A stretch of DNA of 64,000 bases from Pseudomonadota bacterium. Its GTDB lineage: Bacteria; Pseudomonadota; Gammaproteobacteria; Xanthomonadales; SZUA-38. Below the pieces are notes generated by a model. That model saw only the letters and a list, made by a program, of their open reading frames with translations, searched no databases and was not told the DNA's origin. Numbering within the stretch: the first letter of the stretch is position 1; each line of letters begins with the position of its first letter. Positions 1-64,000 of this stretch are shown here, piece after piece. The stretch is from the NCBI GenBank assembly GCA_039033415.1, contig JBCCCR010000010.1:124001-188000 (forward strand). Direction: 5' to 3'. The position numbers were made by a program, and so were the translations under genes.

Positions 1-1277
1 ATGTCTACCCGGGTGTCGTCGTTGAGGTCCGCGGTAAAACTGTTGGTTGTTGTTACCCCGGCCGCGTTGACACCAACACCGCCTCGCAGATTCAGGGGCC
101 TGCTGATATCAAAAACCTCGTTATCATCTTGAGTCGTATCCCAAAGCGAGTTGAAACGATCCTGGTCTGAAGAGGTGTCAATGAACTCTGCGCCGAAAAG
201 CACAGAATGGTTGACATTGCCCGTGGCGAATTCACCGATCAAGTTTCCCGAGAGAATCAAGTTCTGCCGGTCGGTGGTGTCGATGTAACCGTCAAGCGTA
301 ACCAAGTTAGGTGTTTCGGCCTGGTTGTAACTCGAGGCGTAGAAGTTTTCATACAGCTTGTCGTAGTCGCCATAAAAGAGGCTGACATTCCCTTTCAGGG
401 AACTTGAAAAGTCATGCTGTAGGGCAGCTCGGAATACGTTTGCCTCGATTTCCGTGGTGTTGAGGTCCGGGTCGGCAAACAGATTGTCCTCGAACGCTTC
501 GACGGGCCGGCCATCGGATCCGGTGGGAATACCGCGATCAATAAACCGCTCATGATTGATGTACTCGTAGGACAGATCGAGCGTTGTCGCTTCACTGAAC
601 TGAAGTCTAAAGGTTGGATTTAGGCCAAATCGGTCGCCGTCGTAGAAATCGCGATGGTTATCCAGGCCTTCATAGAATGCGTTGACCCGGAACGCTGATC
701 TATCGCTCACCGCGATATTTCGGTCGAGCTGAACGATGTATTCGCCAAAAGTATCGACGCCAAGCTGAAAACTCGCGAGGTCTTCGCCGACCAATCCCTT
801 TTTGGTAACTCGGTTCAAAATGCCGCCGGTTCCGCCGCGCCCGAACAGCAGCGCATTGGGCCCACGAAGAATCTCCACCTGCTCAACGTTATAAAGGGGT
901 CGGTAGTACTGGACGTCGTCGCGTGAACCATCAATGAAAAAGTCCGCGGTCGAGCGAACCCCGCGAAACACGATGGCGTCTCGGTGACCTTCACCTTGGG
1001 AGTTATTGACCCCCGGCGCGTAGTTAATGATGTCGCCAATGCTGGTAAAGCCCTGCAGCGTAATCTGGTCAGCCGTGATGATGGACAGGCTTTGCGGAAC
1101 GTCCAGGACTGGCGTAGGTGTCTTTAGAGCATTCACCTCGTCTGAATAGAGGTATTTCCCGACGACAACGAGTTCTTCAACCTCTTCAGAATCAGTTTCC
1201 TGTGCGAGGACCGGCGCAAAGGCAATGGCAAGCGAAAGTGTGCCCGTATAGAGCAGGCGTATTACGGAGTGAGACAT
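1..1277 (-). CDS. TonB-dependent siderophore receptor, N-terminal part (cut by window edge)
   Basis: This is an open frame of about 425 codons running off the left edge, so the C-terminal part of the barrel is missing. The start ATG at 1275-1277 opens a signal peptide (MSHSVIRLLYTGTLSLAIAF, ending near VLAQ). An acidic stretch and a TonB-box-like EELVVVG follow. The plug domain carries QSLSIIT, a YAPGVN segment, FRGVRS, FIDGSRDD and RGPNALLFGRGGTGG, the last being typical of siderophore receptor plugs. The remainder alternates short beta strands, as in an outer-membrane barrel. The inferred role is TonB/ExbBD-powered uptake of a ferric siderophore, judged by plug type; the ligand cannot be read from the sequence. 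A Fur-box-like palindrome lies about 45 bp upstream. The neighbouring gene is divergent and appears unrelated. Confidence 0.93.
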   Translation of the reverse strand, partial: MSHSVIRLLYTGTLSLAIAFAPVLAQETDSEEVEELVVVGKYLYSDEVNALKTPTPVLDVPQSLSIITADQITLQGFTSIGDIINYAPGVNNSQGEGHRDAIVFRGVRSTADFFIDGSRDDVQYYRPLYNVEQVEILRGPNALLFGRGGTGGILNRVTKKGLVGEDLASFQLGVDTFGEYIVQLDRNIAVSDRSAFRVNAFYEGLDNHRDFYDGDRFGLNPTFRLQFSEATTLDLSYEYINHERFIDRGIPTGSDGRPVEAFEDNLFADPDLNTTEIEANVFRAALQHDFSSSLKGNVSLFYGDYDKLYENFYASSYNQAETPNLVTLDGYIDTTDRQNLILSGNLIGEFATGNVNHSVLFGAEFIDTSSDQDRFNSLWDTTQDDNEVFDISRPLNLRGGVGVNAAGVTTTNSFTADLNDDTRVD

Positions 1278-1319
1278 GAGTTTTGGGTGTTCTTGGATTG
1301 GAAGGAGCGCGACGGTAAC

Positions 1320-1338
1320 GCAAATGCTACTTATTCGC
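1320..1338. promoter_or_regulatory. Possible Fur box upstream of the siderophore receptor
   Basis: GCAAATGCTACTTATTCGC is a partial 9-1-9 palindrome lying 43 bp upstream of the receptor start. It matches roughly half of the classical Fur consensus (by eye 10 of 18 positions, with ATT/AAT core half-sites). Iron-repressed siderophore receptors usually carry such a site. The match is weak and may be chance. Confidence 0.3.
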
Positions 1339-1489
1339 AACAATAAATTCGCGCATTCCTGAACTCGCAACATGCGATGAACTCCAGGGAAAGCGGAAGA
1401 ACGCCAACCCAGCATTGCAAATTTCTGATCACCGGCAGGCGCAACAGTGAAGTGACAAATGGCTTAGACTTCCGCTGACCAACTCGTGA

Positions 1490-2947
1490 GTGCAATCGAT
1501 GCCTTTTCGCCGCCTATTGTGTCTATCTCTCCTCGCTGCCGCTTTCTGGCTCCACGGATGTGCCACCTCTGGCCGATCATCAGCGTCGCCCGACCCTGAC
1601 CAGATTGCGATTGAGACCGGACTGATTCCGGTGGTGACATTTGAGGAAGAAGGGCCACAGAGAAGACCACTGGTCGATCGGCAGATCGAGCTGGGCGTGC
1701 CCGCGGTCAGCGTGGCCGTTCTGCGCCAAGGCGAACTCTCCTGGGCAAAAGGTTATGGCGATGGCGTAAGCGTTCGCACCCAGTTTCAGGCGGCATCGCT
1801 CTCAAAAACCTTGGCCGCAGCGGGGTTGCTGATGCTGGCGGAGGAACTGGACGTCAGCGTGGATGATGACTTGGGCCCGGCGCTACCCATCGATATGGAC
1901 GCGCTCAATCCCGACGGTTATCCGCTCACGCTGCGGAAGCTGCTGTCACACACCAATGGCACCGCGGTGTCCGGCTTTCCCGGTTATCCCGCGGGCAGCG
2001 ACGTTCCTACCACCGCGCAGATCGTGACCGGAGAAGCACCCACCAACACCGCGCCAGTGACCGTTCGCGCCAATCCGAAGGGCGAGCGGCGCTATTCCGG
2101 CGGCGGCTACACCATCGCGCAGCTTTGGGCTGAAGCCGCAACCGGCCAGCCTTTTGCCCAGCTGATGGACCGGCTGCTGCTGGAGCCGCTGGGCATGAGT
2201 GACAGCACCTTCAAGCTCGCGACGCCCGCCGAGGCGCAGAGCCTGGACCGGGTCCTTGCCTACGATCGCACCGGCGTGCCGGTGGCCGGCGGCTGGCACC
2301 TTTACCCCGAGATGGCCGCCGCGGGACTTTGGACTACGCCGACCGACTATCTCAAGTTTGTTGCTGCCGTCCTGGCCGGTATCAACGGTCGCGACGAAGG
2401 CATTCCGCCGCGTATCGCGACACTCATGAGCACCGAGGTGGCCAGCGAATATGGCCTGGGTATCGGCGTTGCTGATATCGATGGGGGCGTCCGCCTGAGT
2501 CACAGCGGGGGCAACCGCGGCTACCGTTGCAACTTTATGGCCTACCCAGCGACGGAAGATGCGGTGCTGACCATGACAAACGCCGCGGCTGGCTGGCCAT
2601 TGGTGGGGGACGTTGGCCGCACCGCCAACGCCACCTACGGCTGGCCCGCGAGACCGCTGCTCAAACACAAACGTACTCCGGTCACGGCAGACGAATTGGC
2701 CGTGTTCGAAGGGGAGTACCACGCTGCGGGCAGGGACGACACTACCTATGTGCTGTCGGTCTCCGGCAACGAGCTGGCAGGCCGGACCCCTGACGGCAGC
2801 TACACCTTCTCACTGGTCAAAGTTGGGCCCACAACCTTTATCGACCCGCAGGACGGTGAGCAAGCGGAGCTGGTCCCAACCGGTGACGGCAGGGTACAAA
2901 TCACAACGCCCAACAACATCTATTTCAAACGCGTCGCAGGACGCTAA
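1490..2947 (+). CDS. Beta-lactamase-fold serine hydrolase, lipoprotein
   Basis: The 485-residue protein begins at GTG 1490; an in-frame ATG three codons later at 1499 is an equally good start. The N-terminus is a lipoprotein signal with lipobox LHGC (Cys24). The catalytic domain shows the class C beta-lactamase/DD-peptidase motifs: SLSK at 103-106 (nucleophile Ser, general base Lys), YSG at 202-204 in place of Y-x-N, and HSGG at 337-340 in place of KTG. A small C-terminal beta domain follows from about residue 400, as in many serine hydrolases of this class. It probably acts on an amide or ester in the periplasm; the substrate is unknown and there is no reason to call it a resistance gene. 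Its 3' end overlaps the convergent peptidase gene by 23 bp. Confidence 0.9.
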   Translation: MQSMPFRRLLCLSLLAAAFWLHGCATSGRSSASPDPDQIAIETGLIPVVTFEEEGPQRRPLVDRQIELGVPAVSVAVLRQGELSWAKGYGDGVSVRTQFQAASLSKTLAAAGLLMLAEELDVSVDDDLGPALPIDMDALNPDGYPLTLRKLLSHTNGTAVSGFPGYPAGSDVPTTAQIVTGEAPTNTAPVTVRANPKGERRYSGGGYTIAQLWAEAATGQPFAQLMDRLLLEPLGMSDSTFKLATPAEAQSLDRVLAYDRTGVPVAGGWHLYPEMAAAGLWTTPTDYLKFVAAVLAGINGRDEGIPPRIATLMSTEVASEYGLGIGVADIDGGVRLSHSGGNRGYRCNFMAYPATEDAVLTMTNAAAGWPLVGDVGRTANATYGWPARPLLKHKRTPVTADELAVFEGEYHAAGRDDTTYVLSVSGNELAGRTPDGSYTFSLVKVGPTTFIDPQDGEQAELVPTGDGRVQITTPNNIYFKRVAGR

Positions 2948-5072
2948 TCCGACGCAAAAAGTCCAGCGCAGCCTCGATGGCAGAGTCACGCTCCGCGTCA
3001 TATTCGGCGTCGGTGAACACGGGGACGGTAATGTCCGGCGGAATGCCGACCGCCTCAAACAACTCTCCTTCTGGCGAGGCGATCTGGCCGATGGTCAAAG
3101 ACACGGCCCATTGATTGGGCAGCACCCGCCCGGTCCGAGACAATACACCTGCGGTGGGGGCGCCGATCAGCGTTGCGTGGGGGAGAGAACGAATGGCAAA
3201 GGTAAAAGACTCTGCTGCGCTCCCGGTGATGGGGCCAATCAACAACACCAAATCGCCATCGAATGGTGGCCGATCCTCCGGCGAAAGGGTCGTGAGTACA
3301 GGTCCAGACAGACTGCCCTCCTGAGTAAAACGACGTTCTGAGAAAATGGTCCGCGATTGACCGCGTAGGAAGCGCCCAGCCAGCTCGTAGCTGACGTTGG
3401 CATTGCCGCCACCGTTGCGTCGCATATCGAGCACCAGCTTGTCGACGTTTTCCGACGTAAAAAAATCAAAGACCCGAGTCAGCTCATTTCGCAGAAACGC
3501 CACCTGTTCCACGGTCGAATTACCACCTGAGTCGAGCGACCAGGAGCGAACCTCCAGGTACCCGACACCGGGGCCAAGAATGCCGTAGTTGATGTCCCCC
3601 GCGGCGGCAACACGTCGAGGGCCCACGACATAGCTGCGAATAATGTTGTCAACCTCAACGCCGGTTACCGCCCGCTGAAAATACGCCTGGACCTCAGGCG
3701 TGGCGCCCGACCCGAACCAGCGCGTGGGCGACTGAATACTGGTGTGCAGGTCCCCAAGCGGCGCGACCATATCGGAGAAAACGTCAAACAGCTGATCGCC
3801 GTTTGTGGCTGCGGTCACACGTGGCCCAAAGGTGGCCTGCTGCGCGGCCCAGTCAACGCCACGGACGTCAAACGCCGCATAAAGCTCGGCAAACGTTGCG
3901 GCAAAAGCGTCGTAGTTCACGACGGGATCAGCCGTAAACGGCGTACCACCTCCCTGGCAAACCGCAGGCAACGCCGACACCCGTCGCAGCCGAACCGTAC
4001 TCACCGAATCCAGCGTATCCAGTTCCAGGAGCTCACCGTCGGTACTCACGCGCAGATCGGTCGTCGTCGCCACCAAATCATCGGCAGGGGCGGACAGCAC
4101 AGGCAAACAGGAGGTGGCGGTTACCTGGTACGCCGTTGCGGTCTCGGCCGTCACGTCGGCGGCAAAACCAAACCCAATGGACAACCAATGCCCGACGAAG
4201 GTAGACGCATCGGCGGGAACAAAACGGTTTTCGCGGCAGGTCAGTCCATCAATGCCCGTTAGTCGGGTGAGATTGTGATTGCCCGAAGGACCGAAGGCGG
4301 GATCCAAATCGTAGTTCACCCAGCCGTTTTCACAGCCGAGGTTCAGCTCGAGACGACCGACGGGCTGACGAACCACGTCGTCCGGATTGTGGTCTGGACC
4401 AAAACGCCCGCCCGAGGTTGAGAGCAATTCCATCACCAAAGACTCAGCAGCAACATAGGCGATCCCGGTATACCAGGCCGGGTTTCCAACCGCGTCAAAG
4501 GTAAACCAGTTGATAAAGGCGGTTGTGTCATCGAGCACCTGGACGATGAACCCTTCACCGTTGCGCACCGGCAAAAACCAGGAGGCCGTCTGATTCAGAG
4601 CCGGAGTAGCTGTTGCACCGGTCGCCACCGAAGTGCAGTCAAAGCCAGCGATTCCGGTCAGGCGTCCCAGCGCCTGAGTTCCGGTCTGCCCGTCCACCTC
4701 ATAGTCAGCGCTACCGGCATTACAGGAACTGAACGACAGGGTGAGCGTGCCGACGGTCCGGAGACTCACCTCATCTGGATCAAATTCCGGCCCAAATCTG
4801 CCGCCGGTAGCTTCCTGCAAATCACTGATTTCGATCGACGAGTCGGTGGCCTCCCCCACACCGATATACCAGCGCTGAGCACCGCTATCGTCATAGGTAA
4901 ACCAATAAACCAGCGCCTGGTCTTCCGCCAGCACCTCAACAAGAAACCCCGCACCCTCAAACGCTGGATCGAACCATGCGCCGGTCAATGTGCCAGACAG
5001 CGCTTCAGCTGGCTGGCTGTGGACGCTAACGGTAAGCCATAGAAAAAGTGCAGCGAAACAACGCTTTGACAT
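2925..5072 (-). CDS. Secreted S41-family peptidase with duplicated N-terminal domain
   Basis: The product has 715 residues and a signal peptide ending near residue 24. Residues 31-146 and 163-279 are two copies of one domain. Each has W-F, then EGAGF or NGEGF, then WFTYD or WFTFD, W-Y-x-G, GGRFGP, a D-P-D/N-P-D-D turn, a central Cys, RLTGI and a closing Cys. The C-terminal half (about 380-705) is a tail-specific-protease-like S41 domain. It has LDMRRNGGGN at 548-557 and GSAAE at 617-621 with probable catalytic Ser618, followed by GAPTAG. No PDZ domain is evident. It is likely a periplasmic or exported endopeptidase, with the duplicated domains serving recognition or anchoring (inference). The gene is monocistronic and convergent with the serine hydrolase gene. 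Confidence 0.88.
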   Translation of the reverse strand: MSKRCFAALFLWLTVSVHSQPAEALSGTLTGAWFDPAFEGAGFLVEVLAEDQALVYWFTYDDSGAQRWYIGVGEATDSSIEISDLQEATGGRFGPEFDPDEVSLRTVGTLTLSFSSCNAGSADYEVDGQTGTQALGRLTGIAGFDCTSVATGATATPALNQTASWFLPVRNGEGFIVQVLDDTTAFINWFTFDAVGNPAWYTGIAYVAAESLVMELLSTSGGRFGPDHNPDDVVRQPVGRLELNLGCENGWVNYDLDPAFGPSGNHNLTRLTGIDGLTCRENRFVPADASTFVGHWLSIGFGFAADVTAETATAYQVTATSCLPVLSAPADDLVATTTDLRVSTDGELLELDTLDSVSTVRLRRVSALPAVCQGGGTPFTADPVVNYDAFAATFAELYAAFDVRGVDWAAQQATFGPRVTAATNGDQLFDVFSDMVAPLGDLHTSIQSPTRWFGSGATPEVQAYFQRAVTGVEVDNIIRSYVVGPRRVAAAGDINYGILGPGVGYLEVRSWSLDSGGNSTVEQVAFLRNELTRVFDFFTSENVDKLVLDMRRNGGGNANVSYELAGRFLRGQSRTIFSERRFTQEGSLSGPVLTTLSPEDRPPFDGDLVLLIGPITGSAAESFTFAIRSLPHATLIGAPTAGVLSRTGRVLPNQWAVSLTIGQIASPEGELFEAVGIPPDITVPVFTDAEYDAERDSAIEAALDFLRRISVLRRV

Positions 5073-5333
5073 GGTCCGCTCCTTTTACCACCGGCGGAGT
5101 ATAGGCAGAACACGAACCCTGCCGCGTGTACCAAAAGGTCCACATCGGTTTTGTCAGTCGGACGCTTGGGCGTAGCAAAGCTCTGCCGCCCATTCGCTAC
5201 CTATTGGAAGCTGTCTGGGCAGCCCAAAATTGGCAGCGAATGATTCCGGGCTTCACTGGTAAGGGAGTTGAATAACCGCTAACGCGACTGCAACGCGAGT
5301 TGGCCTGCCGCAGTGTCCGCGAGCTTGAGCAGT

Positions 5334-6665
5334 TTATTCCGCGCTGATGCGTCCTGCCTGCATCGAATCTTTTCGATTATGTGACAACCACTCCAGCGCA
5401 AGGCCAGCGAGGGCTTTTACACCGACATGCATCACGTCGTCGTTCACGACAAAAAATGGTGAATGGTTAGGAGCGGCACTACCCAAGCCTCGACCCTCCG
5501 GCGCCACACCCAGCGCGAAAAACAAGCCAGGAATTTCGTTGGCGTAGAAAGAAAAGTCTTCTGACGCGGTAATCGGTGGAATCAACCTGGCTTTTCCCCC
5601 AAGGGCATAGCGATCCAGCACAGCTTTCATGCTCTCGGTAAGTTCAGGATCGTTGCGGGTAACGGGATAGCCGCGATCGATAGTCACTTCCGCCGTAGCC
5701 CCGTGACTTTCTGCCGTCAGGGTCGCAATTCGAGTTACGCGCTCGTGAATGTCGTTTCGCATAGCTGGATCGAAGGCCCGAATGGTTCCGGTGAGTTCCA
5801 CCTGATTGGGAATGATATTGCCGCGATTACCCCCGTTGATCGAGCCGAAAGTGATAATGGCCGGCGCCTTCGTGATATCAATCTGCCGGCTCACAACGTT
5901 CTGGACGCCGCTGATGACCTGCGCTGCGACTACAATCGGATCAACGCCCGCCCAAGGCATCGCGCCGTGAGTTTGCTGTCCCTTAATCACAATCTTCAAA
6001 CCGTCTGATGCCGCCTGCATCCCGCCAGGACGATAGCCAATCGAACCGGCACGGAAAGGTGCCACATGCAGACCAAAGATTGCGCCCGGCGCGTAGTCTC
6101 CGCCCAAAACGCCCTGGGCGACCATCAACTCGGCCCCGCCCTCTTCTCCGGGTGGGGCACCCTCCTCCGCCGGCTGAAAAATAAACTTCACGCTGCCGGG
6201 GATGTCCTCGCGCATGCCCGCAAGCACTTCTGCCACACCCATGAGGATTGCCGTATGCGCATCGTGGCCGCACGCATGCATGACGCCAGTTTCCTGACCG
6301 CGCCACTCGGTGGTCACAGTCGACGCAAAAGGCAGCCCCGTTTGTTCCCGCACCGGCAACGCATCCATATCGGCCCGCAAAGCGACCACGGGCCCTGGCT
6401 TGCCGCCTCTCAGCACCCCCACAACGCCGGTATGGGCTACCTCCGTTTCGACAAGATCAAAGGAAAGTGACCTGAGATGGTCAGCAACAATTCTCGCCGT
6501 TCTAAACTCACGGTTGCCGAGCTCAGGGTTGGCGTGAAGATCGTGACGCCAGGCGATGACTTTCTCGGCCACTGCGTCTGCCGACTCTTCAATCGTCGTG
6601 GTCTTGGCTGCTCCATGAACAGCGCCCGATAAAGCGAGCGCGGTAACGACTAGATATGAACGCAT
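5334..6665 (-). CDS. M20-family amidohydrolase (peptidase M20D type), exported
   Basis: The start is ATG 6663-6665 because AAGGAGGG lies just upstream and it opens a signal peptide (MRSYLVVTALALSGAVHGA). A longer in-frame start at 6761 has no such support. The mature part carries the M20D metal-site pattern: HANPELG near 44, RADMDALP at 98-105, Cys132 and His134 in HACGHDAH, the QPAEEG Glu pair at 167-168, and His200 in GLHV. Family members hydrolyse N-acyl amino acids, such as hippurate or indole-acetyl amino acids, using two divalent metal ions. The signal peptide suggests a periplasmic role, consistent with deacylation of amino-acid conjugates. Length (443 residues) is typical for the family. 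Confidence 0.93.
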   Translation of the reverse strand: MRSYLVVTALALSGAVHGAAKTTTIEESADAVAEKVIAWRHDLHANPELGNREFRTARIVADHLRSLSFDLVETEVAHTGVVGVLRGGKPGPVVALRADMDALPVREQTGLPFASTVTTEWRGQETGVMHACGHDAHTAILMGVAEVLAGMREDIPGSVKFIFQPAEEGAPPGEEGGAELMVAQGVLGGDYAPGAIFGLHVAPFRAGSIGYRPGGMQAASDGLKIVIKGQQTHGAMPWAGVDPIVVAAQVISGVQNVVSRQIDITKAPAIITFGSINGGNRGNIIPNQVELTGTIRAFDPAMRNDIHERVTRIATLTAESHGATAEVTIDRGYPVTRNDPELTESMKAVLDRYALGGKARLIPPITASEDFSFYANEIPGLFFALGVAPEGRGLGSAAPNHSPFFVVNDDVMHVGVKALAGLALEWLSHNRKDSMQAGRISAE

Positions 6666-6918
6666 CGGTAACCCTCCTTGCTGCAGAGTATAGGTCGGCT
6701 TAGCCACAGGTTTTAGATTTCCCAGCGCTGTTGGGACAAGATCCCGAGCGATTTCGTTCATCCAAGCTCATCGACCGCGAAACATGCCTTTAAGGGATGT
6801 CGCGGAAGGGGACGCTTTCGAGAGACCGTTTCCTGACGCGACAGGTGCAAGGGTGGCGCCGCAAGGACGGGGCGACGAAGCTCAGCTACACTGAACGGGC
6901 AATGAGGGTGATGAGGAT

Positions 6919-7773
6919 ATGGGTGATTTCAGCATGAAGCCGCTTCTGGCGTTGGCCATAGGCGCGCTGACCACAACCACAACAATTGCTCAAGACGCTT
7001 TTGAGCCGGACGACACGCCGGTGCAGGCAACGTTTCTTGAGGGTTTCGATTTCCTGACCAACGGGCCTGTTGTGATCGAACAGGAGCATACTTTCAGCGA
7101 TGCCTCCGACGTTGACTTCACCACGTTTGCAACCACCTTCAACTACCCCACATCTTGGTCTGGCAGCGACCCCAATACTCGGCTCTATCTGCAGGTTTGC
7201 GACGGCGCATGTGATGATGTGGCCGACCTGTTCATCAGCCTGGAACTCTTCGATTTTGATCTGATCGCTGATCCTGCGAACGCGACGCCCGTTTTTGCCA
7301 TCAACCCGTGTCCCGGCGGCATCAGCGATGAACAGGAGCGGGAGCTGCCCAATTTCCCCCAGGACGAAACGCTGTTCGTGCGAGTCACCGAGTGCAGCGG
7401 TAACGGTGCCGGTCGACCTTATCGGCTGTTGCTCACCCGAGACGCGGTCGGCATTGATCTCCACAAAATCTCGGGCACCGTTGGGTTCCTGGATGGCTCA
7501 TCCCAGCTTCAGCCCGCACCAGCGTTCGTCGTCATCACGTCGAATTACAACGACTTTACGTTTGCCAACCCCGTGACCGGAGCCTATGCACTTGGCGTAC
7601 TTTCTCGAGACTTTCAGTCCGGTGCCGACATCGCCGACCTCGAACTGACCGCTCAGGTTTTTGGGAACGACCAGGACTTCGACATTCAAACCCAGGCTGT
7701 CACGGGCCTCACGGCCGCCGACGAACAAATCGTGAATTTCCAGCTCAATATATTCCTTAACGGATTTGAGTAG
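6919..7773 (+). CDS. Secreted protein of unknown function with F-x-N-G-F-E C-terminal tail
   Basis: The 284-residue protein has a short N-terminal extension and a signal peptide (MKPLLALAIGALTTTTTIAQ); ATG 6919 and ATG 6934 are both possible starts. The mature region starts DAFEPDDTP, resembling the pre-peptidase C-terminal type of extracellular beta domain, in which E-x-D-D-x-x-x-A motifs are common. It has two Cys pairs, and a second beta-sandwich-like domain from about residue 185. It ends in IFLNGFE, a tail shared with two other large secreted proteins in this window, so it is probably handled by the same export or anchoring route. No enzymatic motif is visible. It is convergent with the CpcT-like gene. 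Confidence 0.75.
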   Translation: MGDFSMKPLLALAIGALTTTTTIAQDAFEPDDTPVQATFLEGFDFLTNGPVVIEQEHTFSDASDVDFTTFATTFNYPTSWSGSDPNTRLYLQVCDGACDDVADLFISLELFDFDLIADPANATPVFAINPCPGGISDEQERELPNFPQDETLFVRVTECSGNGAGRPYRLLLTRDAVGIDLHKISGTVGFLDGSSQLQPAPAFVVITSNYNDFTFANPVTGAYALGVLSRDFQSGADIADLELTAQVFGNDQDFDIQTQAVTGLTAADEQIVNFQLNIFLNGFE

Positions 7774-7812
7774 TCGCCCCGAAGCCTGATTCCGAGCGGT
7801 TAGAATTCGCGT

Positions 7813-8487
7813 CTAACGCCGGCGAAGATGGTGCAGCGTTCCGTCTCCGGTCTGAAACAACACCGCTTCGGTTGCTCCGTCGGAGAGCGTGTCGCTGAAG
7901 TGGAAGCCGTCGGGGTCGATCACCATGCGGGTAAACGAGACCACTTCTGTGATCTGCTCTGGCAGATTCATGCCCGGCAGCGGCTCGTAGCGACAAGCAC
8001 CCCAGGCCATGGAGCCTCGCCAGGCATCCGCCTGTCGCTGGAGGTAAATGTCACACCCCGGCAGCACGAGAAAGTCATCGAGTGATGGTGTCCCGCCCAG
8101 CTCCAGGCCTTGGGCCCGAGCATCCCCGGCTCGGGGAATATAGAGACGCAGCGTGACCACCTGTTCGTCGGGCCCTGCGCTGAAGCCGTAGATGCGCCGG
8201 CGGAAGACTCGGCCCTCGTTTCCCAGATCCCGATATTCCACCTGAACGGTAAACTCGCCGGCTTCAGGCATCTCGATCGGTTGCGCTTTTACCTCAACAA
8301 ACCGGTGCTGATCGTTAGCAGCGATCCCAGCAGCGTTCTGGGCTTTGATCTGTGCTTCATTGTTATAGGTGCCTTGGAGCCAGTCCACAATCTGCTTTAG
8401 ATCATCCAAAGGCGCGGCAAAAACCGGTGACGTGAGGCCAGCGAGAGTCGATAGCAGGCAAAGTCTTTTGAGCAATTGAACGGGCAT
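7813..8487 (-). CDS. CpcT/CpeT-family protein, exported
   Basis: The 224-residue product starts at ATG 8485-8487, which opens a signal peptide ending near VFAAP. A longer frame to 8577 has no signal sequence. Features of the CpcT/CpeT fold are D-W-L-Q-G-T-Y-N-N near residue 35, a central YRDLGNEGRVFRRRIYGF strand pair, and the GCDIYLQRQADAWRGS block. In cyanobacteria CpcT/CpeT attach bilins to phycobiliproteins; in heterotrophs the family has no established role. Nothing here suggests photosynthesis, so the bilin lyase function should not be transferred. It lies alone between a convergent secreted protein and a divergent DUF418 gene. Confidence 0.8.
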   Translation of the reverse strand: MPVQLLKRLCLLSTLAGLTSPVFAAPLDDLKQIVDWLQGTYNNEAQIKAQNAAGIAANDQHRFVEVKAQPIEMPEAGEFTVQVEYRDLGNEGRVFRRRIYGFSAGPDEQVVTLRLYIPRAGDARAQGLELGGTPSLDDFLVLPGCDIYLQRQADAWRGSMAWGACRYEPLPGMNLPEQITEVVSFTRMVIDPDGFHFSDTLSDGATEAVLFQTGDGTLHHLRRR

Positions 8488-8716
8488 AACGGACAGAATT
8501 TTCCCGCGACGGGATAGTGGGGTCAATGACCCAAGGTCGGGACCGCCGCTTAGATACAACCTCGCATCCCAGCGCATTTAGGATGTACGCGATCTCCGGC
8601 GGGAAGCGGTTATCCTCAAGTTTGTGTTCGATTTGAGGCGCACTGGCATTTAGGTAGAGACACTCCGAGGCTTGAACCGTTATGCGCCACCTTTCTTCTG
8701 ACTACAACGCAAGACT

Positions 8717-9889
8717 GTGAACAAACCCGAACGTATTCCAGAACTTGACGTGCTGCGTGGCTTCGCGCTGCTGGGCGTATTCATCGTCCATTTCGTCGGG
8801 GTTCCGTTTTACGAGCTACCGCTGGAAGAGAGCCAGCGAGCGCTGTGGGAAAGCCAGCTGCAGCATAGCGCGGCCGTTTACGTCTCCGACCTGCTCTTCC
8901 AGAACAAGGCTAATACGCTATTTGCCACACTCTTTGGCATGGGGTTCTGGATCATGCTGCAGCGGATCAGCGCCAGAGACCCGAACTTCGTTCGAATCTA
9001 TCAGCGGCGCCTGGCGGCACTGCTGGCGATCGGCCTGCTGAACCTTTTCCTGGTTTTTCCGGGTGATGTCCTCCACGTGTACGCCCTGATTGGCTGGCTT
9101 CTACTCGCCATGAGGAACTGGTCATCGAACACCATGTTGTATCTGGGCCTCGCGCTTGCGCTGCTGGCAGACCCCGTCTTTGATCATGTGTTGCCTTCTC
9201 TTGGCGGGCCGGAAGAAGTCTACGAATCCGCCATGATGGATGCCTTCAATGAGGAACGCTATCTCGTCTGGGTGAAAATCATGACCGGGGCCTATATCGA
9301 TGAAGAGTTCCTGCACGGTGGTTTGATCGCCTGGGCCCTTTACCTCTTGGGGCGGTTCCTGATTGGCGCCTGGGTGATGCGGGAGCAGTGGATACAGCGG
9401 GCCCGCCGTCATTTACCGCGCCTTCGAAGCGTAGCCGCTTGGCTCCTGATCATTGGACTGGCCGCGGAAGTCTGGTCGCTGCTGATCTTCAAAGAAAAAG
9501 TTTCCGGGAGCCCGCTGTTCGACGGCCTTCTTCATGCCGTTGGCGCGCCAATGATGGCAGTCGGCTATGCGCTCACGCTCGTGTATCTGTGCAACTCCGC
9601 CCGCTGGCAAAGACTAGCGCTCTGGCTGGCACCCGTTGGTCGAATCGCCCTGACCGCCTACGTGTTACATGGCGCGATCTTCACGTTGCTATACATGCCG
9701 TTTGGGCTTGGAATGCTGGGCACCCTTGGCCCAGCTCATGCGCTGCTTGCAGCCCTTGCTTTGTATTCCTTTTTAACAGCCTTCAGCTTTATCTGGCTGC
9801 GCCGCTACCGCTACGGCCCGCTGGAATATCTGTGGCGATGGGTGACATATCGGGAGCAGCCGGCGTTTCGCGTCAACAGGATCACCTAG
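8717..9889 (+). CDS. DUF418-family (YeiB-like) integral membrane protein
   Basis: The 390-residue protein starts at GTG 8717. It begins with the conserved R-I-x-x-L-D-x-L-R-G-F-A-L-L-G pattern of the YeiB/acyltransferase-3-like membrane family. About eight to nine hydrophobic helices follow. The C-terminal DUF418 block is recognisable from PVGRIALTAYVLHG through the R-Y-R-Y-G-P-L-E-Y-L-W-R-W-V-T-Y motif near the end. It sits in the inner membrane. Members of this family are often linked to transport or modification of envelope components, but no substrate is proven and none is implied by the neighbours. Confidence 0.9.
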   Translation: MNKPERIPELDVLRGFALLGVFIVHFVGVPFYELPLEESQRALWESQLQHSAAVYVSDLLFQNKANTLFATLFGMGFWIMLQRISARDPNFVRIYQRRLAALLAIGLLNLFLVFPGDVLHVYALIGWLLLAMRNWSSNTMLYLGLALALLADPVFDHVLPSLGGPEEVYESAMMDAFNEERYLVWVKIMTGAYIDEEFLHGGLIAWALYLLGRFLIGAWVMREQWIQRARRHLPRLRSVAAWLLIIGLAAEVWSLLIFKEKVSGSPLFDGLLHAVGAPMMAVGYALTLVYLCNSARWQRLALWLAPVGRIALTAYVLHGAIFTLLYMPFGLGMLGTLGPAHALLAALALYSFLTAFSFIWLRRYRYGPLEYLWRWVTYREQPAFRVNRIT

Positions 9890-10146
9890 CCTTTCTGAAG
9901 CGACGCCTAAAAACAGGGACAGCTCCAGAAGTTCCGCAGGACACAATTAGATCGATGCCCGAAATGAGGCTGCGCGCTTTTGAGTACGTGCTACGTTGAG
10001 CTCATGTTGCTTAATCCTCCGATGACCGAGACGGCTGATACCGACAAACGGCGCGTTTGCCGGGTATGACGGAGGCCTGTAGCGCCAGCAGAAGCAGCTT
10101 GAAACCGAACGTCATCAATCTTGATCACCGAAGGAATCGTCTCCGT

Positions 10147-10905
10147 ATGTCGCAAATTGAAAAGGCCGCGCATTTCGCGGAAATGCACCAGCAAGACAAC
10201 CCGGTAGTGCTTTACAACATATGGGATTCGGGCGGTGCCAAGGCTTTGGTTGAGGTTGGCGCGCCGGCCGTCGCCACAGGCAGCTGGTCTATCGCAGCAG
10301 CGCATGGGTTTGACGATGGCGAAGCCATGCCGCTTCACCTGGTGCTAGCGATCGTTGCGCGGATCTGCGACACCGTCGAGGTGCCGGTTACGATTGACTT
10401 TGAAGGCGGATTTGCCAGCGACCCAGGGTCCGTGGCCGAGAACGTTCGGCGCGTCCTGCGCGCGGGAGCCATAGGCATCAACTTTGAAGACCGCATCGTG
10501 CAAGGTGAGGGCCTTTACGCCATTCGCGCACAGGCCGATCGGATTGCTGCAATCAGGTCCATGGCGGAAGCGGAGGGCGTTCCACTTTTCATCAACGCGC
10601 GCACGGATCTTTTCCTCGAATCCGATGCGGCAACGCACGGCGGGCACCTCTCAGAAGCCATAGATCGCGGAGACGCTTATCGCAAGGCCGGCGCGGATTG
10701 CCTGTTTGTGCCCGGGTTGACCGACCCTCAGTTGATTTCCGACGTTGTTGCGCGGGCGAAAATGCCCGTGAACGTTATGATGATGGGCGATCTTCAGTCT
10801 ATCGAGGACGCAACCGCGCTCGGAGTTTCTCGAATCAGCTTCGGTCCCGGACCGTTCTTGAAGGCGCAAGCTGACCTGAGGGCCCGATACCAGCAGCTTA
10901 AATAA
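10147..10905 (+). CDS. Isocitrate lyase/PEP mutase-family enzyme
   Basis: The start is ATG 10147, which has GAAGGA about 12 nt upstream; an earlier ATG at 10057 gives a Ser/Arg-rich stretch with no family match. The 252-residue product has the PEP mutase/isocitrate lyase barrel motifs: N-I-W-D-S-G-G-A-K near residue 25, ATGSWS, TIDFEGGFA at the metal-binding D-x-E site, INFEDR, and NARTDLFL. The KKCGH catalytic loop of true isocitrate lyase is absent. Family members cleave or make C-C or C-P bonds next to a carboxylate (methylisocitrate, oxaloacetate, phosphonopyruvate). This short subtype is common and mostly uncharacterised, so only the family is assigned. Confidence 0.88.
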   Translation: MSQIEKAAHFAEMHQQDNPVVLYNIWDSGGAKALVEVGAPAVATGSWSIAAAHGFDDGEAMPLHLVLAIVARICDTVEVPVTIDFEGGFASDPGSVAENVRRVLRAGAIGINFEDRIVQGEGLYAIRAQADRIAAIRSMAEAEGVPLFINARTDLFLESDAATHGGHLSEAIDRGDAYRKAGADCLFVPGLTDPQLISDVVARAKMPVNVMMMGDLQSIEDATALGVSRISFGPGPFLKAQADLRARYQQLK

Positions 10906-11086
10906 TGGACTTCGAGCTCGCTGCCGCGGCTACCCTAGTCGGCTAGCATTGCATTGCATTGCGCGTCGGCGGGCTTGCTCGGGCTGGAGTTTGGCGCCGC
11001 GACAAATTTTTCAGGATTTTCTCTCAATTTTCTGGACATGGTCAAACCGGGCTGCCAGAGTCGAGGCAGCGTAATCGGGTTTCAAA

Positions 11087-13033
11087 ATGCGCCACCTCGG
11101 TCTGATTGTCCTACTGCTGTTGTTCACCGGAACGCCGGCTCAGTCTTCGAATTGGCCAGCCGACGTTGGACTTGTCGAGCAGCTCAGAGAGATCCGCCAC
11201 CTCAACGAGCTGCACGAGGCCTTGGCGAAGGCTTATCCGCACAAAAATATTAAGGATATGCAGTCCCTCGTTGGCGCCCTGGATCGCGACTTGCCGCTGG
11301 ACATTCAGTTTGCCGAGCGGCTGTCTCGCCTGGCTGATCCCGCGATGCTCGAGGAGGTTGCGCGTTGGTACGCGAACGACCCCGCCGGGAAAGCCGTAGC
11401 CGAGTTTGAACGTCGGCTGCTCGAGCGCTGGCCCGAAGAATTGCCCAAGAAGATTTACCTCAGCGCTGAGCGCTGGGCGCTCATTCAAAAGATTGCTCGT
11501 GTGCTACCCCACCAGCGTTGGCGAGCTCGGCTAGAGTGGGAAAGCCAGATCATCCTGGGCAAGTTCAGCGATGCCATCGCGGGCCAAGATGACCAGGCAA
11601 TCGACTATCCAACCGAGGAGCAGTTTCAGATCCTGCTGGATCAGCAGACAGGCTTTGCGGTGCGTATCTATCAGGAAGCGGGCAAGCTCGACGATGCGAC
11701 GCTCGAGCGGCTGCTGACCTGGCGGAGCGCTTCGTCGATGGCGCGCTTCGACGAAGCGGTTGAAGAGTCGCTGAAGAAGATAAGCCTGACGCCGGCTCGC
11801 ATTGCGGCGGAGCGGCTCGGCCAAACTCTGGGCGGTTGGGGCATTCCGTACGCAGCGCTGGAACCGCAGCCAAAAGCGATGGGGGAATCGCTCGACGCAT
11901 TCCGAAAGCGCCAGGTCAACCTGCTCCTGAGCCAGGCCAAAGAGCCTTCCACCCGATTGTTGAAAGTTCGAGCCAGCCTCACGGAGGCGTACGACAGTTA
12001 CCCCGCGATGGGTGAACTCAAACGCATCTTTGGAGAGCGCACCCTATGGCTGCGGGAACAAGATCGCCGACACTTAAGTCAGTTTCTTAGGTTGCAATCC
12101 AATGACCCTGACGGGCTGCTCTGGCAGGCGCATCTCGCCATGCTTGAAGGCAAAGAAGAACTCGTTGAAGAGGCGCTCAAGAAGTATCAGCAGCTGAAAT
12201 ACCCACTCAACAGTCGGTGGCACGTCAGCCGCGCGGTGCTCGCCTACGCGCGACAAAACTACGAGATTGCCTATAAGCACTATCGAAAAGCTGGGTTTGC
12301 CCAAGTTAACGATACGCCCTGGCAACCGTCGAAAGCGCTCGCACACGCCTACGTGATGGCAACCCGGAGAATGAGAGATTTTGATGCGGCCGAAGATCTA
12401 CTTAAGCACTGGCACAAGCGATACCCGGATGATCCGGAGCGGGTCACATGGGACATGTCCTATCTCGTGTACAAACTGCAGGATCCTGAGCTAGCCGAGC
12501 AGGCTATCGCAGAAAACTTCGGTACCGACTGGGAGGGGCCCATTCGCGCCATGATGGGAATGGTGTACCTGCAGTATGCCGTCGAACGGCCGAACGAGCA
12601 GGGCGATTGGCTGGCGAAAGCGGACGGACTAATCAACAACTGGATCTGGGGACTACTGCCGGTCCAGGATCTCCGCGACCCAATCCCCGCTTATCGCCTG
12701 CTCCTGGAAACTGGCCGCGTCAGAATCGATGACGTGCCCAGCAACGGCATGCACCCGCTGCACTCCGCTGCCAGCGCGGGCGATCAACAGCTCGTGGCGT
12801 CGTATCTCGAGCTGGGCGCGGACGTCAATCTTGAGGGGTGCTGCGGGACACCTTTGGCGCTGGCGCTTTTCTGCGGCAGTATCCCCACCGCCAACTTTTT
12901 ATTTCGTAATGGCGCAGAGCCGGAAGCCGCGTTCAGCAGCCAGGCCCAGTTTGACGAGCGCATGAGCCGGCGGTCCCGGGCCGTACAGCAGGATGCGCTT
13001 GAATTGCTGAAGCATTGGGGCTGGGAACCCTGA
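11087..13033 (+). CDS. Secreted helical-repeat protein with C-terminal ankyrin repeats
   Basis: The 648-residue protein has a signal peptide (MRHLGLIVLLLLFTGTPAQS). Most of the length is alpha-helical and resembles degenerate TPR-like pairs, with acidic/basic helices such as LLKHWHKRYPDDPERV. Residues about 550-615 form two ankyrin repeats: N-G-M-H-P-L-H-S-A-A-S-A-G-D, then L-E-L-G-A-D-V-N, then T-P-L-A-L-A-L, ending F-L-F-R-N-G-A-E-P. Such proteins mediate protein-protein contact; none of the helices forms an obvious catalytic site. A small TonB-domain gene follows 69 bp downstream on the same strand and may be co-transcribed. Confidence 0.8.
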   Translation: MRHLGLIVLLLLFTGTPAQSSNWPADVGLVEQLREIRHLNELHEALAKAYPHKNIKDMQSLVGALDRDLPLDIQFAERLSRLADPAMLEEVARWYANDPAGKAVAEFERRLLERWPEELPKKIYLSAERWALIQKIARVLPHQRWRARLEWESQIILGKFSDAIAGQDDQAIDYPTEEQFQILLDQQTGFAVRIYQEAGKLDDATLERLLTWRSASSMARFDEAVEESLKKISLTPARIAAERLGQTLGGWGIPYAALEPQPKAMGESLDAFRKRQVNLLLSQAKEPSTRLLKVRASLTEAYDSYPAMGELKRIFGERTLWLREQDRRHLSQFLRLQSNDPDGLLWQAHLAMLEGKEELVEEALKKYQQLKYPLNSRWHVSRAVLAYARQNYEIAYKHYRKAGFAQVNDTPWQPSKALAHAYVMATRRMRDFDAAEDLLKHWHKRYPDDPERVTWDMSYLVYKLQDPELAEQAIAENFGTDWEGPIRAMMGMVYLQYAVERPNEQGDWLAKADGLINNWIWGLLPVQDLRDPIPAYRLLLETGRVRIDDVPSNGMHPLHSAASAGDQQLVASYLELGADVNLEGCCGTPLALALFCGSIPTANFLFRNGAEPEAAFSSQAQFDERMSRRSRAVQQDALELLKHWGWEP

Positions 13034-13102
13034 CAACGCGCCGACGGCCAGCTCCTTTCTCCAATGGCAACTGAATCCTTCGGACTACAACAGGGACCAT
13101 TC

Positions 13103-13465
13103 ATGCGATTTATCGTATTTTCGATCATCATTCTGACCGCCTTTGTGAGCCTCGCGGAGGATCAGACTCCGCTGAAGGTCGATACGCACGATCAATACTG
13201 GGCCTTCGACCGCACCGTACCTCCTGAATATCCCCGCAAAGCGCTGAAAGAAGGGCTGACCGGCTACGTCCGGGTGCTTCATACCATCGACAAAAAGGGC
13301 CGAGTCAAAGATATTCAGGTGTTGAAATCGGTGCCCTCGGACATTTTCGTTCGCCCCACAATCAAGGCGCTTAAGAAATTCCGCTACAAGCCGACGGAGT
13401 CAAATCCAGACCGGACTCCGATCCGCACCGAGTTTGTCATGAGATTTGAACTTGATCAGAGCTGA
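13103..13465 (+). CDS. Stand-alone TonB C-terminal domain protein, exported
   Basis: The start is ATG 13103, behind CAGGGA and opening a signal peptide (MRFIVFSIIILTAFVSLAED); the 5' extension to 13064 has no signal character. The remaining 100 residues are a single TonB_C-like domain: V-P-P-E-Y-P-R-K-A-L-K-E-G-L-T-G-Y-V, then I-D-K-K-G-R-V-K-D-I-Q-V-L-K-S, then A-L-K-K-F-R-Y-K-P. The Pro-rich periplasm-spanning linker of genuine TonB is missing, and if the signal is cleaved there is no membrane anchor. It therefore cannot energise receptors in the usual way. Similar free domains are common in this kind of genome; the role is unknown. Confidence 0.83.
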   Translation: MRFIVFSIIILTAFVSLAEDQTPLKVDTHDQYWAFDRTVPPEYPRKALKEGLTGYVRVLHTIDKKGRVKDIQVLKSVPSDIFVRPTIKALKKFRYKPTESNPDRTPIRTEFVMRFELDQS

Positions 13466-13835
13466 GTTAACACCGGCCTGAACCACCCGGAATGGTGCGC
13501 CTGCGGCCAGTTTGGCAAGGCTCTCTCGTCCCGTCTTCCTGGTGCCAGCCCGCTCTAGGATGCATCAGCAATGAATCACAGGGGAAAGCCCCAAGGGACG
13601 GGACGGACTGACACACCACTGAACTCAATACGATTTCCGGCGGGCGGCTCATACCAGAACCTCCTTTTAGCGTCCCTGCCAGAGTGAATTGGGCTTTCGC
13701 TGGAGCGACGCCGCCGACGTTAGGTCCGCCAAAAGTTCGGGAACGGGAAGAGCAGGAGGATCCTTTTTTTGCCTTCTGGCGACATCCCCGATCAGAATCA
13801 AAGAGAGGCGATATTGAGGGGTCAAAGACCTCTGG
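13466..13835. other. Intergenic region without a supported gene
   Basis: No reading frame here looks protein-coding; one 61-codon minus-strand frame has no recognisable motif or ribosome binding site. A short GGTC-aaa-GACC stem at about 13820-13830 lies just past the stop of the minus-strand NmrA-like gene and could contribute to termination. It lacks a clear U-tract. Confidence 0.5.
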
Positions 13836-14684
13836 CTAAATCCCCACCGTAAAGCGCTTCCCTACAAAGGCCTTGTTTTCTGCCTCGTCAACTGCCGCTT
13901 TTGCCAAATCCATCGCCATCACCGGGCTGGGTTTGCCATCTTCGCCCATAACAAAAAATTCCGTTGCAGTGCGATAGCCCACGGAAGATAAATCCATAAT
14001 GGCGTTTGGCGCATAGCCCCGGATCACCGGAGGAGGCGTGAGTACCGTCCAGGGAATCGTGCTGGCTTCGTAGGTCTCCAGCGCCAGTACCTGCCCGAAC
14101 AACAACCCGCGAGGGCGTGAACCTTCAGGAGCGGGGAAAGGAAAGTTGGCAAGCATTGTCTCGGTGTCTTCGAACATGGTCGAAGCACCACCAATTTGAA
14201 TGACATACGGAGCATTATCATCACCAGTAAACGCTTCAACCATGGTTCTGGCCGCGATAGCTGTGGTACTGGATTCCGGTTGATAGTCTTCGCCAATACC
14301 GGTCACCGACACGATGACAGTGTCGGCATCGCCAAGCGCCTTTTTCACGGATTCCACATCGTTAAGGTCAGCGCTCATGGCAGAGAAATTCTCCGCTTCA
14401 AAGGCAAGCATTTCGGGATTACGCGAAACGCCGATGACCTTATGTCCTCGATCGATGGATTCCTGAGTGATCAACCCACCGATTTTGCCGCTGGCACCAA
14501 ATACGACGATATTCAGAACGGCGGCTGCTTCTGACCCTCGCGAGCTGGCTTGCGGATCGACCGTTGAAGAAGAGGCAGCCTGCGATTCTGGTTCAACCGA
14601 CGTGGAATCCGCTGAAGAGGGTTGTTCAGAGCAACCGGCCAGGAAGAGGGCCAGCAACAGCGCATAAGAGCGAAAGGCCGTCAT
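13836..14684 (-). CDS. NAD(P)-binding NmrA/SDR-like lipoprotein
   Basis: The 282-residue product has a lipoprotein signal (MTAFRSYALLLALFLAGC, Cys18) and a Ser/Glu-rich linker to about residue 55. An NmrA-like Rossmann domain follows, with VFGASGKIGG, S-R-N-P-E after the second strand, A-D-L-N-D and V-I-V-S-V-T-G. This atypical SDR class binds NAD(P)H and often reduces quinones or senses the redox state. A lipid anchor on an NAD(P)-binding domain is odd, since the periplasm normally has no free pyridine nucleotides; either the lipobox is fortuitous or the domain has lost cofactor use. The start is supported by AGGAGGT just upstream. Confidence 0.82.
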   Translation of the reverse strand: MTAFRSYALLLALFLAGCSEQPSSADSTSVEPESQAASSSTVDPQASSRGSEAAAVLNIVVFGASGKIGGLITQESIDRGHKVIGVSRNPEMLAFEAENFSAMSADLNDVESVKKALGDADTVIVSVTGIGEDYQPESSTTAIAARTMVEAFTGDDNAPYVIQIGGASTMFEDTETMLANFPFPAPEGSRPRGLLFGQVLALETYEASTIPWTVLTPPPVIRGYAPNAIMDLSSVGYRTATEFFVMGEDGKPSPVMAMDLAKAAVDEAENKAFVGKRFTVGI

Positions 14685-15155
14685 GTCGTATACCTCCTGT
14701 GCGATTCAAATCGAGTGCCTGATACGTTGAAATCAGGCTATTTCTAGCCATGTTACGAAAACTCATCATAAATTAAATATGCTTATAAACAAATAAAATT
14801 CCAATTAAATTTGCTTGCGATAATATTTAGCTCTCTTCGGTAGGTCGGAAGAAATACCACAGGCGATGCCCAAAAAATCAAAATCCCAATTGCCCGGGAC
14901 CCAATCTCAGGCCGAACAAGCGTGCAGCCGAATCTTCGAAACTGCTGATTGGTCGCAGCACTTAAGTTTTCCCGCGTTCCATCCTGACATTGGGCGCCGA
15001 CCCGACTCCAGGGGACGGGACCAGGTGCCAGGTCGCGCTGCAGTCTTCCGCTTGGACTCTCTAAGATCGCTTGCCCGACGTGAGACAAATTGAGCGCTAG
15101 CTGCGTCTCAATCTGAGCCCGGGCGCCACTATGCTCACGGGTTGGTATCACGCGC
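14685..15155. other. Divergent intergenic region with AT-rich segment
   Basis: The stretch separates divergent genes. Positions 14760-14835 are markedly AT-rich compared with the surroundings and probably hold the promoter(s). Positions 15011-15034 carry a copy of the GGGGACGGGACC...CCAGGTC repeat end seen elsewhere in the window. A long minus-strand frame crossing the region is a Ser/Arg-rich shadow of the next gene and is not a gene. Confidence 0.5.
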
Positions 15156-18100
15156 ATGGAGGCAGCATCAGTGTTCCACAATTCACTTCGACCGAACGAT
15201 AACCCCAAACTCAGCCAACGCCTCCGTACTATGGTGGCAATTCTGCTGGCCATCGCCCTGACACCGCTTATCACCAGTGCCGGAGTAGTGCTGATCAACG
15301 ATCCGCTGGTTCGCATCGTATCGCGGGGAATCGGCGGCGAGTCGGCGAACAGCTTCAGCAGCATCACGGGCGCGAGTGCCGAACTGGAGCAGCTGCTCTT
15401 CCTAAGTCGCGCCACGGATCTCTCGGGCGATCCAGCCGATGACTCGGGCTTCAATAGGCTCTGGTTACTAGACCGGGCAACGCTCAGCCTCCAGCCTGCG
15501 GACAGCCCCAGCGGCATAACCCCCGACGGCAGCACCCTGGAAGGCAGCATCAGTGCTGACGGCAGCAGTGTGGTCTTCGCCTCGTCAGCCACCAACCTGG
15601 TGGGCAGCGACAGCAACGGCACCTCAGACGTTTTTGCTCTGGACGTGCAGACGCGAACGGTCACCCTGCTCTCCACCAACCGCTTTTCCAACCCCGCGGC
15701 AGGGCCCAGCAATCGGCCCGTTGTAAACGCCGACGGCCGGCACGTGTTGTTTTTGAGCCGGGCGGACAACCTGGATCTGGACAGCGGCATCGTCCGGGAT
15801 TTCGCCGACCTCATGGCTCTTGATCGAGACAGTGACACTAACGGGGTGCTGGATGAGACGGGAACGTTGGCACCTCGGCACCTTTTACCGGTCGGAGCGC
15901 CGCGGGATGGTCTGGTTCCATTCTTCAGCTTCGACCTGTCCGACTCCGGCCGCTATGTGGTGTTTGTGTCTTCGCTCACAGGCATCACGGCGACCGCTCC
16001 GGGAGCTGACTACAACGCGTATTTCCATGATCGGGACACCGACGAAGACAACGTCTTTGACGAACCGGGGGCGGTGCTCACCCAGCTTCTCACCGCCCCC
16101 TCCGGGCTGCCGTTCACCGAAAACGTCAACAGCATCCAGATCAGCGGCGACGGCTTTCGCGTTGTGCTCAGGACCCGCACTCCAGAGCTGACCCCTGAGT
16201 GCACCGACACCGATTGCGGCGTATACGCCCTGGAGTTCCCTGCTGTTCAAGGCGTCCCCGATCCAACCAACGCCACCGTGCTGGCAGCGCTGCCAGGCGT
16301 CAGCGGAACGCTTTCGAATGATGGGACCCGCCTCACCTACCGCACGCGAGCGGATGACGACCTCCGGCTCCGGCAGCTGCCTGCCGTGTCCGACGAATCG
16401 ATCTGCCTTAGCGAAACCGGGCGAGGTGGCAATCGTGGCTGCAGCGTCGGCATCCCGTCCGACGACGGAAATTTTGTCTTCTTTAGCTCGCGCTCCAGCA
16501 ACCTCGTGCGGCGAGACGCCAACGCCGAAAACGATGTATTCCTTTATGCCGCAGATGGCGTTCCCGTACCCTCCCCGCCGCTACGCGCTTGCGAAGATGA
16601 ATTGGATAATGATGGCGACGGCGACATCGATCTGGCCGACGACGGCTGTTTCGGTCCCGAGGACGATGATGAAAATGTCGGGCAGGCATCGCTGTCAGGC
16701 CCGGTAGAGGATCACACACCGGGACCCGGCGCGTTTTTGACACTCGACGAACGGGGCCTGGCGGGACGCTTCCCTCAGCTGGCCAGCGGCAACGGCGGCC
16801 TGCGGCGGGTCGTGTTCCAAACGGATGAGTTCCTTGGGACCTCCAATCCAACGCCACAGATCCGCCTGGTCAGCTTCGATCGGTTTCAGCGGGAGCGAAT
16901 CGTGCTGGATCGGGGCTACAGTCCGCAGGTGGTCATGGACAGCAGCAATCGTTGGCATGTCACGCACTTCGATGAAAGCGGGAGCCTGCTTTATCGGCGC
17001 CAGGACAACCTGACGCCTGAGGCGCTTCCGGACTTGCTTAACCCTCCGATCAACGCCGGCCAACCCGTCGCAAGCCTTCTCGCCCTGGATGACCAGGACC
17101 AGCCCCTGGTACTCGCGCTGCGAGAGGAGTCGGACCAACTGCGCCTCTGGCGACCGGGAAGCTCGCCCGTAGACATTTCAATCCCGGACACTGTCAGCCG
17201 TATTGCGTTCGCTCAGGGCGCCTTCGGCGAGCTCCTCGTTGTGTACAACAGTCGACTGAACGATATGTTCCAGCCGATTAATGACCTGATCAGCATCGTA
17301 TTGGACAGCAACGGAAACCTCCTCAGTGAACGGCGCCTGGCGCTGACGGACGACGTCTCCGGCCCCATCAGCCTCAGCAGCGATATCTATGGGCTACCCC
17401 ACGTCGTTTTTCGCACCGCGGATGGCGCGCTGATCTACGTCACGGATCGGTCCGGTGCGCTCGAAACGGTCAGCGCTCCGCTAGGAGACCGCGTCACGGC
17501 GGCTAAGGTCATTTTTGAAAGCGACGGTTTCACGCCCCGCATTTTGGTCTCATCGCAAACCGAAGAGCCAACTTGGCGAGCGTTTGCTGTCGCTGGAGAT
17601 GAGCTCAACCCCGTCACCCCGCCCCCGATTCAAGGCAAGGTCGGTGAATTTGCGATCGATAATCCCACACCCCAAACGCTGGAGTACGTTTATCTCGAGC
17701 CGACCAGCGGCAACCTGGTGCACGGTGACCCGGACGCCGCACCCTGGCTCAGGGCGCCGTTTACCCTCGACCCAAACAGCAGCATGCGCGATCTGATTGC
17801 GGCGCCAAACCGCGGTGCCGGGGGCCTCAACACCGTGCTTGGTTTCACTAGCGCCTTCGCCGGCGGCGCTGGGGAGCTCGTGGTGTACCGGCGCTCCGTT
17901 GATGCGTCGGCCTGGACACGGGAGTCGGTCGCGCCGGCCGCGCCGCAGGATGCCGCCGCCTTCAACGACAACGGAACGGCTCTGGTGCATTTTGAGAACC
18001 TGACGGGTCAACTTCGTTTTGTTGATCTGGCGAACGGCACTCCCTCCGAAACCATTGTCGCCTTTACCGACTTCAGCAGCTTCGCTGAAGTGGACTTGTT

Positions 18101-19418
18101 TGAAATCGGTGGGGCCAAGCAACCGGTGGTTGTTGGGCTGCTGCGCGGTGGCGACGGTAATGATCAGATTGTGGGTTACCGACGAGAGGGGCCAAGTCAG
18201 TGGACCGCGCTGCCTCTCACCTCACCCATAACAGCCATCAACCGCATGGTGGCCGACACGGTTAAGGGTCAGGCAAGCAGCCCATTCGTATGGGTGGCGT
18301 ATAGCAGCAACGTTCAGGGTGAACTGCGCCTCGCGCGCCTTGCACCGCAGGCCGGTATGTGGACAGACGCCTTCGTCGACGACGGCGACTCACCGGCCGT
18401 GATCGGCAACTTCCTGAGCCTTGTGATGACCCAGGAGCTCAACCCGAGCGACGTCCCCACTCGCAACATCCCAACCCTGGCTTACGACATCAACAGCCGC
18501 ACGGGTTTACGCTACGCTTTCCGATCCGGCACCTGGCGCTTTTGGGATCCCGCCGTCGATCTGGCGCCGGGTCAGCAGTTCCAGGAGTTGACCCACAACC
18601 TCCTTAACGACTCGCGTATCGATCCAGTGCTGGCTGTGGCCAGCAGCACCGGCAACGTCGATCTGCTCAGCCAGGACGGGGACGCCCTAAACGACGATGT
18701 CCACTTCACTCGCCAGGTTGTTGCAACCGATTTCGAAAATCGGAGCGACTTGGCGCTGCTGCTGAATGGCCGAACCTATATCGCTTATGACAACGCTGCC
18801 GGCGGGACCGTTGCCTCGGGCGCCGCGGCTGGCGGTCTAGCTACCATTGCAGAGCCCATAAGCTATGACGAAGACGACGACGAGCTCACCACCGCCCAGC
18901 TGATTGCCGGCATGTGTCTGGCCTTTTTCGAGGCGGTGAACAACGCACAAAAGGGCATGCCCCAGATGAGCCCCGTCGATGATGAGACGGTGCTCGGCGG
19001 GTGGGCTCAGATCTTTCAGCGGACCAGCGAGGGTCAGCGCTATATCGATTTTTACCGACGTAGCTTTCCCAAGATCGCTCGCTTGGTTGCTGAGGATCGA
19101 GGGCTGCGCCAGGACGCGATTGCGACACTGCAGAATTTCATGCCCGGCATTCAGGCGATGACCGAAGGTCGCGGTGACGACATAATCCTGGATGCCACGA
19201 TGCTGAGCAACGCGCTGGATATCTGGCAGCGCCTATCGGATCGCGACTCAGGGCCGCTGTCGGCCTTTATCGAAAGCGAGCTGGCGCGCTGGAACAACCT
19301 GGACGACTTTGACGGCCTGACGTTCGACGAATGGGGCCAGCAAATCGGTTTACAGGTGGGCCCGGTTGGCGGCAGCGATGTGCTGTTTGCCAACTCTTTT
19401 GAAACCTCGGCCCCCTAA
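15156..19418 (+). CDS. Very large secreted beta-propeller protein with Ca-binding insert and F-x-N-S-F-E tail
   Basis: The protein has 1420 residues. ATG 15156 gives a 25-residue polar lead before the hydrophobic signal MVAILLAIALTPLITSAG; ATG 15231 is an alternative start. Residues about 50-460 hold repeated PD40/TolB-like blades (S-A-D-G-S-S-V-V-F-A-S, S-D-S-G-R-Y-V-V-F-V-S, S-D-D-G-N-F-V-F-F-S-S). Near 477-510 there is a Cys-bounded acidic loop, DELDNDGDGDIDLADDGC, resembling thrombospondin type 3/EF-hand calcium sites. The middle to 1200 has more propeller-like strands, and the last 180 residues are helical. It ends DVLFANSFETSAP, a variant of the shared tail. It is probably exported to the surface; no catalytic motif was recognised. 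Confidence 0.83.
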   Translation: MEAASVFHNSLRPNDNPKLSQRLRTMVAILLAIALTPLITSAGVVLINDPLVRIVSRGIGGESANSFSSITGASAELEQLLFLSRATDLSGDPADDSGFNRLWLLDRATLSLQPADSPSGITPDGSTLEGSISADGSSVVFASSATNLVGSDSNGTSDVFALDVQTRTVTLLSTNRFSNPAAGPSNRPVVNADGRHVLFLSRADNLDLDSGIVRDFADLMALDRDSDTNGVLDETGTLAPRHLLPVGAPRDGLVPFFSFDLSDSGRYVVFVSSLTGITATAPGADYNAYFHDRDTDEDNVFDEPGAVLTQLLTAPSGLPFTENVNSIQISGDGFRVVLRTRTPELTPECTDTDCGVYALEFPAVQGVPDPTNATVLAALPGVSGTLSNDGTRLTYRTRADDDLRLRQLPAVSDESICLSETGRGGNRGCSVGIPSDDGNFVFFSSRSSNLVRRDANAENDVFLYAADGVPVPSPPLRACEDELDNDGDGDIDLADDGCFGPEDDDENVGQASLSGPVEDHTPGPGAFLTLDERGLAGRFPQLASGNGGLRRVVFQTDEFLGTSNPTPQIRLVSFDRFQRERIVLDRGYSPQVVMDSSNRWHVTHFDESGSLLYRRQDNLTPEALPDLLNPPINAGQPVASLLALDDQDQPLVLALREESDQLRLWRPGSSPVDISIPDTVSRIAFAQGAFGELLVVYNSRLNDMFQPINDLISIVLDSNGNLLSERRLALTDDVSGPISLSSDIYGLPHVVFRTADGALIYVTDRSGALETVSAPLGDRVTAAKVIFESDGFTPRILVSSQTEEPTWRAFAVAGDELNPVTPPPIQGKVGEFAIDNPTPQTLEYVYLEPTSGNLVHGDPDAAPWLRAPFTLDPNSSMRDLIAAPNRGAGGLNTVLGFTSAFAGGAGELVVYRRSVDASAWTRESVAPAAPQDAAAFNDNGTALVHFENLTGQLRFVDLANGTPSETIVAFTDFSSFAEVDLFEIGGAKQPVVVGLLRGGDGNDQIVGYRREGPSQWTALPLTSPITAINRMVADTVKGQASSPFVWVAYSSNVQGELRLARLAPQAGMWTDAFVDDGDSPAVIGNFLSLVMTQELNPSDVPTRNIPTLAYDINSRTGLRYAFRSGTWRFWDPAVDLAPGQQFQELTHNLLNDSRIDPVLAVASSTGNVDLLSQDGDALNDDVHFTRQVVATDFENRSDLALLLNGRTYIAYDNAAGGTVASGAAAGGLATIAEPISYDEDDDELTTAQLIAGMCLAFFEAVNNAQKGMPQMSPVDDETVLGGWAQIFQRTSEGQRYIDFYRRSFPKIARLVAEDRGLRQDAIATLQNFMPGIQAMTEGRGDDIILDATMLSNALDIWQRLSDRDSGPLSAFIESELARWNNLDDFDGLTFDEWGQQIGLQVGPVGGSDVLFANSFETSAP

Positions 19419-19491
19419 GACCAGGCCAAAATTCTCTGGCGGCCCCACCGATGCCGCGTGCTGGGCGATTTCAGGGCCGCCTGGTTCTTAG
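19415..19491 (+). terminator. Stem-loop after the 1420-residue protein gene
   Basis: CTAAGACCA (19415-19423) pairs with TGGTTCTTAG (19482-19491), and inside it GGCGGCCC (19438-19445) pairs with GGGCCGCC (19474-19481). The structure begins at the stop codon and is followed by a short T-rich stretch (cctatttt). It is a plausible intrinsic terminator, although the interior bulge is large. Confidence 0.5.
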
Positions 19492-19581
19492 GGTCCTATT
19501 TTCCTCAGAATCGCAACGGGAAAATTTGCAAACGAAACGGTGAATCCGCATGCTGGGGTCAGGCAAACGGGAGTCTCTTAT

Positions 19582-20958
19582 ATGCGTCATTCGCTAGCTG
19601 CGCTACTACTCTGCCTGGTGTTTTCGGTACCGACACCGTTTGCTATCGCGGGCGACGCAGAAGATCCCGACAAAATCTACATCGCCAGTCAGCTCGATTG
19701 GGTCCTCGGCGACGTCGATGAGCAGCGTCTCGACATGCTGCGGGAAAAGTCCGAAAGCCTGCGGCCGGACGAAGCGAATCGCTTGGCTTACCTGGACGCG
19801 CTCGTCGAGGAAGGTGGCGCGGCTCTGCTGCTGGACCAGCCTCGCTATGGACTCGATCGGCTGGAGACAGCAGAACGGATCGCCAATCGCTTTCTTGAGC
19901 GGGACGATCTCAAGCGCCTGCGACTGCAGCTCCTCCTATCTATGGCCTACGAGCGGAACCGCAAGCTGAAGCTCGCCGCCGAATCGCTGTCTCGCGCTCA
20001 GCAGGTTGTCGCGCTGCGTGAAGGAGCCGGAAGCGCGTCGCAGCTCAAGCTCATCTATCGCCGGGCGAGGCTGTTAACGGCAAACGGCTCGCTGTGGCTC
20101 GCCGGCAAGCAGTACCGGTCAGCGCTGCGGCTGACGCGCAAAACCTTTGGCGACGCCAGCCCCGAAACAGTAGAAGCCACCATCGCGCTCGGTACCTTTC
20201 TCCGCACGACCGGTGAATACAAAAAGTCGTTGACGGCATTCCGCAGGGCGATCAAGCGCATGCGCAACGCGGATAAGCAGTATCACCCGCTGGCCGTCCC
20301 GCTTCTGATGGAGCGGGCGGAGACCGCCTTAACTGGCCCGCTCGCCGAGCACGCGCTCGACCAGATGGCTCTGGCAATTCAGATCATGGATGAGAACGAG
20401 GCGTCGTTTTCCACAGAAGAACGGATCGTGGCAGCCTACCGGTACGGTGAAGTGCTGATGCTGCAACATCTGGAGGGTCGGGCCATGGTTCAGTTTAAGA
20501 AGGCCTGGGCACTGGCCGAAGCCGACAAACACGCTGATTGGCTTGCGCGCCTTGCCAAGCCAGAGCTGATCAGCAACCCGCTGTTCCGCGCAGGAAACCC
20601 GGGCGAGGCCGGCTTTTCGCTCAGTTACAACCTTTCCGCTGATGGCCGACCGAAACAGGTCGAAGTAACCGCAGCGGCAAACGACCACATTGCCGTCACC
20701 GAGTTCGCCAAGGACCTGCTGCGAAGCGCGAGAGTGCGTCCGCCCGTGATCGCGGGAGAGGGGCATGCCGTTGATGACCAGCAGCTCATCATGGTGTTTC
20801 AGCCTTATGACGGTCGAAACCATCACCAGCCGTTGTTCCACCTGCAGCGCAACCGGCCCCGGGCAACCTTGCGTGACAACTTCCGAAATCGACCGGCTTA
20901 TCGCCCGGACTTTCGGCCGCCGGCGCCAAGACCTGACGGCCGCAAGGTGCGTGTCTAG
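19582..20958 (+). CDS. Exported helical-repeat protein with TonB-C-like end
   Basis: The start is ATG 19582, preceded by GGGAG and opening a signal peptide (MRHSLAALLLCLVFSVPTPF); GTG 19540 upstream gives no signal. The 458-residue protein is mostly TPR-like alpha-helical pairs (residues about 30-320), for example the A-L-R-L-T-R-K-T-F-G-D-A-S-P-E-T-V repeat typical of tetratricopeptides. Residues about 350-420 look like a TonB C-terminal domain: F-S-L-S-Y-N-L-S-A-D-G-R-P-K-Q-V-E-V, then V-R-P-P-V-I-A-G. The tail is basic and Pro/Arg-rich. It is probably periplasmic, and an assembly or scaffold role is inferred from the TPRs. Confidence 0.8.
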   Translation: MRHSLAALLLCLVFSVPTPFAIAGDAEDPDKIYIASQLDWVLGDVDEQRLDMLREKSESLRPDEANRLAYLDALVEEGGAALLLDQPRYGLDRLETAERIANRFLERDDLKRLRLQLLLSMAYERNRKLKLAAESLSRAQQVVALREGAGSASQLKLIYRRARLLTANGSLWLAGKQYRSALRLTRKTFGDASPETVEATIALGTFLRTTGEYKKSLTAFRRAIKRMRNADKQYHPLAVPLLMERAETALTGPLAEHALDQMALAIQIMDENEASFSTEERIVAAYRYGEVLMLQHLEGRAMVQFKKAWALAEADKHADWLARLAKPELISNPLFRAGNPGEAGFSLSYNLSADGRPKQVEVTAAANDHIAVTEFAKDLLRSARVRPPVIAGEGHAVDDQQLIMVFQPYDGRNHHQPLFHLQRNRPRATLRDNFRNRPAYRPDFRPPAPRPDGRKVRV

Positions 20959-21024
20959 GCGAATCGCAGGATCGACAGCGCGCCGGATTATGGTTGGACT
21001 CGCACAGTAGGCGCTGCGCTCAGT

Positions 21025-21816
21025 TCAATGGTGATGCTCACGACGACGCATCATCCGGCGCTGTTCCCACCAGATCGCCGCCACCATGCCGAGGATCCCC
21101 CGGCCCGCCCGAAGTGATCCGAGCAGCGTCCCGCTGATTTTTGATCGTCCGATACGCTTCAGGCTCGACACCGGCACCTCCACCATGGACATTCCGTGCT
21201 GTATGGCCCGAAGCTGCATCTCGCAGGTCCAGCCGAAGGCGCGGTCCTCCATCGCCAGGCGGTCCAGAGCGCCGACACGAATGGCCCGAAACGGGCCAAG
21301 ATCGTTAACGTCGCAGCGCCAAAGAAGGCGAATCAGCGCCGACGAAAGCCAGTTGCCAAACTGCTGCTGCGGGGTGAGAGCACCCGGTTCACGGGCGCCC
21401 GCCACCCGGTTGCCGATCACCAGGTCCGCACCCTGACCGAGCGGAGCCAGTAATGCCGGGACTTCACTCACATCGACCGAACGATCCGCGTCAACAAAAA
21501 GCACGATGTCGTTTCCGTTTGCGCCGCCGCTCCGAACCCGACCCAACGCCCGCAGACAGGCTGCTCCATATCCCCGCTGTTCTTCACTGACCACAGTCGC
21601 GCCAGCGTCCCTGGCTACCACCGCGGTAGCGTCACGCGAGTTGTTGTCACATACGACGATATGATCCACAAACACATCACCGGCGGCATCGGTCAGCGCC
21701 CAAAGCTCAGCCACCACCAGTCCAACGCTGGGCGCTTCATCCAGCGCAGGAATCACGACCCAAACCCGCGAGCCGTTAAACACCTCGCCGCCCACTTCTG
21801 CGACTTGCCGTTGCAA
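21025..21816 (-). CDS. Family 2 glycosyltransferase (polyprenyl-phosphate sugar synthase type)
   Basis: The product has up to 263 residues; the start is uncertain (TTG 21816, or internal GTG codons at 21795 and 21783). It has a GT-A fold: VVIPALDEAPSVG at the nucleotide-sugar site, CDNNSRDAT, G-A-x-V-V-S-E-E-Q-R-G-Y-G-A-A, and the metal-binding D-A-D (FVDADRS). The later DLGPFRAIR and G-W-T-C-E-M-Q-L match dolichyl/undecaprenyl-phosphate mannosyl- or glucosyltransferases. No C-terminal membrane helices are present. It is divergent, 63 bp from an integral-membrane GT-C gene; the pair may make and use a lipid-linked sugar for envelope glycosylation (inference). Confidence 0.9.
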   Translation of the reverse strand: MQRQVAEVGGEVFNGSRVWVVIPALDEAPSVGLVVAELWALTDAAGDVFVDHIVVCDNNSRDATAVVARDAGATVVSEEQRGYGAACLRALGRVRSGGANGNDIVLFVDADRSVDVSEVPALLAPLGQGADLVIGNRVAGAREPGALTPQQQFGNWLSSALIRLLWRCDVNDLGPFRAIRVGALDRLAMEDRAFGWTCEMQLRAIQHGMSMVEVPVSSLKRIGRSKISGTLLGSLRAGRGILGMVAAIWWEQRRMMRRREHHH

Positions 21817-21879
21817 CGGTTCGAAAGCGGTACAGCGTTTTACTGGTCATTATGGCAAGCCTCGCTTGAGCGGTAGCCG

Positions 21880-23205
21880 GTGTTGATCAGAAGACCCGAA
21901 CTTGCTGTGTTCCATTTCAGCGGCCTGACCGCCGCAGTGGTCTGCGCCACCCTGGCCTACTACTCTCGGCAGGCTTTACCTCCAGACATCACGGTGTTTC
22001 TGGGTCTGTGCGGCGCCGGCTTTGTGCTCTCTCTGCTGGGGGACGGTGCCGTCTGGCGAGCTGGCGGCACAATCGGCATGAAGCCGGTGCTGCTGTGGTG
22101 TGTTGTCCTGCGTCTGGTTGCGGTCGGTGGCGAGCCGGTCTACGAAGACGACTACTTCCGTTATCTGTGGGACGGCCGGCAGACGGTGGAAAACGGTACG
22201 CCCTACGCAAGCGTGCCCTCCGATGCCTTTCTGGACGAAAACGACGACCGCTGGACCGACATCCTGGATCAGATCAACAATCCTGACATCGGCACCATTT
22301 ATGGGCCGGTCAACCAGTACGTCTTTGCACTCGCATACCTGATCGCGCCGGGCTCCGTGTTTGTGCTCCAGGTGATGATGGCCGCGGCAGATTTGCTTCT
22401 GGTTTTGCTCCTTTCGCTGCTGCTCAGAGATCTGGGTCGCGCGACCTTGGCACCGGTGGTGCTCTATGGATTCAGCCCGCTGGTCCTGAAAGAGTTTGCG
22501 ATGACCACGCACCCGGACGTGCTGATGCTGACCGCCCTCGTGGCCAGCCTGCTGACCTGGCGTCGAGGTCATCTGTCGGCTACCGCAATGCTGCTGGGCA
22601 TGGCCGTCGCGGCAAAGGTGTTTGCTTTTGTTGTCGCGCCGCTGCTGCTGCGCTGGCGCTGGCGGAGCTGGCTGATTTTTGCGGCAACCGTGCTCGCGTT
22701 TCACCTCCCTCTCAGCGGTCGTTTCGGCGGCAGTGCCGGTCTAGCGGCCATGGCCGGGGAGTGGCTGTTCAACGCGCCGCTCTATTATCTGCTGCTGGAC
22801 AGCCTGGATCTCCGGACGTTGAAAATGACGCTGTTTCTGGTCTTTGCCAGCCTATGCGCCGGCTACTTCTTTGCCAGCCATTATCACCACACAACGCCGC
22901 CGGCTCCGCCTCGCGGCGACTGGCTGTATCTGGCGATGCTGCTTGCCGTCCCGGTATTGAATCCCTGGTACTACCCGCTGGTGCTGGTATTTGCGGTGAT
23001 CTATCCCACAGTCTGGGCCTGGCTGGGCTCCTTCACGGTTCTGCTGGCGTACGCGACCGGACTGCAGCTTCTGCAGCCTGGCCTGCAGCCCTACGAACAG
23101 CCCGCCTGGGTGCTTTGGGTCGAGTTTGGACCGGTGGCTGTCGCCCTGCTGGCAACGGCCCTTCGGCCCTTCCTGCAAAAACGACTTAGGCAAGCATCAG
23201 CTTGA
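21880..23205 (+). CDS. GT-C-fold integral membrane glycosyltransferase
   Basis: The 441-residue protein starts at GTG 21880 and has roughly ten to twelve hydrophobic helices. The first long loop holds the acidic YEDDYFRYLWDG motif typical of GT-C enzymes that take sugars from polyprenyl-phosphate donors, followed by NNPDIGTIYGPV. GT-C catalytic acidic residues lie at exactly such a first-loop position. It resembles bacterial mannosyltransferases (GT87/MptB-like). The divergent GT2 gene could provide its lipid-linked donor. The 3' end overlaps the convergent small gene by 20 bp. Confidence 0.85.
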   Translation: MLIRRPELAVFHFSGLTAAVVCATLAYYSRQALPPDITVFLGLCGAGFVLSLLGDGAVWRAGGTIGMKPVLLWCVVLRLVAVGGEPVYEDDYFRYLWDGRQTVENGTPYASVPSDAFLDENDDRWTDILDQINNPDIGTIYGPVNQYVFALAYLIAPGSVFVLQVMMAAADLLLVLLLSLLLRDLGRATLAPVVLYGFSPLVLKEFAMTTHPDVLMLTALVASLLTWRRGHLSATAMLLGMAVAAKVFAFVVAPLLLRWRWRSWLIFAATVLAFHLPLSGRFGGSAGLAAMAGEWLFNAPLYYLLLDSLDLRTLKMTLFLVFASLCAGYFFASHYHHTTPPAPPRGDWLYLAMLLAVPVLNPWYYPLVLVFAVIYPTVWAWLGSFTVLLAYATGLQLLQPGLQPYEQPAWVLWVEFGPVAVALLATALRPFLQKRLRQASA

Positions 23206-23593
23206 AACGCTTGTTGAGGTAGTAAACGACCGCAACCAGATCGTTTCGGGTTAGCAGGCCAGCGATCTGCTGTTCCGGCATTTCACAGTTGTACAGACTC
23301 GCTGCAAAGTTGGTGGCATTGGCATCCCGAAACGGTTTAACCGTTTTTCGCTTCAGCTTGGCCAGTTCACCAGACTCAGGATCAACAACACAAAACTTCA
23401 ACTTGCCGTAGTCCCGGACCCTTCCCTTAAAGACGGCTTTGCCCTGGTCGTATAGCGGGTCAACCTGCCGCTGCCGACCCTGTAGCTGCCCGTCCTGGAG
23501 CTGAGTTGGGCGGGCGACGCTACCGGACGCTTCCGCAGGGGTGCCCACCAAAAAAAGGCTGCCAAACAATAAGAGGCCGATTGCTTTTTTCAT
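23186..23593 (-). CDS. Small exported protein of unknown function
   Basis: The protein has 135 residues and a clear signal peptide (MKKAIGLLLFGSLFLVGTPAEA). The mature part is basic, with DPLYDQGKAVFKGR, a pair of Cys residues (F-C-V-V-D-P and Y-N-C-E-M-P), and a closing Y-Y-L-N-K-R-F-K-L. The spacing recalls small cytochrome-like proteins, but there is no C-x-x-C-H haem motif, so no haem is predicted. The two Cys could form a disulfide. It overlaps the 3' end of the GT-C gene on the opposite strand. Confidence 0.7.
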   Translation of the reverse strand: MKKAIGLLLFGSLFLVGTPAEASGSVARPTQLQDGQLQGRQRQVDPLYDQGKAVFKGRVRDYGKLKFCVVDPESGELAKLKRKTVKPFRDANATNFAASLYNCEMPEQQIAGLLTRNDLVAVVYYLNKRFKLMLA

Positions 23594-23741
23594 CGGTTTT
23601 GTCCTTCGTTAGGGGCTGACGAGACGCCCGTTCAAAAAGCAGACCGTGAAAATCGAAATTTGATCGCAAAACTTCAAAGGGTAGATTACGTGTCGGAAGG
23701 AAATGGGAACAGAGCATCCACTAACGGCCGAACCAAATCAC

Positions 23742-23863
23742 GGGGACAGAACAAGGTGCCAGGTCGGCCCTATATGACCGGTTTCGCAGTGATGTCTCGC
23801 TAGCGCTAACTGAAGTCACGCCCGAGAGGTTCTCTTGAGAAATTGCACCTGATCCTGACCCCT
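23742..23863. repeat. Dispersed 122-bp MITE-like element, copy 1
   Basis: The element begins GGGGACAGAACAAGGTGCC and ends GCACCTGATCCTGACCCCT, so its ends are imperfect inverted repeats. It aligns along its whole length with the segment at 28253-28373: the first 30 bp share about 24 positions, and GAGCTAACT/GCGCTAACT is shared in the middle. It has no coding capacity. Confidence 0.65.
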
Positions 23864-23926
23864 ACACCACCTAGTCGCCAAGCAACAGATGCGGGTCCTA
23901 GCTCAACCGTCTGGCTTTCCAAACTA

Positions 23927-23981
23927 GTGCAAAAACTGCACCAAATCGTAGCAAAAATACCCAAAATGGTGCACAAGTGCA
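23927..23981. promoter_or_regulatory. Inverted pair of TGCACC sites upstream of a TonB receptor gene
   Basis: GTGCAAAAACTGCACC (from 23927) contains the palindrome GTGCA-n5-TGCAC. An inverted copy, GGTGCACAAGTGCA, lies at 23968-23981. The two are separated by about one to two helical turns and sit some 90-140 bp before the receptor ATG. This looks like an operator for an unidentified regulator; it could also be chance. Confidence 0.35.
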
Positions 23982-24068
23982 GAGATCTTGCTGTTATCTC
24001 CAGAGAGTCCTTTACGCCATCGGCGTATTTGCTATACAGGATGATTCCGCTGACCAAGGAACCAACCT

Positions 24069-26561
24069 ATGCGACGTCACAACTTGATTTCGAATGTCCA
24101 TACCGATCGGAATGCGACCCGGGAGGTCGCCAAAAACCGATTGGGAATGGCCATCCGCGCGGCACTTTTGCTGCCAGCGGCGGCGACGGTGGTGCCATCG
24201 ATTTCATCGGCCCAAGACACCGTCATCGAAGAGATCACCGTGACAGCCACCAGGCGAGACGCCTCGGTGCAAGACGTGCCTATCAACATCTCAGCGATCG
24301 GCGCAGCGCAGATTGAAGAGCAGGGCTTCGACAATATCAGCGAGCTTTTGGCATACGTTCCGGGTATCAACGCAGTCAATCAAGGTGGCCGTAATGGCAA
24401 CGAAATCATCGTCCGTGGACTCAACGCCGACCCGCTCGGGCAGGGTGGCGGCAACGACATCGGCACCACGGTAGCCACCTACATTGGCGAGGTTCCGATT
24501 CCGCTCGATTTTCGCCTGCGAGACCTGCAGCGGGTGGAGGTTTTGCTGGGGCCCCAGGGCACGCTCTACGGCGCCGGCACCTTGGGCGGCGCCGTGCGCT
24601 ACATTCCCAACAAACCCAATGCCCAGGAACGGCTATTCCAGGTTCGGGGAGATACTTACTCGATCGGGGAAGGTAGCGGCATCAGCGTTGATGTGGGCGC
24701 GACCTTCAACCTGCCTCTGTCAGACACGTTTTCCATCCGTGGCACGGTTGATCGGCTGGATGACAAAGGCTTTGTAGACTACCCCGCAGTCGTTCAGCAG
24801 CCCGGGGTGTCCGAGCCGGACGTGGATCTGAATGACCCCGCTGCCGTAGCGGCGAACCTGGCGCCGGTCAGTGATGCCAACGGTCAGGATCTGCTGTCAG
24901 GCCGGTTTGCCGTTCGCTGGGAACCCAACGATCGGCTCGACGCCACCCTCACCTACTACTTCCAAGAGGAAGACAACGAAGGGCGAACCGTTTCCAGCAA
25001 CCGCGGTGCATTCCCGGTTGGTCGCTATGCCTCCGCCAGCCGGGTGCTGGAACCCAACGAGGAAGAGAGCTCGCTGCTGGCGCTCGAGGTGATCGCTGAT
25101 CTAGGCTTCGCCGAGCTCACCTCCGCGACTGGTCTTGGGAATTACGAGGAAGTAGGACAGCGGGACCAGACAGACCTCCTGATCAGCCTGGAGTATTCCT
25201 ACGAAACCTTCCCGACCTTCACCGCATTCACCCGGGAAGAGGAGGAAGATGAGTTCTTCAGTCAGGAGGTGCGACTGGTCTCCTCCAATCCGGGGCGCAT
25301 CAACTGGATTGTTGGCGGCTTTTACAACAAACTTGAAACCGTAGGCTCATCCTCCGAGTTCACCCCGGGCTACGCGGCCTTCGCTGGTTTCGATCGGCCG
25401 GACGACCTCGAGTACTTTTCCGCCAGCTCTTCCGAGATCGAGGAAAAGGCGGTTTACGGCGAGATTGGTTTCGAAATCACCGATCGCTGGCAGGTTACGC
25501 TTGGCGGCCGCTACTACGAATACGACGTGCAGAGTCAGAGCACGGTCGATTTTCCGCTGTTTGATCCGGGCTTCGTAGCGGCCAGCCTCGGCGAAATCCA
25601 AAGTCGGGCCTTTGACCCGGAGCTTGCCCAAAGTGACGACGGCACGCTGCTGAAGATCAACACCTCCTACGACATCACCGAGGACCTCAGCGTGTACGCC
25701 ACCATCAGTGAAGGATTTCGCCTTGGAGAGAGCAATGGTGGGGGGGCCTGTCCCGACTTTGACCCCAACGCCAGCCAGGGTAACTGCAATCTGGCTCCAG
25801 GCCAGCAGTTTGGACCTGGCCCCGACGACTTTGCTCAGTTTGATGAGCGCCAATTCGGGCCGGATACCACTCGAAACCACGAGCTGGGCGTCAAGTCCCG
25901 CTGGCTCGATGGCTCTCTGACACTGAACGGCGCGGTGTACTTCGTCGACTGGGATGACCCACAGCTGTCTTCTGCAACCGTCAACGCGAGCATCCCAATT
26001 ACCATCAATGCCAATGGCGCCGAGTCCAAAGGCCTAGAACTCAGCGCCGATTGGCTGGCGACAGACGATCTGCGGGTTCGCGCCGCCTACAGTTATACCG
26101 ACAGCGAACTTTCTGCCGCCGTTCCGTCCCTGATCAGAGCGATTACCACGCCGGGTTTCGGCACCGCGTTTGAGGATGGTCAGCCGGGAGACCGCCTGCC
26201 CGGGTCCCCGGAGTCGCAGCTTTCCCTTTTTGCCAGCTACGTCCAGTCGCTTCCCAATGGGAAAGACCTCACCTACAACTTCGGATATGCCTGGCAGGAC
26301 GATGTGCTGTCGCGCACCGGGGCGCGCGGCGATAGTCTGACTCTGGACTCATTCGGCATTGCCGACCTGTCTGTCGTATATGAGTCTGACAGCTGGATGG
26401 TGACCGGGTACGTGACCAACCTGTTCGATGAGTTCGCCGAATCGGGTGCGCAAAGCAGTGCGCCTTTCAACCAGGTGGTGGAAGGTGCATCGGTGCGCAG
26501 TTTCCTGACTCAGGTGCTTCGTCCGCGTACCGTAGGTGCCCGCTTCACCTACCGATTCTAA
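24069..26561 (+). CDS. TonB-dependent receptor
   Basis: The protein has 830 residues; ATG 24069 is preceded by AAGGAACC. A long signal region (to about residue 49, ending SISSAQ) is followed by a TonB box, EEITVTATRR. The plug domain contains DVPINISAI, LLAYVPGIN, IIVRGLN, RVEVLLGPQGTLYGAGTLGG and YIPNKP. The barrel runs to the end and closes with GARFTYRF, an outer-membrane terminal-Phe signature. The G-P-Q-G-T-L-Y-G-A-G type of plug is usual in receptors for carbohydrates or other organic nutrients rather than siderophores (family tendency only). A TPR-sulfotransferase gene follows 112 bp downstream on the same strand. Confidence 0.94.
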   Translation: MRRHNLISNVHTDRNATREVAKNRLGMAIRAALLLPAAATVVPSISSAQDTVIEEITVTATRRDASVQDVPINISAIGAAQIEEQGFDNISELLAYVPGINAVNQGGRNGNEIIVRGLNADPLGQGGGNDIGTTVATYIGEVPIPLDFRLRDLQRVEVLLGPQGTLYGAGTLGGAVRYIPNKPNAQERLFQVRGDTYSIGEGSGISVDVGATFNLPLSDTFSIRGTVDRLDDKGFVDYPAVVQQPGVSEPDVDLNDPAAVAANLAPVSDANGQDLLSGRFAVRWEPNDRLDATLTYYFQEEDNEGRTVSSNRGAFPVGRYASASRVLEPNEEESSLLALEVIADLGFAELTSATGLGNYEEVGQRDQTDLLISLEYSYETFPTFTAFTREEEEDEFFSQEVRLVSSNPGRINWIVGGFYNKLETVGSSSEFTPGYAAFAGFDRPDDLEYFSASSSEIEEKAVYGEIGFEITDRWQVTLGGRYYEYDVQSQSTVDFPLFDPGFVAASLGEIQSRAFDPELAQSDDGTLLKINTSYDITEDLSVYATISEGFRLGESNGGGACPDFDPNASQGNCNLAPGQQFGPGPDDFAQFDERQFGPDTTRNHELGVKSRWLDGSLTLNGAVYFVDWDDPQLSSATVNASIPITINANGAESKGLELSADWLATDDLRVRAAYSYTDSELSAAVPSLIRAITTPGFGTAFEDGQPGDRLPGSPESQLSLFASYVQSLPNGKDLTYNFGYAWQDDVLSRTGARGDSLTLDSFGIADLSVVYESDSWMVTGYVTNLFDEFAESGAQSSAPFNQVVEGASVRSFLTQVLRPRTVGARFTYRF

Positions 26562-26673
26562 TAGCCTTGGTATCGGGTGGGCCAAGAGCCCCCCGATTTC
26601 CACGGGGACAAAATTTCGGCCGCCGCGCTCATCTCGGGTATGCTCGTGACCCGCCTCGACCTCCTTTGCTGAC

Positions 26674-28242
26674 ATGACCGCATACAGCCCTTTGCTGGAC
26701 CACCTGTCCGCGCTGGCCGCGGGAGAGTATCGGGAAGTACACCGCGCAAGCATTGACATGATTCAGGCGGACGTGCACAACGCGCTGCCCTACTGCCTGC
26801 TCGGCCGAATCGCCGGCGACCACGGCAATCACCTCAAAGCGAGAGAACTGCACGAGCGGGCCGTGCAGCTGCAGCCCGAAAACCCTTACTACCAGGCATT
26901 TTTCGGCCAGGCTCTCACTACCATTGGCCACCAAAACGCGGCAGCCGACGCTGCTGATGCCGCCGCCAGAAACTTTGTAGAAAACGCCTATCTCGCCGAT
27001 ACGATCGGCGTGATCTACAGCCGCACCGGGTTTCACGAACAGGCGGTGGAGTTCTTCGAGCGGGCTGTGGCGTTAAACCCGGGCCCGGCAAACTACCACT
27101 ACAACCTGGCCGCTGCATATCAGTTTCTGGGTCGCTTCGCGGAAGCCGAGACATGCTACAAAGACACGCTGCAGAGAGACCCTAATTCACACCGCGCCTG
27201 GTCTTCGCTGGTAGGGCTGCGGCGTGCGGAGGCTGAAAACAACCCGCTGGATGAACTCAAATCTCGTTTTGAGTCAGCTCGTCACGACGCTGACGCAGCC
27301 CTGCACCTGGGGCACGCCATTGCTAAAACCCTTGAAGATCTGGGCCGCTATGAGGAGAGTCTAGAGTGGCTGCACCTGGCCAAAAAACTTAAGCGAGCGT
27401 CACCCAACCCAATCAACTATCCGTCGCTGTTTTCAGCGGCCCGGGCCACTGCGGCTGGGGTTGTCAATAAAGAGAAACAGTCCGCTGGGGCTGACGAACC
27501 CATATTTGTGATCGGCCTGCCGAGAACCGGTACCACGCTGGTCGATCGAATTCTTTCATCCCACCCGCTCGTCACCTCAGCCGGCGAGCTCAACGTATTT
27601 CCGGGACTCATCAAGGAAGCTGCAGGCACATCCTCCAATCACGTGCTGGATAGTGACACGCTGGGCGCAGCCGGCGAACTGCCGCTTGCGGCTATCGGCG
27701 AAGCCTATAGAAAAACGGTTGGACCAAGGATCGGTGACTCCTCTCCCCGCTTCGTCGACAAGATGCCGCTGAATTTTTTCTACGCTGCACTGATCCATCG
27801 AGCGCTCCCCAATGCCAGGATCATCGTACTGCGACGAGGTGCCATGGACAGCTGCCTCAGCAACTACCGTCAGTTGCTGACCACCTCGCACTCCTACTAC
27901 CACTACACCTACGATCTGGAACAAACGGCCGATTTTTACCGGCAGTTCGACGGGCTAATGGGTTGGTTCAAGTCACAGCTGCCTTCTGACCGATTCATGG
28001 AGATTGCTTATGAATCCATCGTGCACGATCAGGAGGCGCAGACCCGTCGGCTGCTGGACTTCTGTGGTCTACCCTGGGATCCGACCTGCCTCAACTTCCA
28101 TCTGAATAAGGCGCCGGTTTCAACCGCCAGCTCGGTTCAGGTGCGGCAGCCCTTGTATTCGGGTTCAATCGGCCGCTGGAAGCGCTACGGCGATAAGCTT
28201 GAGACGCTACGCAACAGTTTGGCCGAACTTGCCGAGAGCTAA
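26674..28242 (+). CDS. TPR-sulfotransferase fusion protein
   Basis: The 522-residue protein has no signal peptide. Residues about 1-230 are TPR units (for example A-V-E-F-F-E-R-A-V-A-L-N-P-G-P-A-N-Y-H-Y). The C-terminal half is a PAPS-dependent sulfotransferase: the 5'-phosphosulfate loop GLPRTGTTL is near residues 281-289, and D-K-M-P-L-N-F and the 3'-phosphate-binding I-V-L-R-R-G-A-M-D-S follow. Such fusions transfer sulfate to tyrosine or other acceptors, with the TPRs binding a partner. The gene sits directly behind a TonB receptor gene, a frequent neighbour in proteobacteria, so joint expression is plausible. The acceptor is not known. Confidence 0.9.
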   Translation: MTAYSPLLDHLSALAAGEYREVHRASIDMIQADVHNALPYCLLGRIAGDHGNHLKARELHERAVQLQPENPYYQAFFGQALTTIGHQNAAADAADAAARNFVENAYLADTIGVIYSRTGFHEQAVEFFERAVALNPGPANYHYNLAAAYQFLGRFAEAETCYKDTLQRDPNSHRAWSSLVGLRRAEAENNPLDELKSRFESARHDADAALHLGHAIAKTLEDLGRYEESLEWLHLAKKLKRASPNPINYPSLFSAARATAAGVVNKEKQSAGADEPIFVIGLPRTGTTLVDRILSSHPLVTSAGELNVFPGLIKEAAGTSSNHVLDSDTLGAAGELPLAAIGEAYRKTVGPRIGDSSPRFVDKMPLNFFYAALIHRALPNARIIVLRRGAMDSCLSNYRQLLTTSHSYYHYTYDLEQTADFYRQFDGLMGWFKSQLPSDRFMEIAYESIVHDQEAQTRRLLDFCGLPWDPTCLNFHLNKAPVSTASSVQVRQPLYSGSIGRWKRYGDKLETLRNSLAELAES

Positions 28243-28252
28243 TCGAAACCTG

Positions 28253-28373
28253 GGGGTCAGGACCAAGTACCAGGTCGGCCCACCATAACTGGTGTCGTAG
28301 TAACATCTTCCCGGAGCTAACTGCAGCTGCGTTAGAGAGTCCTCAATGAAACATGGCACCCGTCTTATTCCCC
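28253..28373. repeat. Dispersed MITE-like element, copy 2
   Basis: It begins GGGGTCAGGACCAAGTACC and ends GGCACCCGTCTTATTCCCC, starting 11 bp after the stop of the TPR-sulfotransferase gene. Ends are imperfectly inverted. Length and internal order match copy 1 at 23742-23863 (AGGTCGGCCC, a TCG-AGT block, GCTAACTG). It has no coding capacity. Confidence 0.65.
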
Positions 28374-28467
28374 GGGGTCTTATCTGGATTGCTGAGGAGA
28401 AAGTGATTTTGGGCAACCCGAATTTGTGGCGCTACAGACGAATCGACTCCTGAATTTTTTGGGGTCC

Positions 28468-28578
28468 AGCAAAGGGGTCAGGTTAACTTTCCGACGGCGG
28501 GCAGCAGCAGCAAAGGGGTCAGGTTAACTTTCCGACGGCGGGCAGGAAAACTTTGTAGGAAAGTTAATCTGACCCCTT
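28468..28578. repeat. REP-like palindrome with tandemly duplicated left arm
   Basis: A 37-bp unit occurs twice (28468-28504 and 28509-28545), each containing AAGGGGTCAGGTTAACTTT. The right arm AAAGTTAATCTGACCCCTT (28560-28578) is its reverse complement with one mismatch in 19. The arms can form a hairpin. The form resembles REP sequences mobilised by REP-associated tyrosine transposases, none of which is in this window. Confidence 0.75.
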
Positions 28579-28659
28579 ATCGTTTGGAAGGACCTGTGCC
28601 ACATGACGCGCTCGCAATACCCTAGGGATACTACGCTCGGCACAACGGGAGAACCACAC

Positions 28660-30780
28660 ATGCACGCATCCAGATGGTTGGCCACTGCGGCCCTGCTTTT
28701 TATCACGCCGATGCTTCAAGCCGAATCGGCGTTTGATGGCCACTGGGTCGGCGCCATCGACATCCCCACCGGGGCCTTGGAAATCGATGTTGACCTTGAG
28801 TCCGATGACAACGGAGTAGTCAGCGGCGACATTTCAATTCCCGTGCAGTCGCTGATCGACATTGGCCTGATCGACGTAGCGGCGGAAGAACGGACCATCG
28901 CGTTCCGCATTCCGAACATACCCGGCGACCCCAACTTCACCGGGACCCTAGATGACAGCGGTGAGACCATTGAAGGCACGTTCTCTCAGGGCGGCGGCAC
29001 CCTGCCATTCCGGCTTGAACTTGAACGGCTTGCCGAGCGCGCTGCCGCTGCCCTTGAGGGACTTGACGCAGAGATCGAACAGGCGCTTACCGACTTCAAT
29101 GTTCCGGGCCTCGGCATTGCCATTGTGGCCGGTGGCGATGTGGTCTACGCCAGGGGCTTCGGGTATAGGGACATGGACAAAGAACTGCCAATGACGCCGG
29201 ATACCCTGTTTGCGATCGGCTCCACGACCAAAGCCATGACGTCGACGGTTCTGGGCGTGCTCGTAGATGACGGAGCGCTGGAATGGGACGAGCCGGTCCG
29301 GCGCTATCTACCGTCCTTTAACCTCGCCGACGCGGGCATCGCCGCGCGCATCTCAACTCGGGATCTGGTGACCCACCGCAGTGGCCTGCCGCGCCACGAT
29401 CTGCTCTGGTACAACAACAACGGAGGCACCCGGGCGGAGTTGATCGCCCGGTTTGAACACCTCGAGTTTACCGCCGACCTTCGTGAGCGCTTCCAGTACA
29501 ACAACCTGATGTACATGACGGCAGGCTACCTCGCGGGCGAGCTCAGCGGGTCAACCTGGGAGGAGGTGATGCGGTCCCGCCTGTTTTCACCGCTGGGTAT
29601 GGAACGCACCAACTTCAGCGTGGCGAAGTCGCAGGCGGACGCCAATCACGCACGCCCTTACCGGGAGAACGACGACGATGAACTGGAGGAGATTCCGTTC
29701 CGATCGATTGACCTGGTAGGACCAGCCGGATCGGTCAACTCAAGCGTCAACGAGATGGCGCGTTGGCTCCAGTTCAACCTGGACGGCGGCCGCGCGGGCG
29801 ATGCGCAGCTGGTTGACCGCGCCACGCTGGCCGACATCCACAGCCCACACATGACCGTGCCCTCCACCTCCACCCGGGACGACATTGTCTCTGCGGGCTA
29901 CGGCCTTGGCTGGGGCGTCAGCGTTTACCGGGGGCATCGCCGTCTTGGCCATGGTGGCGGCATCGACGGGTTCATTACTTCGGTCATCCTGTTTCCCGAC
30001 GACAACCTGGGCCTGGTGTCGTTTACCAACGTGGGATCGAATCTTGGGGATCTGTTCAACCGGGTTGCGGCCGACCGCATTCTGGGCCTTGAACCGGAGG
30101 ACTGGGTAGGCGAGGCCCTGGAGCAGCGCCGCAAGGGTAAGTCCGTTGCTGAGGAAGCCGAGAAGAAGCGGGATGCTGAGCGCAAAACGAAGACTCGGCC
30201 GTCTCACCCCATCACAGACTACGTCGGCAGCTACGCTCACCCGGGCTACGGAGTCATCACGATCAGTGAGCGCAGCGGTCGCAACAACCTGTCGCTCAAC
30301 TTCAACGGTATCGACGCCCCGCTGGCCCACTGGCACTACGACACGTGGAACGGTGCCGAAACCGAGGGTGACCCCACCTTTGAGGACACAAAATTCCTGT
30401 TCCGCACGAACATAGAGGGCAATATCTCGTCACTGGAAGCCCCCTTTGAATTGACGGCCTCGCCGATTGTGTTTGAAAAACAGCCAGACCCTCGCCTGTC
30501 CGACCCGGAATACCTTAAACGCTTTGTCGGCGGATATGCGGACGAGGTCACCCAACGCACCGAGCGCATCACCCTGTCCGGCAGCCAGCTACAGCTCGCC
30601 ATTGCGGGTCAGCCGGTCTACACGCTGGTGCCCACGGTGTCCGGCCGGTTCGCCATCGAGGGGCTGCAGGGGTTTTCGGTGGGCTTCGTCCTGGATGACA
30701 ACGGGCGTTCTTCCCGCATCATCTATTACCAGCCCAACGGTGTTTTTGAGTCGGAGCGCCAGGAAAAGCCAGACAAATAA
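28660..30780 (+). CDS. Serine hydrolase (beta-lactamase fold) with N- and C-terminal beta domains
   Basis: The start is ATG 28660, with GGGAG upstream and opening a signal peptide (MHASRWLATAALLFITPMLQ). The protein has 706 residues. Residues about 22-125 are a beta domain (W-V-G-A-I-D, F-T-G-T-L-D-D-S-G-E-T-I-E-G-T-F) of the kind that precedes many such hydrolases. The catalytic domain has STTK at 188-191, YNN at 280-282 and HGGG at 431-434, giving a full class C-like active site. A C-terminal region from about 520 (Y-V-G-S-Y-A-H-P-G-Y-G) matches the DUF3471-like end of these proteins. It is probably a periplasmic esterase or peptidase; the substrate is unknown. Confidence 0.92.
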   Translation: MHASRWLATAALLFITPMLQAESAFDGHWVGAIDIPTGALEIDVDLESDDNGVVSGDISIPVQSLIDIGLIDVAAEERTIAFRIPNIPGDPNFTGTLDDSGETIEGTFSQGGGTLPFRLELERLAERAAAALEGLDAEIEQALTDFNVPGLGIAIVAGGDVVYARGFGYRDMDKELPMTPDTLFAIGSTTKAMTSTVLGVLVDDGALEWDEPVRRYLPSFNLADAGIAARISTRDLVTHRSGLPRHDLLWYNNNGGTRAELIARFEHLEFTADLRERFQYNNLMYMTAGYLAGELSGSTWEEVMRSRLFSPLGMERTNFSVAKSQADANHARPYRENDDDELEEIPFRSIDLVGPAGSVNSSVNEMARWLQFNLDGGRAGDAQLVDRATLADIHSPHMTVPSTSTRDDIVSAGYGLGWGVSVYRGHRRLGHGGGIDGFITSVILFPDDNLGLVSFTNVGSNLGDLFNRVAADRILGLEPEDWVGEALEQRRKGKSVAEEAEKKRDAERKTKTRPSHPITDYVGSYAHPGYGVITISERSGRNNLSLNFNGIDAPLAHWHYDTWNGAETEGDPTFEDTKFLFRTNIEGNISSLEAPFELTASPIVFEKQPDPRLSDPEYLKRFVGGYADEVTQRTERITLSGSQLQLAIAGQPVYTLVPTVSGRFAIEGLQGFSVGFVLDDNGRSSRIIYYQPNGVFESERQEKPDK

Positions 30781-30910
30781 GCCAGGGGTCAGAGAGCTGA
30801 TTCCCAGCGACGAGCCAACTCTTCATCTACGAGCGGGATAAACGCCTCGTACTCCTGAAAGATCGGCTCGAAGGCGTACACGCGAAACTCTCAAATCGTC
30901 GAGCCTGGGC

Positions 30911-31666
30911 TTAGCCAAAGCGGGTCGTAAAGTAGACCAGCGCAGACAGGCCAAGCCAGGCTGTAAACATGAGCAGATAAGGCCAGCGACGCAGCCAGAG
31001 TCTGGCCGCCAGCAGTGTCGTCGACGCGGTGCCAGCCAGAGCGATCAGGACCGGCATTGCCGCCAGCGTGCCAGTCCCGGTGATCGCCGTCTGGATCGCA
31101 ATACTGGCCCACTGCGCGGGCAGCAGCGCGAGAAACCAATCGGGCAGCACGCCGGGAAAAGCGTAGACGATCAGCAAAACAGATCCCTCGCCGGCGACGA
31201 CAAATAGCGCCATCCACCAACCTCTATCAGACATCGTTTTCGCAAAAAGCGCGCCGCGCGCGGCGAAACTGAGGCTTGCGATGACCATGGCCAATACCGT
31301 TGAGAAAGGGTGAGGGAGCGATTGCATGCCCAGCGAAAGAGCCAACACGATTAAGCACGCTGCATTCAGCAAAGCCAAAACAACGCCGACCCAAAAGCGT
31401 CCAGAAGTTGCAGCCGCAATGATGCCAACGCCCATCAGGCCTAAGGTGAGTATTGGGCCGCTCACCACAGCGAGCGGTGATGGTTTTTGCGAAAGAAGCA
31501 GCAGAACGAGAACCGGGATCGCGACGCCGGCCAGCACCGTGGTGCACCAGGCTGGCACTCGCGAAGTGAGTATTCCGGTAGACGCTTTGAGCCGCATGGC
31601 AAAGATACTGACCGAAGCGCCCGGCATTGTCGACCGCTTGTACCAGCCATATTGTGGCACTAACAC
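30911..31666 (-). CDS. Seven-helix membrane protein of unknown function
   Basis: The product has up to 251 residues and about seven transmembrane helices. The likely start is the internal Met at 31627 or 31597 rather than 31666, since the first 23 residues are polar. The first helix follows VPAWCTTVLAG and the last contains LLMFTAWLGLSALVY. No transport or enzyme motif was recognised, and the gene stands alone between repeat-flanked genes. Function is unassigned. Confidence 0.65.
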   Translation of the reverse strand: MLVPQYGWYKRSTMPGASVSIFAMRLKASTGILTSRVPAWCTTVLAGVAIPVLVLLLLSQKPSPLAVVSGPILTLGLMGVGIIAAATSGRFWVGVVLALLNAACLIVLALSLGMQSLPHPFSTVLAMVIASLSFAARGALFAKTMSDRGWWMALFVVAGEGSVLLIVYAFPGVLPDWFLALLPAQWASIAIQTAITGTGTLAAMPVLIALAGTASTTLLAARLWLRRWPYLLMFTAWLGLSALVYFTTRFG

Positions 31667-31788
31667 TTAACGGGAAGGCATGCTCTTAGGACCTTTTCGA
31701 ACTGGCACTTAGCCAGCCCTACGCGTGAGTTCACAAGTGCGTCAATTAGGATATGCTTTGGATATAGCTCACTGAATTCGAACCCGCC

Positions 31789-32253
31789 ATGAGCATCGCG
31801 TTATCCCAGCGCCTATTGGTACTGGCCAGCCTACTTTCGCTGTGTGGGGTCGGACTGGCCAGCGAAGGCAACGCTGACCCAGTTTGTTACTCACCGGAAT
31901 TCTTATGCATCGACAAGCAGGCCGTTGCGAGAGGCGGTCGCGTCGTCGCCGGCATCCGAAACGTGAGCATCGGTTGTTCGGGTTCTCGCATGGCAAAAAC
32001 CGAATACGAATTCCAGCCACACAGCGAAGTCAGGCTTTTTGTGCGACTCATTGACAATGACTCGGAATGCGCCATTAGAACCATCGGCGGAGCCATACAG
32101 CATTCGGTCTTTTGTGAAGAATGTGCTTGGCTTAGAGAAGCTACGGTCACTCCAGACCCCTCCGTCATAGGTATGGTGCGCCCAAGTTCATTTATGAACT
32201 ACTCTACTGGCACTGCTTCCGCGACGGCCAATCCGGAAAATACTAAGCAGTAG
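31789..32253 (+). CDS. Small exported Cys-containing protein of unknown function
   Basis: The 154-residue protein starts at ATG 31789 and has a signal peptide (MSIALSQRLLVLASLLSLCG, cleavage near LASEG). The mature part has six Cys, in C-Y-S-P-E-F-L-C, S-I-G-C-S-G, S-E-C-A-I and F-C-E-E-C, probably forming disulfides in the periplasm. The Asn/Ser/Thr-rich tail looks disordered. No family was recognised and there is no operon partner. The reading frame is supported mainly by the signal peptide and regular Cys spacing. Confidence 0.6.
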   Translation: MSIALSQRLLVLASLLSLCGVGLASEGNADPVCYSPEFLCIDKQAVARGGRVVAGIRNVSIGCSGSRMAKTEYEFQPHSEVRLFVRLIDNDSECAIRTIGGAIQHSVFCEECAWLREATVTPDPSVIGMVRPSSFMNYSTGTASATANPENTKQ

Positions 32254-32317
32254 AGAAATCAGGCATCCCTGACGGAGGCCAGGGCGCTAGCTCATCAGGA
32301 GAATCAGCACATGGCGC

Positions 32318-34489
32318 TCAGTCCTCTGGAATGCCTGCCAGATCGAGCACAAAGGCCCACATCTCGGCTCGATCGCGGTAGCGCTGGAAGCGGCCCGACG
32401 AACCGCCATGGCCGACCTCCATGTCGGTTTTTAACAGCAGCAGGTTGTCGTCCGTTTTGTTGGCTCGGAGCTTCGCTACCCACTTGGCGGGTTCCCAATA
32501 TTGCACCTGGGAATCATAAAGGCCGGTAGTCACCAGCAGGTTGGGATAGTTCTGTGCTTTTACCTGGTCATAGGGCGAGTACGAGAGCATATAGTCGTAG
32601 TGCGCCTTGCTGGCCGGATTGCCCCATTCGTCGTACTCATTGCTGGTGAGGGGAATAGTGTCATCGGCCATGGTGGTGACCACGTCGACAAAAGGCACCG
32701 CGGCGACAACGCCGCGGTAAAGCTCCGGCGCCATGTTGATCACGGCACCCATCAGCAGGCCACCGGCAGACCCACCCATCGCAAACACTCGGTCAGCGTC
32801 GCCGTAACCTTTGCCGACCAACGCGCGAGTGACGTCGATAAAGTCGGTGAACGTATTAATCTTGTTGAGCATTTTGCCCTGTTCATACCACTGCCGACCC
32901 AATTCCTGTCCACCGCGAATGTGGGCGATGGCATACACATAGCCTCGGTCCAGCAGCGCCAACGTCGAAATAGAAAATGAGGGATCGCGGGATGATCCAT
33001 AGGACCCGTAGCCATACACCATCAGCGGGCGGTCTGCGTAAAGCTCGAACGGTTTGCGATAGACCAGTGAGACGGGCACCGCCGTGCCATCGCGGGCCTC
33101 GATCATGAATCGCTCGCTCTGATAGTTTTCCGGATCAAAATCGCCCAGTATGGGCTCGCGCTTACGTAGGCTGCGCTCCCCGCTGCGCATGTCGTAGTCG
33201 AAGACTGAGGTGGGCGTGGTCAGCGAGGTGTAGGTATAGCGCAATATGTGACTATCCAGTTCTTTGCTGGCGCCGATATACATCGTGTATGCCGGTTCAT
33301 CCGAGTCGATAAAGAACTCGGGTGTATCACTATTTTGCGGTAGGACTCGGAGTTTACGGAGGCCTTCGCTGCGCTCGTTGACCACGACAAAATCCTGAAA
33401 CAGCTCAAAGCCGTGTAGCAGCACATCATCACGATGGGGAACCACTTCGCGCCATGCGTCCCTGTTGCTGCGCTGGGCTAAGTCTGTCTCCATCAAACGG
33501 AAGTTTTCGGCGTTCCAGTTGGTGCGGACAAAAAATCGGTTACCCGTATCGTCTACCGAATACTCGTGGTCGGCGGACCGCGGCAGAAATGGTTCAAATT
33601 CTCCCAGGGGCTGGTCGGCTCGCAGCATCCTCACCTCGTCAGAGGTGGTAGATCCCAGGTTCAGGTATATCCAGTCGCGGGACTTCCCCCGCTCGAGCGA
33701 CAGGTAAAAGCTGGTGTCTTTTTCCTCATATACGAGTACATCGTCAGCCGTATCGGTGCCGAGCACATGGCGGAAAACCTGGTAGCCCAGCAACGTCTGC
33801 GGGTGCTTGCGAATGTAGAACAGCGTTTTCCCATCGGCGGCCCAGGCAAAAGATGGACTGGCATTTTCGAGGCGATCGACGTAAACCTCGCCGCTCTCCA
33901 GATTTTTGAAGCGGATGGTGTACTGGCGTCGGCTGACCGAGTCCTCAGCCCAGGCTAATATCCGCTGATCGTCGCTGACCTCCCACCCACCGACGTTGAA
34001 ATAGTCATAGCCCTCGGCAAGCTCATTGACGTCAAGAATCACCTGCTCCGGCCCATCTTCGCTGCCGCTGCGCCGCGCGTAAACCGGGTACTCCTGGTCT
34101 TCGGTATAGCGCCGGTAGTACCAGTACTCGCCAAACTGTAGGGGCACCGAGGAGTCGTCCTTCTGAATTCGCGACACCATTTCTTCGTATAGGACGTCCT
34201 CTAGTAGCTTGGTGTGCGCCGTCATGGTTGCGGTATAGGCGTTTTCGGCTTCCAGATAGGCCAACACATCCGTGTCGGCGCGATCGTCGTCTCGGAGCCA
34301 GTAGTAATCGTCGACGCGCGTTTCGCCATGCGCCTTCAGTCTATGCGGCCGCTTCTCCGCTGCCGGAGCCTGCAATTCCTCGGTCAGCTTTTCTTCCATG
34401 GCCTGTTCGGGGGCGGGGGACTCCGAGCCACATGCTGAAAGCAGGCCAGCAAAGAGTAGTATTCCGGTGAACTGTAAAACTCGAGGCAT
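32318..34489 (-). CDS. ptrB: Oligopeptidase B (S9A prolyl oligopeptidase family), lipoprotein
   Basis: The start is ATG 34487-34489, which opens a lipoprotein signal with lipobox LSAC (Cys20); the frame upstream to 34558 has no signal. The 723-residue protein has an N-terminal S9A seven-blade propeller (Y-Y-W-L-R-D-D around residue 60, W-A-E-D-S, Y-I-R-K-H-P). The C-terminal alpha/beta-hydrolase has GGSAGG with Ser574, the TTGLYDSQVQYWEP loop with Asp659, and GHGG with His694. These features match protease II, which cleaves short peptides after Lys or Arg. The usual enzyme is cytoplasmic; the lipobox suggests an envelope-anchored form here. Confidence 0.92.
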   Translation of the reverse strand: MPRVLQFTGILLFAGLLSACGSESPAPEQAMEEKLTEELQAPAAEKRPHRLKAHGETRVDDYYWLRDDDRADTDVLAYLEAENAYTATMTAHTKLLEDVLYEEMVSRIQKDDSSVPLQFGEYWYYRRYTEDQEYPVYARRSGSEDGPEQVILDVNELAEGYDYFNVGGWEVSDDQRILAWAEDSVSRRQYTIRFKNLESGEVYVDRLENASPSFAWAADGKTLFYIRKHPQTLLGYQVFRHVLGTDTADDVLVYEEKDTSFYLSLERGKSRDWIYLNLGSTTSDEVRMLRADQPLGEFEPFLPRSADHEYSVDDTGNRFFVRTNWNAENFRLMETDLAQRSNRDAWREVVPHRDDVLLHGFELFQDFVVVNERSEGLRKLRVLPQNSDTPEFFIDSDEPAYTMYIGASKELDSHILRYTYTSLTTPTSVFDYDMRSGERSLRKREPILGDFDPENYQSERFMIEARDGTAVPVSLVYRKPFELYADRPLMVYGYGSYGSSRDPSFSISTLALLDRGYVYAIAHIRGGQELGRQWYEQGKMLNKINTFTDFIDVTRALVGKGYGDADRVFAMGGSAGGLLMGAVINMAPELYRGVVAAVPFVDVVTTMADDTIPLTSNEYDEWGNPASKAHYDYMLSYSPYDQVKAQNYPNLLVTTGLYDSQVQYWEPAKWVAKLRANKTDDNLLLLKTDMEVGHGGSSGRFQRYRDRAEMWAFVLDLAGIPED

Positions 34490-34615
34490 GGGCAAGAATC
34501 CTGGCAGAGGCCAAAAATTAGAGCGCCATAAGATAGCGTTGCCGCCGACGCGATGCACATGGCAGAAGGGCCAGCAAGGTAGAATCTCGTTTTTCTGCGG
34601 GTTGGAGCTCTGAGC

Positions 34616-35509
34616 ATGCGTTGGTTTGCTGTATTCGTTGCGACGTTGGCGGTTTACACCTTAGCCGGTAAAGCCAGTTCGGAAGAGTCGATAAAAACCA
34701 TGGCCGATGTTTTGGCGGAAGCTTCGGCTTCCGACTGGCGGATTCCGGACCCTGAAATGACGCTCTATCTAACCCTGAAAAGCGGGACGGTGGTTATTGA
34801 GCTGGCATCGGAATTTGCACCCAGTACGGTCGCTAACATCCAAAGGCTGATGAAGGCGCAGTACTTCGACGGCCTTTCAATCAACCGGGTCCAGGAAAAC
34901 TACGTTGTGCAGCTGGGTGATCCACAGGCGGAGGATGACGCCGCCCGCCCCCACGGCTTGCCGAACACGCTTGAGCCTGAGTTTTTTCGACCTCGTTCCG
35001 GACTAAGCTTCGTCGAGCTCGCCAGCGATGACGCTTATGCCGACACCGTTGGTTTTGCCAGCGGATTCCCCATGGGCGCCGACAAAGAACGGGCGTGGCT
35101 GACCCACTGCTATGCCATGGTTGGCGTCGGGCGCGGTTTACCACCCGACAGCGGCATCGGCACCGAGCTGTATGTCGTCACCGGGCACGCCCCGAGGCAC
35201 CTGGACCGCAACGTTACGTTGGTAGGGCGAGTTCTTCAGGGTATGGAGCTGCTGACGACGCTGCCCCGGGGCACGGGAGCATTCGGGTTCTACGAGCACG
35301 AATCGGAGCGAATCCCCATTGAGTCCGTGCGTTTCGCCTCCGACATCCCGTTAAGCGAGCGACTGGACCTGAAAGTGCTTCGCACGAACACCCCAACCTT
35401 TCAGAACCTCATCAAATCGCGTCAATTCCGAACAGACAACTGGTTCGTCGACACGGCGGGACGTATCGGCGTCTGCAACGTGCCGATTCCAGTCAGCGAA
35501 AATAGATGA
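34616..35509 (+). CDS. Cyclophilin-type peptidyl-prolyl isomerase, periplasmic
   Basis: The 297-residue protein starts at ATG 34616, with GGAG upstream. A signal peptide (MRWFAVFVATLAVYTLAG) is followed by a helical spacer. The cyclophilin domain (about 45-240) shows LKSGTVVIEL, FAPSTVANIQRLM, YFDGLSINRV, NYVVQLGDPQ and, later, Y-V-V-T-G-H-A-P-R-H-L-D. It helps fold exported proteins by cis-trans isomerisation of proline bonds. It is longer than the classical 165-residue cyclophilin because of an insertion around residues 100-150 and a C-terminal extension. It is divergent from the peptidase gene. Confidence 0.9.
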   Translation: MRWFAVFVATLAVYTLAGKASSEESIKTMADVLAEASASDWRIPDPEMTLYLTLKSGTVVIELASEFAPSTVANIQRLMKAQYFDGLSINRVQENYVVQLGDPQAEDDAARPHGLPNTLEPEFFRPRSGLSFVELASDDAYADTVGFASGFPMGADKERAWLTHCYAMVGVGRGLPPDSGIGTELYVVTGHAPRHLDRNVTLVGRVLQGMELLTTLPRGTGAFGFYEHESERIPIESVRFASDIPLSERLDLKVLRTNTPTFQNLIKSRQFRTDNWFVDTAGRIGVCNVPIPVSENR

Positions 35510-35849
35510 TTGGGGATAGTCCTTATTCTGAAGCCGGGACTATCGCGAACGGCTCGACGCTGGAGACTCGTCGGGGCGATGGAGGCGTCGTTACTGTGTG
35601 AGTCTCGACGGCACCCGCGGCCGACCCCATGGTTCGCTGAGTCTCGTGCATGGCGACCGGGCCCACCCTCTGTGCTAAGGCGTTTCCGCCGCCATCGTCG
35701 CGGTCCTGATGATGACGGCAGCGATGTTGAGGTTGCATCGTATCAGCCCCTTGATGAACAGAGTTATTGGACAGTGCAGGAGCCTCAAAGCTTTCGTCGA
35801 TGCAAAAAATCAAGTAGCGTCTCACGCCGCTGAGCAACCGGGAAAGGAA
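35510..35849. other. Intergenic region without a supported gene
   Basis: Two overlapping frames cross this stretch but lack ribosome binding sites and recognisable motifs. An apparent 47-codon extension of the symporter gene is not coding in character. No operator matching the 16-bp palindrome of the region is present here. Confidence 0.5.
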
Positions 35850-37547
35850 ATGTCTGAAAGCAACCTCTGGCTGACCGTCGGCAGCTGTGTGTTTTTTATG
35901 GGCCTGGTCGCCTGGGTTTCCTACCTCAAGACGCGAGGCGAGGTTGATACCAAGGACGGGTATTTTCTAGCTGGGCGCGGTCTGACCGGTGTATTTATCG
36001 CAGGCTCGATGCTCCTCACGAACCTGTCCGCAGAACAGCTCATCGGACTCAATGGTTCTGCCTATGGTTACAACATGAGTAGCATGGCTTGGGAAGTCAC
36101 TGCCGCGTTTGCCACCATCTGCATGGCGTTGATCTTCCTTCCTCGCTATCTCGCAGGCGCCTTCACTACGCTGCCAGAATTTCTTAAGAACCGGTTTGAC
36201 GACGATGTGCGCCGCATGTCGGTGATTCTGTTTATGGTCGGCTATGGCCTTGTAACCATTCCTTCGGTGCTCTATTCGGGCTCGATTGCGGTACTTCAGC
36301 TGTTTGATGTGCCTTCGCTGCTCGATCTGTCCTACAGCAGAGCGTTGGTACTGACTATCGTCGCCATTGGCTGCGTCGGCGCCGTCTACGCCATCTTCGG
36401 AGGACTCAAGGCGGTAGCCGTTTCGGACACGCTTAACGGTTTGGGGCTGCTGGTCATCGGAATCATGGTTCCTGTCCTTGGATTGGCTGCGTTAGGTGAT
36501 GGAAGCGTCCGAGAGGGGTTGCAGGTGATCACCAGCACCAACACGGAAAAACTCAACGCCATCGGCGGGCCAAGCGACCCCACGCCTTTCGCCACGATTT
36601 TCACCGGCATGATCTTCGCCAACCTGTTTTATTGGTGCACAAATCAGTACGTGATCCAGCGGACGCTTGGCGCTAAGAACCTTGCTGAAGGCCAGAAGGG
36701 CGTCCTGCTATCCGGGTTTTTCAAGATCCTTGTGCCTTTCATGATGATGATCCCTGGCGTGATCGCGTTTCATCTCTATGGCCCGGAGTTAGCAAGCATC
36801 GACCTGGCCTATCCCCGGCTGATCCGGGACGTATTGCCCGTAGCCATGTCTGGCTTCTTTCTAGCGGTTTTGCTGGGGGCCGTCTTCAGCTCGTTTAACT
36901 CGCTCCTCAACAGTGCCGCAACGCTTTTTTGCCTCGACGTTTACGCGCCGATGCAAAAAAGGCCGCTCAGCGACGCGGAAATGGTTCGCGTGGCGAAAAA
37001 GGCCAGTGTCGTCATCGCGCTGTTTTCGTTTGTAGTGGCGCCGCTATTGCAGTACGCGCCGGAAGGTCTTTGGCAGATCATTCGAATTTTTACCGGCTTC
37101 TACAACATCCCTGTCGTTGTAATCGTCATTGTGGGCCTGTTCACTCGCCGGGTTCCGGCGTTTGCCGCTAAGACTGTGATCGTGTTTCACGTGATTGCCT
37201 ACGGCCTTGCAAAGTTTGTGTTTGATGACATCGTTACCCTCCACTTTCTACACCTTTACGCGGTGCTATTCGCGCTTGAGGTGGCCATCATGCTCGTAGC
37301 CGGTTTGCTGCAGCCTACGCCGGACACGTGGCAGTACGACGCTCGCGATCTGGTGGACTTGACACCTTGGCGATTTGCCATCCCCGCCGCAGGTTCGCTG
37401 TTCTCCATGGTTGTATTCCTTTACCTGTTATTTTCACCGATTGGATTAGTTGGAGGCATGAGTGGACAGTTTTGGTTGATATGTTGCGTTTTAGCGACAT
37501 TTAACGCCGTTCTCTGGACGTTTTACGCGCGCCGTCGCGTTGGTTAG
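35850..37547 (+). CDS. Sodium:solute symporter (SSS family)
   Basis: The start is ATG 35850, directly behind GGGAAAGGAA; the in-frame ATG at 35709 adds a non-hydrophobic stretch. The 565-residue protein has about thirteen to fourteen helices. SSS signatures include YFLAGRGLTG after the first helix, NLSAEQLIGLNGSAY, A-x-x-T-L-P-E-F-L-K-N-R-F, and GAVYAIFGGLKAV. These are closest to SGLT-type sugar and polyol symporters. It uses the sodium gradient to move its substrate across the inner membrane. It lies 105 bp upstream of the receptor gene with the first LacI-type operator between them, so it is probably part of the same catabolic island though not clearly under that operator. Confidence 0.92.
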   Translation: MSESNLWLTVGSCVFFMGLVAWVSYLKTRGEVDTKDGYFLAGRGLTGVFIAGSMLLTNLSAEQLIGLNGSAYGYNMSSMAWEVTAAFATICMALIFLPRYLAGAFTTLPEFLKNRFDDDVRRMSVILFMVGYGLVTIPSVLYSGSIAVLQLFDVPSLLDLSYSRALVLTIVAIGCVGAVYAIFGGLKAVAVSDTLNGLGLLVIGIMVPVLGLAALGDGSVREGLQVITSTNTEKLNAIGGPSDPTPFATIFTGMIFANLFYWCTNQYVIQRTLGAKNLAEGQKGVLLSGFFKILVPFMMMIPGVIAFHLYGPELASIDLAYPRLIRDVLPVAMSGFFLAVLLGAVFSSFNSLLNSAATLFCLDVYAPMQKRPLSDAEMVRVAKKASVVIALFSFVVAPLLQYAPEGLWQIIRIFTGFYNIPVVVIVIVGLFTRRVPAFAAKTVIVFHVIAYGLAKFVFDDIVTLHFLHLYAVLFALEVAIMLVAGLLQPTPDTWQYDARDLVDLTPWRFAIPAAGSLFSMVVFLYLLFSPIGLVGGMSGQFWLICCVLATFNAVLWTFYARRRVG

Positions 37548-37584
37548 CCGAAACAAGGCCATGTTCGGAAAAAAATGACAAAAA

Positions 37585-37600
37585 ATACAAACGTTTGCAT
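37585..37600. promoter_or_regulatory. LacI-family operator upstream of the receptor gene
   Basis: ATACAAACGTTTGCAT has the central CpG and near-perfect dyad symmetry of LacI/PurR-type operators. It lies 53 bp before the receptor ATG. The identical 16-mer in reverse orientation is at 41033-41048, next to the gene for a LacI-family regulator. Confidence 0.85.
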
Positions 37601-37652
37601 TTTTTTGTGGCAAGGAGTAGAAAGACGACTGGGTTGATACGAGGAGGACACC

Positions 37653-39947
37653 ATGCGACTTTCTTGGAGACTGGTTACAGCGCTGACCACCGCTGCAGCA
37701 TTTCAGGTAAGCCTGATTGCTCCGGCATCCGGCCAGCCTTTGGAAGAAGTAATTGTCACCGCGCAAAAGCGCGAACAAAGCCTCAGCGACGTTCCCGTTG
37801 CTGTGTCGGTTTTAGGGGAGGAGGTGATCGAAAGCGCCTTCGCTAACAACCTCGAAGATTTACAGGCGCTGGTGCCCTCGGTGAACTTCCGGACCGGCAA
37901 CACCACGCGCAACAGCGCTCTCACCGTACGCGGCATTGGTACAGTCTCATTCAGTATCGGCGCCGAGCCGAGCGTTTCTACCGTTGTCGACAACGTGGTT
38001 TTGGGCAGGTCAGGCCAGGCATTCGGCGACCTCTACGACCTCGAACGGATTGAGGTGCTGCGCGGTCCGCAGGGCACGCTGTTTGGGAAAAACGCCTCTG
38101 CCGGTGTCGTGAATATCACGACCCGTCGTCCGACGGATGAGCTCGAAGGCTATATCAGCGCAAGCTTCTTCCAGGACAACGAGTCGCAGTTTCGGGGTCG
38201 CGTCTCTGGCCCGCTCACAGACAATCTGCGCGGCAGTCTGACGGTGCTAAGCAGTGATTTTGACGGCTACATCCGCAACGTATTCAACAACCAGACGGTC
38301 AACGGCTACGACAAGCAGGGCGCCCGCGCAATGCTTGACTACGACGTCTCTGATAACACCAACGTCCTGTTCATCTTCGAGGACTATGACGCTGACAACA
38401 ATTGCTGCGCTGACCTTGAAGCGCGGCCCAGCGGTCGGAATCCCGCCTCCGAAGCGGCTCCAAACGGGACCGGACTGGATCTAGACCAGCGCCTGGTTGA
38501 TCATGATTTCGAAACGCGGACGCTCGACTCAACCACCGCGATGTCGGTCCAGATTGACCACGACATGAGCAATTTTTCGCTGACCTCGATCACCGCGGTT
38601 CGCAACTGGGACAACACGGAATTTCGTGAGGGCGACTTCACGTCTATCGCTGGCGACAGCAACCTGCCCGTGTTCGGCGTGCCTTTTCAGCTCCACGACG
38701 TAGGGCCGCAGGAATGGCGTCAGTTTTCACAGGAACTGCGCCTCACCTCTACCGCGGACGGGCCGCTCCAATATCAGGTGGGTTTGTTCTATTGGAACAT
38801 CGACTCGGAGCGCAATTTCACCCGAGAAGCGAGCTGCCAGAACAACAACGGCCAGCTCAACGCCGCTATTTCTGATCACCTGGCCAACACACTAGGACTG
38901 CCCAACTCAGATGCGGACGTTGCCGCGTTTATTACCGCCAACAACATCACGTGCAACGCGAACGACATCGTATCAGCGACCGGTTTCATGGATACAGAGT
39001 TTGATAACATCGCGATCTACGCTGACGGCACCTACGATATCAACGATACCTTCCGCGCGCTGTTTGGCCTGCGCTATACCCGGGACGATGTGAGCTTCAG
39101 CCACAACCGGATCAGCAACGATGAGTTTGGACGCCGTGGCGTCGGCGTGCGGCCGCGTACGGAAAACACCGACTTCTCGGGGTCGACCGACGACAACGAT
39201 CTATCCGGTCGAATCGGCCTGCAGTGGGATTTCAGCGACTCGGCGATGGCGTACGTCACGTACAGCACCGGCTACAAGGGCCCGGCATTCAATGTGTTTT
39301 ACAACATGAGTGCCAACGATCTAAATCCGATCCTGGCGGAGGAATCAGAGGCGATTGAACTCGGCTTGAAGTACTCGGCGGACTGGGGGCTGATTAACCT
39401 GGCGATCTACGACACTGAAATCGAAAACTTCCAGGCAAATGACTTCGACGATTCGGATGGTACTACCATCACCGGCTTTACCAACGGCGGCGATGTCGAG
39501 ACCAGCGGCATCGAACTCGATTTTCTGATTCAGCCCACCGACAACATCACTTTGACCGGTGGCTTTGCCGTTTCGGATGCAGAGTCGACGACGGGTGCGC
39601 CGCTGCCTTTTGCACCTGACGTTAAAGCTTCCATTGGCAGCCAGTGGGAATACCCGCTCAGCTCCGGGGGCCGACTCCAGCTAAACGCCACGTATATCTA
39701 TACCGACGAGAAGCTGTCCGGAAACATCGGCCAAACCGCGGAAAACCCGTTTCTGCTACCCGACTACAGCATCCTCAACGGCAGTTTTGGGTACCACAGT
39801 GACGACGACCGATTTAGTGTCACGCTCATCGGCCGCAACCTGACCGATGAGCGCTACACCACAACCTTCTCCGGTGACGGGTTCCGCTATCAGATTCCGA
39901 GGGACGCTGAGCGATACTTCGGGATTAACGTGAGAACAAATTTCTAA
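37653..39947 (+). CDS. TonB-dependent receptor of the LacI-controlled island
   Basis: The 764-residue protein starts at ATG 37653, with GAGGAGG upstream. The signal peptide ends near ASGQP and is followed by a TonB box, EEVIVTAQKR. The plug has DVPVAVSVL, LVPSVNFR, LTVRGIGT, RIEVLRGPQGTLFGKNASAG and NITTRRP. The barrel ends YFGINVRTNF with a terminal Phe. This class often imports oligosaccharides, glycosides or plant and algal compounds rather than iron. Its operator and its position between a sodium symporter gene and a lacI-type gene suggest it is the outer-membrane gate for the substrate of the divergent operon. Confidence 0.95.
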   Translation: MRLSWRLVTALTTAAAFQVSLIAPASGQPLEEVIVTAQKREQSLSDVPVAVSVLGEEVIESAFANNLEDLQALVPSVNFRTGNTTRNSALTVRGIGTVSFSIGAEPSVSTVVDNVVLGRSGQAFGDLYDLERIEVLRGPQGTLFGKNASAGVVNITTRRPTDELEGYISASFFQDNESQFRGRVSGPLTDNLRGSLTVLSSDFDGYIRNVFNNQTVNGYDKQGARAMLDYDVSDNTNVLFIFEDYDADNNCCADLEARPSGRNPASEAAPNGTGLDLDQRLVDHDFETRTLDSTTAMSVQIDHDMSNFSLTSITAVRNWDNTEFREGDFTSIAGDSNLPVFGVPFQLHDVGPQEWRQFSQELRLTSTADGPLQYQVGLFYWNIDSERNFTREASCQNNNGQLNAAISDHLANTLGLPNSDADVAAFITANNITCNANDIVSATGFMDTEFDNIAIYADGTYDINDTFRALFGLRYTRDDVSFSHNRISNDEFGRRGVGVRPRTENTDFSGSTDDNDLSGRIGLQWDFSDSAMAYVTYSTGYKGPAFNVFYNMSANDLNPILAEESEAIELGLKYSADWGLINLAIYDTEIENFQANDFDDSDGTTITGFTNGGDVETSGIELDFLIQPTDNITLTGGFAVSDAESTTGAPLPFAPDVKASIGSQWEYPLSSGGRLQLNATYIYTDEKLSGNIGQTAENPFLLPDYSILNGSFGYHSDDDRFSVTLIGRNLTDERYTTTFSGDGFRYQIPRDAERYFGINVRTNF

Positions 39948-39959
39948 AGATTCTCTGGA

Positions 39960-40976
39960 TCAACGGGTAGCCTTCGGGCTACCCGTTGAAGCCCGCACGA
40001 TCAGCTGTGGTCTGGGCAAACTGGGCTGCCGAGGTTTCAGACCCTGGCCCAAACGCAGCAAGCTGCGAACGCAGTGCTGACCAATCTCGTACATGGGCCA
40101 GGCCACTGTCGTCAGCGGCGGATTCACAAGTCTGGAGAGTTCGATGTCGTCATGTCCGGCGACCGACATATCGTCTGGAACTTGAATTCCTCGCAAACGC
40201 AGCGCGTGGATCAGCGCGATCGCGCTGATATCGTTCCAGGCAAAAACCGCGGAGGGGACCGGAGACAGGTCAACAATGCGTTCGGCGATGTGGTCAGCGC
40301 TTTGAACGGTTCCGTCAAACGCAAAGATGAGATCCGGGTTATAGTCCAGTCCGTTTTCCGCTAGCACCTGGCGATAGGCCTGCATCTTCGGCTCCCGACC
40401 GGGCGGCGGCGTGGGTCCACGGACAAATCCAATCTGGCGATGGCCAAGCTCGATAAGGTGGCGCATGATATCCAGGCTGCCTCCCACCCGATCGCAGCTA
40501 ACGTGGTAACGGGCGTCGGGTCTATTCACATGCATGATCGGCACCGGCGAGGGCAACTTGTCGTAATAATCCTGGGGGCAGCGGGCCATGGGGACCAGCA
40601 ACCCATCTACATCCAGCTCCAGAAACAGGCGGACTGCGGCGCGCTCGGCGGACTCCTGGCCTAGCGTGTCGTTGATCACAATGCGCATATCGTGTTTAGC
40701 CGCTTCGGTCTCAATTCCCCGCGCCAGCGCGGCGAAAAACGGATTGGTCATATCAGGTATTACCAAGCCGATCAGCCCGCTGCTGCGTTTGACCAGAGTT
40801 CGGGCGGCCCGGTTAGGGACGTACCCCAGTTCCTGGGCAATCGCATCGATCCGCTCGCGCGTAGCCGGCCGCACACGGGCACTGCCCTGCAGCGCTCGCG
40901 TGACTGTCGAGGGAGCTACATCCGCGGCTCGGGCGATGTCCTTAATTGTGACTCGTTTTTTGACAAAACTGGTCAT
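39960..40976 (-). CDS. LacI-family transcriptional regulator
   Basis: The start is ATG 40974-40976; a GTG three codons upstream is also possible. The 338-residue protein has a LacI helix-turn-helix at about 9-32 (VTIKDIARAADVAPSTVTRAL), the hinge helix NRAARTL, and a periplasmic-binding-protein-like effector domain (GLVIPDMTNPFFA, VDGLLVPMAR, V-R-G-P-T-P-P, F-A-W-N-D-I-S-A). It probably represses the receptor gene and the divergent operon through two identical 16-bp operators until a small sugar-like ligand binds. One operator lies 57 bp upstream of its own start, so autoregulation is likely. Its last codons form a strong hairpin shared with the end of the receptor gene. Confidence 0.95.
   Translation of the reverse strand: MTSFVKKRVTIKDIARAADVAPSTVTRALQGSARVRPATRERIDAIAQELGYVPNRAARTLVKRSSGLIGLVIPDMTNPFFAALARGIETEAAKHDMRIVINDTLGQESAERAAVRLFLELDVDGLLVPMARCPQDYYDKLPSPVPIMHVNRPDARYHVSCDRVGGSLDIMRHLIELGHRQIGFVRGPTPPPGREPKMQAYRQVLAENGLDYNPDLIFAFDGTVQSADHIAERIVDLSPVPSAVFAWNDISAIALIHALRLRGIQVPDDMSVAGHDDIELSRLVNPPLTTVAWPMYEIGQHCVRSLLRLGQGLKPRQPSLPRPQLIVRASTGSPKATR
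39961..39988. terminator. Strong hairpin between convergent receptor and lacI genes
   Basis: CAACGGGTAGCC-TTCG-GGCTACCCGTTG is a perfect 12-bp stem closed by a C-TTCG-G tetraloop. It begins 14 bp after the receptor stop and lies within the last codons of the lacI-type gene. It probably ends transcription from both sides, though neither strand shows a long U-tract. Confidence 0.65.
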
Positions 40977-41032
40977 GCAGAGCACTGATCACATTGAGTT
41001 TTTTTATTTTAGCGCATATCGAGAAAGGCATA

Positions 41033-41048
41033 ATGCAAACGTTTGTAT
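41033..41048. promoter_or_regulatory. LacI-family operator in the divergent lacI/operon promoter
   Basis: ATGCAAACGTTTGTAT is the exact reverse complement of the site at 37585-37600. It lies 57 bp upstream of the lacI-type start and 64 bp upstream of the oxidoreductase start, where one bound regulator could control both directions. Confidence 0.85.
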
Positions 41049-41111
41049 TGTCCCTGTTCGCCGAGTAATATTGAGCCAGGCTTCCACCGGAAGCCCGAGG
41101 AAATCAGCGTC

Positions 41112-42350
41112 ATGAGCGAGTACTACAAACCCCGATTACGGTTTTTCGAAAGCGCCGGCGGACAGCGCCACATCGCCCGAGACGATCACTACCTTTACCG
41201 CCAGGCGGATCCAATCTACCGCGCCGCAATCATTGGGACCGGCACCATCGGGATGGAACATATGCGGGTGGCTGCACTACTGGGACGTATTCGGGTGCAC
41301 GGTATCTATGACGCCAGCGCTCATAGCATGGAGGTGGCCAGCGAAGAGTACCGACGGTACAGCGACGACACGCTGGTGCGCTACCAATGTGTCGAGGACG
41401 TCTGCCGTGACGCTGACGTCGACGTGATCTTCATTTGTACGCCCAACCACACCCATATCGATGTACTTAGAGTGGTGGCCCAGGGTGGAAAAGCCCTATT
41501 TTTGGAAAAGCCGATGGCGACAACGCTCGAAGACGCGGGCGCGATCGCGACGATGGCGCAGCAGTATCCGTCGTTTATTCAAGTGGGTCTGCAGTACCGG
41601 TTCAAAGCCCCTTATCTGGAGGCTTATCATGAGGCCCTCGAGCGGCGGGTGCTTGGGCGACTTCACAGCGTGGCGATGCGCGAATTCCGACCACCCTTCC
41701 TTGACAAGGTGGCTCAGTGGAACAAGTTCGCTCGCTACAGCGGCGGCACGCTGATCGAAAAGTGCTGCCATTACTTTGATCTGATCAATCTGTTTGCCGG
41801 TTCCCGGCCCCGCCGCGTTTATGCGGTAGGCCAGCAGGCAACCAACTACAAAGACTTCGAATACGGCGGCGAGCGCTCGGATATCGATGACCTCACAAGT
41901 ACCATCATTGAGTATGAAAGCGGCGTGCACGCAACCTTTTCACTCAGCATGTCAGCGCCGAATTTTTACGAAGACCTGACGTTGTGTGGGTCTCGAGGCC
42001 GACTGGTCGCAACGGAGTCTTTCGACTTTCAGCGGAGCGACAAGTCCGAAGCTTCCATCACTATTGAGCTGGGTGAACACGGGCCGTCCCGCCATACCGA
42101 TTTGAGCTATACCGATCTGGTGGAAACCAGCGGTCACCATGGTGGCACCTTCTTTGAACACGTCGCGCTCGCGGATCGGCTCGACGGGAAACCATCCGCG
42201 GCCGCTACACCGCTTCAGGGATTGTGGTCTGTGGTGGTAGCCGCGGCCGCCCAGGCTTCGATCGACAGCGGCAACCCAGTGGAAATCGAGGCGTTGATCG
42301 AAAGCCATCAGCTAGGCGATCTGTTAGCTTCCGAACAAGGAATAGACTAA
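41112..42350 (+). CDS. Gfo/Idh/MocA-family NAD(P)-dependent oxidoreductase
   Basis: The start is ATG 41112, with CCGAGGAAAT upstream; an earlier frame from 41043 crosses the operator region. The 412-residue protein has an N-terminal extension of about 35 residues, then the Rossmann motif GTGTIG at 42-47, C-T-P-N-H-T-H at about 109-115 and the family Glu-Lys-Pro at 132-134. The C-terminal Gfo/Idh domain has L-Q-Y-R-F-K and G-G-T-L-I-E-K-C-C-H-Y-F-D. Members oxidise sugar or inositol hydroxyls, or act through 3-keto intermediates in glycoside cleavage. It is the first gene of the operon, and its stop overlaps the next start by one base. Confidence 0.92.
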   Translation: MSEYYKPRLRFFESAGGQRHIARDDHYLYRQADPIYRAAIIGTGTIGMEHMRVAALLGRIRVHGIYDASAHSMEVASEEYRRYSDDTLVRYQCVEDVCRDADVDVIFICTPNHTHIDVLRVVAQGGKALFLEKPMATTLEDAGAIATMAQQYPSFIQVGLQYRFKAPYLEAYHEALERRVLGRLHSVAMREFRPPFLDKVAQWNKFARYSGGTLIEKCCHYFDLINLFAGSRPRRVYAVGQQATNYKDFEYGGERSDIDDLTSTIIEYESGVHATFSLSMSAPNFYEDLTLCGSRGRLVATESFDFQRSDKSEASITIELGEHGPSRHTDLSYTDLVETSGHHGGTFFEHVALADRLDGKPSAAATPLQGLWSVVVAAAAQASIDSGNPVEIEALIESHQLGDLLASEQGID

Positions 42351-43315
42351 TGAACACTCTTAACGTGGGCGACCGAGCCATGCCAAGCGTCGGTCTGGGT
42401 ACTTGGAAAATCGAACGAACAGAGGCTGCTCGAGTCGTTCGCAATGCCCTGGAACTCGGGTACAGGCACATCGACAGCGCGGCCGACTATGGAAATGAGG
42501 TAGAAACCGGCGAAGGCATTAACGCGGCTCTGACATCGGGCGCGGTTTTGCGCGACGACCTTTGGGTCACCTCCAAGCTCTGGAACACCTATCACCGCAA
42601 GGAGCATGTACGAGCCGCGTGCGAGCGATCCCTCAAAGATCTTCAGCTTGAGTACCTGGATCTATATCTGATTCATTTTCCCATCGCCAGTCCATTTGTT
42701 CCCTTTGACGAGCGCTATCCGCCGGAGTGGGTTCAACCTGGGCACGACGCGATGGTTCTGGAGCCGGTACCGCTGCAGGAAACCTGGCATGCGATGGAAT
42801 CGCTCGTGGAAGCAGGTTTGGTACGGGAGATCGGCGTGTGCAACTACAACACCGGGTTGCTGCATGACCTCATGGCCTACGCCAAAATCAAACCTGCCAA
42901 TCTGCAGGTAGAGTCTCACCCGTTCCTGACCCAGTCTAATTTGCTTCGTACAGCTCAGAGCTACGGACTCCCCGTTACAGCCTTTTCTCCCCTCGGCGCG
43001 CTGTCTTACGTGTCGCTCGACATGGCTACTGATGCCGATACGGTGCTCACCGCCCGCCCTGTGGTCGAAGCCGCCAGCCGGGTCGGTCGAACGCCGGCAC
43101 AGGTCGTGCTGCGCTGGGGCGTGCAGCGCGGCACAGCGATCATCCCAAAAACGACACAACCGGAGCGGCTAAAAGAAAACCTCGCGTTGTTCGACTTTGA
43201 GCTTACCAATGACGAGATGACTGCCATCTCCGATCTCAACGTCAATCGCCGGTTCAACGATCCGGCCGATTTTTGTGAGGCGGCGTTTGGCCGTTTCCAC
43301 TCTATCTATGATTAA
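42350..43315 (+). CDS. Aldo/keto reductase
   Basis: The start ATG at 42350 shares its A with the TAA stop of the oxidoreductase gene, implying translational coupling. The 321-residue protein has the AKR barrel and all four catalytic residues: Asp42 in RHIDSA, Tyr47 in DYGNE, Lys76 in TSKLWN and His109 in LIHF. IPKTTQPERLKEN in the C-terminal part is the NADPH-binding segment. It reduces an aldehyde or ketone with NADPH, or runs in reverse on a polyol. In this operon it may act on a carbonyl made by the neighbouring oxidoreductase or dioxygenase (inference). Confidence 0.95.
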   Translation: MNTLNVGDRAMPSVGLGTWKIERTEAARVVRNALELGYRHIDSAADYGNEVETGEGINAALTSGAVLRDDLWVTSKLWNTYHRKEHVRAACERSLKDLQLEYLDLYLIHFPIASPFVPFDERYPPEWVQPGHDAMVLEPVPLQETWHAMESLVEAGLVREIGVCNYNTGLLHDLMAYAKIKPANLQVESHPFLTQSNLLRTAQSYGLPVTAFSPLGALSYVSLDMATDADTVLTARPVVEAASRVGRTPAQVVLRWGVQRGTAIIPKTTQPERLKENLALFDFELTNDEMTAISDLNVNRRFNDPADFCEAAFGRFHSIYD

Positions 43316-43326
43316 GGAGCGCACCC

Positions 43327-44337
43327 ATGGCTCTAGAACTCACCGCTGAGCCGGTCCGCGTCTCTGGCCAGCAAGAATTCGACGGCGTTTTTCCACTGGT
43401 GTATCAACGCACCTCCGACGCCGCCTCGCTGGACCAAACCCGAAGCTGGATCAAGACCCGGAAGCAAGAGCTCGTCAACGAAGCCTCGCGCCACGGCGCG
43501 GTGTTGCTGCGCGGTTTTCCGGTCCGGGACGCCAATGATTTTGATGCGGTAATAGACGCCTTCGGACTTGAGAGTTTTACCTACGAGGAATCGTTATCCA
43601 ACGCCGTGAGGGTGAATCTGACGCCCAGGGTATTTACCGCCAACGAAGCACCGAAAGAGGTTTCGATCTTTCTTCACCACGAGATGGCGCAAACACCGCT
43701 GTTTCCGTCACGCCTCTTTTTCTGCTGCGAGACCGCCCCGACTAAGGGCGGTGAGACGCCCCTGTGCCGTTCGGACGTCCTGCTCACCCAGCTTAAAGAG
43801 CGCAAACCCCAATTTGTGGAGCAGTGCAAGCGCCTGGGCGTACGCTATGTCAATGTGATGCCGCCGCACGACGACGCCGAGTCCGGTCAAGGGCGCAGCT
43901 GGCGTTCTACGCTCAATGCTCAAGATCGCCAGGCCGCCGAGACGCGGCTTGAGCACCTTGGGTACGATGCGCATTGGAACAGCGACGGAAGCCTCCGGGC
44001 CACGACCCCGGTGCTTCCTGCCATAAGAACGTTGGTCGACGGGCGCCAGGTGTTTTTCAACCAGTTGATCGCAGCGTTTCGCGGTTGGAAAGACGCGCGA
44101 AACGATCCGCAGAAATCGATCTGTTTCGGCGACGGCAGCGCCATCTCGGAAGATGATATGGATACGGCGATTCGGCTAGCTGACGACCTGTCCTTTGACC
44201 TGGCCTGGCAGGCCGGTGACGTAGCCCTGATCGATAACTTTTTGGTCATGCACGGTCGGCACCCGTTTGAGGGCAAGCGGCGCGTTTTTGCCTCCCTAGT
44301 GGCGGACGACGGACAGCGACTGGCCAAGGCGGGCTGA
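43327..44337 (+). CDS. TauD/SyrP-like Fe(II)/2-oxoglutarate dioxygenase
   Basis: The 336-residue protein starts at ATG 43327, 11 bp after the reductase gene and behind AAGGAGC. Metal ligands are visible as H-H-E at 117-119 and distal His309 in V-M-H-G-R-H-P, with Arg318/Arg319 for 2-oxoglutarate. The acidic ligand is Glu in an H-x-E motif, as in clavaminate synthase and SyrP-type members, rather than the H-x-D of TauD and TfdA. H-G-A-V-L-L-R-G-F at 56-64 and K-G-G-E-T-P at 140-145 are family-typical. It hydroxylates an unactivated carbon using O2 and 2-oxoglutarate. In a catabolic operon it could open a C-O or C-N bond by forming an unstable hemiacetal or hemiaminal. Confidence 0.92.
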   Translation: MALELTAEPVRVSGQQEFDGVFPLVYQRTSDAASLDQTRSWIKTRKQELVNEASRHGAVLLRGFPVRDANDFDAVIDAFGLESFTYEESLSNAVRVNLTPRVFTANEAPKEVSIFLHHEMAQTPLFPSRLFFCCETAPTKGGETPLCRSDVLLTQLKERKPQFVEQCKRLGVRYVNVMPPHDDAESGQGRSWRSTLNAQDRQAAETRLEHLGYDAHWNSDGSLRATTPVLPAIRTLVDGRQVFFNQLIAAFRGWKDARNDPQKSICFGDGSAISEDDMDTAIRLADDLSFDLAWQAGDVALIDNFLVMHGRHPFEGKRRVFASLVADDGQRLAKAG

Positions 44338-44374
44338 AATCCGTGACGCTGCGTCACGACAGCACACCCCCCAA

Positions 44375-46009
44375 GTGAACAATCGCGCAGAAAACCTGGA
44401 GCGGCTGCAGGGCCAGAAATTCGACGTCCTGGTGATCGGCGCGGGCATCAACGGCGCCGTCAGCGCCGCTTCACTGTCTGCGCGCGGTGTGCGGGTCGCT
44501 CTAATCGACCGTCGCGACTTCGCTGGCAGCACCAGCTCCAACTCATCCAATCTGGCCTGGGGCGGCATCAAGTATCTGGAGGGCCACGAGTATCGGCTTG
44601 TCAGCAAGCTTTGCAAAAGCCGAAACCGGCTGATGCGGGCCTATCCATCTTCGATCCGGGAGATCCGGTTTTTGACGTCCGTCTTCCGAGGCTTTCGGTT
44701 TTCGCCCGCGTTTCTGTTTGCCGGCAGCCTGCTCTACTGGGCCCTCGGACGCTTTGCGTTGCGGCCGCCGAAACTGCTGACCCGCCGCCGGCTGCGGGCC
44801 AGCGCGCCGGCGGTGGCGCCGGAGAATCTGATCGGCGGTATCGAATACTCTGACGGTTACGTTCACGACAACGACTCCCGGTTCGTTTTCAACTTCGTGC
44901 GTGACGCCATGAAGCGCGGCTGCGTGGCCGCCAATTACGCCCATGCGCTCGGCTCGCGCCGTTTGGATGGGCTCTGGGTGACTCGGGTCAAAGACGTTGA
45001 AACCGGGAAGGTCATTGAAGTGACTTCAGCGGTTTTGATCAACGCCTGCGGACCCGAGACCGACCGGCAAAACGAGGACCTTGGTCTAAAAACTGAGCAT
45101 CGTCACGTGTTTTCCAAAGGCGTGCATCTGATGGTCAATCGCCGCAGTACACGGCATCGTATCCTCACCTTTTTTGCCAGTGACGGCCGTCTGTTTTTTG
45201 TTATCCCCATGGGGCCGGCGCTGTGTGTGGGAACCACCGATACACCCGTTCCAAGCCCGCAGGTGGCGGTTACCGAGAAAGATCGGCAATTCATTCTCGA
45301 GAACGTCAATCGGCTGCTTCGGTTTGACCAACCGCTCACCCGAAGCGACATCATTTCTGAACGCTGCGGCGTGCGGCCGCTGGCGGTGCGGGGTGAAGGC
45401 CAGGTAGCGAACTGGTCAAAGATGTCGCGCAAACACGTGATCGACGTCAACGAAAACGATCGGTGTCTGAGCATATTTGGCGGCAAGCTCACCGACTGCC
45501 TGAACGTAGGTGATGAGGTCGCACGAGCGGTGCAAAAGCTCGATGTGACACTCAACGTCCGAGATCAGCGCTGGTACGGCGAAGACGATGCTTCCGTGAA
45601 GCAGAAATTTTTCGACCGGGCCCAGGCAATGCGACTTGATGAGCGTGCCGCCAGGGACGGGGTGGAGTCCTTGACCGAAAGATTGTGGCGTCGCTACGGC
45701 GCAGATGCGCTGGCCATGCTTGACGCCATTGAGGTGGATCCGACCGCCGCCGATCTGGTCATCGAGTCGGCCGAATATCTGCGCTGCGAGGTGGAGCACG
45801 CGGCGCGCTGGGAGATGGTAACGCGCCTGGAGGATTTCCTGCGCCGCCGCTCAAAGATTGAGCTGGTTATTCCCAGTGAGCAATGGGCCACCCGTGAGGG
45901 ACTGTTTGAGGCCTGCCAAATTCTGTTCGGTGATCGGGCAGACCAAAAGCTGCAGGAATATCTTATGGAACGGTTTCCAGAGGCTCTTCGCGAGCGCAAA
46001 AGCGTATGA
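44375..46009 (+). CDS. glpD: FAD-dependent glycerol-3-phosphate dehydrogenase
   Basis: The 544-residue protein starts at GTG 44375, 37 bp after the dioxygenase gene. It has the FAD-binding GAGING at 22-27, followed by the GlpD-type block STSSNSSNLAWGGIKYLEG. Later come DGYVHDNDSRFVF, I-N-A-C-G-P-E-T-D, and the C-terminal FGGKLTDCLNVGDE, which matches the family F-G-G-K-x-T-x-x-R region. It oxidises glycerol 3-phosphate to dihydroxyacetone phosphate and passes electrons to the quinone pool at the inner membrane. The adjacent glycerol kinase supplies its substrate. The sequence is somewhat divergent from enterobacterial GlpD, so a related hydroxy-acid or polyol-phosphate substrate is possible. 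Confidence 0.87.
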   Translation: MNNRAENLERLQGQKFDVLVIGAGINGAVSAASLSARGVRVALIDRRDFAGSTSSNSSNLAWGGIKYLEGHEYRLVSKLCKSRNRLMRAYPSSIREIRFLTSVFRGFRFSPAFLFAGSLLYWALGRFALRPPKLLTRRRLRASAPAVAPENLIGGIEYSDGYVHDNDSRFVFNFVRDAMKRGCVAANYAHALGSRRLDGLWVTRVKDVETGKVIEVTSAVLINACGPETDRQNEDLGLKTEHRHVFSKGVHLMVNRRSTRHRILTFFASDGRLFFVIPMGPALCVGTTDTPVPSPQVAVTEKDRQFILENVNRLLRFDQPLTRSDIISERCGVRPLAVRGEGQVANWSKMSRKHVIDVNENDRCLSIFGGKLTDCLNVGDEVARAVQKLDVTLNVRDQRWYGEDDASVKQKFFDRAQAMRLDERAARDGVESLTERLWRRYGADALAMLDAIEVDPTAADLVIESAEYLRCEVEHAARWEMVTRLEDFLRRRSKIELVIPSEQWATREGLFEACQILFGDRADQKLQEYLMERFPEALRERKSV

Positions 46010-46122
46010 AAGCCCTAGCCCGATCTACAATGGCACTATGGCTGGATTCAAAATCTTCAGCCGGTGATTGGCGTGCCCTTAGACTAGCTATGATCACGGC
46101 TCAATAAGAACGAGACTCAACG

Positions 46123-47604
46123 ATGTCCAATCCAGCCTTACTTGCCATCGACCAGGGCACGACCTCCAGTCGCGCCATTGCGTTTACGCCGGACGCCCAA
46201 ATCGTTGCCTTAACTCAGCAGGAGTTTCCACAAATTTTTCCTGAGGATGGATGGGTCGAGCACGACCCGGAAGCCATCTGGGAGACGACCCTTACGACCA
46301 GTCGCAATGCGCTAAAAAAGGCAGAAGCTCAAGGGTTCGAAGTGGTTTCATTGGGCATCACTAACCAGCGGGAGACCGTGTTAGTGTGGGACCGAGAATC
46401 CGGCAAACCGATCCACCACGCTATCGTATGGCAGGACCGCCGAACGGCCGCGCGTTGTTCAACCTTGCGTGAACAAGGGCATGAAGCCCTAATTACTGAA
46501 CGAACTGGTCTATTGCTGGATCCTTATTTCTCGGCGACCAAGCTTGCATACATTATTGATCAGGTGCCCGGTGCACGCGATCGCGCCGAACGCGGCGAGC
46601 TGGCCGCTGGCACGATCGATACGTTCCTGATCTGGCGTCTCACCGGCGGTACTCAACATCTTACCGATGCCACCAACGCGAGCCGAACGAGCCTTTACAA
46701 CATCAATAGCGGCGATTGGGATCCGGAGCTGCTCAAGGTGTTTGACGTGCCGGCGGCGCTACTTCCCGACGTAAAAGACTGTGCATCAGACTTTGGCCAC
46801 ACGGCCCCTGAACTATTTGGCAGTGCCATTCCCATTGGCGGCGTCGCGGGTGATCAACAGGCTGCAACCATCGGTCAGTGCGGTTTTGCTCGGGGCGACA
46901 TGAAAAGTACCTACGGCACCGGCTGCTTTGTCTTGCTGAACACCGGGACCGAACGCGTCAACTCCTCCAGCCGACTGCTAGGTACGGTCGGATATCAGCT
47001 GCAGGGGCAGGTGACCTACGCGCTGGAGGGTTCGATTTTTGTCGCCGGGGCTGCAGTGCAGTGGCTGCGCGACGGGCTGGGCATTGTCAAAGGCGCTCAG
47101 GACACCGAACCCATGGCCAGCGGGCTCGTCTCCAACGAAGGTGTCTTTCTTGTGCCGGCATTTACCGGGTTGGGGGCGCCCCACTGGGACCCGGATGCCC
47201 GCGGCGCTATTTTTGGTCTGACCCGGGATACCAGACCAGAGCACTTTGCCAGGGCAGCACTGGAGTCAGTGGCTTACCAGACCCACGACCTGCTCGCAGC
47301 GATAGTTGCTGACGGGGGCAGTCCAAGTATGCTCAAAGTCGATGGCGGCATGGTTGCCAATAACTGGCTCTGCCAATTCCTGGCCGACCTCCTGGACGTG
47401 GAGGTGCAGCGCCCCGAAGTGATGGAAACCACGGCGCTGGGCGCCGCTTTTCTTGCCGGACTGTCCGCTGGCGTCTATCAGGGGCTTGATGAGCTGACCG
47501 AACGCTGGCGCCTCAACCGTTCGTTCAAAAGCCAGATGGACTCCGATCAGCGTCGGACTCTCTGCGCGGGCTGGCACAACGCTTTGAAGCGCACGCTTAG
47601 TTGA
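46123..47604 (+). CDS. glpK: Glycerol kinase
   Basis: The 493-residue protein starts at ATG 46123. FGGY-kinase hallmarks are complete: [12 protein letters not shown] at the phosphate loop, I-T-N-Q-R-E-T at the glycerol site, [43 protein letters not shown], and [15 protein letters not shown]. These match glycerol kinase closely, including the expected length. It phosphorylates glycerol with ATP to give glycerol 3-phosphate. It is the last gene of the cluster, 113 bp after glpD. A glpF-type facilitator is absent, which fits glycerol being produced inside the cell from a larger imported substrate (inference). Confidence 0.97.
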
Positions 47605-47715
47605 GGCACTGATGACTTTTTGGGCATTGATCTGAGGCGGCGTCCACAAACTAACATGGCGCGGCACGGGCTGGAGCTTTCTCGTTACCTAGGATCAGCT
47701 GATGACGCAGCAGGC

Positions 47716-50382
47716 CTACGCAGCACGTTTCTGCGCAATGGCTCGCTTGACGGCGTTTTGCAGATCGTCCAGAGAAAAGGGCTTGTGTAAAAACTCGACA
47801 TCCAGTTCAACCGAATCGGTATAGCCGGACATCATCAGCACCGGCAGATCGGTAAAGCGCGCTCGCACTTCGGCCGCGAGCTGCTGACCGTTGATTTCTC
47901 CGGGCATCATCAGATCGGTGATCAGCAGATCGGGGCATTCTGACTGTTCAAGTATTCGCAGTGCTTCAGCACCGCTGCCGGCGCTCAGGGTCTCCAAACC
48001 CGATTGCTCCAGCAACCGACACAGAACCTCACGAATCGCGGCCTGATCATCAGCGACGATCACTACGCCCTCGAGCGGCAGCTCCTGCGCAAGATCCGGA
48101 GGTGTCGCCTGCAGCTGATCAGACTCAGCGTCGGGCGGGATGAACAGCGTCACCGATGTGCCTTTACCCTTTTCGCTGTCGATGTCCAGGAAGCCACCAG
48201 ACTGCTTGGCGAACCCCTCCACCATGCTAAGCCCCAGACCGGTACCCTGACCGATATCCTTTGTCGTGAAGAACGGTTCGGTGGCACGCCGTAGTTCCAG
48301 CGAGGTCATCCCTTCACCGTCATCAGCGACCGAAAGGGCAACCCAATCGGTTGTTTCGCCCTGCTCGTCCGTTTTCGACTGGGCATGCGCCTTAAGCACG
48401 ACGTTGCCCTGGCCCTTCAAAGCCTCTTTGGCATTGAGCAACAAGTTGATGACAGAAGTCGTGAGTTGCGCCCGGTCGACCCGAACACTGCATGGCTCAA
48501 TCTCTGTGGCAAGGCTCATGCCGTTGCCCAGCGTGCTTTCAAACAGCGGCAGAGATTCAGCCAGAAAGGAATCGAGTTGGGTCGACTGCGGGGTAAGCGG
48601 CTGTTTGCGGACGTAGGCCAGCAGACTCGCGGTAATGTCAGTGGCCGACTCCGCAGCAGCAAGGATATTGTCGACGTCCCGCGTCGCCTCGTTGTCGGCG
48701 GTGGCTACAATTTCCCGCAGCTGGCCCGCCGAAAGGGTGACCACTGTCAGCAGATTATTGAAGTCGTGCGCGATGCCGCTGGTCAGCTGGCCCAGCGCCT
48801 GGAGTTTTTCGTACTCCGCAAGGTTTTTTGCCAGAGCCTGCCTCTTGCTTTCCGCATCCAGCCGTTCGGCCATCTCACGTTCGAGTGCGGCCGTTCGCTC
48901 CGAAACCTTCGCTTCGAGCTCGGCATTGGCATGCTGGATCGTCTTGGCCATCTTGCGCGCATAACGGCGCGACAAACCTAGATAGGTGATCAGTGCGAGC
49001 AGCAGGCCGGTCAAAACCAGCGTATTGCGCATGGCAATTGCGGATTCGGCTCTGGCTTCACTTTCCCTGGTTTGCTCACGTGCTTCGGCCAACTCGATCC
49101 TTTGATTGGCGAGCTCCAAGGATTTCCCCAGGGCGACGAGCTCCATGTCATGCTCAGTCCCGGCAACTCTCAGTTGCATCTGCCGGGCCTGTCGCCTGGC
49201 GATATTGGCGGCAACGCGCTGCCCTGAAGCCTTCAGCAGATCGCCGCGCAGATCCAGAGCTTGCGCCAGCATCATGCTCGGCCCGCTTTCGTTGAGCATG
49301 TCGACGGCAGCGTCGACCATGGGTCCAGCGTCGCTGTAGCGCTCCAAACCGATAAGCGCATCAGCGCAGGCAAGTTCCACTTTGATCGTGGCCAGCGGGT
49401 CGCCGCTTCGCTGCGCGTAGTCCTTCGCCAGCGCAAAGCTACCCATCGCGTCGTCGACCTTTCCCAGAGAAATCTGTAGCTCAGCAAGCACAGTACGCGC
49501 AAAGGCTTGAGTTCCGGGAACTCCGTATGAACCAACGGCGTCCAGCACCGAGCTGAGCCGGTCGAAACCTTCCGGCGAACGGCCCAGGGCCAGCGACGCT
49601 TTTGCCAGGAATGCTTCATCCATCAAGTGGATTGGGTTATTGCGATCGTACAGCTGGCTTTGAGTTAGCGTCTGCAGGAGAGTATTGGCAGTCTCGAAAT
49701 CACCGAGCTCCAGGTGCGTCGCCGCGATATTGGACGTTAACATCGTTAGGATCGATTCGTTATCCGCGGCGTCCATTGCCCGAACTTGTTCGAGTGCTGC
49801 CTGAAATTTCTTTAACGCCTGAACCGGCAGTCCACGAGCCAGGTAGCTCGCGCCCAGGTTATTTTGCGTCGACGCTGCCAAATGCCTGTCGCCTGACGCC
49901 AAAGCCAAGTCTTCCGCCAAACGGAGCATTTGGAACGACCTCTGGTGCTGACCATTGACATCCAACCAGATACCAAAATGAATTTGCGCCACGGCAGCTG
50001 GAAACGGATGAACCATTTGCCTGACAGACTTGCCCCGTTCCTCGCAGGTGGACCTATCAAGGGGCGAGCCCTGTAACTCTCCGAATGAACATTGCAGCAT
50101 GCGAGCGAGCCGGGCCTCGTCGCTGTCTGGCGTTGCCGCGGACAGCGCTTCGGTCAAATGACGAGAAGCAACGGCAACGTTTTCGTCGACCGTAAGAAGC
50201 GCGAGGTAAAGGCGGTACCTGGGCGAATCGTTGGCATCGTTCAGGCTGCGTACCTGTTCTAACTCCATGTCACGCAGCCGTTCCCAGCTTTCGCTCATCG
50301 ACGGTTGCGCTACCGCCGCAGCAATCCCGCTGAGGAAAAACAGAACACTGCTAAACAGCCGCGTGTAGGCTCCACTTTTCAA
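47716..50382 (-). CDS. Hybrid sensor histidine kinase with exported TPR sensor and receiver domain
   Basis: The protein has 888 residues. A signal sequence (to about 26) leads to a periplasmic helical-repeat region (30-400) with several TPRs, such as AASTQNNLGASYLARG. A coiled coil (about 410-448), one transmembrane helix (453-470) and a cytoplasmic coiled coil follow. The kinase core has His539 in GIAHDFNN, Asn650 in NLLLNAKEAL, D-D-G-E-G-M at 687-692 and GTGLGL at 713-718. The C-terminal receiver has Asp778/Asp779, phospho-acceptor Asp823 in ITDLMMP, and Lys867. The H-D-F-N-N box is typical of orphan hybrid kinases. No response-regulator gene is adjacent, so the output is elsewhere. Confidence 0.95.
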   Translation of the reverse strand: MKSGAYTRLFSSVLFFLSGIAAAVAQPSMSESWERLRDMELEQVRSLNDANDSPRYRLYLALLTVDENVAVASRHLTEALSAATPDSDEARLARMLQCSFGELQGSPLDRSTCEERGKSVRQMVHPFPAAVAQIHFGIWLDVNGQHQRSFQMLRLAEDLALASGDRHLAASTQNNLGASYLARGLPVQALKKFQAALEQVRAMDAADNESILTMLTSNIAATHLELGDFETANTLLQTLTQSQLYDRNNPIHLMDEAFLAKASLALGRSPEGFDRLSSVLDAVGSYGVPGTQAFARTVLAELQISLGKVDDAMGSFALAKDYAQRSGDPLATIKVELACADALIGLERYSDAGPMVDAAVDMLNESGPSMMLAQALDLRGDLLKASGQRVAANIARRQARQMQLRVAGTEHDMELVALGKSLELANQRIELAEAREQTRESEARAESAIAMRNTLVLTGLLLALITYLGLSRRYARKMAKTIQHANAELEAKVSERTAALEREMAERLDAESKRQALAKNLAEYEKLQALGQLTSGIAHDFNNLLTVVTLSAGQLREIVATADNEATRDVDNILAAAESATDITASLLAYVRKQPLTPQSTQLDSFLAESLPLFESTLGNGMSLATEIEPCSVRVDRAQLTTSVINLLLNAKEALKGQGNVVLKAHAQSKTDEQGETTDWVALSVADDGEGMTSLELRRATEPFFTTKDIGQGTGLGLSMVEGFAKQSGGFLDIDSEKGKGTSVTLFIPPDAESDQLQATPPDLAQELPLEGVVIVADDQAAIREVLCRLLEQSGLETLSAGSGAEALRILEQSECPDLLITDLMMPGEINGQQLAAEVRARFTDLPVLMMSGYTDSVELDVEFLHKPFSLDDLQNAVKRAIAQKRAA

Positions 50383-50683
50383 TTGCGAACAGTCCGAAGC
50401 AACTAGGGCGACTTCGAATGTTAATGGTGGAGCTACGCGGGAGCCAGCCCCTTAGTGATCGCTCGAACCACTGTAGATGCGTTCACGGTTTTGGTGTTCG
50501 CTGCCCGATCGAGGCCAACCGGAAAAATTCACCCTGATAGTGCGGTGGTCGGGACTGCAATGGCAGTATCCGAACACGAGGCTTTCGCAATAACTACCCG
50601 AATAAATTTTTCCCCTTTTTCCATAGCGAGCAGTTTTGGGGTCGGAGTAAGGCGTCAGAGTAAAATCGACTTCTCTGGCGCTT
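50383..50683. other. Intergenic region with a repeat fragment
   Basis: No gene is seen. GGGGTCGGAGTAAGGCGTCA near 50638-50657 resembles a degraded end of the GGGGTCAG repeat family. Confidence 0.4.
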
Positions 50684-51823
50684 TCACTCTGTCTCCGGAA
50701 TTTTCAGGACTCGTTCCTGGAGCCATCGTGTCTGTTCTTCGAAATATCCTTCTGTCTTCGTGCGGGTCGACATCGCCTGCATCTCCTTCATGCTGCCGGT
50801 CTGCGCGATGTTCAACGCATGATCCGCATCGGGGAACGAGCGAACAACTAGTGAGGCGTCCGGATTCACGCCCATCGTCGATGTGTATAGGTCCCTGGTT
50901 TTTCGCCAGTTCACGTTAAGGTCTTTCTCACCGAACAGGGCAAGCACATCGATGTTCAGCGATGAGAGCATGTGGTCAAAGTTTTCGATCCACACGTAGT
51001 CGCACAACTCGTTATCGACGTTGGGGCATTTGCCGTCCTCGCACGATCTCTGATTGAACTTGTACTGCAAACGATTGGGCCACGCGCCACGCATCGAGAT
51101 GATGTATTCATTGGCGCGGAGCTTTTGTGTGGCCTTTTGATACGCCCCGAAACTACCCCGAGTTCGGAACACCTCGCAGCCGGCACGCCACTCATCCGCA
51201 AGCTCCAGCGCTTCTTCGTGCGTGACACCCTCGTAGGGCAGGTTTGAAAGCAGCAAATAGCTGAAGTTGTCCTCGGCCGACGTTCCGCTCACAGAGACCC
51301 AAAAGTCCAGATCGGGGTCTTGCGAAAGGGCAATGGGAGCAATCCAGCCGGCTCGACTACCGCCCCAAAGCCCAATTTTTTGCGCGCCCGGCGCCCCGAT
51401 CTCACGCAGGTACGCAACTGCATCGAGCACCTCCTGCGCGCTTTCGTGAACCGGCTGGTCGATATCGAACGTGCCTTCGCTGCGCCCGAGGCCAGGTTTG
51501 TCCCAAAGCGCCGTCGCAATCCGCATATCGTTGAAGCGCCGTCGTTCGTCAGAGTACGAAATCCAGTTCCGCACGTTGGTTTCGCCATAGCTGTGGACAA
51601 CGATGATTAGTGCTTCGGCGGGCTGGTCAGCGGGTACGTCGAAGATGCCGGAAAGCCTCTTCCCGCTCGATTCGAAGCTGAAATCGACTGTGGTACCCGG
51701 CTCGAATTCGAGCGTTATGGGTCCGGGATCGTCTGACGTGGAGACTCGGCAAGCAGATAGGCTCGCGACAGCGAGGCCGATGCTGATAACGATCAAGTAA
51801 CGCGTGGTGCTTTTGAAGCTCAT
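50684..51823 (-). CDS. Alpha/beta-hydrolase lipoprotein
   Basis: The start is ATG 51821-51823; it opens a lipoprotein signal with lipobox LSAC (Cys25). A frame to 51868 adds an unlikely lead. The 379-residue protein has the oxyanion region VVHSYGE near 75-81, the nucleophile elbow W-G-G-S-R-A-G with Ser156, an acid in F-G-E-K-D (after about 305), and the C-terminal D-A-D-H-A-L His. It resembles exported dienelactone-hydrolase or acyl-peptidase-like esterases. It is likely a membrane-tethered periplasmic esterase of unknown substrate. The gene stands alone between the hybrid kinase and Ser/Thr kinase genes, all on the minus strand. Confidence 0.88.
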   Translation of the reverse strand: MSFKSTTRYLIVISIGLAVASLSACRVSTSDDPGPITLEFEPGTTVDFSFESSGKRLSGIFDVPADQPAEALIIVVHSYGETNVRNWISYSDERRRFNDMRIATALWDKPGLGRSEGTFDIDQPVHESAQEVLDAVAYLREIGAPGAQKIGLWGGSRAGWIAPIALSQDPDLDFWVSVSGTSAEDNFSYLLLSNLPYEGVTHEEALELADEWRAGCEVFRTRGSFGAYQKATQKLRANEYIISMRGAWPNRLQYKFNQRSCEDGKCPNVDNELCDYVWIENFDHMLSSLNIDVLALFGEKDLNVNWRKTRDLYTSTMGVNPDASLVVRSFPDADHALNIAQTGSMKEMQAMSTRTKTEGYFEEQTRWLQERVLKIPETE

Positions 51824-52136
51824 GTTGTAGCTCGGACGAAGTAACAGACCTTGGACGCCCGAGGACACGGCAAGGCTTAAATCTCCCTTGGATGGACGAC
51901 AGGACCAACCGATTCGTCTTCCAGCGCGCTACGCTGCGACCACAGAGTTTGAGCGGGGCCCATCGGGTGAGCCTGCCAGTAAAGGGGGTCAGGTCAAATC
52001 CGTTGGACGGTCAGAGTTTGGCGCCGGAATAAGACGTTCTGCTCCAACCTCGAAAATGTTTGTTGTGACAGGCCAGGAACCGGAGGAAGGGTTCTTCCGG
52101 GTTACCGACCACACGCACGGTTTGGACTACTGTGAC
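51824..52136. other. Intergenic region with a repeat fragment
   Basis: No gene is seen. AAGGGGGTCAGGTCAAATCC at 51982-52001 matches the left arm of the REP-like palindrome at 28472-28490 with a few changes. Confidence 0.45.
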
Positions 52137-54578
52137 TCACGCTGGCGGCTCCACTCCCGCTTCGACCAGCTGATCGAAAAAGGTCTGCATGATGATGTCG
52201 GAGCTGGCCACCCGCCGCGTCATGCCGATTTCCGCCAGGATGCTCGAGGCTGCGGCGGGGCCGTCTCGGAGCAACCGGGTTTTTGCCTTAGCCAGCACGA
52301 AGAACCGATGCCGGCCACCGAATTTCTCCTGTACCAGCGGCTCCAGCTCAGCGATCTTGGCGGTGGCTTCCTCAATGCGTCCGGCCACCGCAAGCGTCTG
52401 TGCCAGGTAGCTGGCCGCATAGATGTGGGCAGAGGTCCCAGCCTCGGCCTGCTGCAGCGCGACCTCCTCAGCCTGCTCGTGAAAGGCCACCGCGCCAGCA
52501 AGGTCCTCACGTCGCGCCGCGATCTCGCCTCGATAGCCCAAGACAAACACCGTGTTCTGGCTGTCGCCCTTGACGCTTCGCAGATCGCTCTCAATCTTTT
52601 TCAAGCCCCTTTCTGCGGCCTCGAGGTTATTGCGGAGGAAAAGGTCATATATGATCTTCCCGATCCACAGACTATCTCGGCCAGCGACCTCGACGAGTGG
52701 ATGAGCTTCCAGGAGTTCGATGGTTTGGTCGCTGTAGTCAGCCGCGGCAGCGTAGTCGGCTTCGCGCATATGGAGCCGGGACAACACGCCAGTGAAGTAG
52801 ATGGCTTCTTCGACCGACGGCTCATCGTCCAGGGCTCCTAGGGTCAAGCGCCTTAGCTCGGAGCGAAGCGCGTCCTGCTGGTCGCTGTCCACGGATTCGG
52901 ATAGGACCTGCACGGCCAGAACGTGGTCGTAGCTGCCGCGGTCGATTCCATTCTCAAAGGCAGCCTGGGCCTCCCGAAGAAGCGGTTCGGCATCATCGAA
53001 ACGCCCTAGATACCGGTAGGCGACACCGAGATTCAGCTTCCCGTCCAGCAGCAGCCGTCCGTCTCCGTAGCCGGCCTCGACCCACGCACCCAGCACTTCG
53101 GCAGCCCGGACATAGTCGTTACGTTCAAGAAAGTTGCGGCCTACTGCAAAGCTGATCTCCGCTGCGCGGACGGGATCCGACTCGACGTTCTGCTGCGCTT
53201 CCTGCCAGCGCTCCAGCAGGATCTGGCTCATCCGGTCGGCGTTGCCTTCGCCGCCGAAGCTCCGGTGCAGCAGATCCCCATAACTTTCCTGGATTCGAAG
53301 ACTGCGTTCCGCTCGTTCCAACGACCGTTCCGCGCGCTCCAGGGCGGCATTGGCCCGTTGGGCCTCGGCACGCGCGCGATCGCGTTCATCCGCCGCGCGG
53401 CCCGCCTGCCAGCTTGCGAGGCTGCCCCCGAGAACAATCGCCGCCACGGCCAAGCCAGCCAAGGACACCGACGCGGGATGGCGACGCCAGAGTTTGCGGA
53501 ATCGATCTAGGGCATTAGGCCGTCTGGCCTGGACGGGCCGGTGTTCCAGAAAACATTCGAGGTCGCTCGCCAGCGCATCAACACCGGCATAGCGGTCACC
53601 AGGCTCCCGCGCCAGCGCCTGCAGCAAGACCGCCTGCAGATCGCGGGGGAGACTACTGCCGTCAAAGGCGCGGGTCGGTGCCGCGGTGTCGTCACGCACG
53701 ATACGTTCGCTAAGCTCGTAATCGCTGGGCGCGTCGAAAGGACGTTTCCCCGTCGCCAGCTCGAACAGCACAACGCCGAGTTGAAAGACGTCGCTTGCAA
53801 CCGTCAGGGACTCACCGCGGATCTGTTCCGGACTCGCGTAGCGTGGCGTCATCAGACGCTCTCCGGTCTGCGTGAGCTCGCCGTTTTCCCCCTCATCGTC
53901 GAGGATCTTCGCAATGCCGAAGTCCAGCAGCTTCGTCTGCCCGTCCGGGCCTACCAGTATGTTCGAGGGCTTGATGTCCCGGTGGAGGATCAGCCGCTGG
54001 TGGGCAAAGGCCATCGCTCGACAGACCTGGATTATGAGCTGCACGCGCTCACGGAGATCAAGGGCTTGGCTGGCAGCATGAGTCAGGATGTCGTCCCCCG
54101 CCACGTACTCCATGACGAAGTAAGGCAGGCCATCGTCCCCGATACCTGCGTCCAGCAGGCGGGCGATATTCGGATGATCAAGCCGCGCGTGGATCGACTG
54201 CTCGCGTCGGAAACGAGCCGCCCAGCCCGCTTGCTCACGCCGAGAACGCAGTACCTTGATAGCAACCTGGCGCTGATACGCTTTGTCATCGCGTTCGGCC
54301 AGCAGCACCTCGCCCATACCGCCCTGGCCGATGAGCGAGATCACGCGATAAGCACCAATGGACTCGGGGAGCTGCACCGACGGCTCTTCACCTAATTGTT
54401 CGAGCTCCAGCGGCGGACCGCCATGTGCAGCCAGCATGGCCAACACCTCCGACCCCAGCGTCGGGTCAAGACCGCGCTCGACGATCGCGCTGGAAATGAA
54501 CCGGGAACGGTCCGCCTCAGGTCTGTCCAAGGCCTCGGTGAACAGATCCTGCAGCGACTCCCAGCGCCCCGGTTCCAT
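52137..54578 (-). CDS. Membrane Ser/Thr protein kinase with TPR sensor domain
   Basis: The start is ATG 54576-54578; a frame to 54611 is possible but unsupported. The 813-residue protein has an N-terminal helical lead (1-70), then a Hanks-type kinase. Key parts are GQGGMGEV at 84-91, Lys108 in A-I-K-V, HRD at 199-201, K-P-S-N at 203-206, DFG at 219-221 and S-P-E at 249-251. One transmembrane helix (370-390) and an Arg/Glu coiled coil (395-440) precede a TPR region to the C-terminus. The layout W-x-x-x-x-x-L-F-x-x-A-L at the N-terminus is typical of kinases paired with an ECF sigma factor, but none is next to it here. The TPR part is probably periplasmic and senses a ligand. Confidence 0.94.
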   Translation of the reverse strand: MEPGRWESLQDLFTEALDRPEADRSRFISSAIVERGLDPTLGSEVLAMLAAHGGPPLELEQLGEEPSVQLPESIGAYRVISLIGQGGMGEVLLAERDDKAYQRQVAIKVLRSRREQAGWAARFRREQSIHARLDHPNIARLLDAGIGDDGLPYFVMEYVAGDDILTHAASQALDLRERVQLIIQVCRAMAFAHQRLILHRDIKPSNILVGPDGQTKLLDFGIAKILDDEGENGELTQTGERLMTPRYASPEQIRGESLTVASDVFQLGVVLFELATGKRPFDAPSDYELSERIVRDDTAAPTRAFDGSSLPRDLQAVLLQALAREPGDRYAGVDALASDLECFLEHRPVQARRPNALDRFRKLWRRHPASVSLAGLAVAAIVLGGSLASWQAGRAADERDRARAEAQRANAALERAERSLERAERSLRIQESYGDLLHRSFGGEGNADRMSQILLERWQEAQQNVESDPVRAAEISFAVGRNFLERNDYVRAAEVLGAWVEAGYGDGRLLLDGKLNLGVAYRYLGRFDDAEPLLREAQAAFENGIDRGSYDHVLAVQVLSESVDSDQQDALRSELRRLTLGALDDEPSVEEAIYFTGVLSRLHMREADYAAAADYSDQTIELLEAHPLVEVAGRDSLWIGKIIYDLFLRNNLEAAERGLKKIESDLRSVKGDSQNTVFVLGYRGEIAARREDLAGAVAFHEQAEEVALQQAEAGTSAHIYAASYLAQTLAVAGRIEEATAKIAELEPLVQEKFGGRHRFFVLAKAKTRLLRDGPAAASSILAEIGMTRRVASSDIIMQTFFDQLVEAGVEPPA

Positions 54579-54992
54579 CAACAGCCTCTCGACGCAAGGG
54601 GTCCAAGCCACTTAATGCAATCGGCTTGGATGGGACGCTGCTTCATTCAGTCGGTGTTGGGCAATACATCCTCAGCATGCTCGGCGAGGCCTGCTGTTTC
54701 GTCAAGGGTCGGGCACGTTCTACGTGATGAGTTCGCCGCGGCACCGAATCCTGGTTCGGGGCAGGTTTCTCGAAGTCAGTCCAAGTTGACCTTGTCCCTC
54801 GCCCTTGTAAGCGTTGTCCGATTTATAGCTGCCAGACGCACCCCGCTGAAGGTCATAACTGCAAGTCGCACCTTCACGCGAACAGCGCTGCAGGGTTAAC
54901 GTCTGGAAGTCCATTTAGATCGCCCCCAAGGGCGAATGGCGATCCAAACTCACCAATCTGCGAGGTGCTACCTGGGTAAACGGACTCTAGTG
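54579..54992. other. Intergenic region with a possible hairpin
   Basis: No gene is seen. GATCGCC (54918-54924) and GGCGATC (54938-54944) form a 7-bp stem just downstream of the minus-strand sulfotransferase genes and could help end their transcription. Confidence 0.4.
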
Positions 54993-56507
54993 TTATATGT
55001 GCTCCAGGAGTACATCTTCATTTCCATCGAGCGTACGAAACGTAGTGCCGTCAGCGACGAATACGTCTGGCAACGAGGCAATGCGATTCGAAAAACCGCC
55101 GAAAATAGCAGTCATCGCCTTCTGATCTTCGGTGGGCAAGGACGTCCAGTCTGAAGCGCGTTGCACTTGGTCAGGCAAGGATAAATCTGCGAGTCCAAAA
55201 TACCGGGCAACGGCACCCGCATTTTCCCAAAGCGTTTCGTAGCGCAGGAAGACCACGGGATAAGGTGCGTCAGCGTAGAGCCAACTATCCAGATGCTCTT
55301 CTAGACGAAAAAGATCATGGGGCTGACTGAGAAATTCCCTCAGGCCCCATGTCTCGTTTAGTGGGCCGGGTGGGACTTGAAGATTGGACATATGACGAAT
55401 CACCCAATCTGAATCTCCTGGCTTTGTTTCTTCTGGGGTCTCCGCATGGCTCCATGTCATGCCATGCCGCGCATGACGCTGGATGCGCCGACTAAAAAAG
55501 GACAGCACGGCATTGCATGGGTCGCCGAAGACGTAAACGGCACATTGGTGTTCCAAAAGTGAGGGCCAAGGCAGCCGGCGGTGTCCATGACTCCTGTCGA
55601 TGGTAACGCGGTCTTGCACGCCGCATGCCGCGCAAAAGGATTGGCAGAGCACTTTTGATCCGACGCCTCCAGGCGAGACAAAGTAACATTTTAATTCTGG
55701 TGAAAGATGCGAAAGGCTTTGTTCGACTTTGCGAGGACTATTGAGCCAATAGGTATTCACCTTTGGAAGCGTTTGCGGTGAGGTAAAACTGGCGGTCTTA
55801 CTCACTAGCTGGCCCGGCGCCATGGGCTTCAGTCCACATCGGCGCCTTCGGCTCTCCAAGTTGAGTGTTACCTTTCCATTGAGCAGCGTTTCCTCACATT
55901 TCAGAATCGGCGTTGTGGGAAGTAGTGTTGGCAATTCCAAGCTTGCCAAATGGTCGGCCATGACAATATTGGCCCGCCTAAACCCACCCGGTACAGACAG
56001 TCGCTCAACGGCATCTCCGAGAACCTCTGTTCGGATGAAATGCGGGTGCCAAAATCCGAACCGCGAATACGGCACTTCCGCAAACTCCGCCCCGGCCATA
56101 GCGATGGTTCTTGTCGGCTTTTCGAGACCCTCAAGCTCTCGCCAAACCATCAGTTTGACGGCAGCGTAGCGATCGGCTTCACCGTTTTCGATGGCATCCG
56201 CGAGTCGACCAAAATCCAATTTCCGGTTGTAGGCTATGGGCAATCGGTCCGAGTTCTGCCATAAAACCCAATTGTCGTTACCCGCCATCTCTACCAGTCT
56301 ACGAAGTGTTCCCGGGGCAGATGCAGGCATCTCATGTGTCCCAATGTCCAACCCCGGTACGGCTTGTTTGATCGTCCGAGCCACCTCTCGGTCGGCGAAG
56401 GGTACGACAAACTGGATACCATTTGTTGGCAGGAGCTTTTGAATGGCGCGCAGGACGAAAATCGTAATGTCGACCTCACTATCCTGAGTGAATAAAAGCG
56501 CTTTCAT
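54993..56507 (-). CDS. Two-part protein: GT-A-like N-terminus and sulfotransferase-like C-terminus
   Basis: The 504-residue protein begins at ATG 56505-56507, overlapping the stop of the upstream gene by 4 bp (ATGA-type overlap). Residues 1-240 look like an alpha/beta, nucleotide-diphospho-sugar-transferase-like domain: F-T-Q-D-S-E-V-D, W-Q-N-S-D-R-L-P-I-A-Y, and F-G-F-W-H-P-H-F. From about 270 the sequence Y-F-V-S-P-G-G-V-G-S-K-V-L-C resembles a variant phosphosulfate-binding loop, followed by V-F-G-D-P-C-N-A-V-L-S-F-F-S-R-R, like the 3'-phosphate site of sulfotransferases. The family is not certain. With the coupled sulfotransferase it may build and sulfate a surface glycan. Confidence 0.65.
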   Translation of the reverse strand: MKALLFTQDSEVDITIFVLRAIQKLLPTNGIQFVVPFADREVARTIKQAVPGLDIGTHEMPASAPGTLRRLVEMAGNDNWVLWQNSDRLPIAYNRKLDFGRLADAIENGEADRYAAVKLMVWRELEGLEKPTRTIAMAGAEFAEVPYSRFGFWHPHFIRTEVLGDAVERLSVPGGFRRANIVMADHLASLELPTLLPTTPILKCEETLLNGKVTLNLESRRRRCGLKPMAPGQLVSKTASFTSPQTLPKVNTYWLNSPRKVEQSLSHLSPELKCYFVSPGGVGSKVLCQSFCAACGVQDRVTIDRSHGHRRLPWPSLLEHQCAVYVFGDPCNAVLSFFSRRIQRHARHGMTWSHAETPEETKPGDSDWVIRHMSNLQVPPGPLNETWGLREFLSQPHDLFRLEEHLDSWLYADAPYPVVFLRYETLWENAGAVARYFGLADLSLPDQVQRASDWTSLPTEDQKAMTAIFGGFSNRIASLPDVFVADGTTFRTLDGNEDVLLEHI

Positions 56508-57157
56508 AATTGATCGAAGGAATATCCGAATGCGTCGACGTCTGTTCGATATCTGTTTGCGATATAGGTGCTGCTAGCGCTATCGAAATAGGACTGATAC
56601 CGTCCGGGGTGACTTTTGTTTAGGTATGGGACCGGGATTTCAGGCAGACCGAGTCTCGCCGCTAGGGCGCTGAGATCATCGGTCAACGATTCTGTTCTCA
56701 AGATCTGGTCCACGGCTACATGCCCATCAATCGCGACCCAGGAAAAGCAAGAAGGCTCCAGCCAGACAGTACGGTTCGCATCCCGTGGAGGACAAATTTC
56801 GCATTCTATTTCCGCAGCACCCTTTTGTAAGAACTGTTCAAAGCTCGTAGAGGCAACATCGTCCCTGCTTGGCCAATGTGGCGGCCAGCTCTTGGTTTGC
56901 TGGGCCTTTAACGAGGCTTTCCTGAAGGCAAATAAAGAAACCGTTCTTGCCCATGGGTTCCGAACGCTCGCGATCTTCAGGTATGTGTTGAACACTTTTG
57001 GGCGCGCTTTTGCCACGAAGCTAATCGGTTCGTGATTACGCTCTGACAGTCTTTCAACCTCAGGGTCCCAGGTTCGGAGAACTGACGTTAAGGTCGTGCC
57101 ACCGGTCTTAGGCACATGTATGTACAAGAGCTTCAGTTTGTGAGATACGAATGCCAT
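56504..57157 (-). CDS. Sulfotransferase, carbohydrate type
   Basis: ATG 57155-57157 is preferred; TTG 57181 would add eight residues. The 217-residue protein shows the sulfotransferase family 2 5'-phosphosulfate loop LYIHVPKTGGTTL near the N-terminus, then the 3'-phosphate-binding A-S-V-R-N-P-W-A-R-T-V-S-L-F. A closing Y-F-D-S-A-S-S-T-Y-I-A-N-R-Y-R-T-D-V-D-A-F-G-Y matches the common C-terminal Y-x-x-D-x-x-x-F-G-Y pattern. It transfers sulfate from PAPS to a carbohydrate hydroxyl. It is translationally coupled to the following gene by a 4-bp overlap. Confidence 0.88.
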   Translation of the reverse strand: MAFVSHKLKLLYIHVPKTGGTTLTSVLRTWDPEVERLSERNHEPISFVAKARPKVFNTYLKIASVRNPWARTVSLFAFRKASLKAQQTKSWPPHWPSRDDVASTSFEQFLQKGAAEIECEICPPRDANRTVWLEPSCFSWVAIDGHVAVDQILRTESLTDDLSALAARLGLPEIPVPYLNKSHPGRYQSYFDSASSTYIANRYRTDVDAFGYSFDQL

Positions 57158-57340
57158 ATTCGGTTCATCAACGCGATGCAAGACATTCGTTGACGCTATC
57201 GCAATATCGAAGGCTAGCGCAATTGCGTCCGGCTAGCACTTCGAAGTTTTACAGCCTGGGGAATTCGCCTTAAGTTTGTCCACGCCACCCAATTACGTTT
57301 TTCCCATAGGCATCTTTCCAGTGGCAAACACCCGACGTAC

Positions 57341-58549
57341 TTAAAGCGCCTGCTTCTCACCGTTTTGCCTCAGGCGAAAGTACTCACCCTCCTCCAGCAG
57401 GAGGCCCTCGCTGCTGCGAAATGGGAAGCTAGACAGGTAATCTTTGGGGTGTGGGACGTCAATCGCAAAGACCTTGTTATTGAATCGCGCGTTGACGCTG
57501 CCTTGCAGCGTATGGCCAACCACAACGGCGTTTGCGCCGACAGCTCCCAAGGCAGCTTCCACCTGAGCCTGGGTCAAATCATCTTTGAAGTATCCGCGAT
57601 ACCACGCAGGCCCGGTTGTGCTGGAGCGCAAAAACGATTCCGGAGTGACAGCTGTCGGCGTGAAATAGAGCTGCCGATACCCCGATCTGACAATCTCATT
57701 GATCTGGATTACCGAAAACTCATGCTCGGCGAGCTCTGGGTGCAGGCCGCCATGGACAAAGGCCACGCCGTTGATAATTTCAAGCACATTTTTTGATTGC
57801 AGCCACCGACCAAGCAGTGAATCTTCATCGTATAGCTGGTGCTGCTGCTTACCCAGCATGCCTGCTATATAGAAATATTTGTCTTCTGCCGCCTGGAAAT
57901 TGCCCTGCAGATTTTTGATCTCATGGTTACCGATGATGTAGTGCACCACGCCACCTTGCTGACGCGCTGACTGCTCAAGTTTGTAGATCCCCCACAACAC
58001 TTGTGTGGTCGAAGCACCTCGATCGACAAAGTCGCCGACCAAGACCAAATGCCCCTTAGCGAAGGTCCAATTGAGGCTTTCGTCAGCCACGCCGTGAGCG
58101 ACAAGGAAATTCCTGAACGCGCCAAATCCGCCCTCGACGTCTGAGAGGGCGATAATGGGTTGATCGGTTTCATAAATCGCTTGAGGTACGCGGATGTTGG
58201 CGTCGGGCTTGACGGTGAACACACTGCCGTCAGCCGGGAACACAATTTCAATTTCCGAATTCCGATCCTGCTCGATCGCCCGAGTCTCAACGTGATAGCC
58301 GTCGGTGTTGTTGCCCCGAAGCGTTTTTCCAATCAGAGTGCCATTTTCGAAAAAGACGTGGGTTTCACCATCCAGGCGATACGCCAACCTGTCTTCAAAA
58401 AAATGTGCTTCGGCGCCGATGGAAAGACCAAAACAAACCAAAGCAACGAACAACAACAAAAAAGTGATCGAAAAGTGTTTCAAATTAGTAATAAGCAAAG
58501 ACACGAGCCGCCGACGTTTGTTTGGGCGGCCACCGATTCCAGTCTCCAT
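57341..58549 (-). CDS. Membrane-anchored calcineurin-like metallophosphoesterase
   Basis: The start is ATG 58547-58549 within a frame that extends to 58582. The 402-residue protein has one N-terminal transmembrane helix (about 26-47) and a beta-rich spacer. The phosphoesterase core has DVEG at 137-140, GDFVDRG at 172-178, GNHE at 207-210, VHGG at 265-268 and GHT at 345-347. This is the PPP-like set, except that the first motif is D-x-E where D-x-H is canonical, so one metal ligand differs. It resembles Shewanella-type protein phosphatases. The inferred role is a periplasm-facing phosphatase. It is divergent from the MarR gene. Confidence 0.88.
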   Translation of the reverse strand: METGIGGRPNKRRRLVSLLITNLKHFSITFLLLFVALVCFGLSIGAEAHFFEDRLAYRLDGETHVFFENGTLIGKTLRGNNTDGYHVETRAIEQDRNSEIEIVFPADGSVFTVKPDANIRVPQAIYETDQPIIALSDVEGGFGAFRNFLVAHGVADESLNWTFAKGHLVLVGDFVDRGASTTQVLWGIYKLEQSARQQGGVVHYIIGNHEIKNLQGNFQAAEDKYFYIAGMLGKQQHQLYDEDSLLGRWLQSKNVLEIINGVAFVHGGLHPELAEHEFSVIQINEIVRSGYRQLYFTPTAVTPESFLRSSTTGPAWYRGYFKDDLTQAQVEAALGAVGANAVVVGHTLQGSVNARFNNKVFAIDVPHPKDYLSSFPFRSSEGLLLEEGEYFRLRQNGEKQAL

Positions 58550-58650
58550 AGCAATCTCCAGTACTGACTTCGCCACTCGCATTCATCTCGCTGTGCGACA
58601 AAGGGCGAGAGGAATATGCTTGGCAAAACGGCAATAATGACATTAATTAA

Positions 58651-58676
58651 ACATATTGCGCAACATATTGCTTAAA
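58651..58676. promoter_or_regulatory. Possible MarR-family binding site
   Basis: Between the divergent phosphoesterase and MarR genes, ACATATTGCGCAACATATTG contains the palindrome TTGCGCAA and repeated ACATATTG. MarR proteins usually bind 16-20 bp palindromes in their own promoters. The assignment rests on position and symmetry only. Confidence 0.4.
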
Positions 58677-58692
58677 TAACCAAGGACACCTC

Positions 58693-59178
58693 GTGACCGA
58701 CACTCAATTTCTTGACACCAAAGCCGCCTTCGCCTTGCGAGTGACCCAGCTTGCTGAGCGGCTGTATGCGCAGATGGCCGAATCAATGGCGGAGCGCGAC
58801 GTGCGTCTGGCAACGAAGACTATGGGCATCGTGCAGCTGCTCTACTCAGAGGGGCCACACTCTCAAGCTGCCATTGCGCAGCGGTTGCGATACTCGCACC
58901 AGCTCACCGCCCAGAGACTGACGTGGCTCTACAAACACGAGTATGCTTCGGCCGCCCCTGACCCTCACGATGGGCGCCGAAATCTGATTGGGCTGACGGA
59001 TGAGGGACACGCGGAGGGCGCAAAGCTTCAGCGCTTTCTCCCCCTACTCATCGAGGCCTACGAGCATCTCTTCGGCGAGCTCCAGATTGATTTCGACGAA
59101 ATGGTGAAACGCGCCGATCAGCTGCTGCTGGAAACGCCACTGTCTGAGCGTATGCCCCCAGGGCTTGGCAGGGGATAA
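58693..59178 (+). CDS. MarR-family transcriptional regulator
   Basis: The 161-residue protein starts at GTG 58693, with AAGGACA upstream. It has the MarR winged-helix layout: an N-terminal dimerisation helix, then G-P-H-S-Q-A-A-I-A-Q-R-L-R-Y-S-H-Q-L-T-A-Q-R-L as the helix-turn-helix, and D-P-H-D-G-R-R-N-L-I-G-L-T-D-E-G as the wing (canonical D-x-R-D-x-R-x-x-x-L-T). It probably represses a nearby gene in response to a small molecule. The divergent phosphoesterase promoter about 140 bp away is the closest candidate target. An AT-rich stretch with ACATATTGCGCAACATATTG at 58651-58670 contains repeated CATATTGC and may be its binding site. Confidence 0.9.
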   Translation: MTDTQFLDTKAAFALRVTQLAERLYAQMAESMAERDVRLATKTMGIVQLLYSEGPHSQAAIAQRLRYSHQLTAQRLTWLYKHEYASAAPDPHDGRRNLIGLTDEGHAEGAKLQRFLPLLIEAYEHLFGELQIDFDEMVKRADQLLLETPLSERMPPGLGRG

Positions 59179-59674
59179 AAGGGAGAGTTAGTTTCCTTAG
59201 TCTTGAATAATGATTCAGCGACGAAAGCCAGGGGCCAGGACCAAGTGTCAGGTCGGACAGCCAATCCTTTGCGTTTCCTATACTAATACCCAAAGATCGG
59301 AGTGTATCTCGGCAGCAGACAACGCCTTAGGTTTGCTTGTCACGGCCTCGCGTTGCTGTCCTGTGTGAAGGTGGATGCACGCCACATGATCCGAGTCCAA
59401 GCGCCGCTAGCAGCAATAACTCTGGGCGCTCTCAATGGGACATGACATCTAGTCCCCACTCCTAGATTCTTGTCTGCTGCAGCTGAGATTCGACCTGGCA
59501 GTTGGTCCCGTCCCTAGATTTCTGTAGCACCCTTCTCGGACCTGACGTCACGCAGGGCCGAAGCCAATACCCCTATGACGCGCCAAGTGGAGCAAAACTC
59601 TTTTCGCCGACAAGTGACTTGATATTGCGCTATCTGCTAGGTTGATGTTTTCTACCTTGGGATATGCCGATCCA
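59179..59674. other. Intergenic region bounded by inverted repeat ends
   Basis: No gene is seen. GGGGCCAGGACCAAGTGTC at 59231-59249 continues to AGGTCGGAC. An inverted counterpart, CGACCTGGCAGTTGGTCCCG, begins at 59491 and runs to 59514. These are the same ends as in the 122-bp element, here about 284 bp apart, with unrelated sequence between. Confidence 0.5.
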
Positions 59675-61549
59675 ATGAAAAGGCTAACGTTGGTGACTTC
59701 GATAGCTGCGGCGGTTGCCGGCCATTCGTCGCTCGCACAGGAGTCCATCAATCTGGCGGACCTTGATGGCAGCAACGGCTTTGTGTTGACCGGCATTGAT
59801 GCTGATGATCAATCCGGAGTGGTCAGCAATGCCGGTGACGTCAATGGTGATGGCATCGACGACGTGATCATCAGTGCACCGGCGGCCGACCCTGTGGTCG
59901 CTAGCGAGGGGGAGACCTATGTCGTGTTTGGCAACAGCGTCGGATTTCCTGCCAGTTTCGACCTCGCCAATCTCGATGGTAGTAACGGATTTGTTTTGAA
60001 CGGCATCGATATCGGTGATGCTTCCGGGGTCTCGGTCAGCGCCGCAGGTGACGTCAATGCCGATGGTATTGACGATATTATCATCAGCGCACTTGCGGCC
60101 GATCCCGGAAGCAATGCCGAGGGCGAATCCTATGTAGTGTTTGGTAGCAACACCGGGTTTTCCGCAAGTTTCGACTTGTCCAGCCTTAATGGCAGCAACG
60201 GCTTTGTGCTGAACGGTATTGACCCCACCGACCGCTCTGGTCGCTTTGTGGACGGCGCGGGCGACGTCAATGGTGACGGTATCGACGATGTCATCATTGG
60301 CGCTTATCTCGCCGACCCGGGCACTGATGACGAAGGAGAGTCCTATGTGGTTTTCGGCACTGATCTTGGGTTTTCTGCCAGCATCGATCTGGCCAACCTC
60401 GATGGCAGCAACGGTTTCGTAGTAAACGGCATCAATGCCAACGACTATTCGGGACAACTGGTTGGTAGGGCTGGCGATGTCAACGGCGACGGGATCGACG
60501 ATGTCATCATCGGTGCACCAATCGCGGACCCTGGGGGCAGCGCCTCGGGAGCGACGTATGTGGTTTTTGGCAGTGACGCGGGATTTGTGGCGAGCATCGA
60601 CCTGGCCAGCCTGGATGGCAGCAACGGCTTTGCGCTGAACGGCCTCGCGCCCGGGGATATATCCGGAAGGTCGGCGAGCGGAGCAGGTGATGTTAATGGT
60701 GACGGCATTGACGATGTCATCATCGGCGCCTCTTTCGCCGACCCTGATATTGATGGTGAAGGTCAAACCTATGTGGTCTTCGGCAGCAACAGCGGGTTTT
60801 CTGCCAGTTTTGATCTGGCCAGCCTTGATGGCAGCAACGGCTTCGTGCTGAACGGGATTGATGCCAATGACTTCTCTGGCCGCTTTGTAAGCGGTGCCGG
60901 CGACTTCAATGGCGATGGTATCGACGATATCCTTATCGGAGCCGAAGGCGCTGATCCCTCGGGCGATGACTCAGGCGAAACCTACGTGGTGTTTGGCAGC
61001 CGCGCGGGGTTTTCTGCCAGTTTCGATCTGGCCACCCTCGATGGTACCAACGGCTTAGCCCTGAACGGCGTTGATCCCGACGATAACTCTGGATTCACCG
61101 TAAGTGGCGCCGGGGATGTGAATGGCGATGGTATCGATGACATTATCATTGGCGCCGACGGCGCCGATGTCGACATCGGTGGTGAGGGCGAATCCTATTT
61201 GGTGTTCGGCAATGCCACACCACTTGCCTTGGGCCACACCATCGTTTTGTTCGAAGAGAGCGAAGATGAGAGCAACCCTCTCGACTATCGCCTGGATCTC
61301 ACTTTCGCCCCCAACTACGTCGATGTTGATCCATTCGCCGGTGCAGCAGTGACGGCAGATGCTAGCTCTGGCAGCGAGGGGCAGTGGCAGTATTCCACCG
61401 ACGGGGTTGATTGGTTCCCAATGCCGACATTGCTGAGCAATACAGCAGCTGTGGTGCTGACAGGCGAGTCTTCGTTGCGATTTGTTCCGGCTGCTAATTT
61501 TTTCGGCACCCCGGGAGCGCTGACCGTGCGCCTTTGGGACGGACGTTAG
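59675..61549 (+). CDS. FG-GAP beta-propeller secreted protein, 5' part before an in-frame TAG
   Basis: ATG 59675 opens a signal peptide (MKRLTLVTSIAAAVAGHSSL); an ATG at 59645 is an alternative. The mature part has seven repeats of about 70 residues, each with L-D-G-S-N-G-F, then D-V-N-G-D-G-I-D-D, then Y-V-V-F-G-S. They fit a seven-bladed FG-GAP propeller with Ca-binding D-x-N-x-D-G-x-x-D loops. A region with C-terminal F-G-T-P-G-A-L-T-V-R-L-W-D-G-R follows, and the frame then stops at TAG 61547-61549. The same frame stays open after the stop and continues the same domain type, so this is probably one gene of about 888 codons carrying a nonsense mutation. Such proteins act at the cell surface in adhesion or binding. 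Confidence 0.85.
   Translation: MKRLTLVTSIAAAVAGHSSLAQESINLADLDGSNGFVLTGIDADDQSGVVSNAGDVNGDGIDDVIISAPAADPVVASEGETYVVFGNSVGFPASFDLANLDGSNGFVLNGIDIGDASGVSVSAAGDVNADGIDDIIISALAADPGSNAEGESYVVFGSNTGFSASFDLSSLNGSNGFVLNGIDPTDRSGRFVDGAGDVNGDGIDDVIIGAYLADPGTDDEGESYVVFGTDLGFSASIDLANLDGSNGFVVNGINANDYSGQLVGRAGDVNGDGIDDVIIGAPIADPGGSASGATYVVFGSDAGFVASIDLASLDGSNGFALNGLAPGDISGRSASGAGDVNGDGIDDVIIGASFADPDIDGEGQTYVVFGSNSGFSASFDLASLDGSNGFVLNGIDANDFSGRFVSGAGDFNGDGIDDILIGAEGADPSGDDSGETYVVFGSRAGFSASFDLATLDGTNGLALNGVDPDDNSGFTVSGAGDVNGDGIDDIIIGADGADVDIGGEGESYLVFGNATPLALGHTIVLFEESEDESNPLDYRLDLTFAPNYVDVDPFAGAAVTADASSGSEGQWQYSTDGVDWFPMPTLLSNTAAVVLTGESSLRFVPAANFFGTPGALTVRLWDGR
59748..61210 (+). repeat. Seven tandem coding repeats of about 210 bp (FG-GAP blades)
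   Basis: Units start near 59750, 59960, 60172, 60387, 60598, 60813 and 61026. Each encodes one propeller blade with a conserved GATGGCAGCAACGG-like segment. High DNA similarity between units makes recombination and misassembly here plausible. Confidence 0.85.
61547..61549 (+). other. In-frame TAG interrupting the FG-GAP gene
   Basis: The stop lies between G-R and R-D-P-G-E-G. The reading frame is otherwise open from 59642 to 62341, with no frameshift. A single base change would restore it. Confidence 0.8.
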
Positions 61550-61573
61550 CGCGACCCGGGAGAGGGAGTAGAT

Positions 61574-62341
61574 GTGAGCGGCGCGATTGGCGGCCTAGGC
61601 GGATTCGCCAACGACGACAACCTGCTGGTCGTGACTTTGGACATAGCGCCCGTGAATGATGCGCCCAACTTTACGGCGCTAGATCCGCCACCGGTGAACG
61701 AAGACCCAGGCGGCGTCACGGTGACGGGGTGGTCAAACTTCGACCCCGGTCCTGGCGAGTCGGGCCAGATTGCGCTGCTTTATCAGGTAGAGAACATATC
61801 CAATCCGGGACTGTTTTCCGTACTCCCGACCATTGGTACCTTGGGCAATCTGGTTTATGACACCAAACAGGACGTCAGCGGCGTCAGTACCTTTGATGTG
61901 CGGGTGGTTGATAACGGCGGAATCGCCGACGGCGGCGTAGATGTCTCGGGCTTTCAGACTTTTACCGTCACGGTGAACCCGGTCAACGATCCACCGGTGT
62001 TTGCGGCAGATGACCCACCACCGGTGATCGCTGACGACGGCCCTCAAACGGTTAGCCAATGGGCTAGCTTTGATGCCGGCGCGGCCGACGAGTCAGATCA
62101 GCAGGTAACACTTTCGGTGACGAATATCGCTAATCCAGTGCTGTTTGCTGTACCGCCGAGCATCGACGCCAACGGAAACCTCACTTACACTCCGGCCCCC
62201 GGCACCGCAGGCAGCTCGATCTTCACTGTCGTGGCCAGCGACGACGGCGGAACCGCCAACGGTGGCTCAGACACCTCTTTAGCGCAGGAGTTTGTGATCA
62301 ACGTGCGCAGTGAGTTGCTATTTGCCAACGGCTTCGAGTGA
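61574..62341 (+). pseudogene. 3' part of the FG-GAP secreted protein gene, with F-A-N-G-F-E tail
   Basis: This in-frame continuation of the gene interrupted at 61547 encodes about 256 residues. It shows two cadherin/Big-like units, each entered by V-N-D-A-P or V-N-D-P-P (T-L-D-I-A-P-V-N-D-A-P, V-T-V-N-P-V-N-D-P-P), and ends S-E-L-L-F-A-N-G-F-E. GTG 61574 has GAGGGAG upstream, but the product would have no signal peptide, so independent translation would leave an exported-type domain in the cytoplasm. It is better read as the tail of the upstream gene. If the stop is genuine, the truncated protein loses the shared C-terminal tail. Confidence 0.75.
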
Positions 62342-62630
62342 GAATCCGTAAGCAATAGGTAGCGGCGGCGCGCAAAGTGGCTGCGGGTGAAATCCCCACC
62401 ATCGACGACGGAGGCCGAAGGCCAATAGAACCACTTCGAGCCAGATCTACTTGGGTTCTGCCCACCGAAGGTGCCGCAGTCTGGAAGGAGCGTTGCGGTC
62501 AGTCTTCCGACAGGCGTGATTCCCTTTGACCGCAAGTGATGCCATCCTGGATCCCGCTGATACGCGCACTGTTTCGCTTGTCGCGCACAAAACACTCTCA
62601 CCTGCCTTCAAAAAGGGACGGAACGGCGGA

Positions 62631-63410
62631 ATGAATATCAAAATCCTTGGGCTCGCGGCCATTTTAGTTGGGAATTTCGCGCCGACAGCCGCTGACGCAG
62701 TCAACCCGGTTGCCTTACAAAACCTCACAACGGCCGCAGTGATCAGTCAGGTTCGACCCGCCGACAGACGAGATGACAGACGCCAGCGGCGAACCGAGGA
62801 TCGCCGGCGCGAGGACCGCCGCGAAGATCGGCGAGACGACTGGCGAGAGGATCGCCAAGAGGATCGCCGGGACGACCGCCGCGACGACAGGTGGGAGCGC
62901 TACTGGCGCTATCGAATTGGGGTTCGCCTGGCAACGCTACCTCTGCGGCACAGCCGCGTGGTCATCGGGTCCACCGTCTATTACTACGCGGACGGCGTCT
63001 ACCTGGTTCAGCGCGGCGGAGGCTATGTTGTGGTTGGAGCGCCCATCGGCGCTCGCATCGTGGGGCTTCCCTATGGTTTTCGAAGTTTCTGGATCGGTCC
63101 GAGGCGCTACTTTTACGTCAACTCAACCTACTATGTTTACGCCCCTGGCAGTCGCGACTATGTGGTGGTTGCCGCGCCTTCAGGCGCTGAGCAGGCCGTG
63201 GCCAACATAGCACCAGAACCCGTTGTGTACCCGGCAGGTGGTCAATCGGTCGAGCAGATCGATCAGGACCGTTATGAGTGCCACCGCTGGGCGATGGGCG
63301 AATCGGATTTTGACCCCACACGTTCGCAGCAGGACGCCGGGGCGGATCAGGACCGATACAACCGGGCCTTGTCGGCGTGCCTGACGGGCCGCGGCTACAC
63401 CGTTGGATGA
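62631..63410 (+). CDS. DUF6515-like exported protein with Arg/Asp-rich segment
   Basis: The start is ATG 62631, with GGGACGGAACGG upstream; it opens a signal peptide (MNIKILGLAAILVGNFAPTA). The frame to 62526 lacks support. The 259-residue protein has a strongly charged segment (about residues 45-90) of repeated R-x-D-R-R-x-D-R-R units. A Tyr-rich beta region follows (Y-Y-Y-A-D-G-V-Y, G-Y-V-V-V, Y-Y-V-Y-A-P, D-Y-V-V-V). The C-terminus has Y-E-C-H-R-W-A and F-D-P, ending R-A-L-S-A-C-L-T-G-R-G-Y, typical of this envelope family with two conserved Cys. No function is established for the family. Confidence 0.82.
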   Translation: MNIKILGLAAILVGNFAPTAADAVNPVALQNLTTAAVISQVRPADRRDDRRQRRTEDRRREDRREDRRDDWREDRQEDRRDDRRDDRWERYWRYRIGVRLATLPLRHSRVVIGSTVYYYADGVYLVQRGGGYVVVGAPIGARIVGLPYGFRSFWIGPRRYFYVNSTYYVYAPGSRDYVVVAAPSGAEQAVANIAPEPVVYPAGGQSVEQIDQDRYECHRWAMGESDFDPTRSQQDAGADQDRYNRALSACLTGRGYTVG

Positions 63411-63426
63411 AGCAGGAGATCGAGCA

Positions 63427-64000
63427 ATGACATTACCTAACCAGCCCACCGTGCTGCTCGCAGCCCTGTTTCTGGCGGCCTGCGCCTCGTCGCCACGGGT
63501 GCAGACGGGCCCCGATGCCCGGGTGAACGCCCAGGGCCTGCATTTTGTAGACAACACGGACATGAGTGAAGCCTGGTTTCGCCCGGATGCTGATCTCACG
63601 CAATACAACAAACTGATGATTGTCAGCGCGGGTACGCACTTCGTCGATGCCGAAGCCGCGTCGGACAAGCAGCGCCAAAGGTATGAGCGGTTCGAAGAAA
63701 TCATGATCGAGGAGTTCACGCTGGCACTTCGGGAACTGCGTGGCTTTGAAATCACCGACACGCCGGGGCCGGGTGTGCTGTTACTGCACGGCGCGGTCGT
63801 CAATGTGACGTTGGAAGAAAACAACCCCGGTCCACGGGAGCGCGTATTTGTGAACGAGCTGGGCTCCGCTGATCTGGTCATCGATCTGCGAGACTCGGTA
63901 ACCGGCCAGGAGATTGTGGCTGCCCGCGACAACGGCGTGCTGGAAAGTGCTGGAGGCCGAATGACGGAGCTTAGCGACGCCGCAACCTCGGCCGCTGCGC
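63427..64000 (+). CDS. DUF3313-like lipoprotein, cut by window edge
   Basis: ATG 63427 has AGGAG upstream. The visible 191 codons start with a lipoprotein signal (MTLPNQPTVLLAALFLAAC, Cys19). Later come F-V-D-N-T-D-M-S-E-A-W-F-R-P-D-A-D, Y-N-K-L-M-I, and V-L-L-L-H-G-A-V-V-N-V-T-L-E, which resemble DUF3313 outer-membrane-associated lipoproteins. The 3' end lies outside the window. It follows the DUF6515-like gene by 16 bp, so the two are probably one operon. Confidence 0.82.
   Translation, partial: MTLPNQPTVLLAALFLAACASSPRVQTGPDARVNAQGLHFVDNTDMSEAWFRPDADLTQYNKLMIVSAGTHFVDAEAASDKQRQRYERFEEIMIEEFTLALRELRGFEITDTPGPGVLLLHGAVVNVTLEENNPGPRERVFVNELGSADLVIDLRDSVTGQEIVAARDNGVLESAGGRMTELSDAATSAAA

Follow-up and report, generated by a model that had tools for sequence, protein, structure and literature searches.

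A single in-frame TAG interrupts a gene for an exported FG-GAP surface protein in a Lysobacterales bacterium, and this stop probably arose by a recent nonsense mutation; the gene is one of seven full-length paralogues. The TAG is present in the assembly sequence at 61547-61549 on the forward strand of the window, by which we mean the whole stretch of 64,000 nucleotides analyzed (G000:C10:124001-188000); the genome to which the window belongs is a 6.4-Mb draft in 62 contigs. A preliminary description of this DNA had offered a recent nonsense mutation, phase-like switching, readthrough or a sequencing error as the origin of the stop. The nonsense mutation is the best supported of these readings: relatives carry a sense codon at the site, the rest of the gene is undecayed, and six other full-length paralogues in the genome are free of internal stops.

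The open frame on either side of the stop

The stop closes an ORF listed as 59642..61549 from a TTG start, with an ATG at 59675. When the TAG was read as X, the same frame ran on to a TGA at 62339-62341 without any other stop, confirming that the frame is open on either side of the TAG and that the domain sequence is continuous across it, as had been described. The protein encoded past the TAG resembled the continuation found in relatives. None of 2,000 base shuffles of this stretch of 263 codons stayed open. The window contains eight stop-to-stop frames of at least 300 codons that end in TAG (not all of them genes); seven reach the next stop in 2-52 codons, whereas the 59642..61549 frame needs 263. 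In the translation, both V-N-D-x-P motifs and the C-terminal tail are positioned after the TAG, which also agrees with the preliminary description.

Features of the interrupted gene (positions are those of the window)
Feature	Position	Strand	Basis
Whole FG-GAP surface-protein gene, including the in-frame stop	59675..62341	+	ATG start proposed, TTG at 59642 possible; full-length homologues
Part before the stop, 624 residues	59675..61546	+	PF01839, E 2.3e-43, seven stretches
In-frame TAG	61547..61549	+	Trp in 14/19 aligned homologues, stop in 0/19
Ig/cadherin-like part downstream of the stop, 263 open codons with two V-N-D-x-P motifs	61550..62338	+	PF17963 (Big_9), E 1.4e-8
C-terminal tail LLFANGFE, abutting the TGA at 62339	62315..62338	+	

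The 624-residue part has a signal-peptide-like start (judged from the sequence), followed by seven FG-GAP stretches and most of one domain that comes after the FG-GAP region. The TAG falls inside this last domain and not at a domain boundary. In the part after the stop, one Big_9 stretch scored over the cut-off, and Cadherin_4 and Cadherin_5 scored under theirs. A structure model of the interrupted domain, built from a two-row alignment, had a mean pLDDT of 44.3 and was too poor to show an effect of the truncation.

If the TAG acts as a stop, translation would end after residue 624, and the product would miss the rest of the interrupted domain, the Ig-like part and the C-terminal tail. Such a product would probably be unstable or mis-sorted, a loss that could be tolerated because other copies of the gene remain. 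It is very unlikely that the tail-less 624-residue product is instead produced and functional, for instance in a released form. All seven FG-GAP stretches do precede the stop, and the same-genus genome G001 has a shorter homologue of 675 residues (L063). However, L063 keeps a tail, LLFADGFE, and in all 19 homologous ORFs that we aligned, the last 20 or so residues contain a tail-like sequence, which the truncated product would lack; moreover, the window gene is cut within a domain, and its part after the stop is undecayed. We also rejected a restart at the GTG at 61574, considered by sequence only, as its product would be without a signal peptide. We found no promoter or terminator at the stop; a scan of 59180-62700 gave one of each, below the shuffle means of 1.9 and 3.1, respectively.

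Relatives, conservation and the origin of the stop

Among the matches listed, the genome has six other full-length homologues of the window gene, which are 49-66% identical to it and have no internal stops. A query with the C-terminal part had 16 matches in the same genome, and only the window gene had the stop. The window gene was aligned with 19 homologous ORFs, taken from 20 stretches at the top of the homologue list: eight from the same genome, six from the same-genus genome G001 and five from G003, a genome of the same family. The codon at the site specified Trp in 14 of these homologues, Leu in two, and Tyr, Phe and Arg in one each, the alignment at the site being less sure for the homologues with Leu, Tyr, Phe or Arg; none had a stop. 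All ten of the best-scoring homologues had Trp at this position.

These relatives are paralogues or distant homologues, at best 66% identical to the window gene, and include no same-place orthologs. The upstream flanks of the gene matched two separate contigs of the same-genus genome G001, and the downstream flanks had no match in that genome; thus, no same-place ortholog could be compared. The preliminary description had named a sense codon in close relatives as evidence against its observation. The relatives do have sense codons, but at no more than 66% identity they are paralogues or more distant homologues. Their sense codons support a mutation in the window gene and are no refutation of the stop seen in this genome.

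Nine close homologues continue past the site; their identity to the window gene is 45-64% upstream of the stop and 56-70% downstream of it. Of the columns that are invariant in these nine, the window gene differs in 4 of the 86 downstream of the stop and in 6 of the 133 upstream. When each of the nine intact homologues was left out in turn and treated in the same way, each differed in 0-11 columns downstream of the site and in 1-21 upstream. The sequence past the stop is therefore as conserved as in intact copies, with no decay. From the number of new stops alone, neutral substitutions per site since the stop arose would be fewer than about 0.18-0.20 (95% bound), a bound that falls to about 0.03 when indels are added at an assumed 10% of substitutions. 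The lack of decay means that the stop is young, that it is absent from the living cell, or that the downstream part is still used; it is equally compatible with a young mutation, a base error and a functional gene.

A single-base sequencing or assembly error, with the gene intact in the cell, is accordingly one reading to be weighed, and we regard it as unlikely. The undecayed sequence after the stop and the draft state of the assembly speak for it. The window gene also resembles the false pseudogenes, created by internal stops introduced during assembly, that are documented in PMC11017572, in that it has a single internal stop, comes from a draft assembly and is otherwise intact. Against an error, the one stop among the 16 matches of the C-terminal query indicates that this assembly, unlike a riddled one, is not full of stops. 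The FG-GAP tandem arrays end at 61211 and so do not include the site, and no paralogue is similar enough for cross-assembly. The best other DNA match of 61300-61800 in the genome was 71% identical over 125 bases, and the longest exact words near the site that the window gene shares with six paralogues were 9-14 bases long, which makes cross-assembly between paralogues unlikely.

Phase-like switching, as suggested in the preliminary description, and gene conversion were both rejected. There were no direct or inverted repeats of at least 10 bases in 61300-61800, and there was no near-identical donor copy, the words shared with paralogues being only 9-14 bases long.

A recent nonsense mutation would place the window gene with bacterial point-nonsense pseudogenes in multi-copy families, in which one copy is broken, other full-length copies have no stop and the frame is undecayed; no feature that we tested sets it apart from them. 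The stop itself is ordinary, reflecting a broken copy in a redundant family of surface proteins or a base error.

The meaning of TAG and other stops in the family

In this genome, TAG serves as an ordinary stop: it terminates 6 of the 19 other homologous ORFs and 27 of 78 tail-bearing ORFs of the same genome (described below). The genome encodes release factor RF1 (543 bits, cut-off 423). A CUA anticodon occurred in 0 of 41 typed tRNA hits (out of 42 Rfam hits, one of them untyped; ARAGORN called genes at 41), in a tRNA set that is incomplete, with tRNA-Ile absent. A code change or a suppressor tRNA is therefore unlikely, since TAG works as a stop and the 41 typed hits of this incomplete set include no CUA tRNA. 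The RNA at 61540-61660 folded no better than its shuffles (z +1.26, with 178 of 200 shuffles at least as good), and a structured readthrough element in this interval was rejected on that basis.

The untyped hit, L119:860-971 (G000:C4:160359-160470), is a tRNA-like sequence that scored 35 bits with Rfam. It carries an insert of about 40 bases in the anticodon region, and ARAGORN called no tRNA there.

These results bear on programmed readthrough, in which a few ribosomes would pass the TAG so that one gene yields both a short form and a tailed form. The downstream frame is intact and conserved, as readthrough would require, and an FADGFE tail also follows an in-frame TAG in a second FG-GAP gene, L028, from a genome in a different family of the order. 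However, the TAG of L028 is at a different site, inside an FG-GAP repeat, and none of the 19 aligned homologues of the window gene has a stop. Together with the presence of RF1, the lack of a CUA anticodon among the 41 typed tRNA hits and the unremarkable RNA fold, this leaves readthrough, another of the origins first proposed, highly improbable.

At least eight of the family matches listed contained stops. In six of them, the stops were the genes' own ends: L036 and five others, four of which end in the tail and one of which (L212) ends without it. Premature stops among the matches listed were found in the window gene and in L028 (G026:C72). In L028, the TAG is at 2812-2814 (about 71513-71515 of the contig), in the last FG-GAP repeat, and the frame continues to the FADGFE. 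Because the two premature sites differ, scattered inactivation fits better than a conserved device.

This count of stops is blind to frameshifts. Adjacent FG-GAP matches in different frames were seen in two other genomes, at G077:C1 about 1250606-1250618 and at G078:C61 about 7024-7062, where mutation or assembly may have shifted the reading frame.

The C-terminal tail

The tail that the truncated product would lose, LLFANGFE, fits the signature [LVI]-F-x-[DN]-[GS]-F-E. We searched the genome at the DNA level for F-x-[DN]-[GS]-F-E and obtained 93 matches, compared with one for a control in which the pattern was read backward. Under a rule by which a match counts as C-terminal if it lies within 21 codons of a stop and is preceded by at least 60 open codons, 78 of the 93 matches passed, 73 of them within 8 codons of the stop. 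The other 15 failed: ten had no stop in the fetched stretch, four reached a stop only 31-437 codons on, and one was preceded by 49 open codons. With the tail removed, the 78 tail-bearing sequences, several of them partial, formed 36 clusters at a BLAST E value of 1e-5. The preliminary description had called the tail shared, which was right and understated.

The residue before the motif was L, V or I in 76 of the 78 sequences. None of the 78 had a membrane-like segment (a 19-residue window above KD 1.6 in the last 45 residues), and 73 had no or one K/R in the last 12 residues. For 40 of the 78, we scanned tail regions of 70 residues against NCBIfam and Pfam and found at most 3 of 40 regions matching any one model, with no model name pointing to a general model of the tail, although short motifs can escape such scans. 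The tail regions that matched other anchor families were assigned to choice-of-anchor Q (3 of 40), rhombotarget A (2 of 40, weakly) and ExeM/NucH (1 of 40). In choice-of-anchor families, the sorting tail differs from one organism to another.

Across 299 Lysobacterales genomes, tail counts varied by family, being near zero in some and high in others; genome G035 had 20 matches, compared with 3 in its control. No enrichment was seen in 92 genomes from other orders of the class, where the top count was 7, with a control count that was also 7. This distribution has the pattern of a lineage-specific C-terminal tag, and the tail looks like a putative sorting tag. Within family f2, all genomes had 0-5 tail matches except G090 (51) and G236 (77); this patchiness suggests that a partner system was gained or lost.

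The tail resembles the signal of the GlyGly-CTERM/rhombosortase system in being a short C-terminal signature on dozens of otherwise unrelated proteins of one genome (PMC3237569). GlyGly-CTERM consists of a motif followed by a transmembrane helix and a basic cluster. By contrast, the tail differs from the GlyGly-CTERM, PEP-CTERM and LPXTG types in having no hydrophobic segment in any of the 78 sequences and few basic residues at the end. Our search of open-licence papers found no literature on this tail or on a stop of this kind.

We tentatively propose, at somewhat less than even confidence, that the tail is an undescribed sorting signal of part of the Lysobacterales that has no membrane-anchor segment, and that the window gene represents a natural loss of the tail from one of its client proteins. 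The tail is of more interest than the stop: it is a six-residue C-terminal signature found on dozens of proteins per genome and, among the genomes surveyed, enriched only in part of one order, and it would point to an export or anchoring route.

Two other arrangements of tail motifs were seen in the same genome. On contig C13, two convergent ORFs (L165 and L166) have ends with the tail motif within about 60 bases of each other, at G000:C13:20601-20618 on the forward strand and 20640-20657 on the reverse strand. At G000:C3:154741, a full-length FG-GAP paralogue (L058) ends in the tail, and 369 bases downstream, at 155110, a short frame of about 73 codons ends in another tail motif; this frame is perhaps a small protein or a gene remnant.
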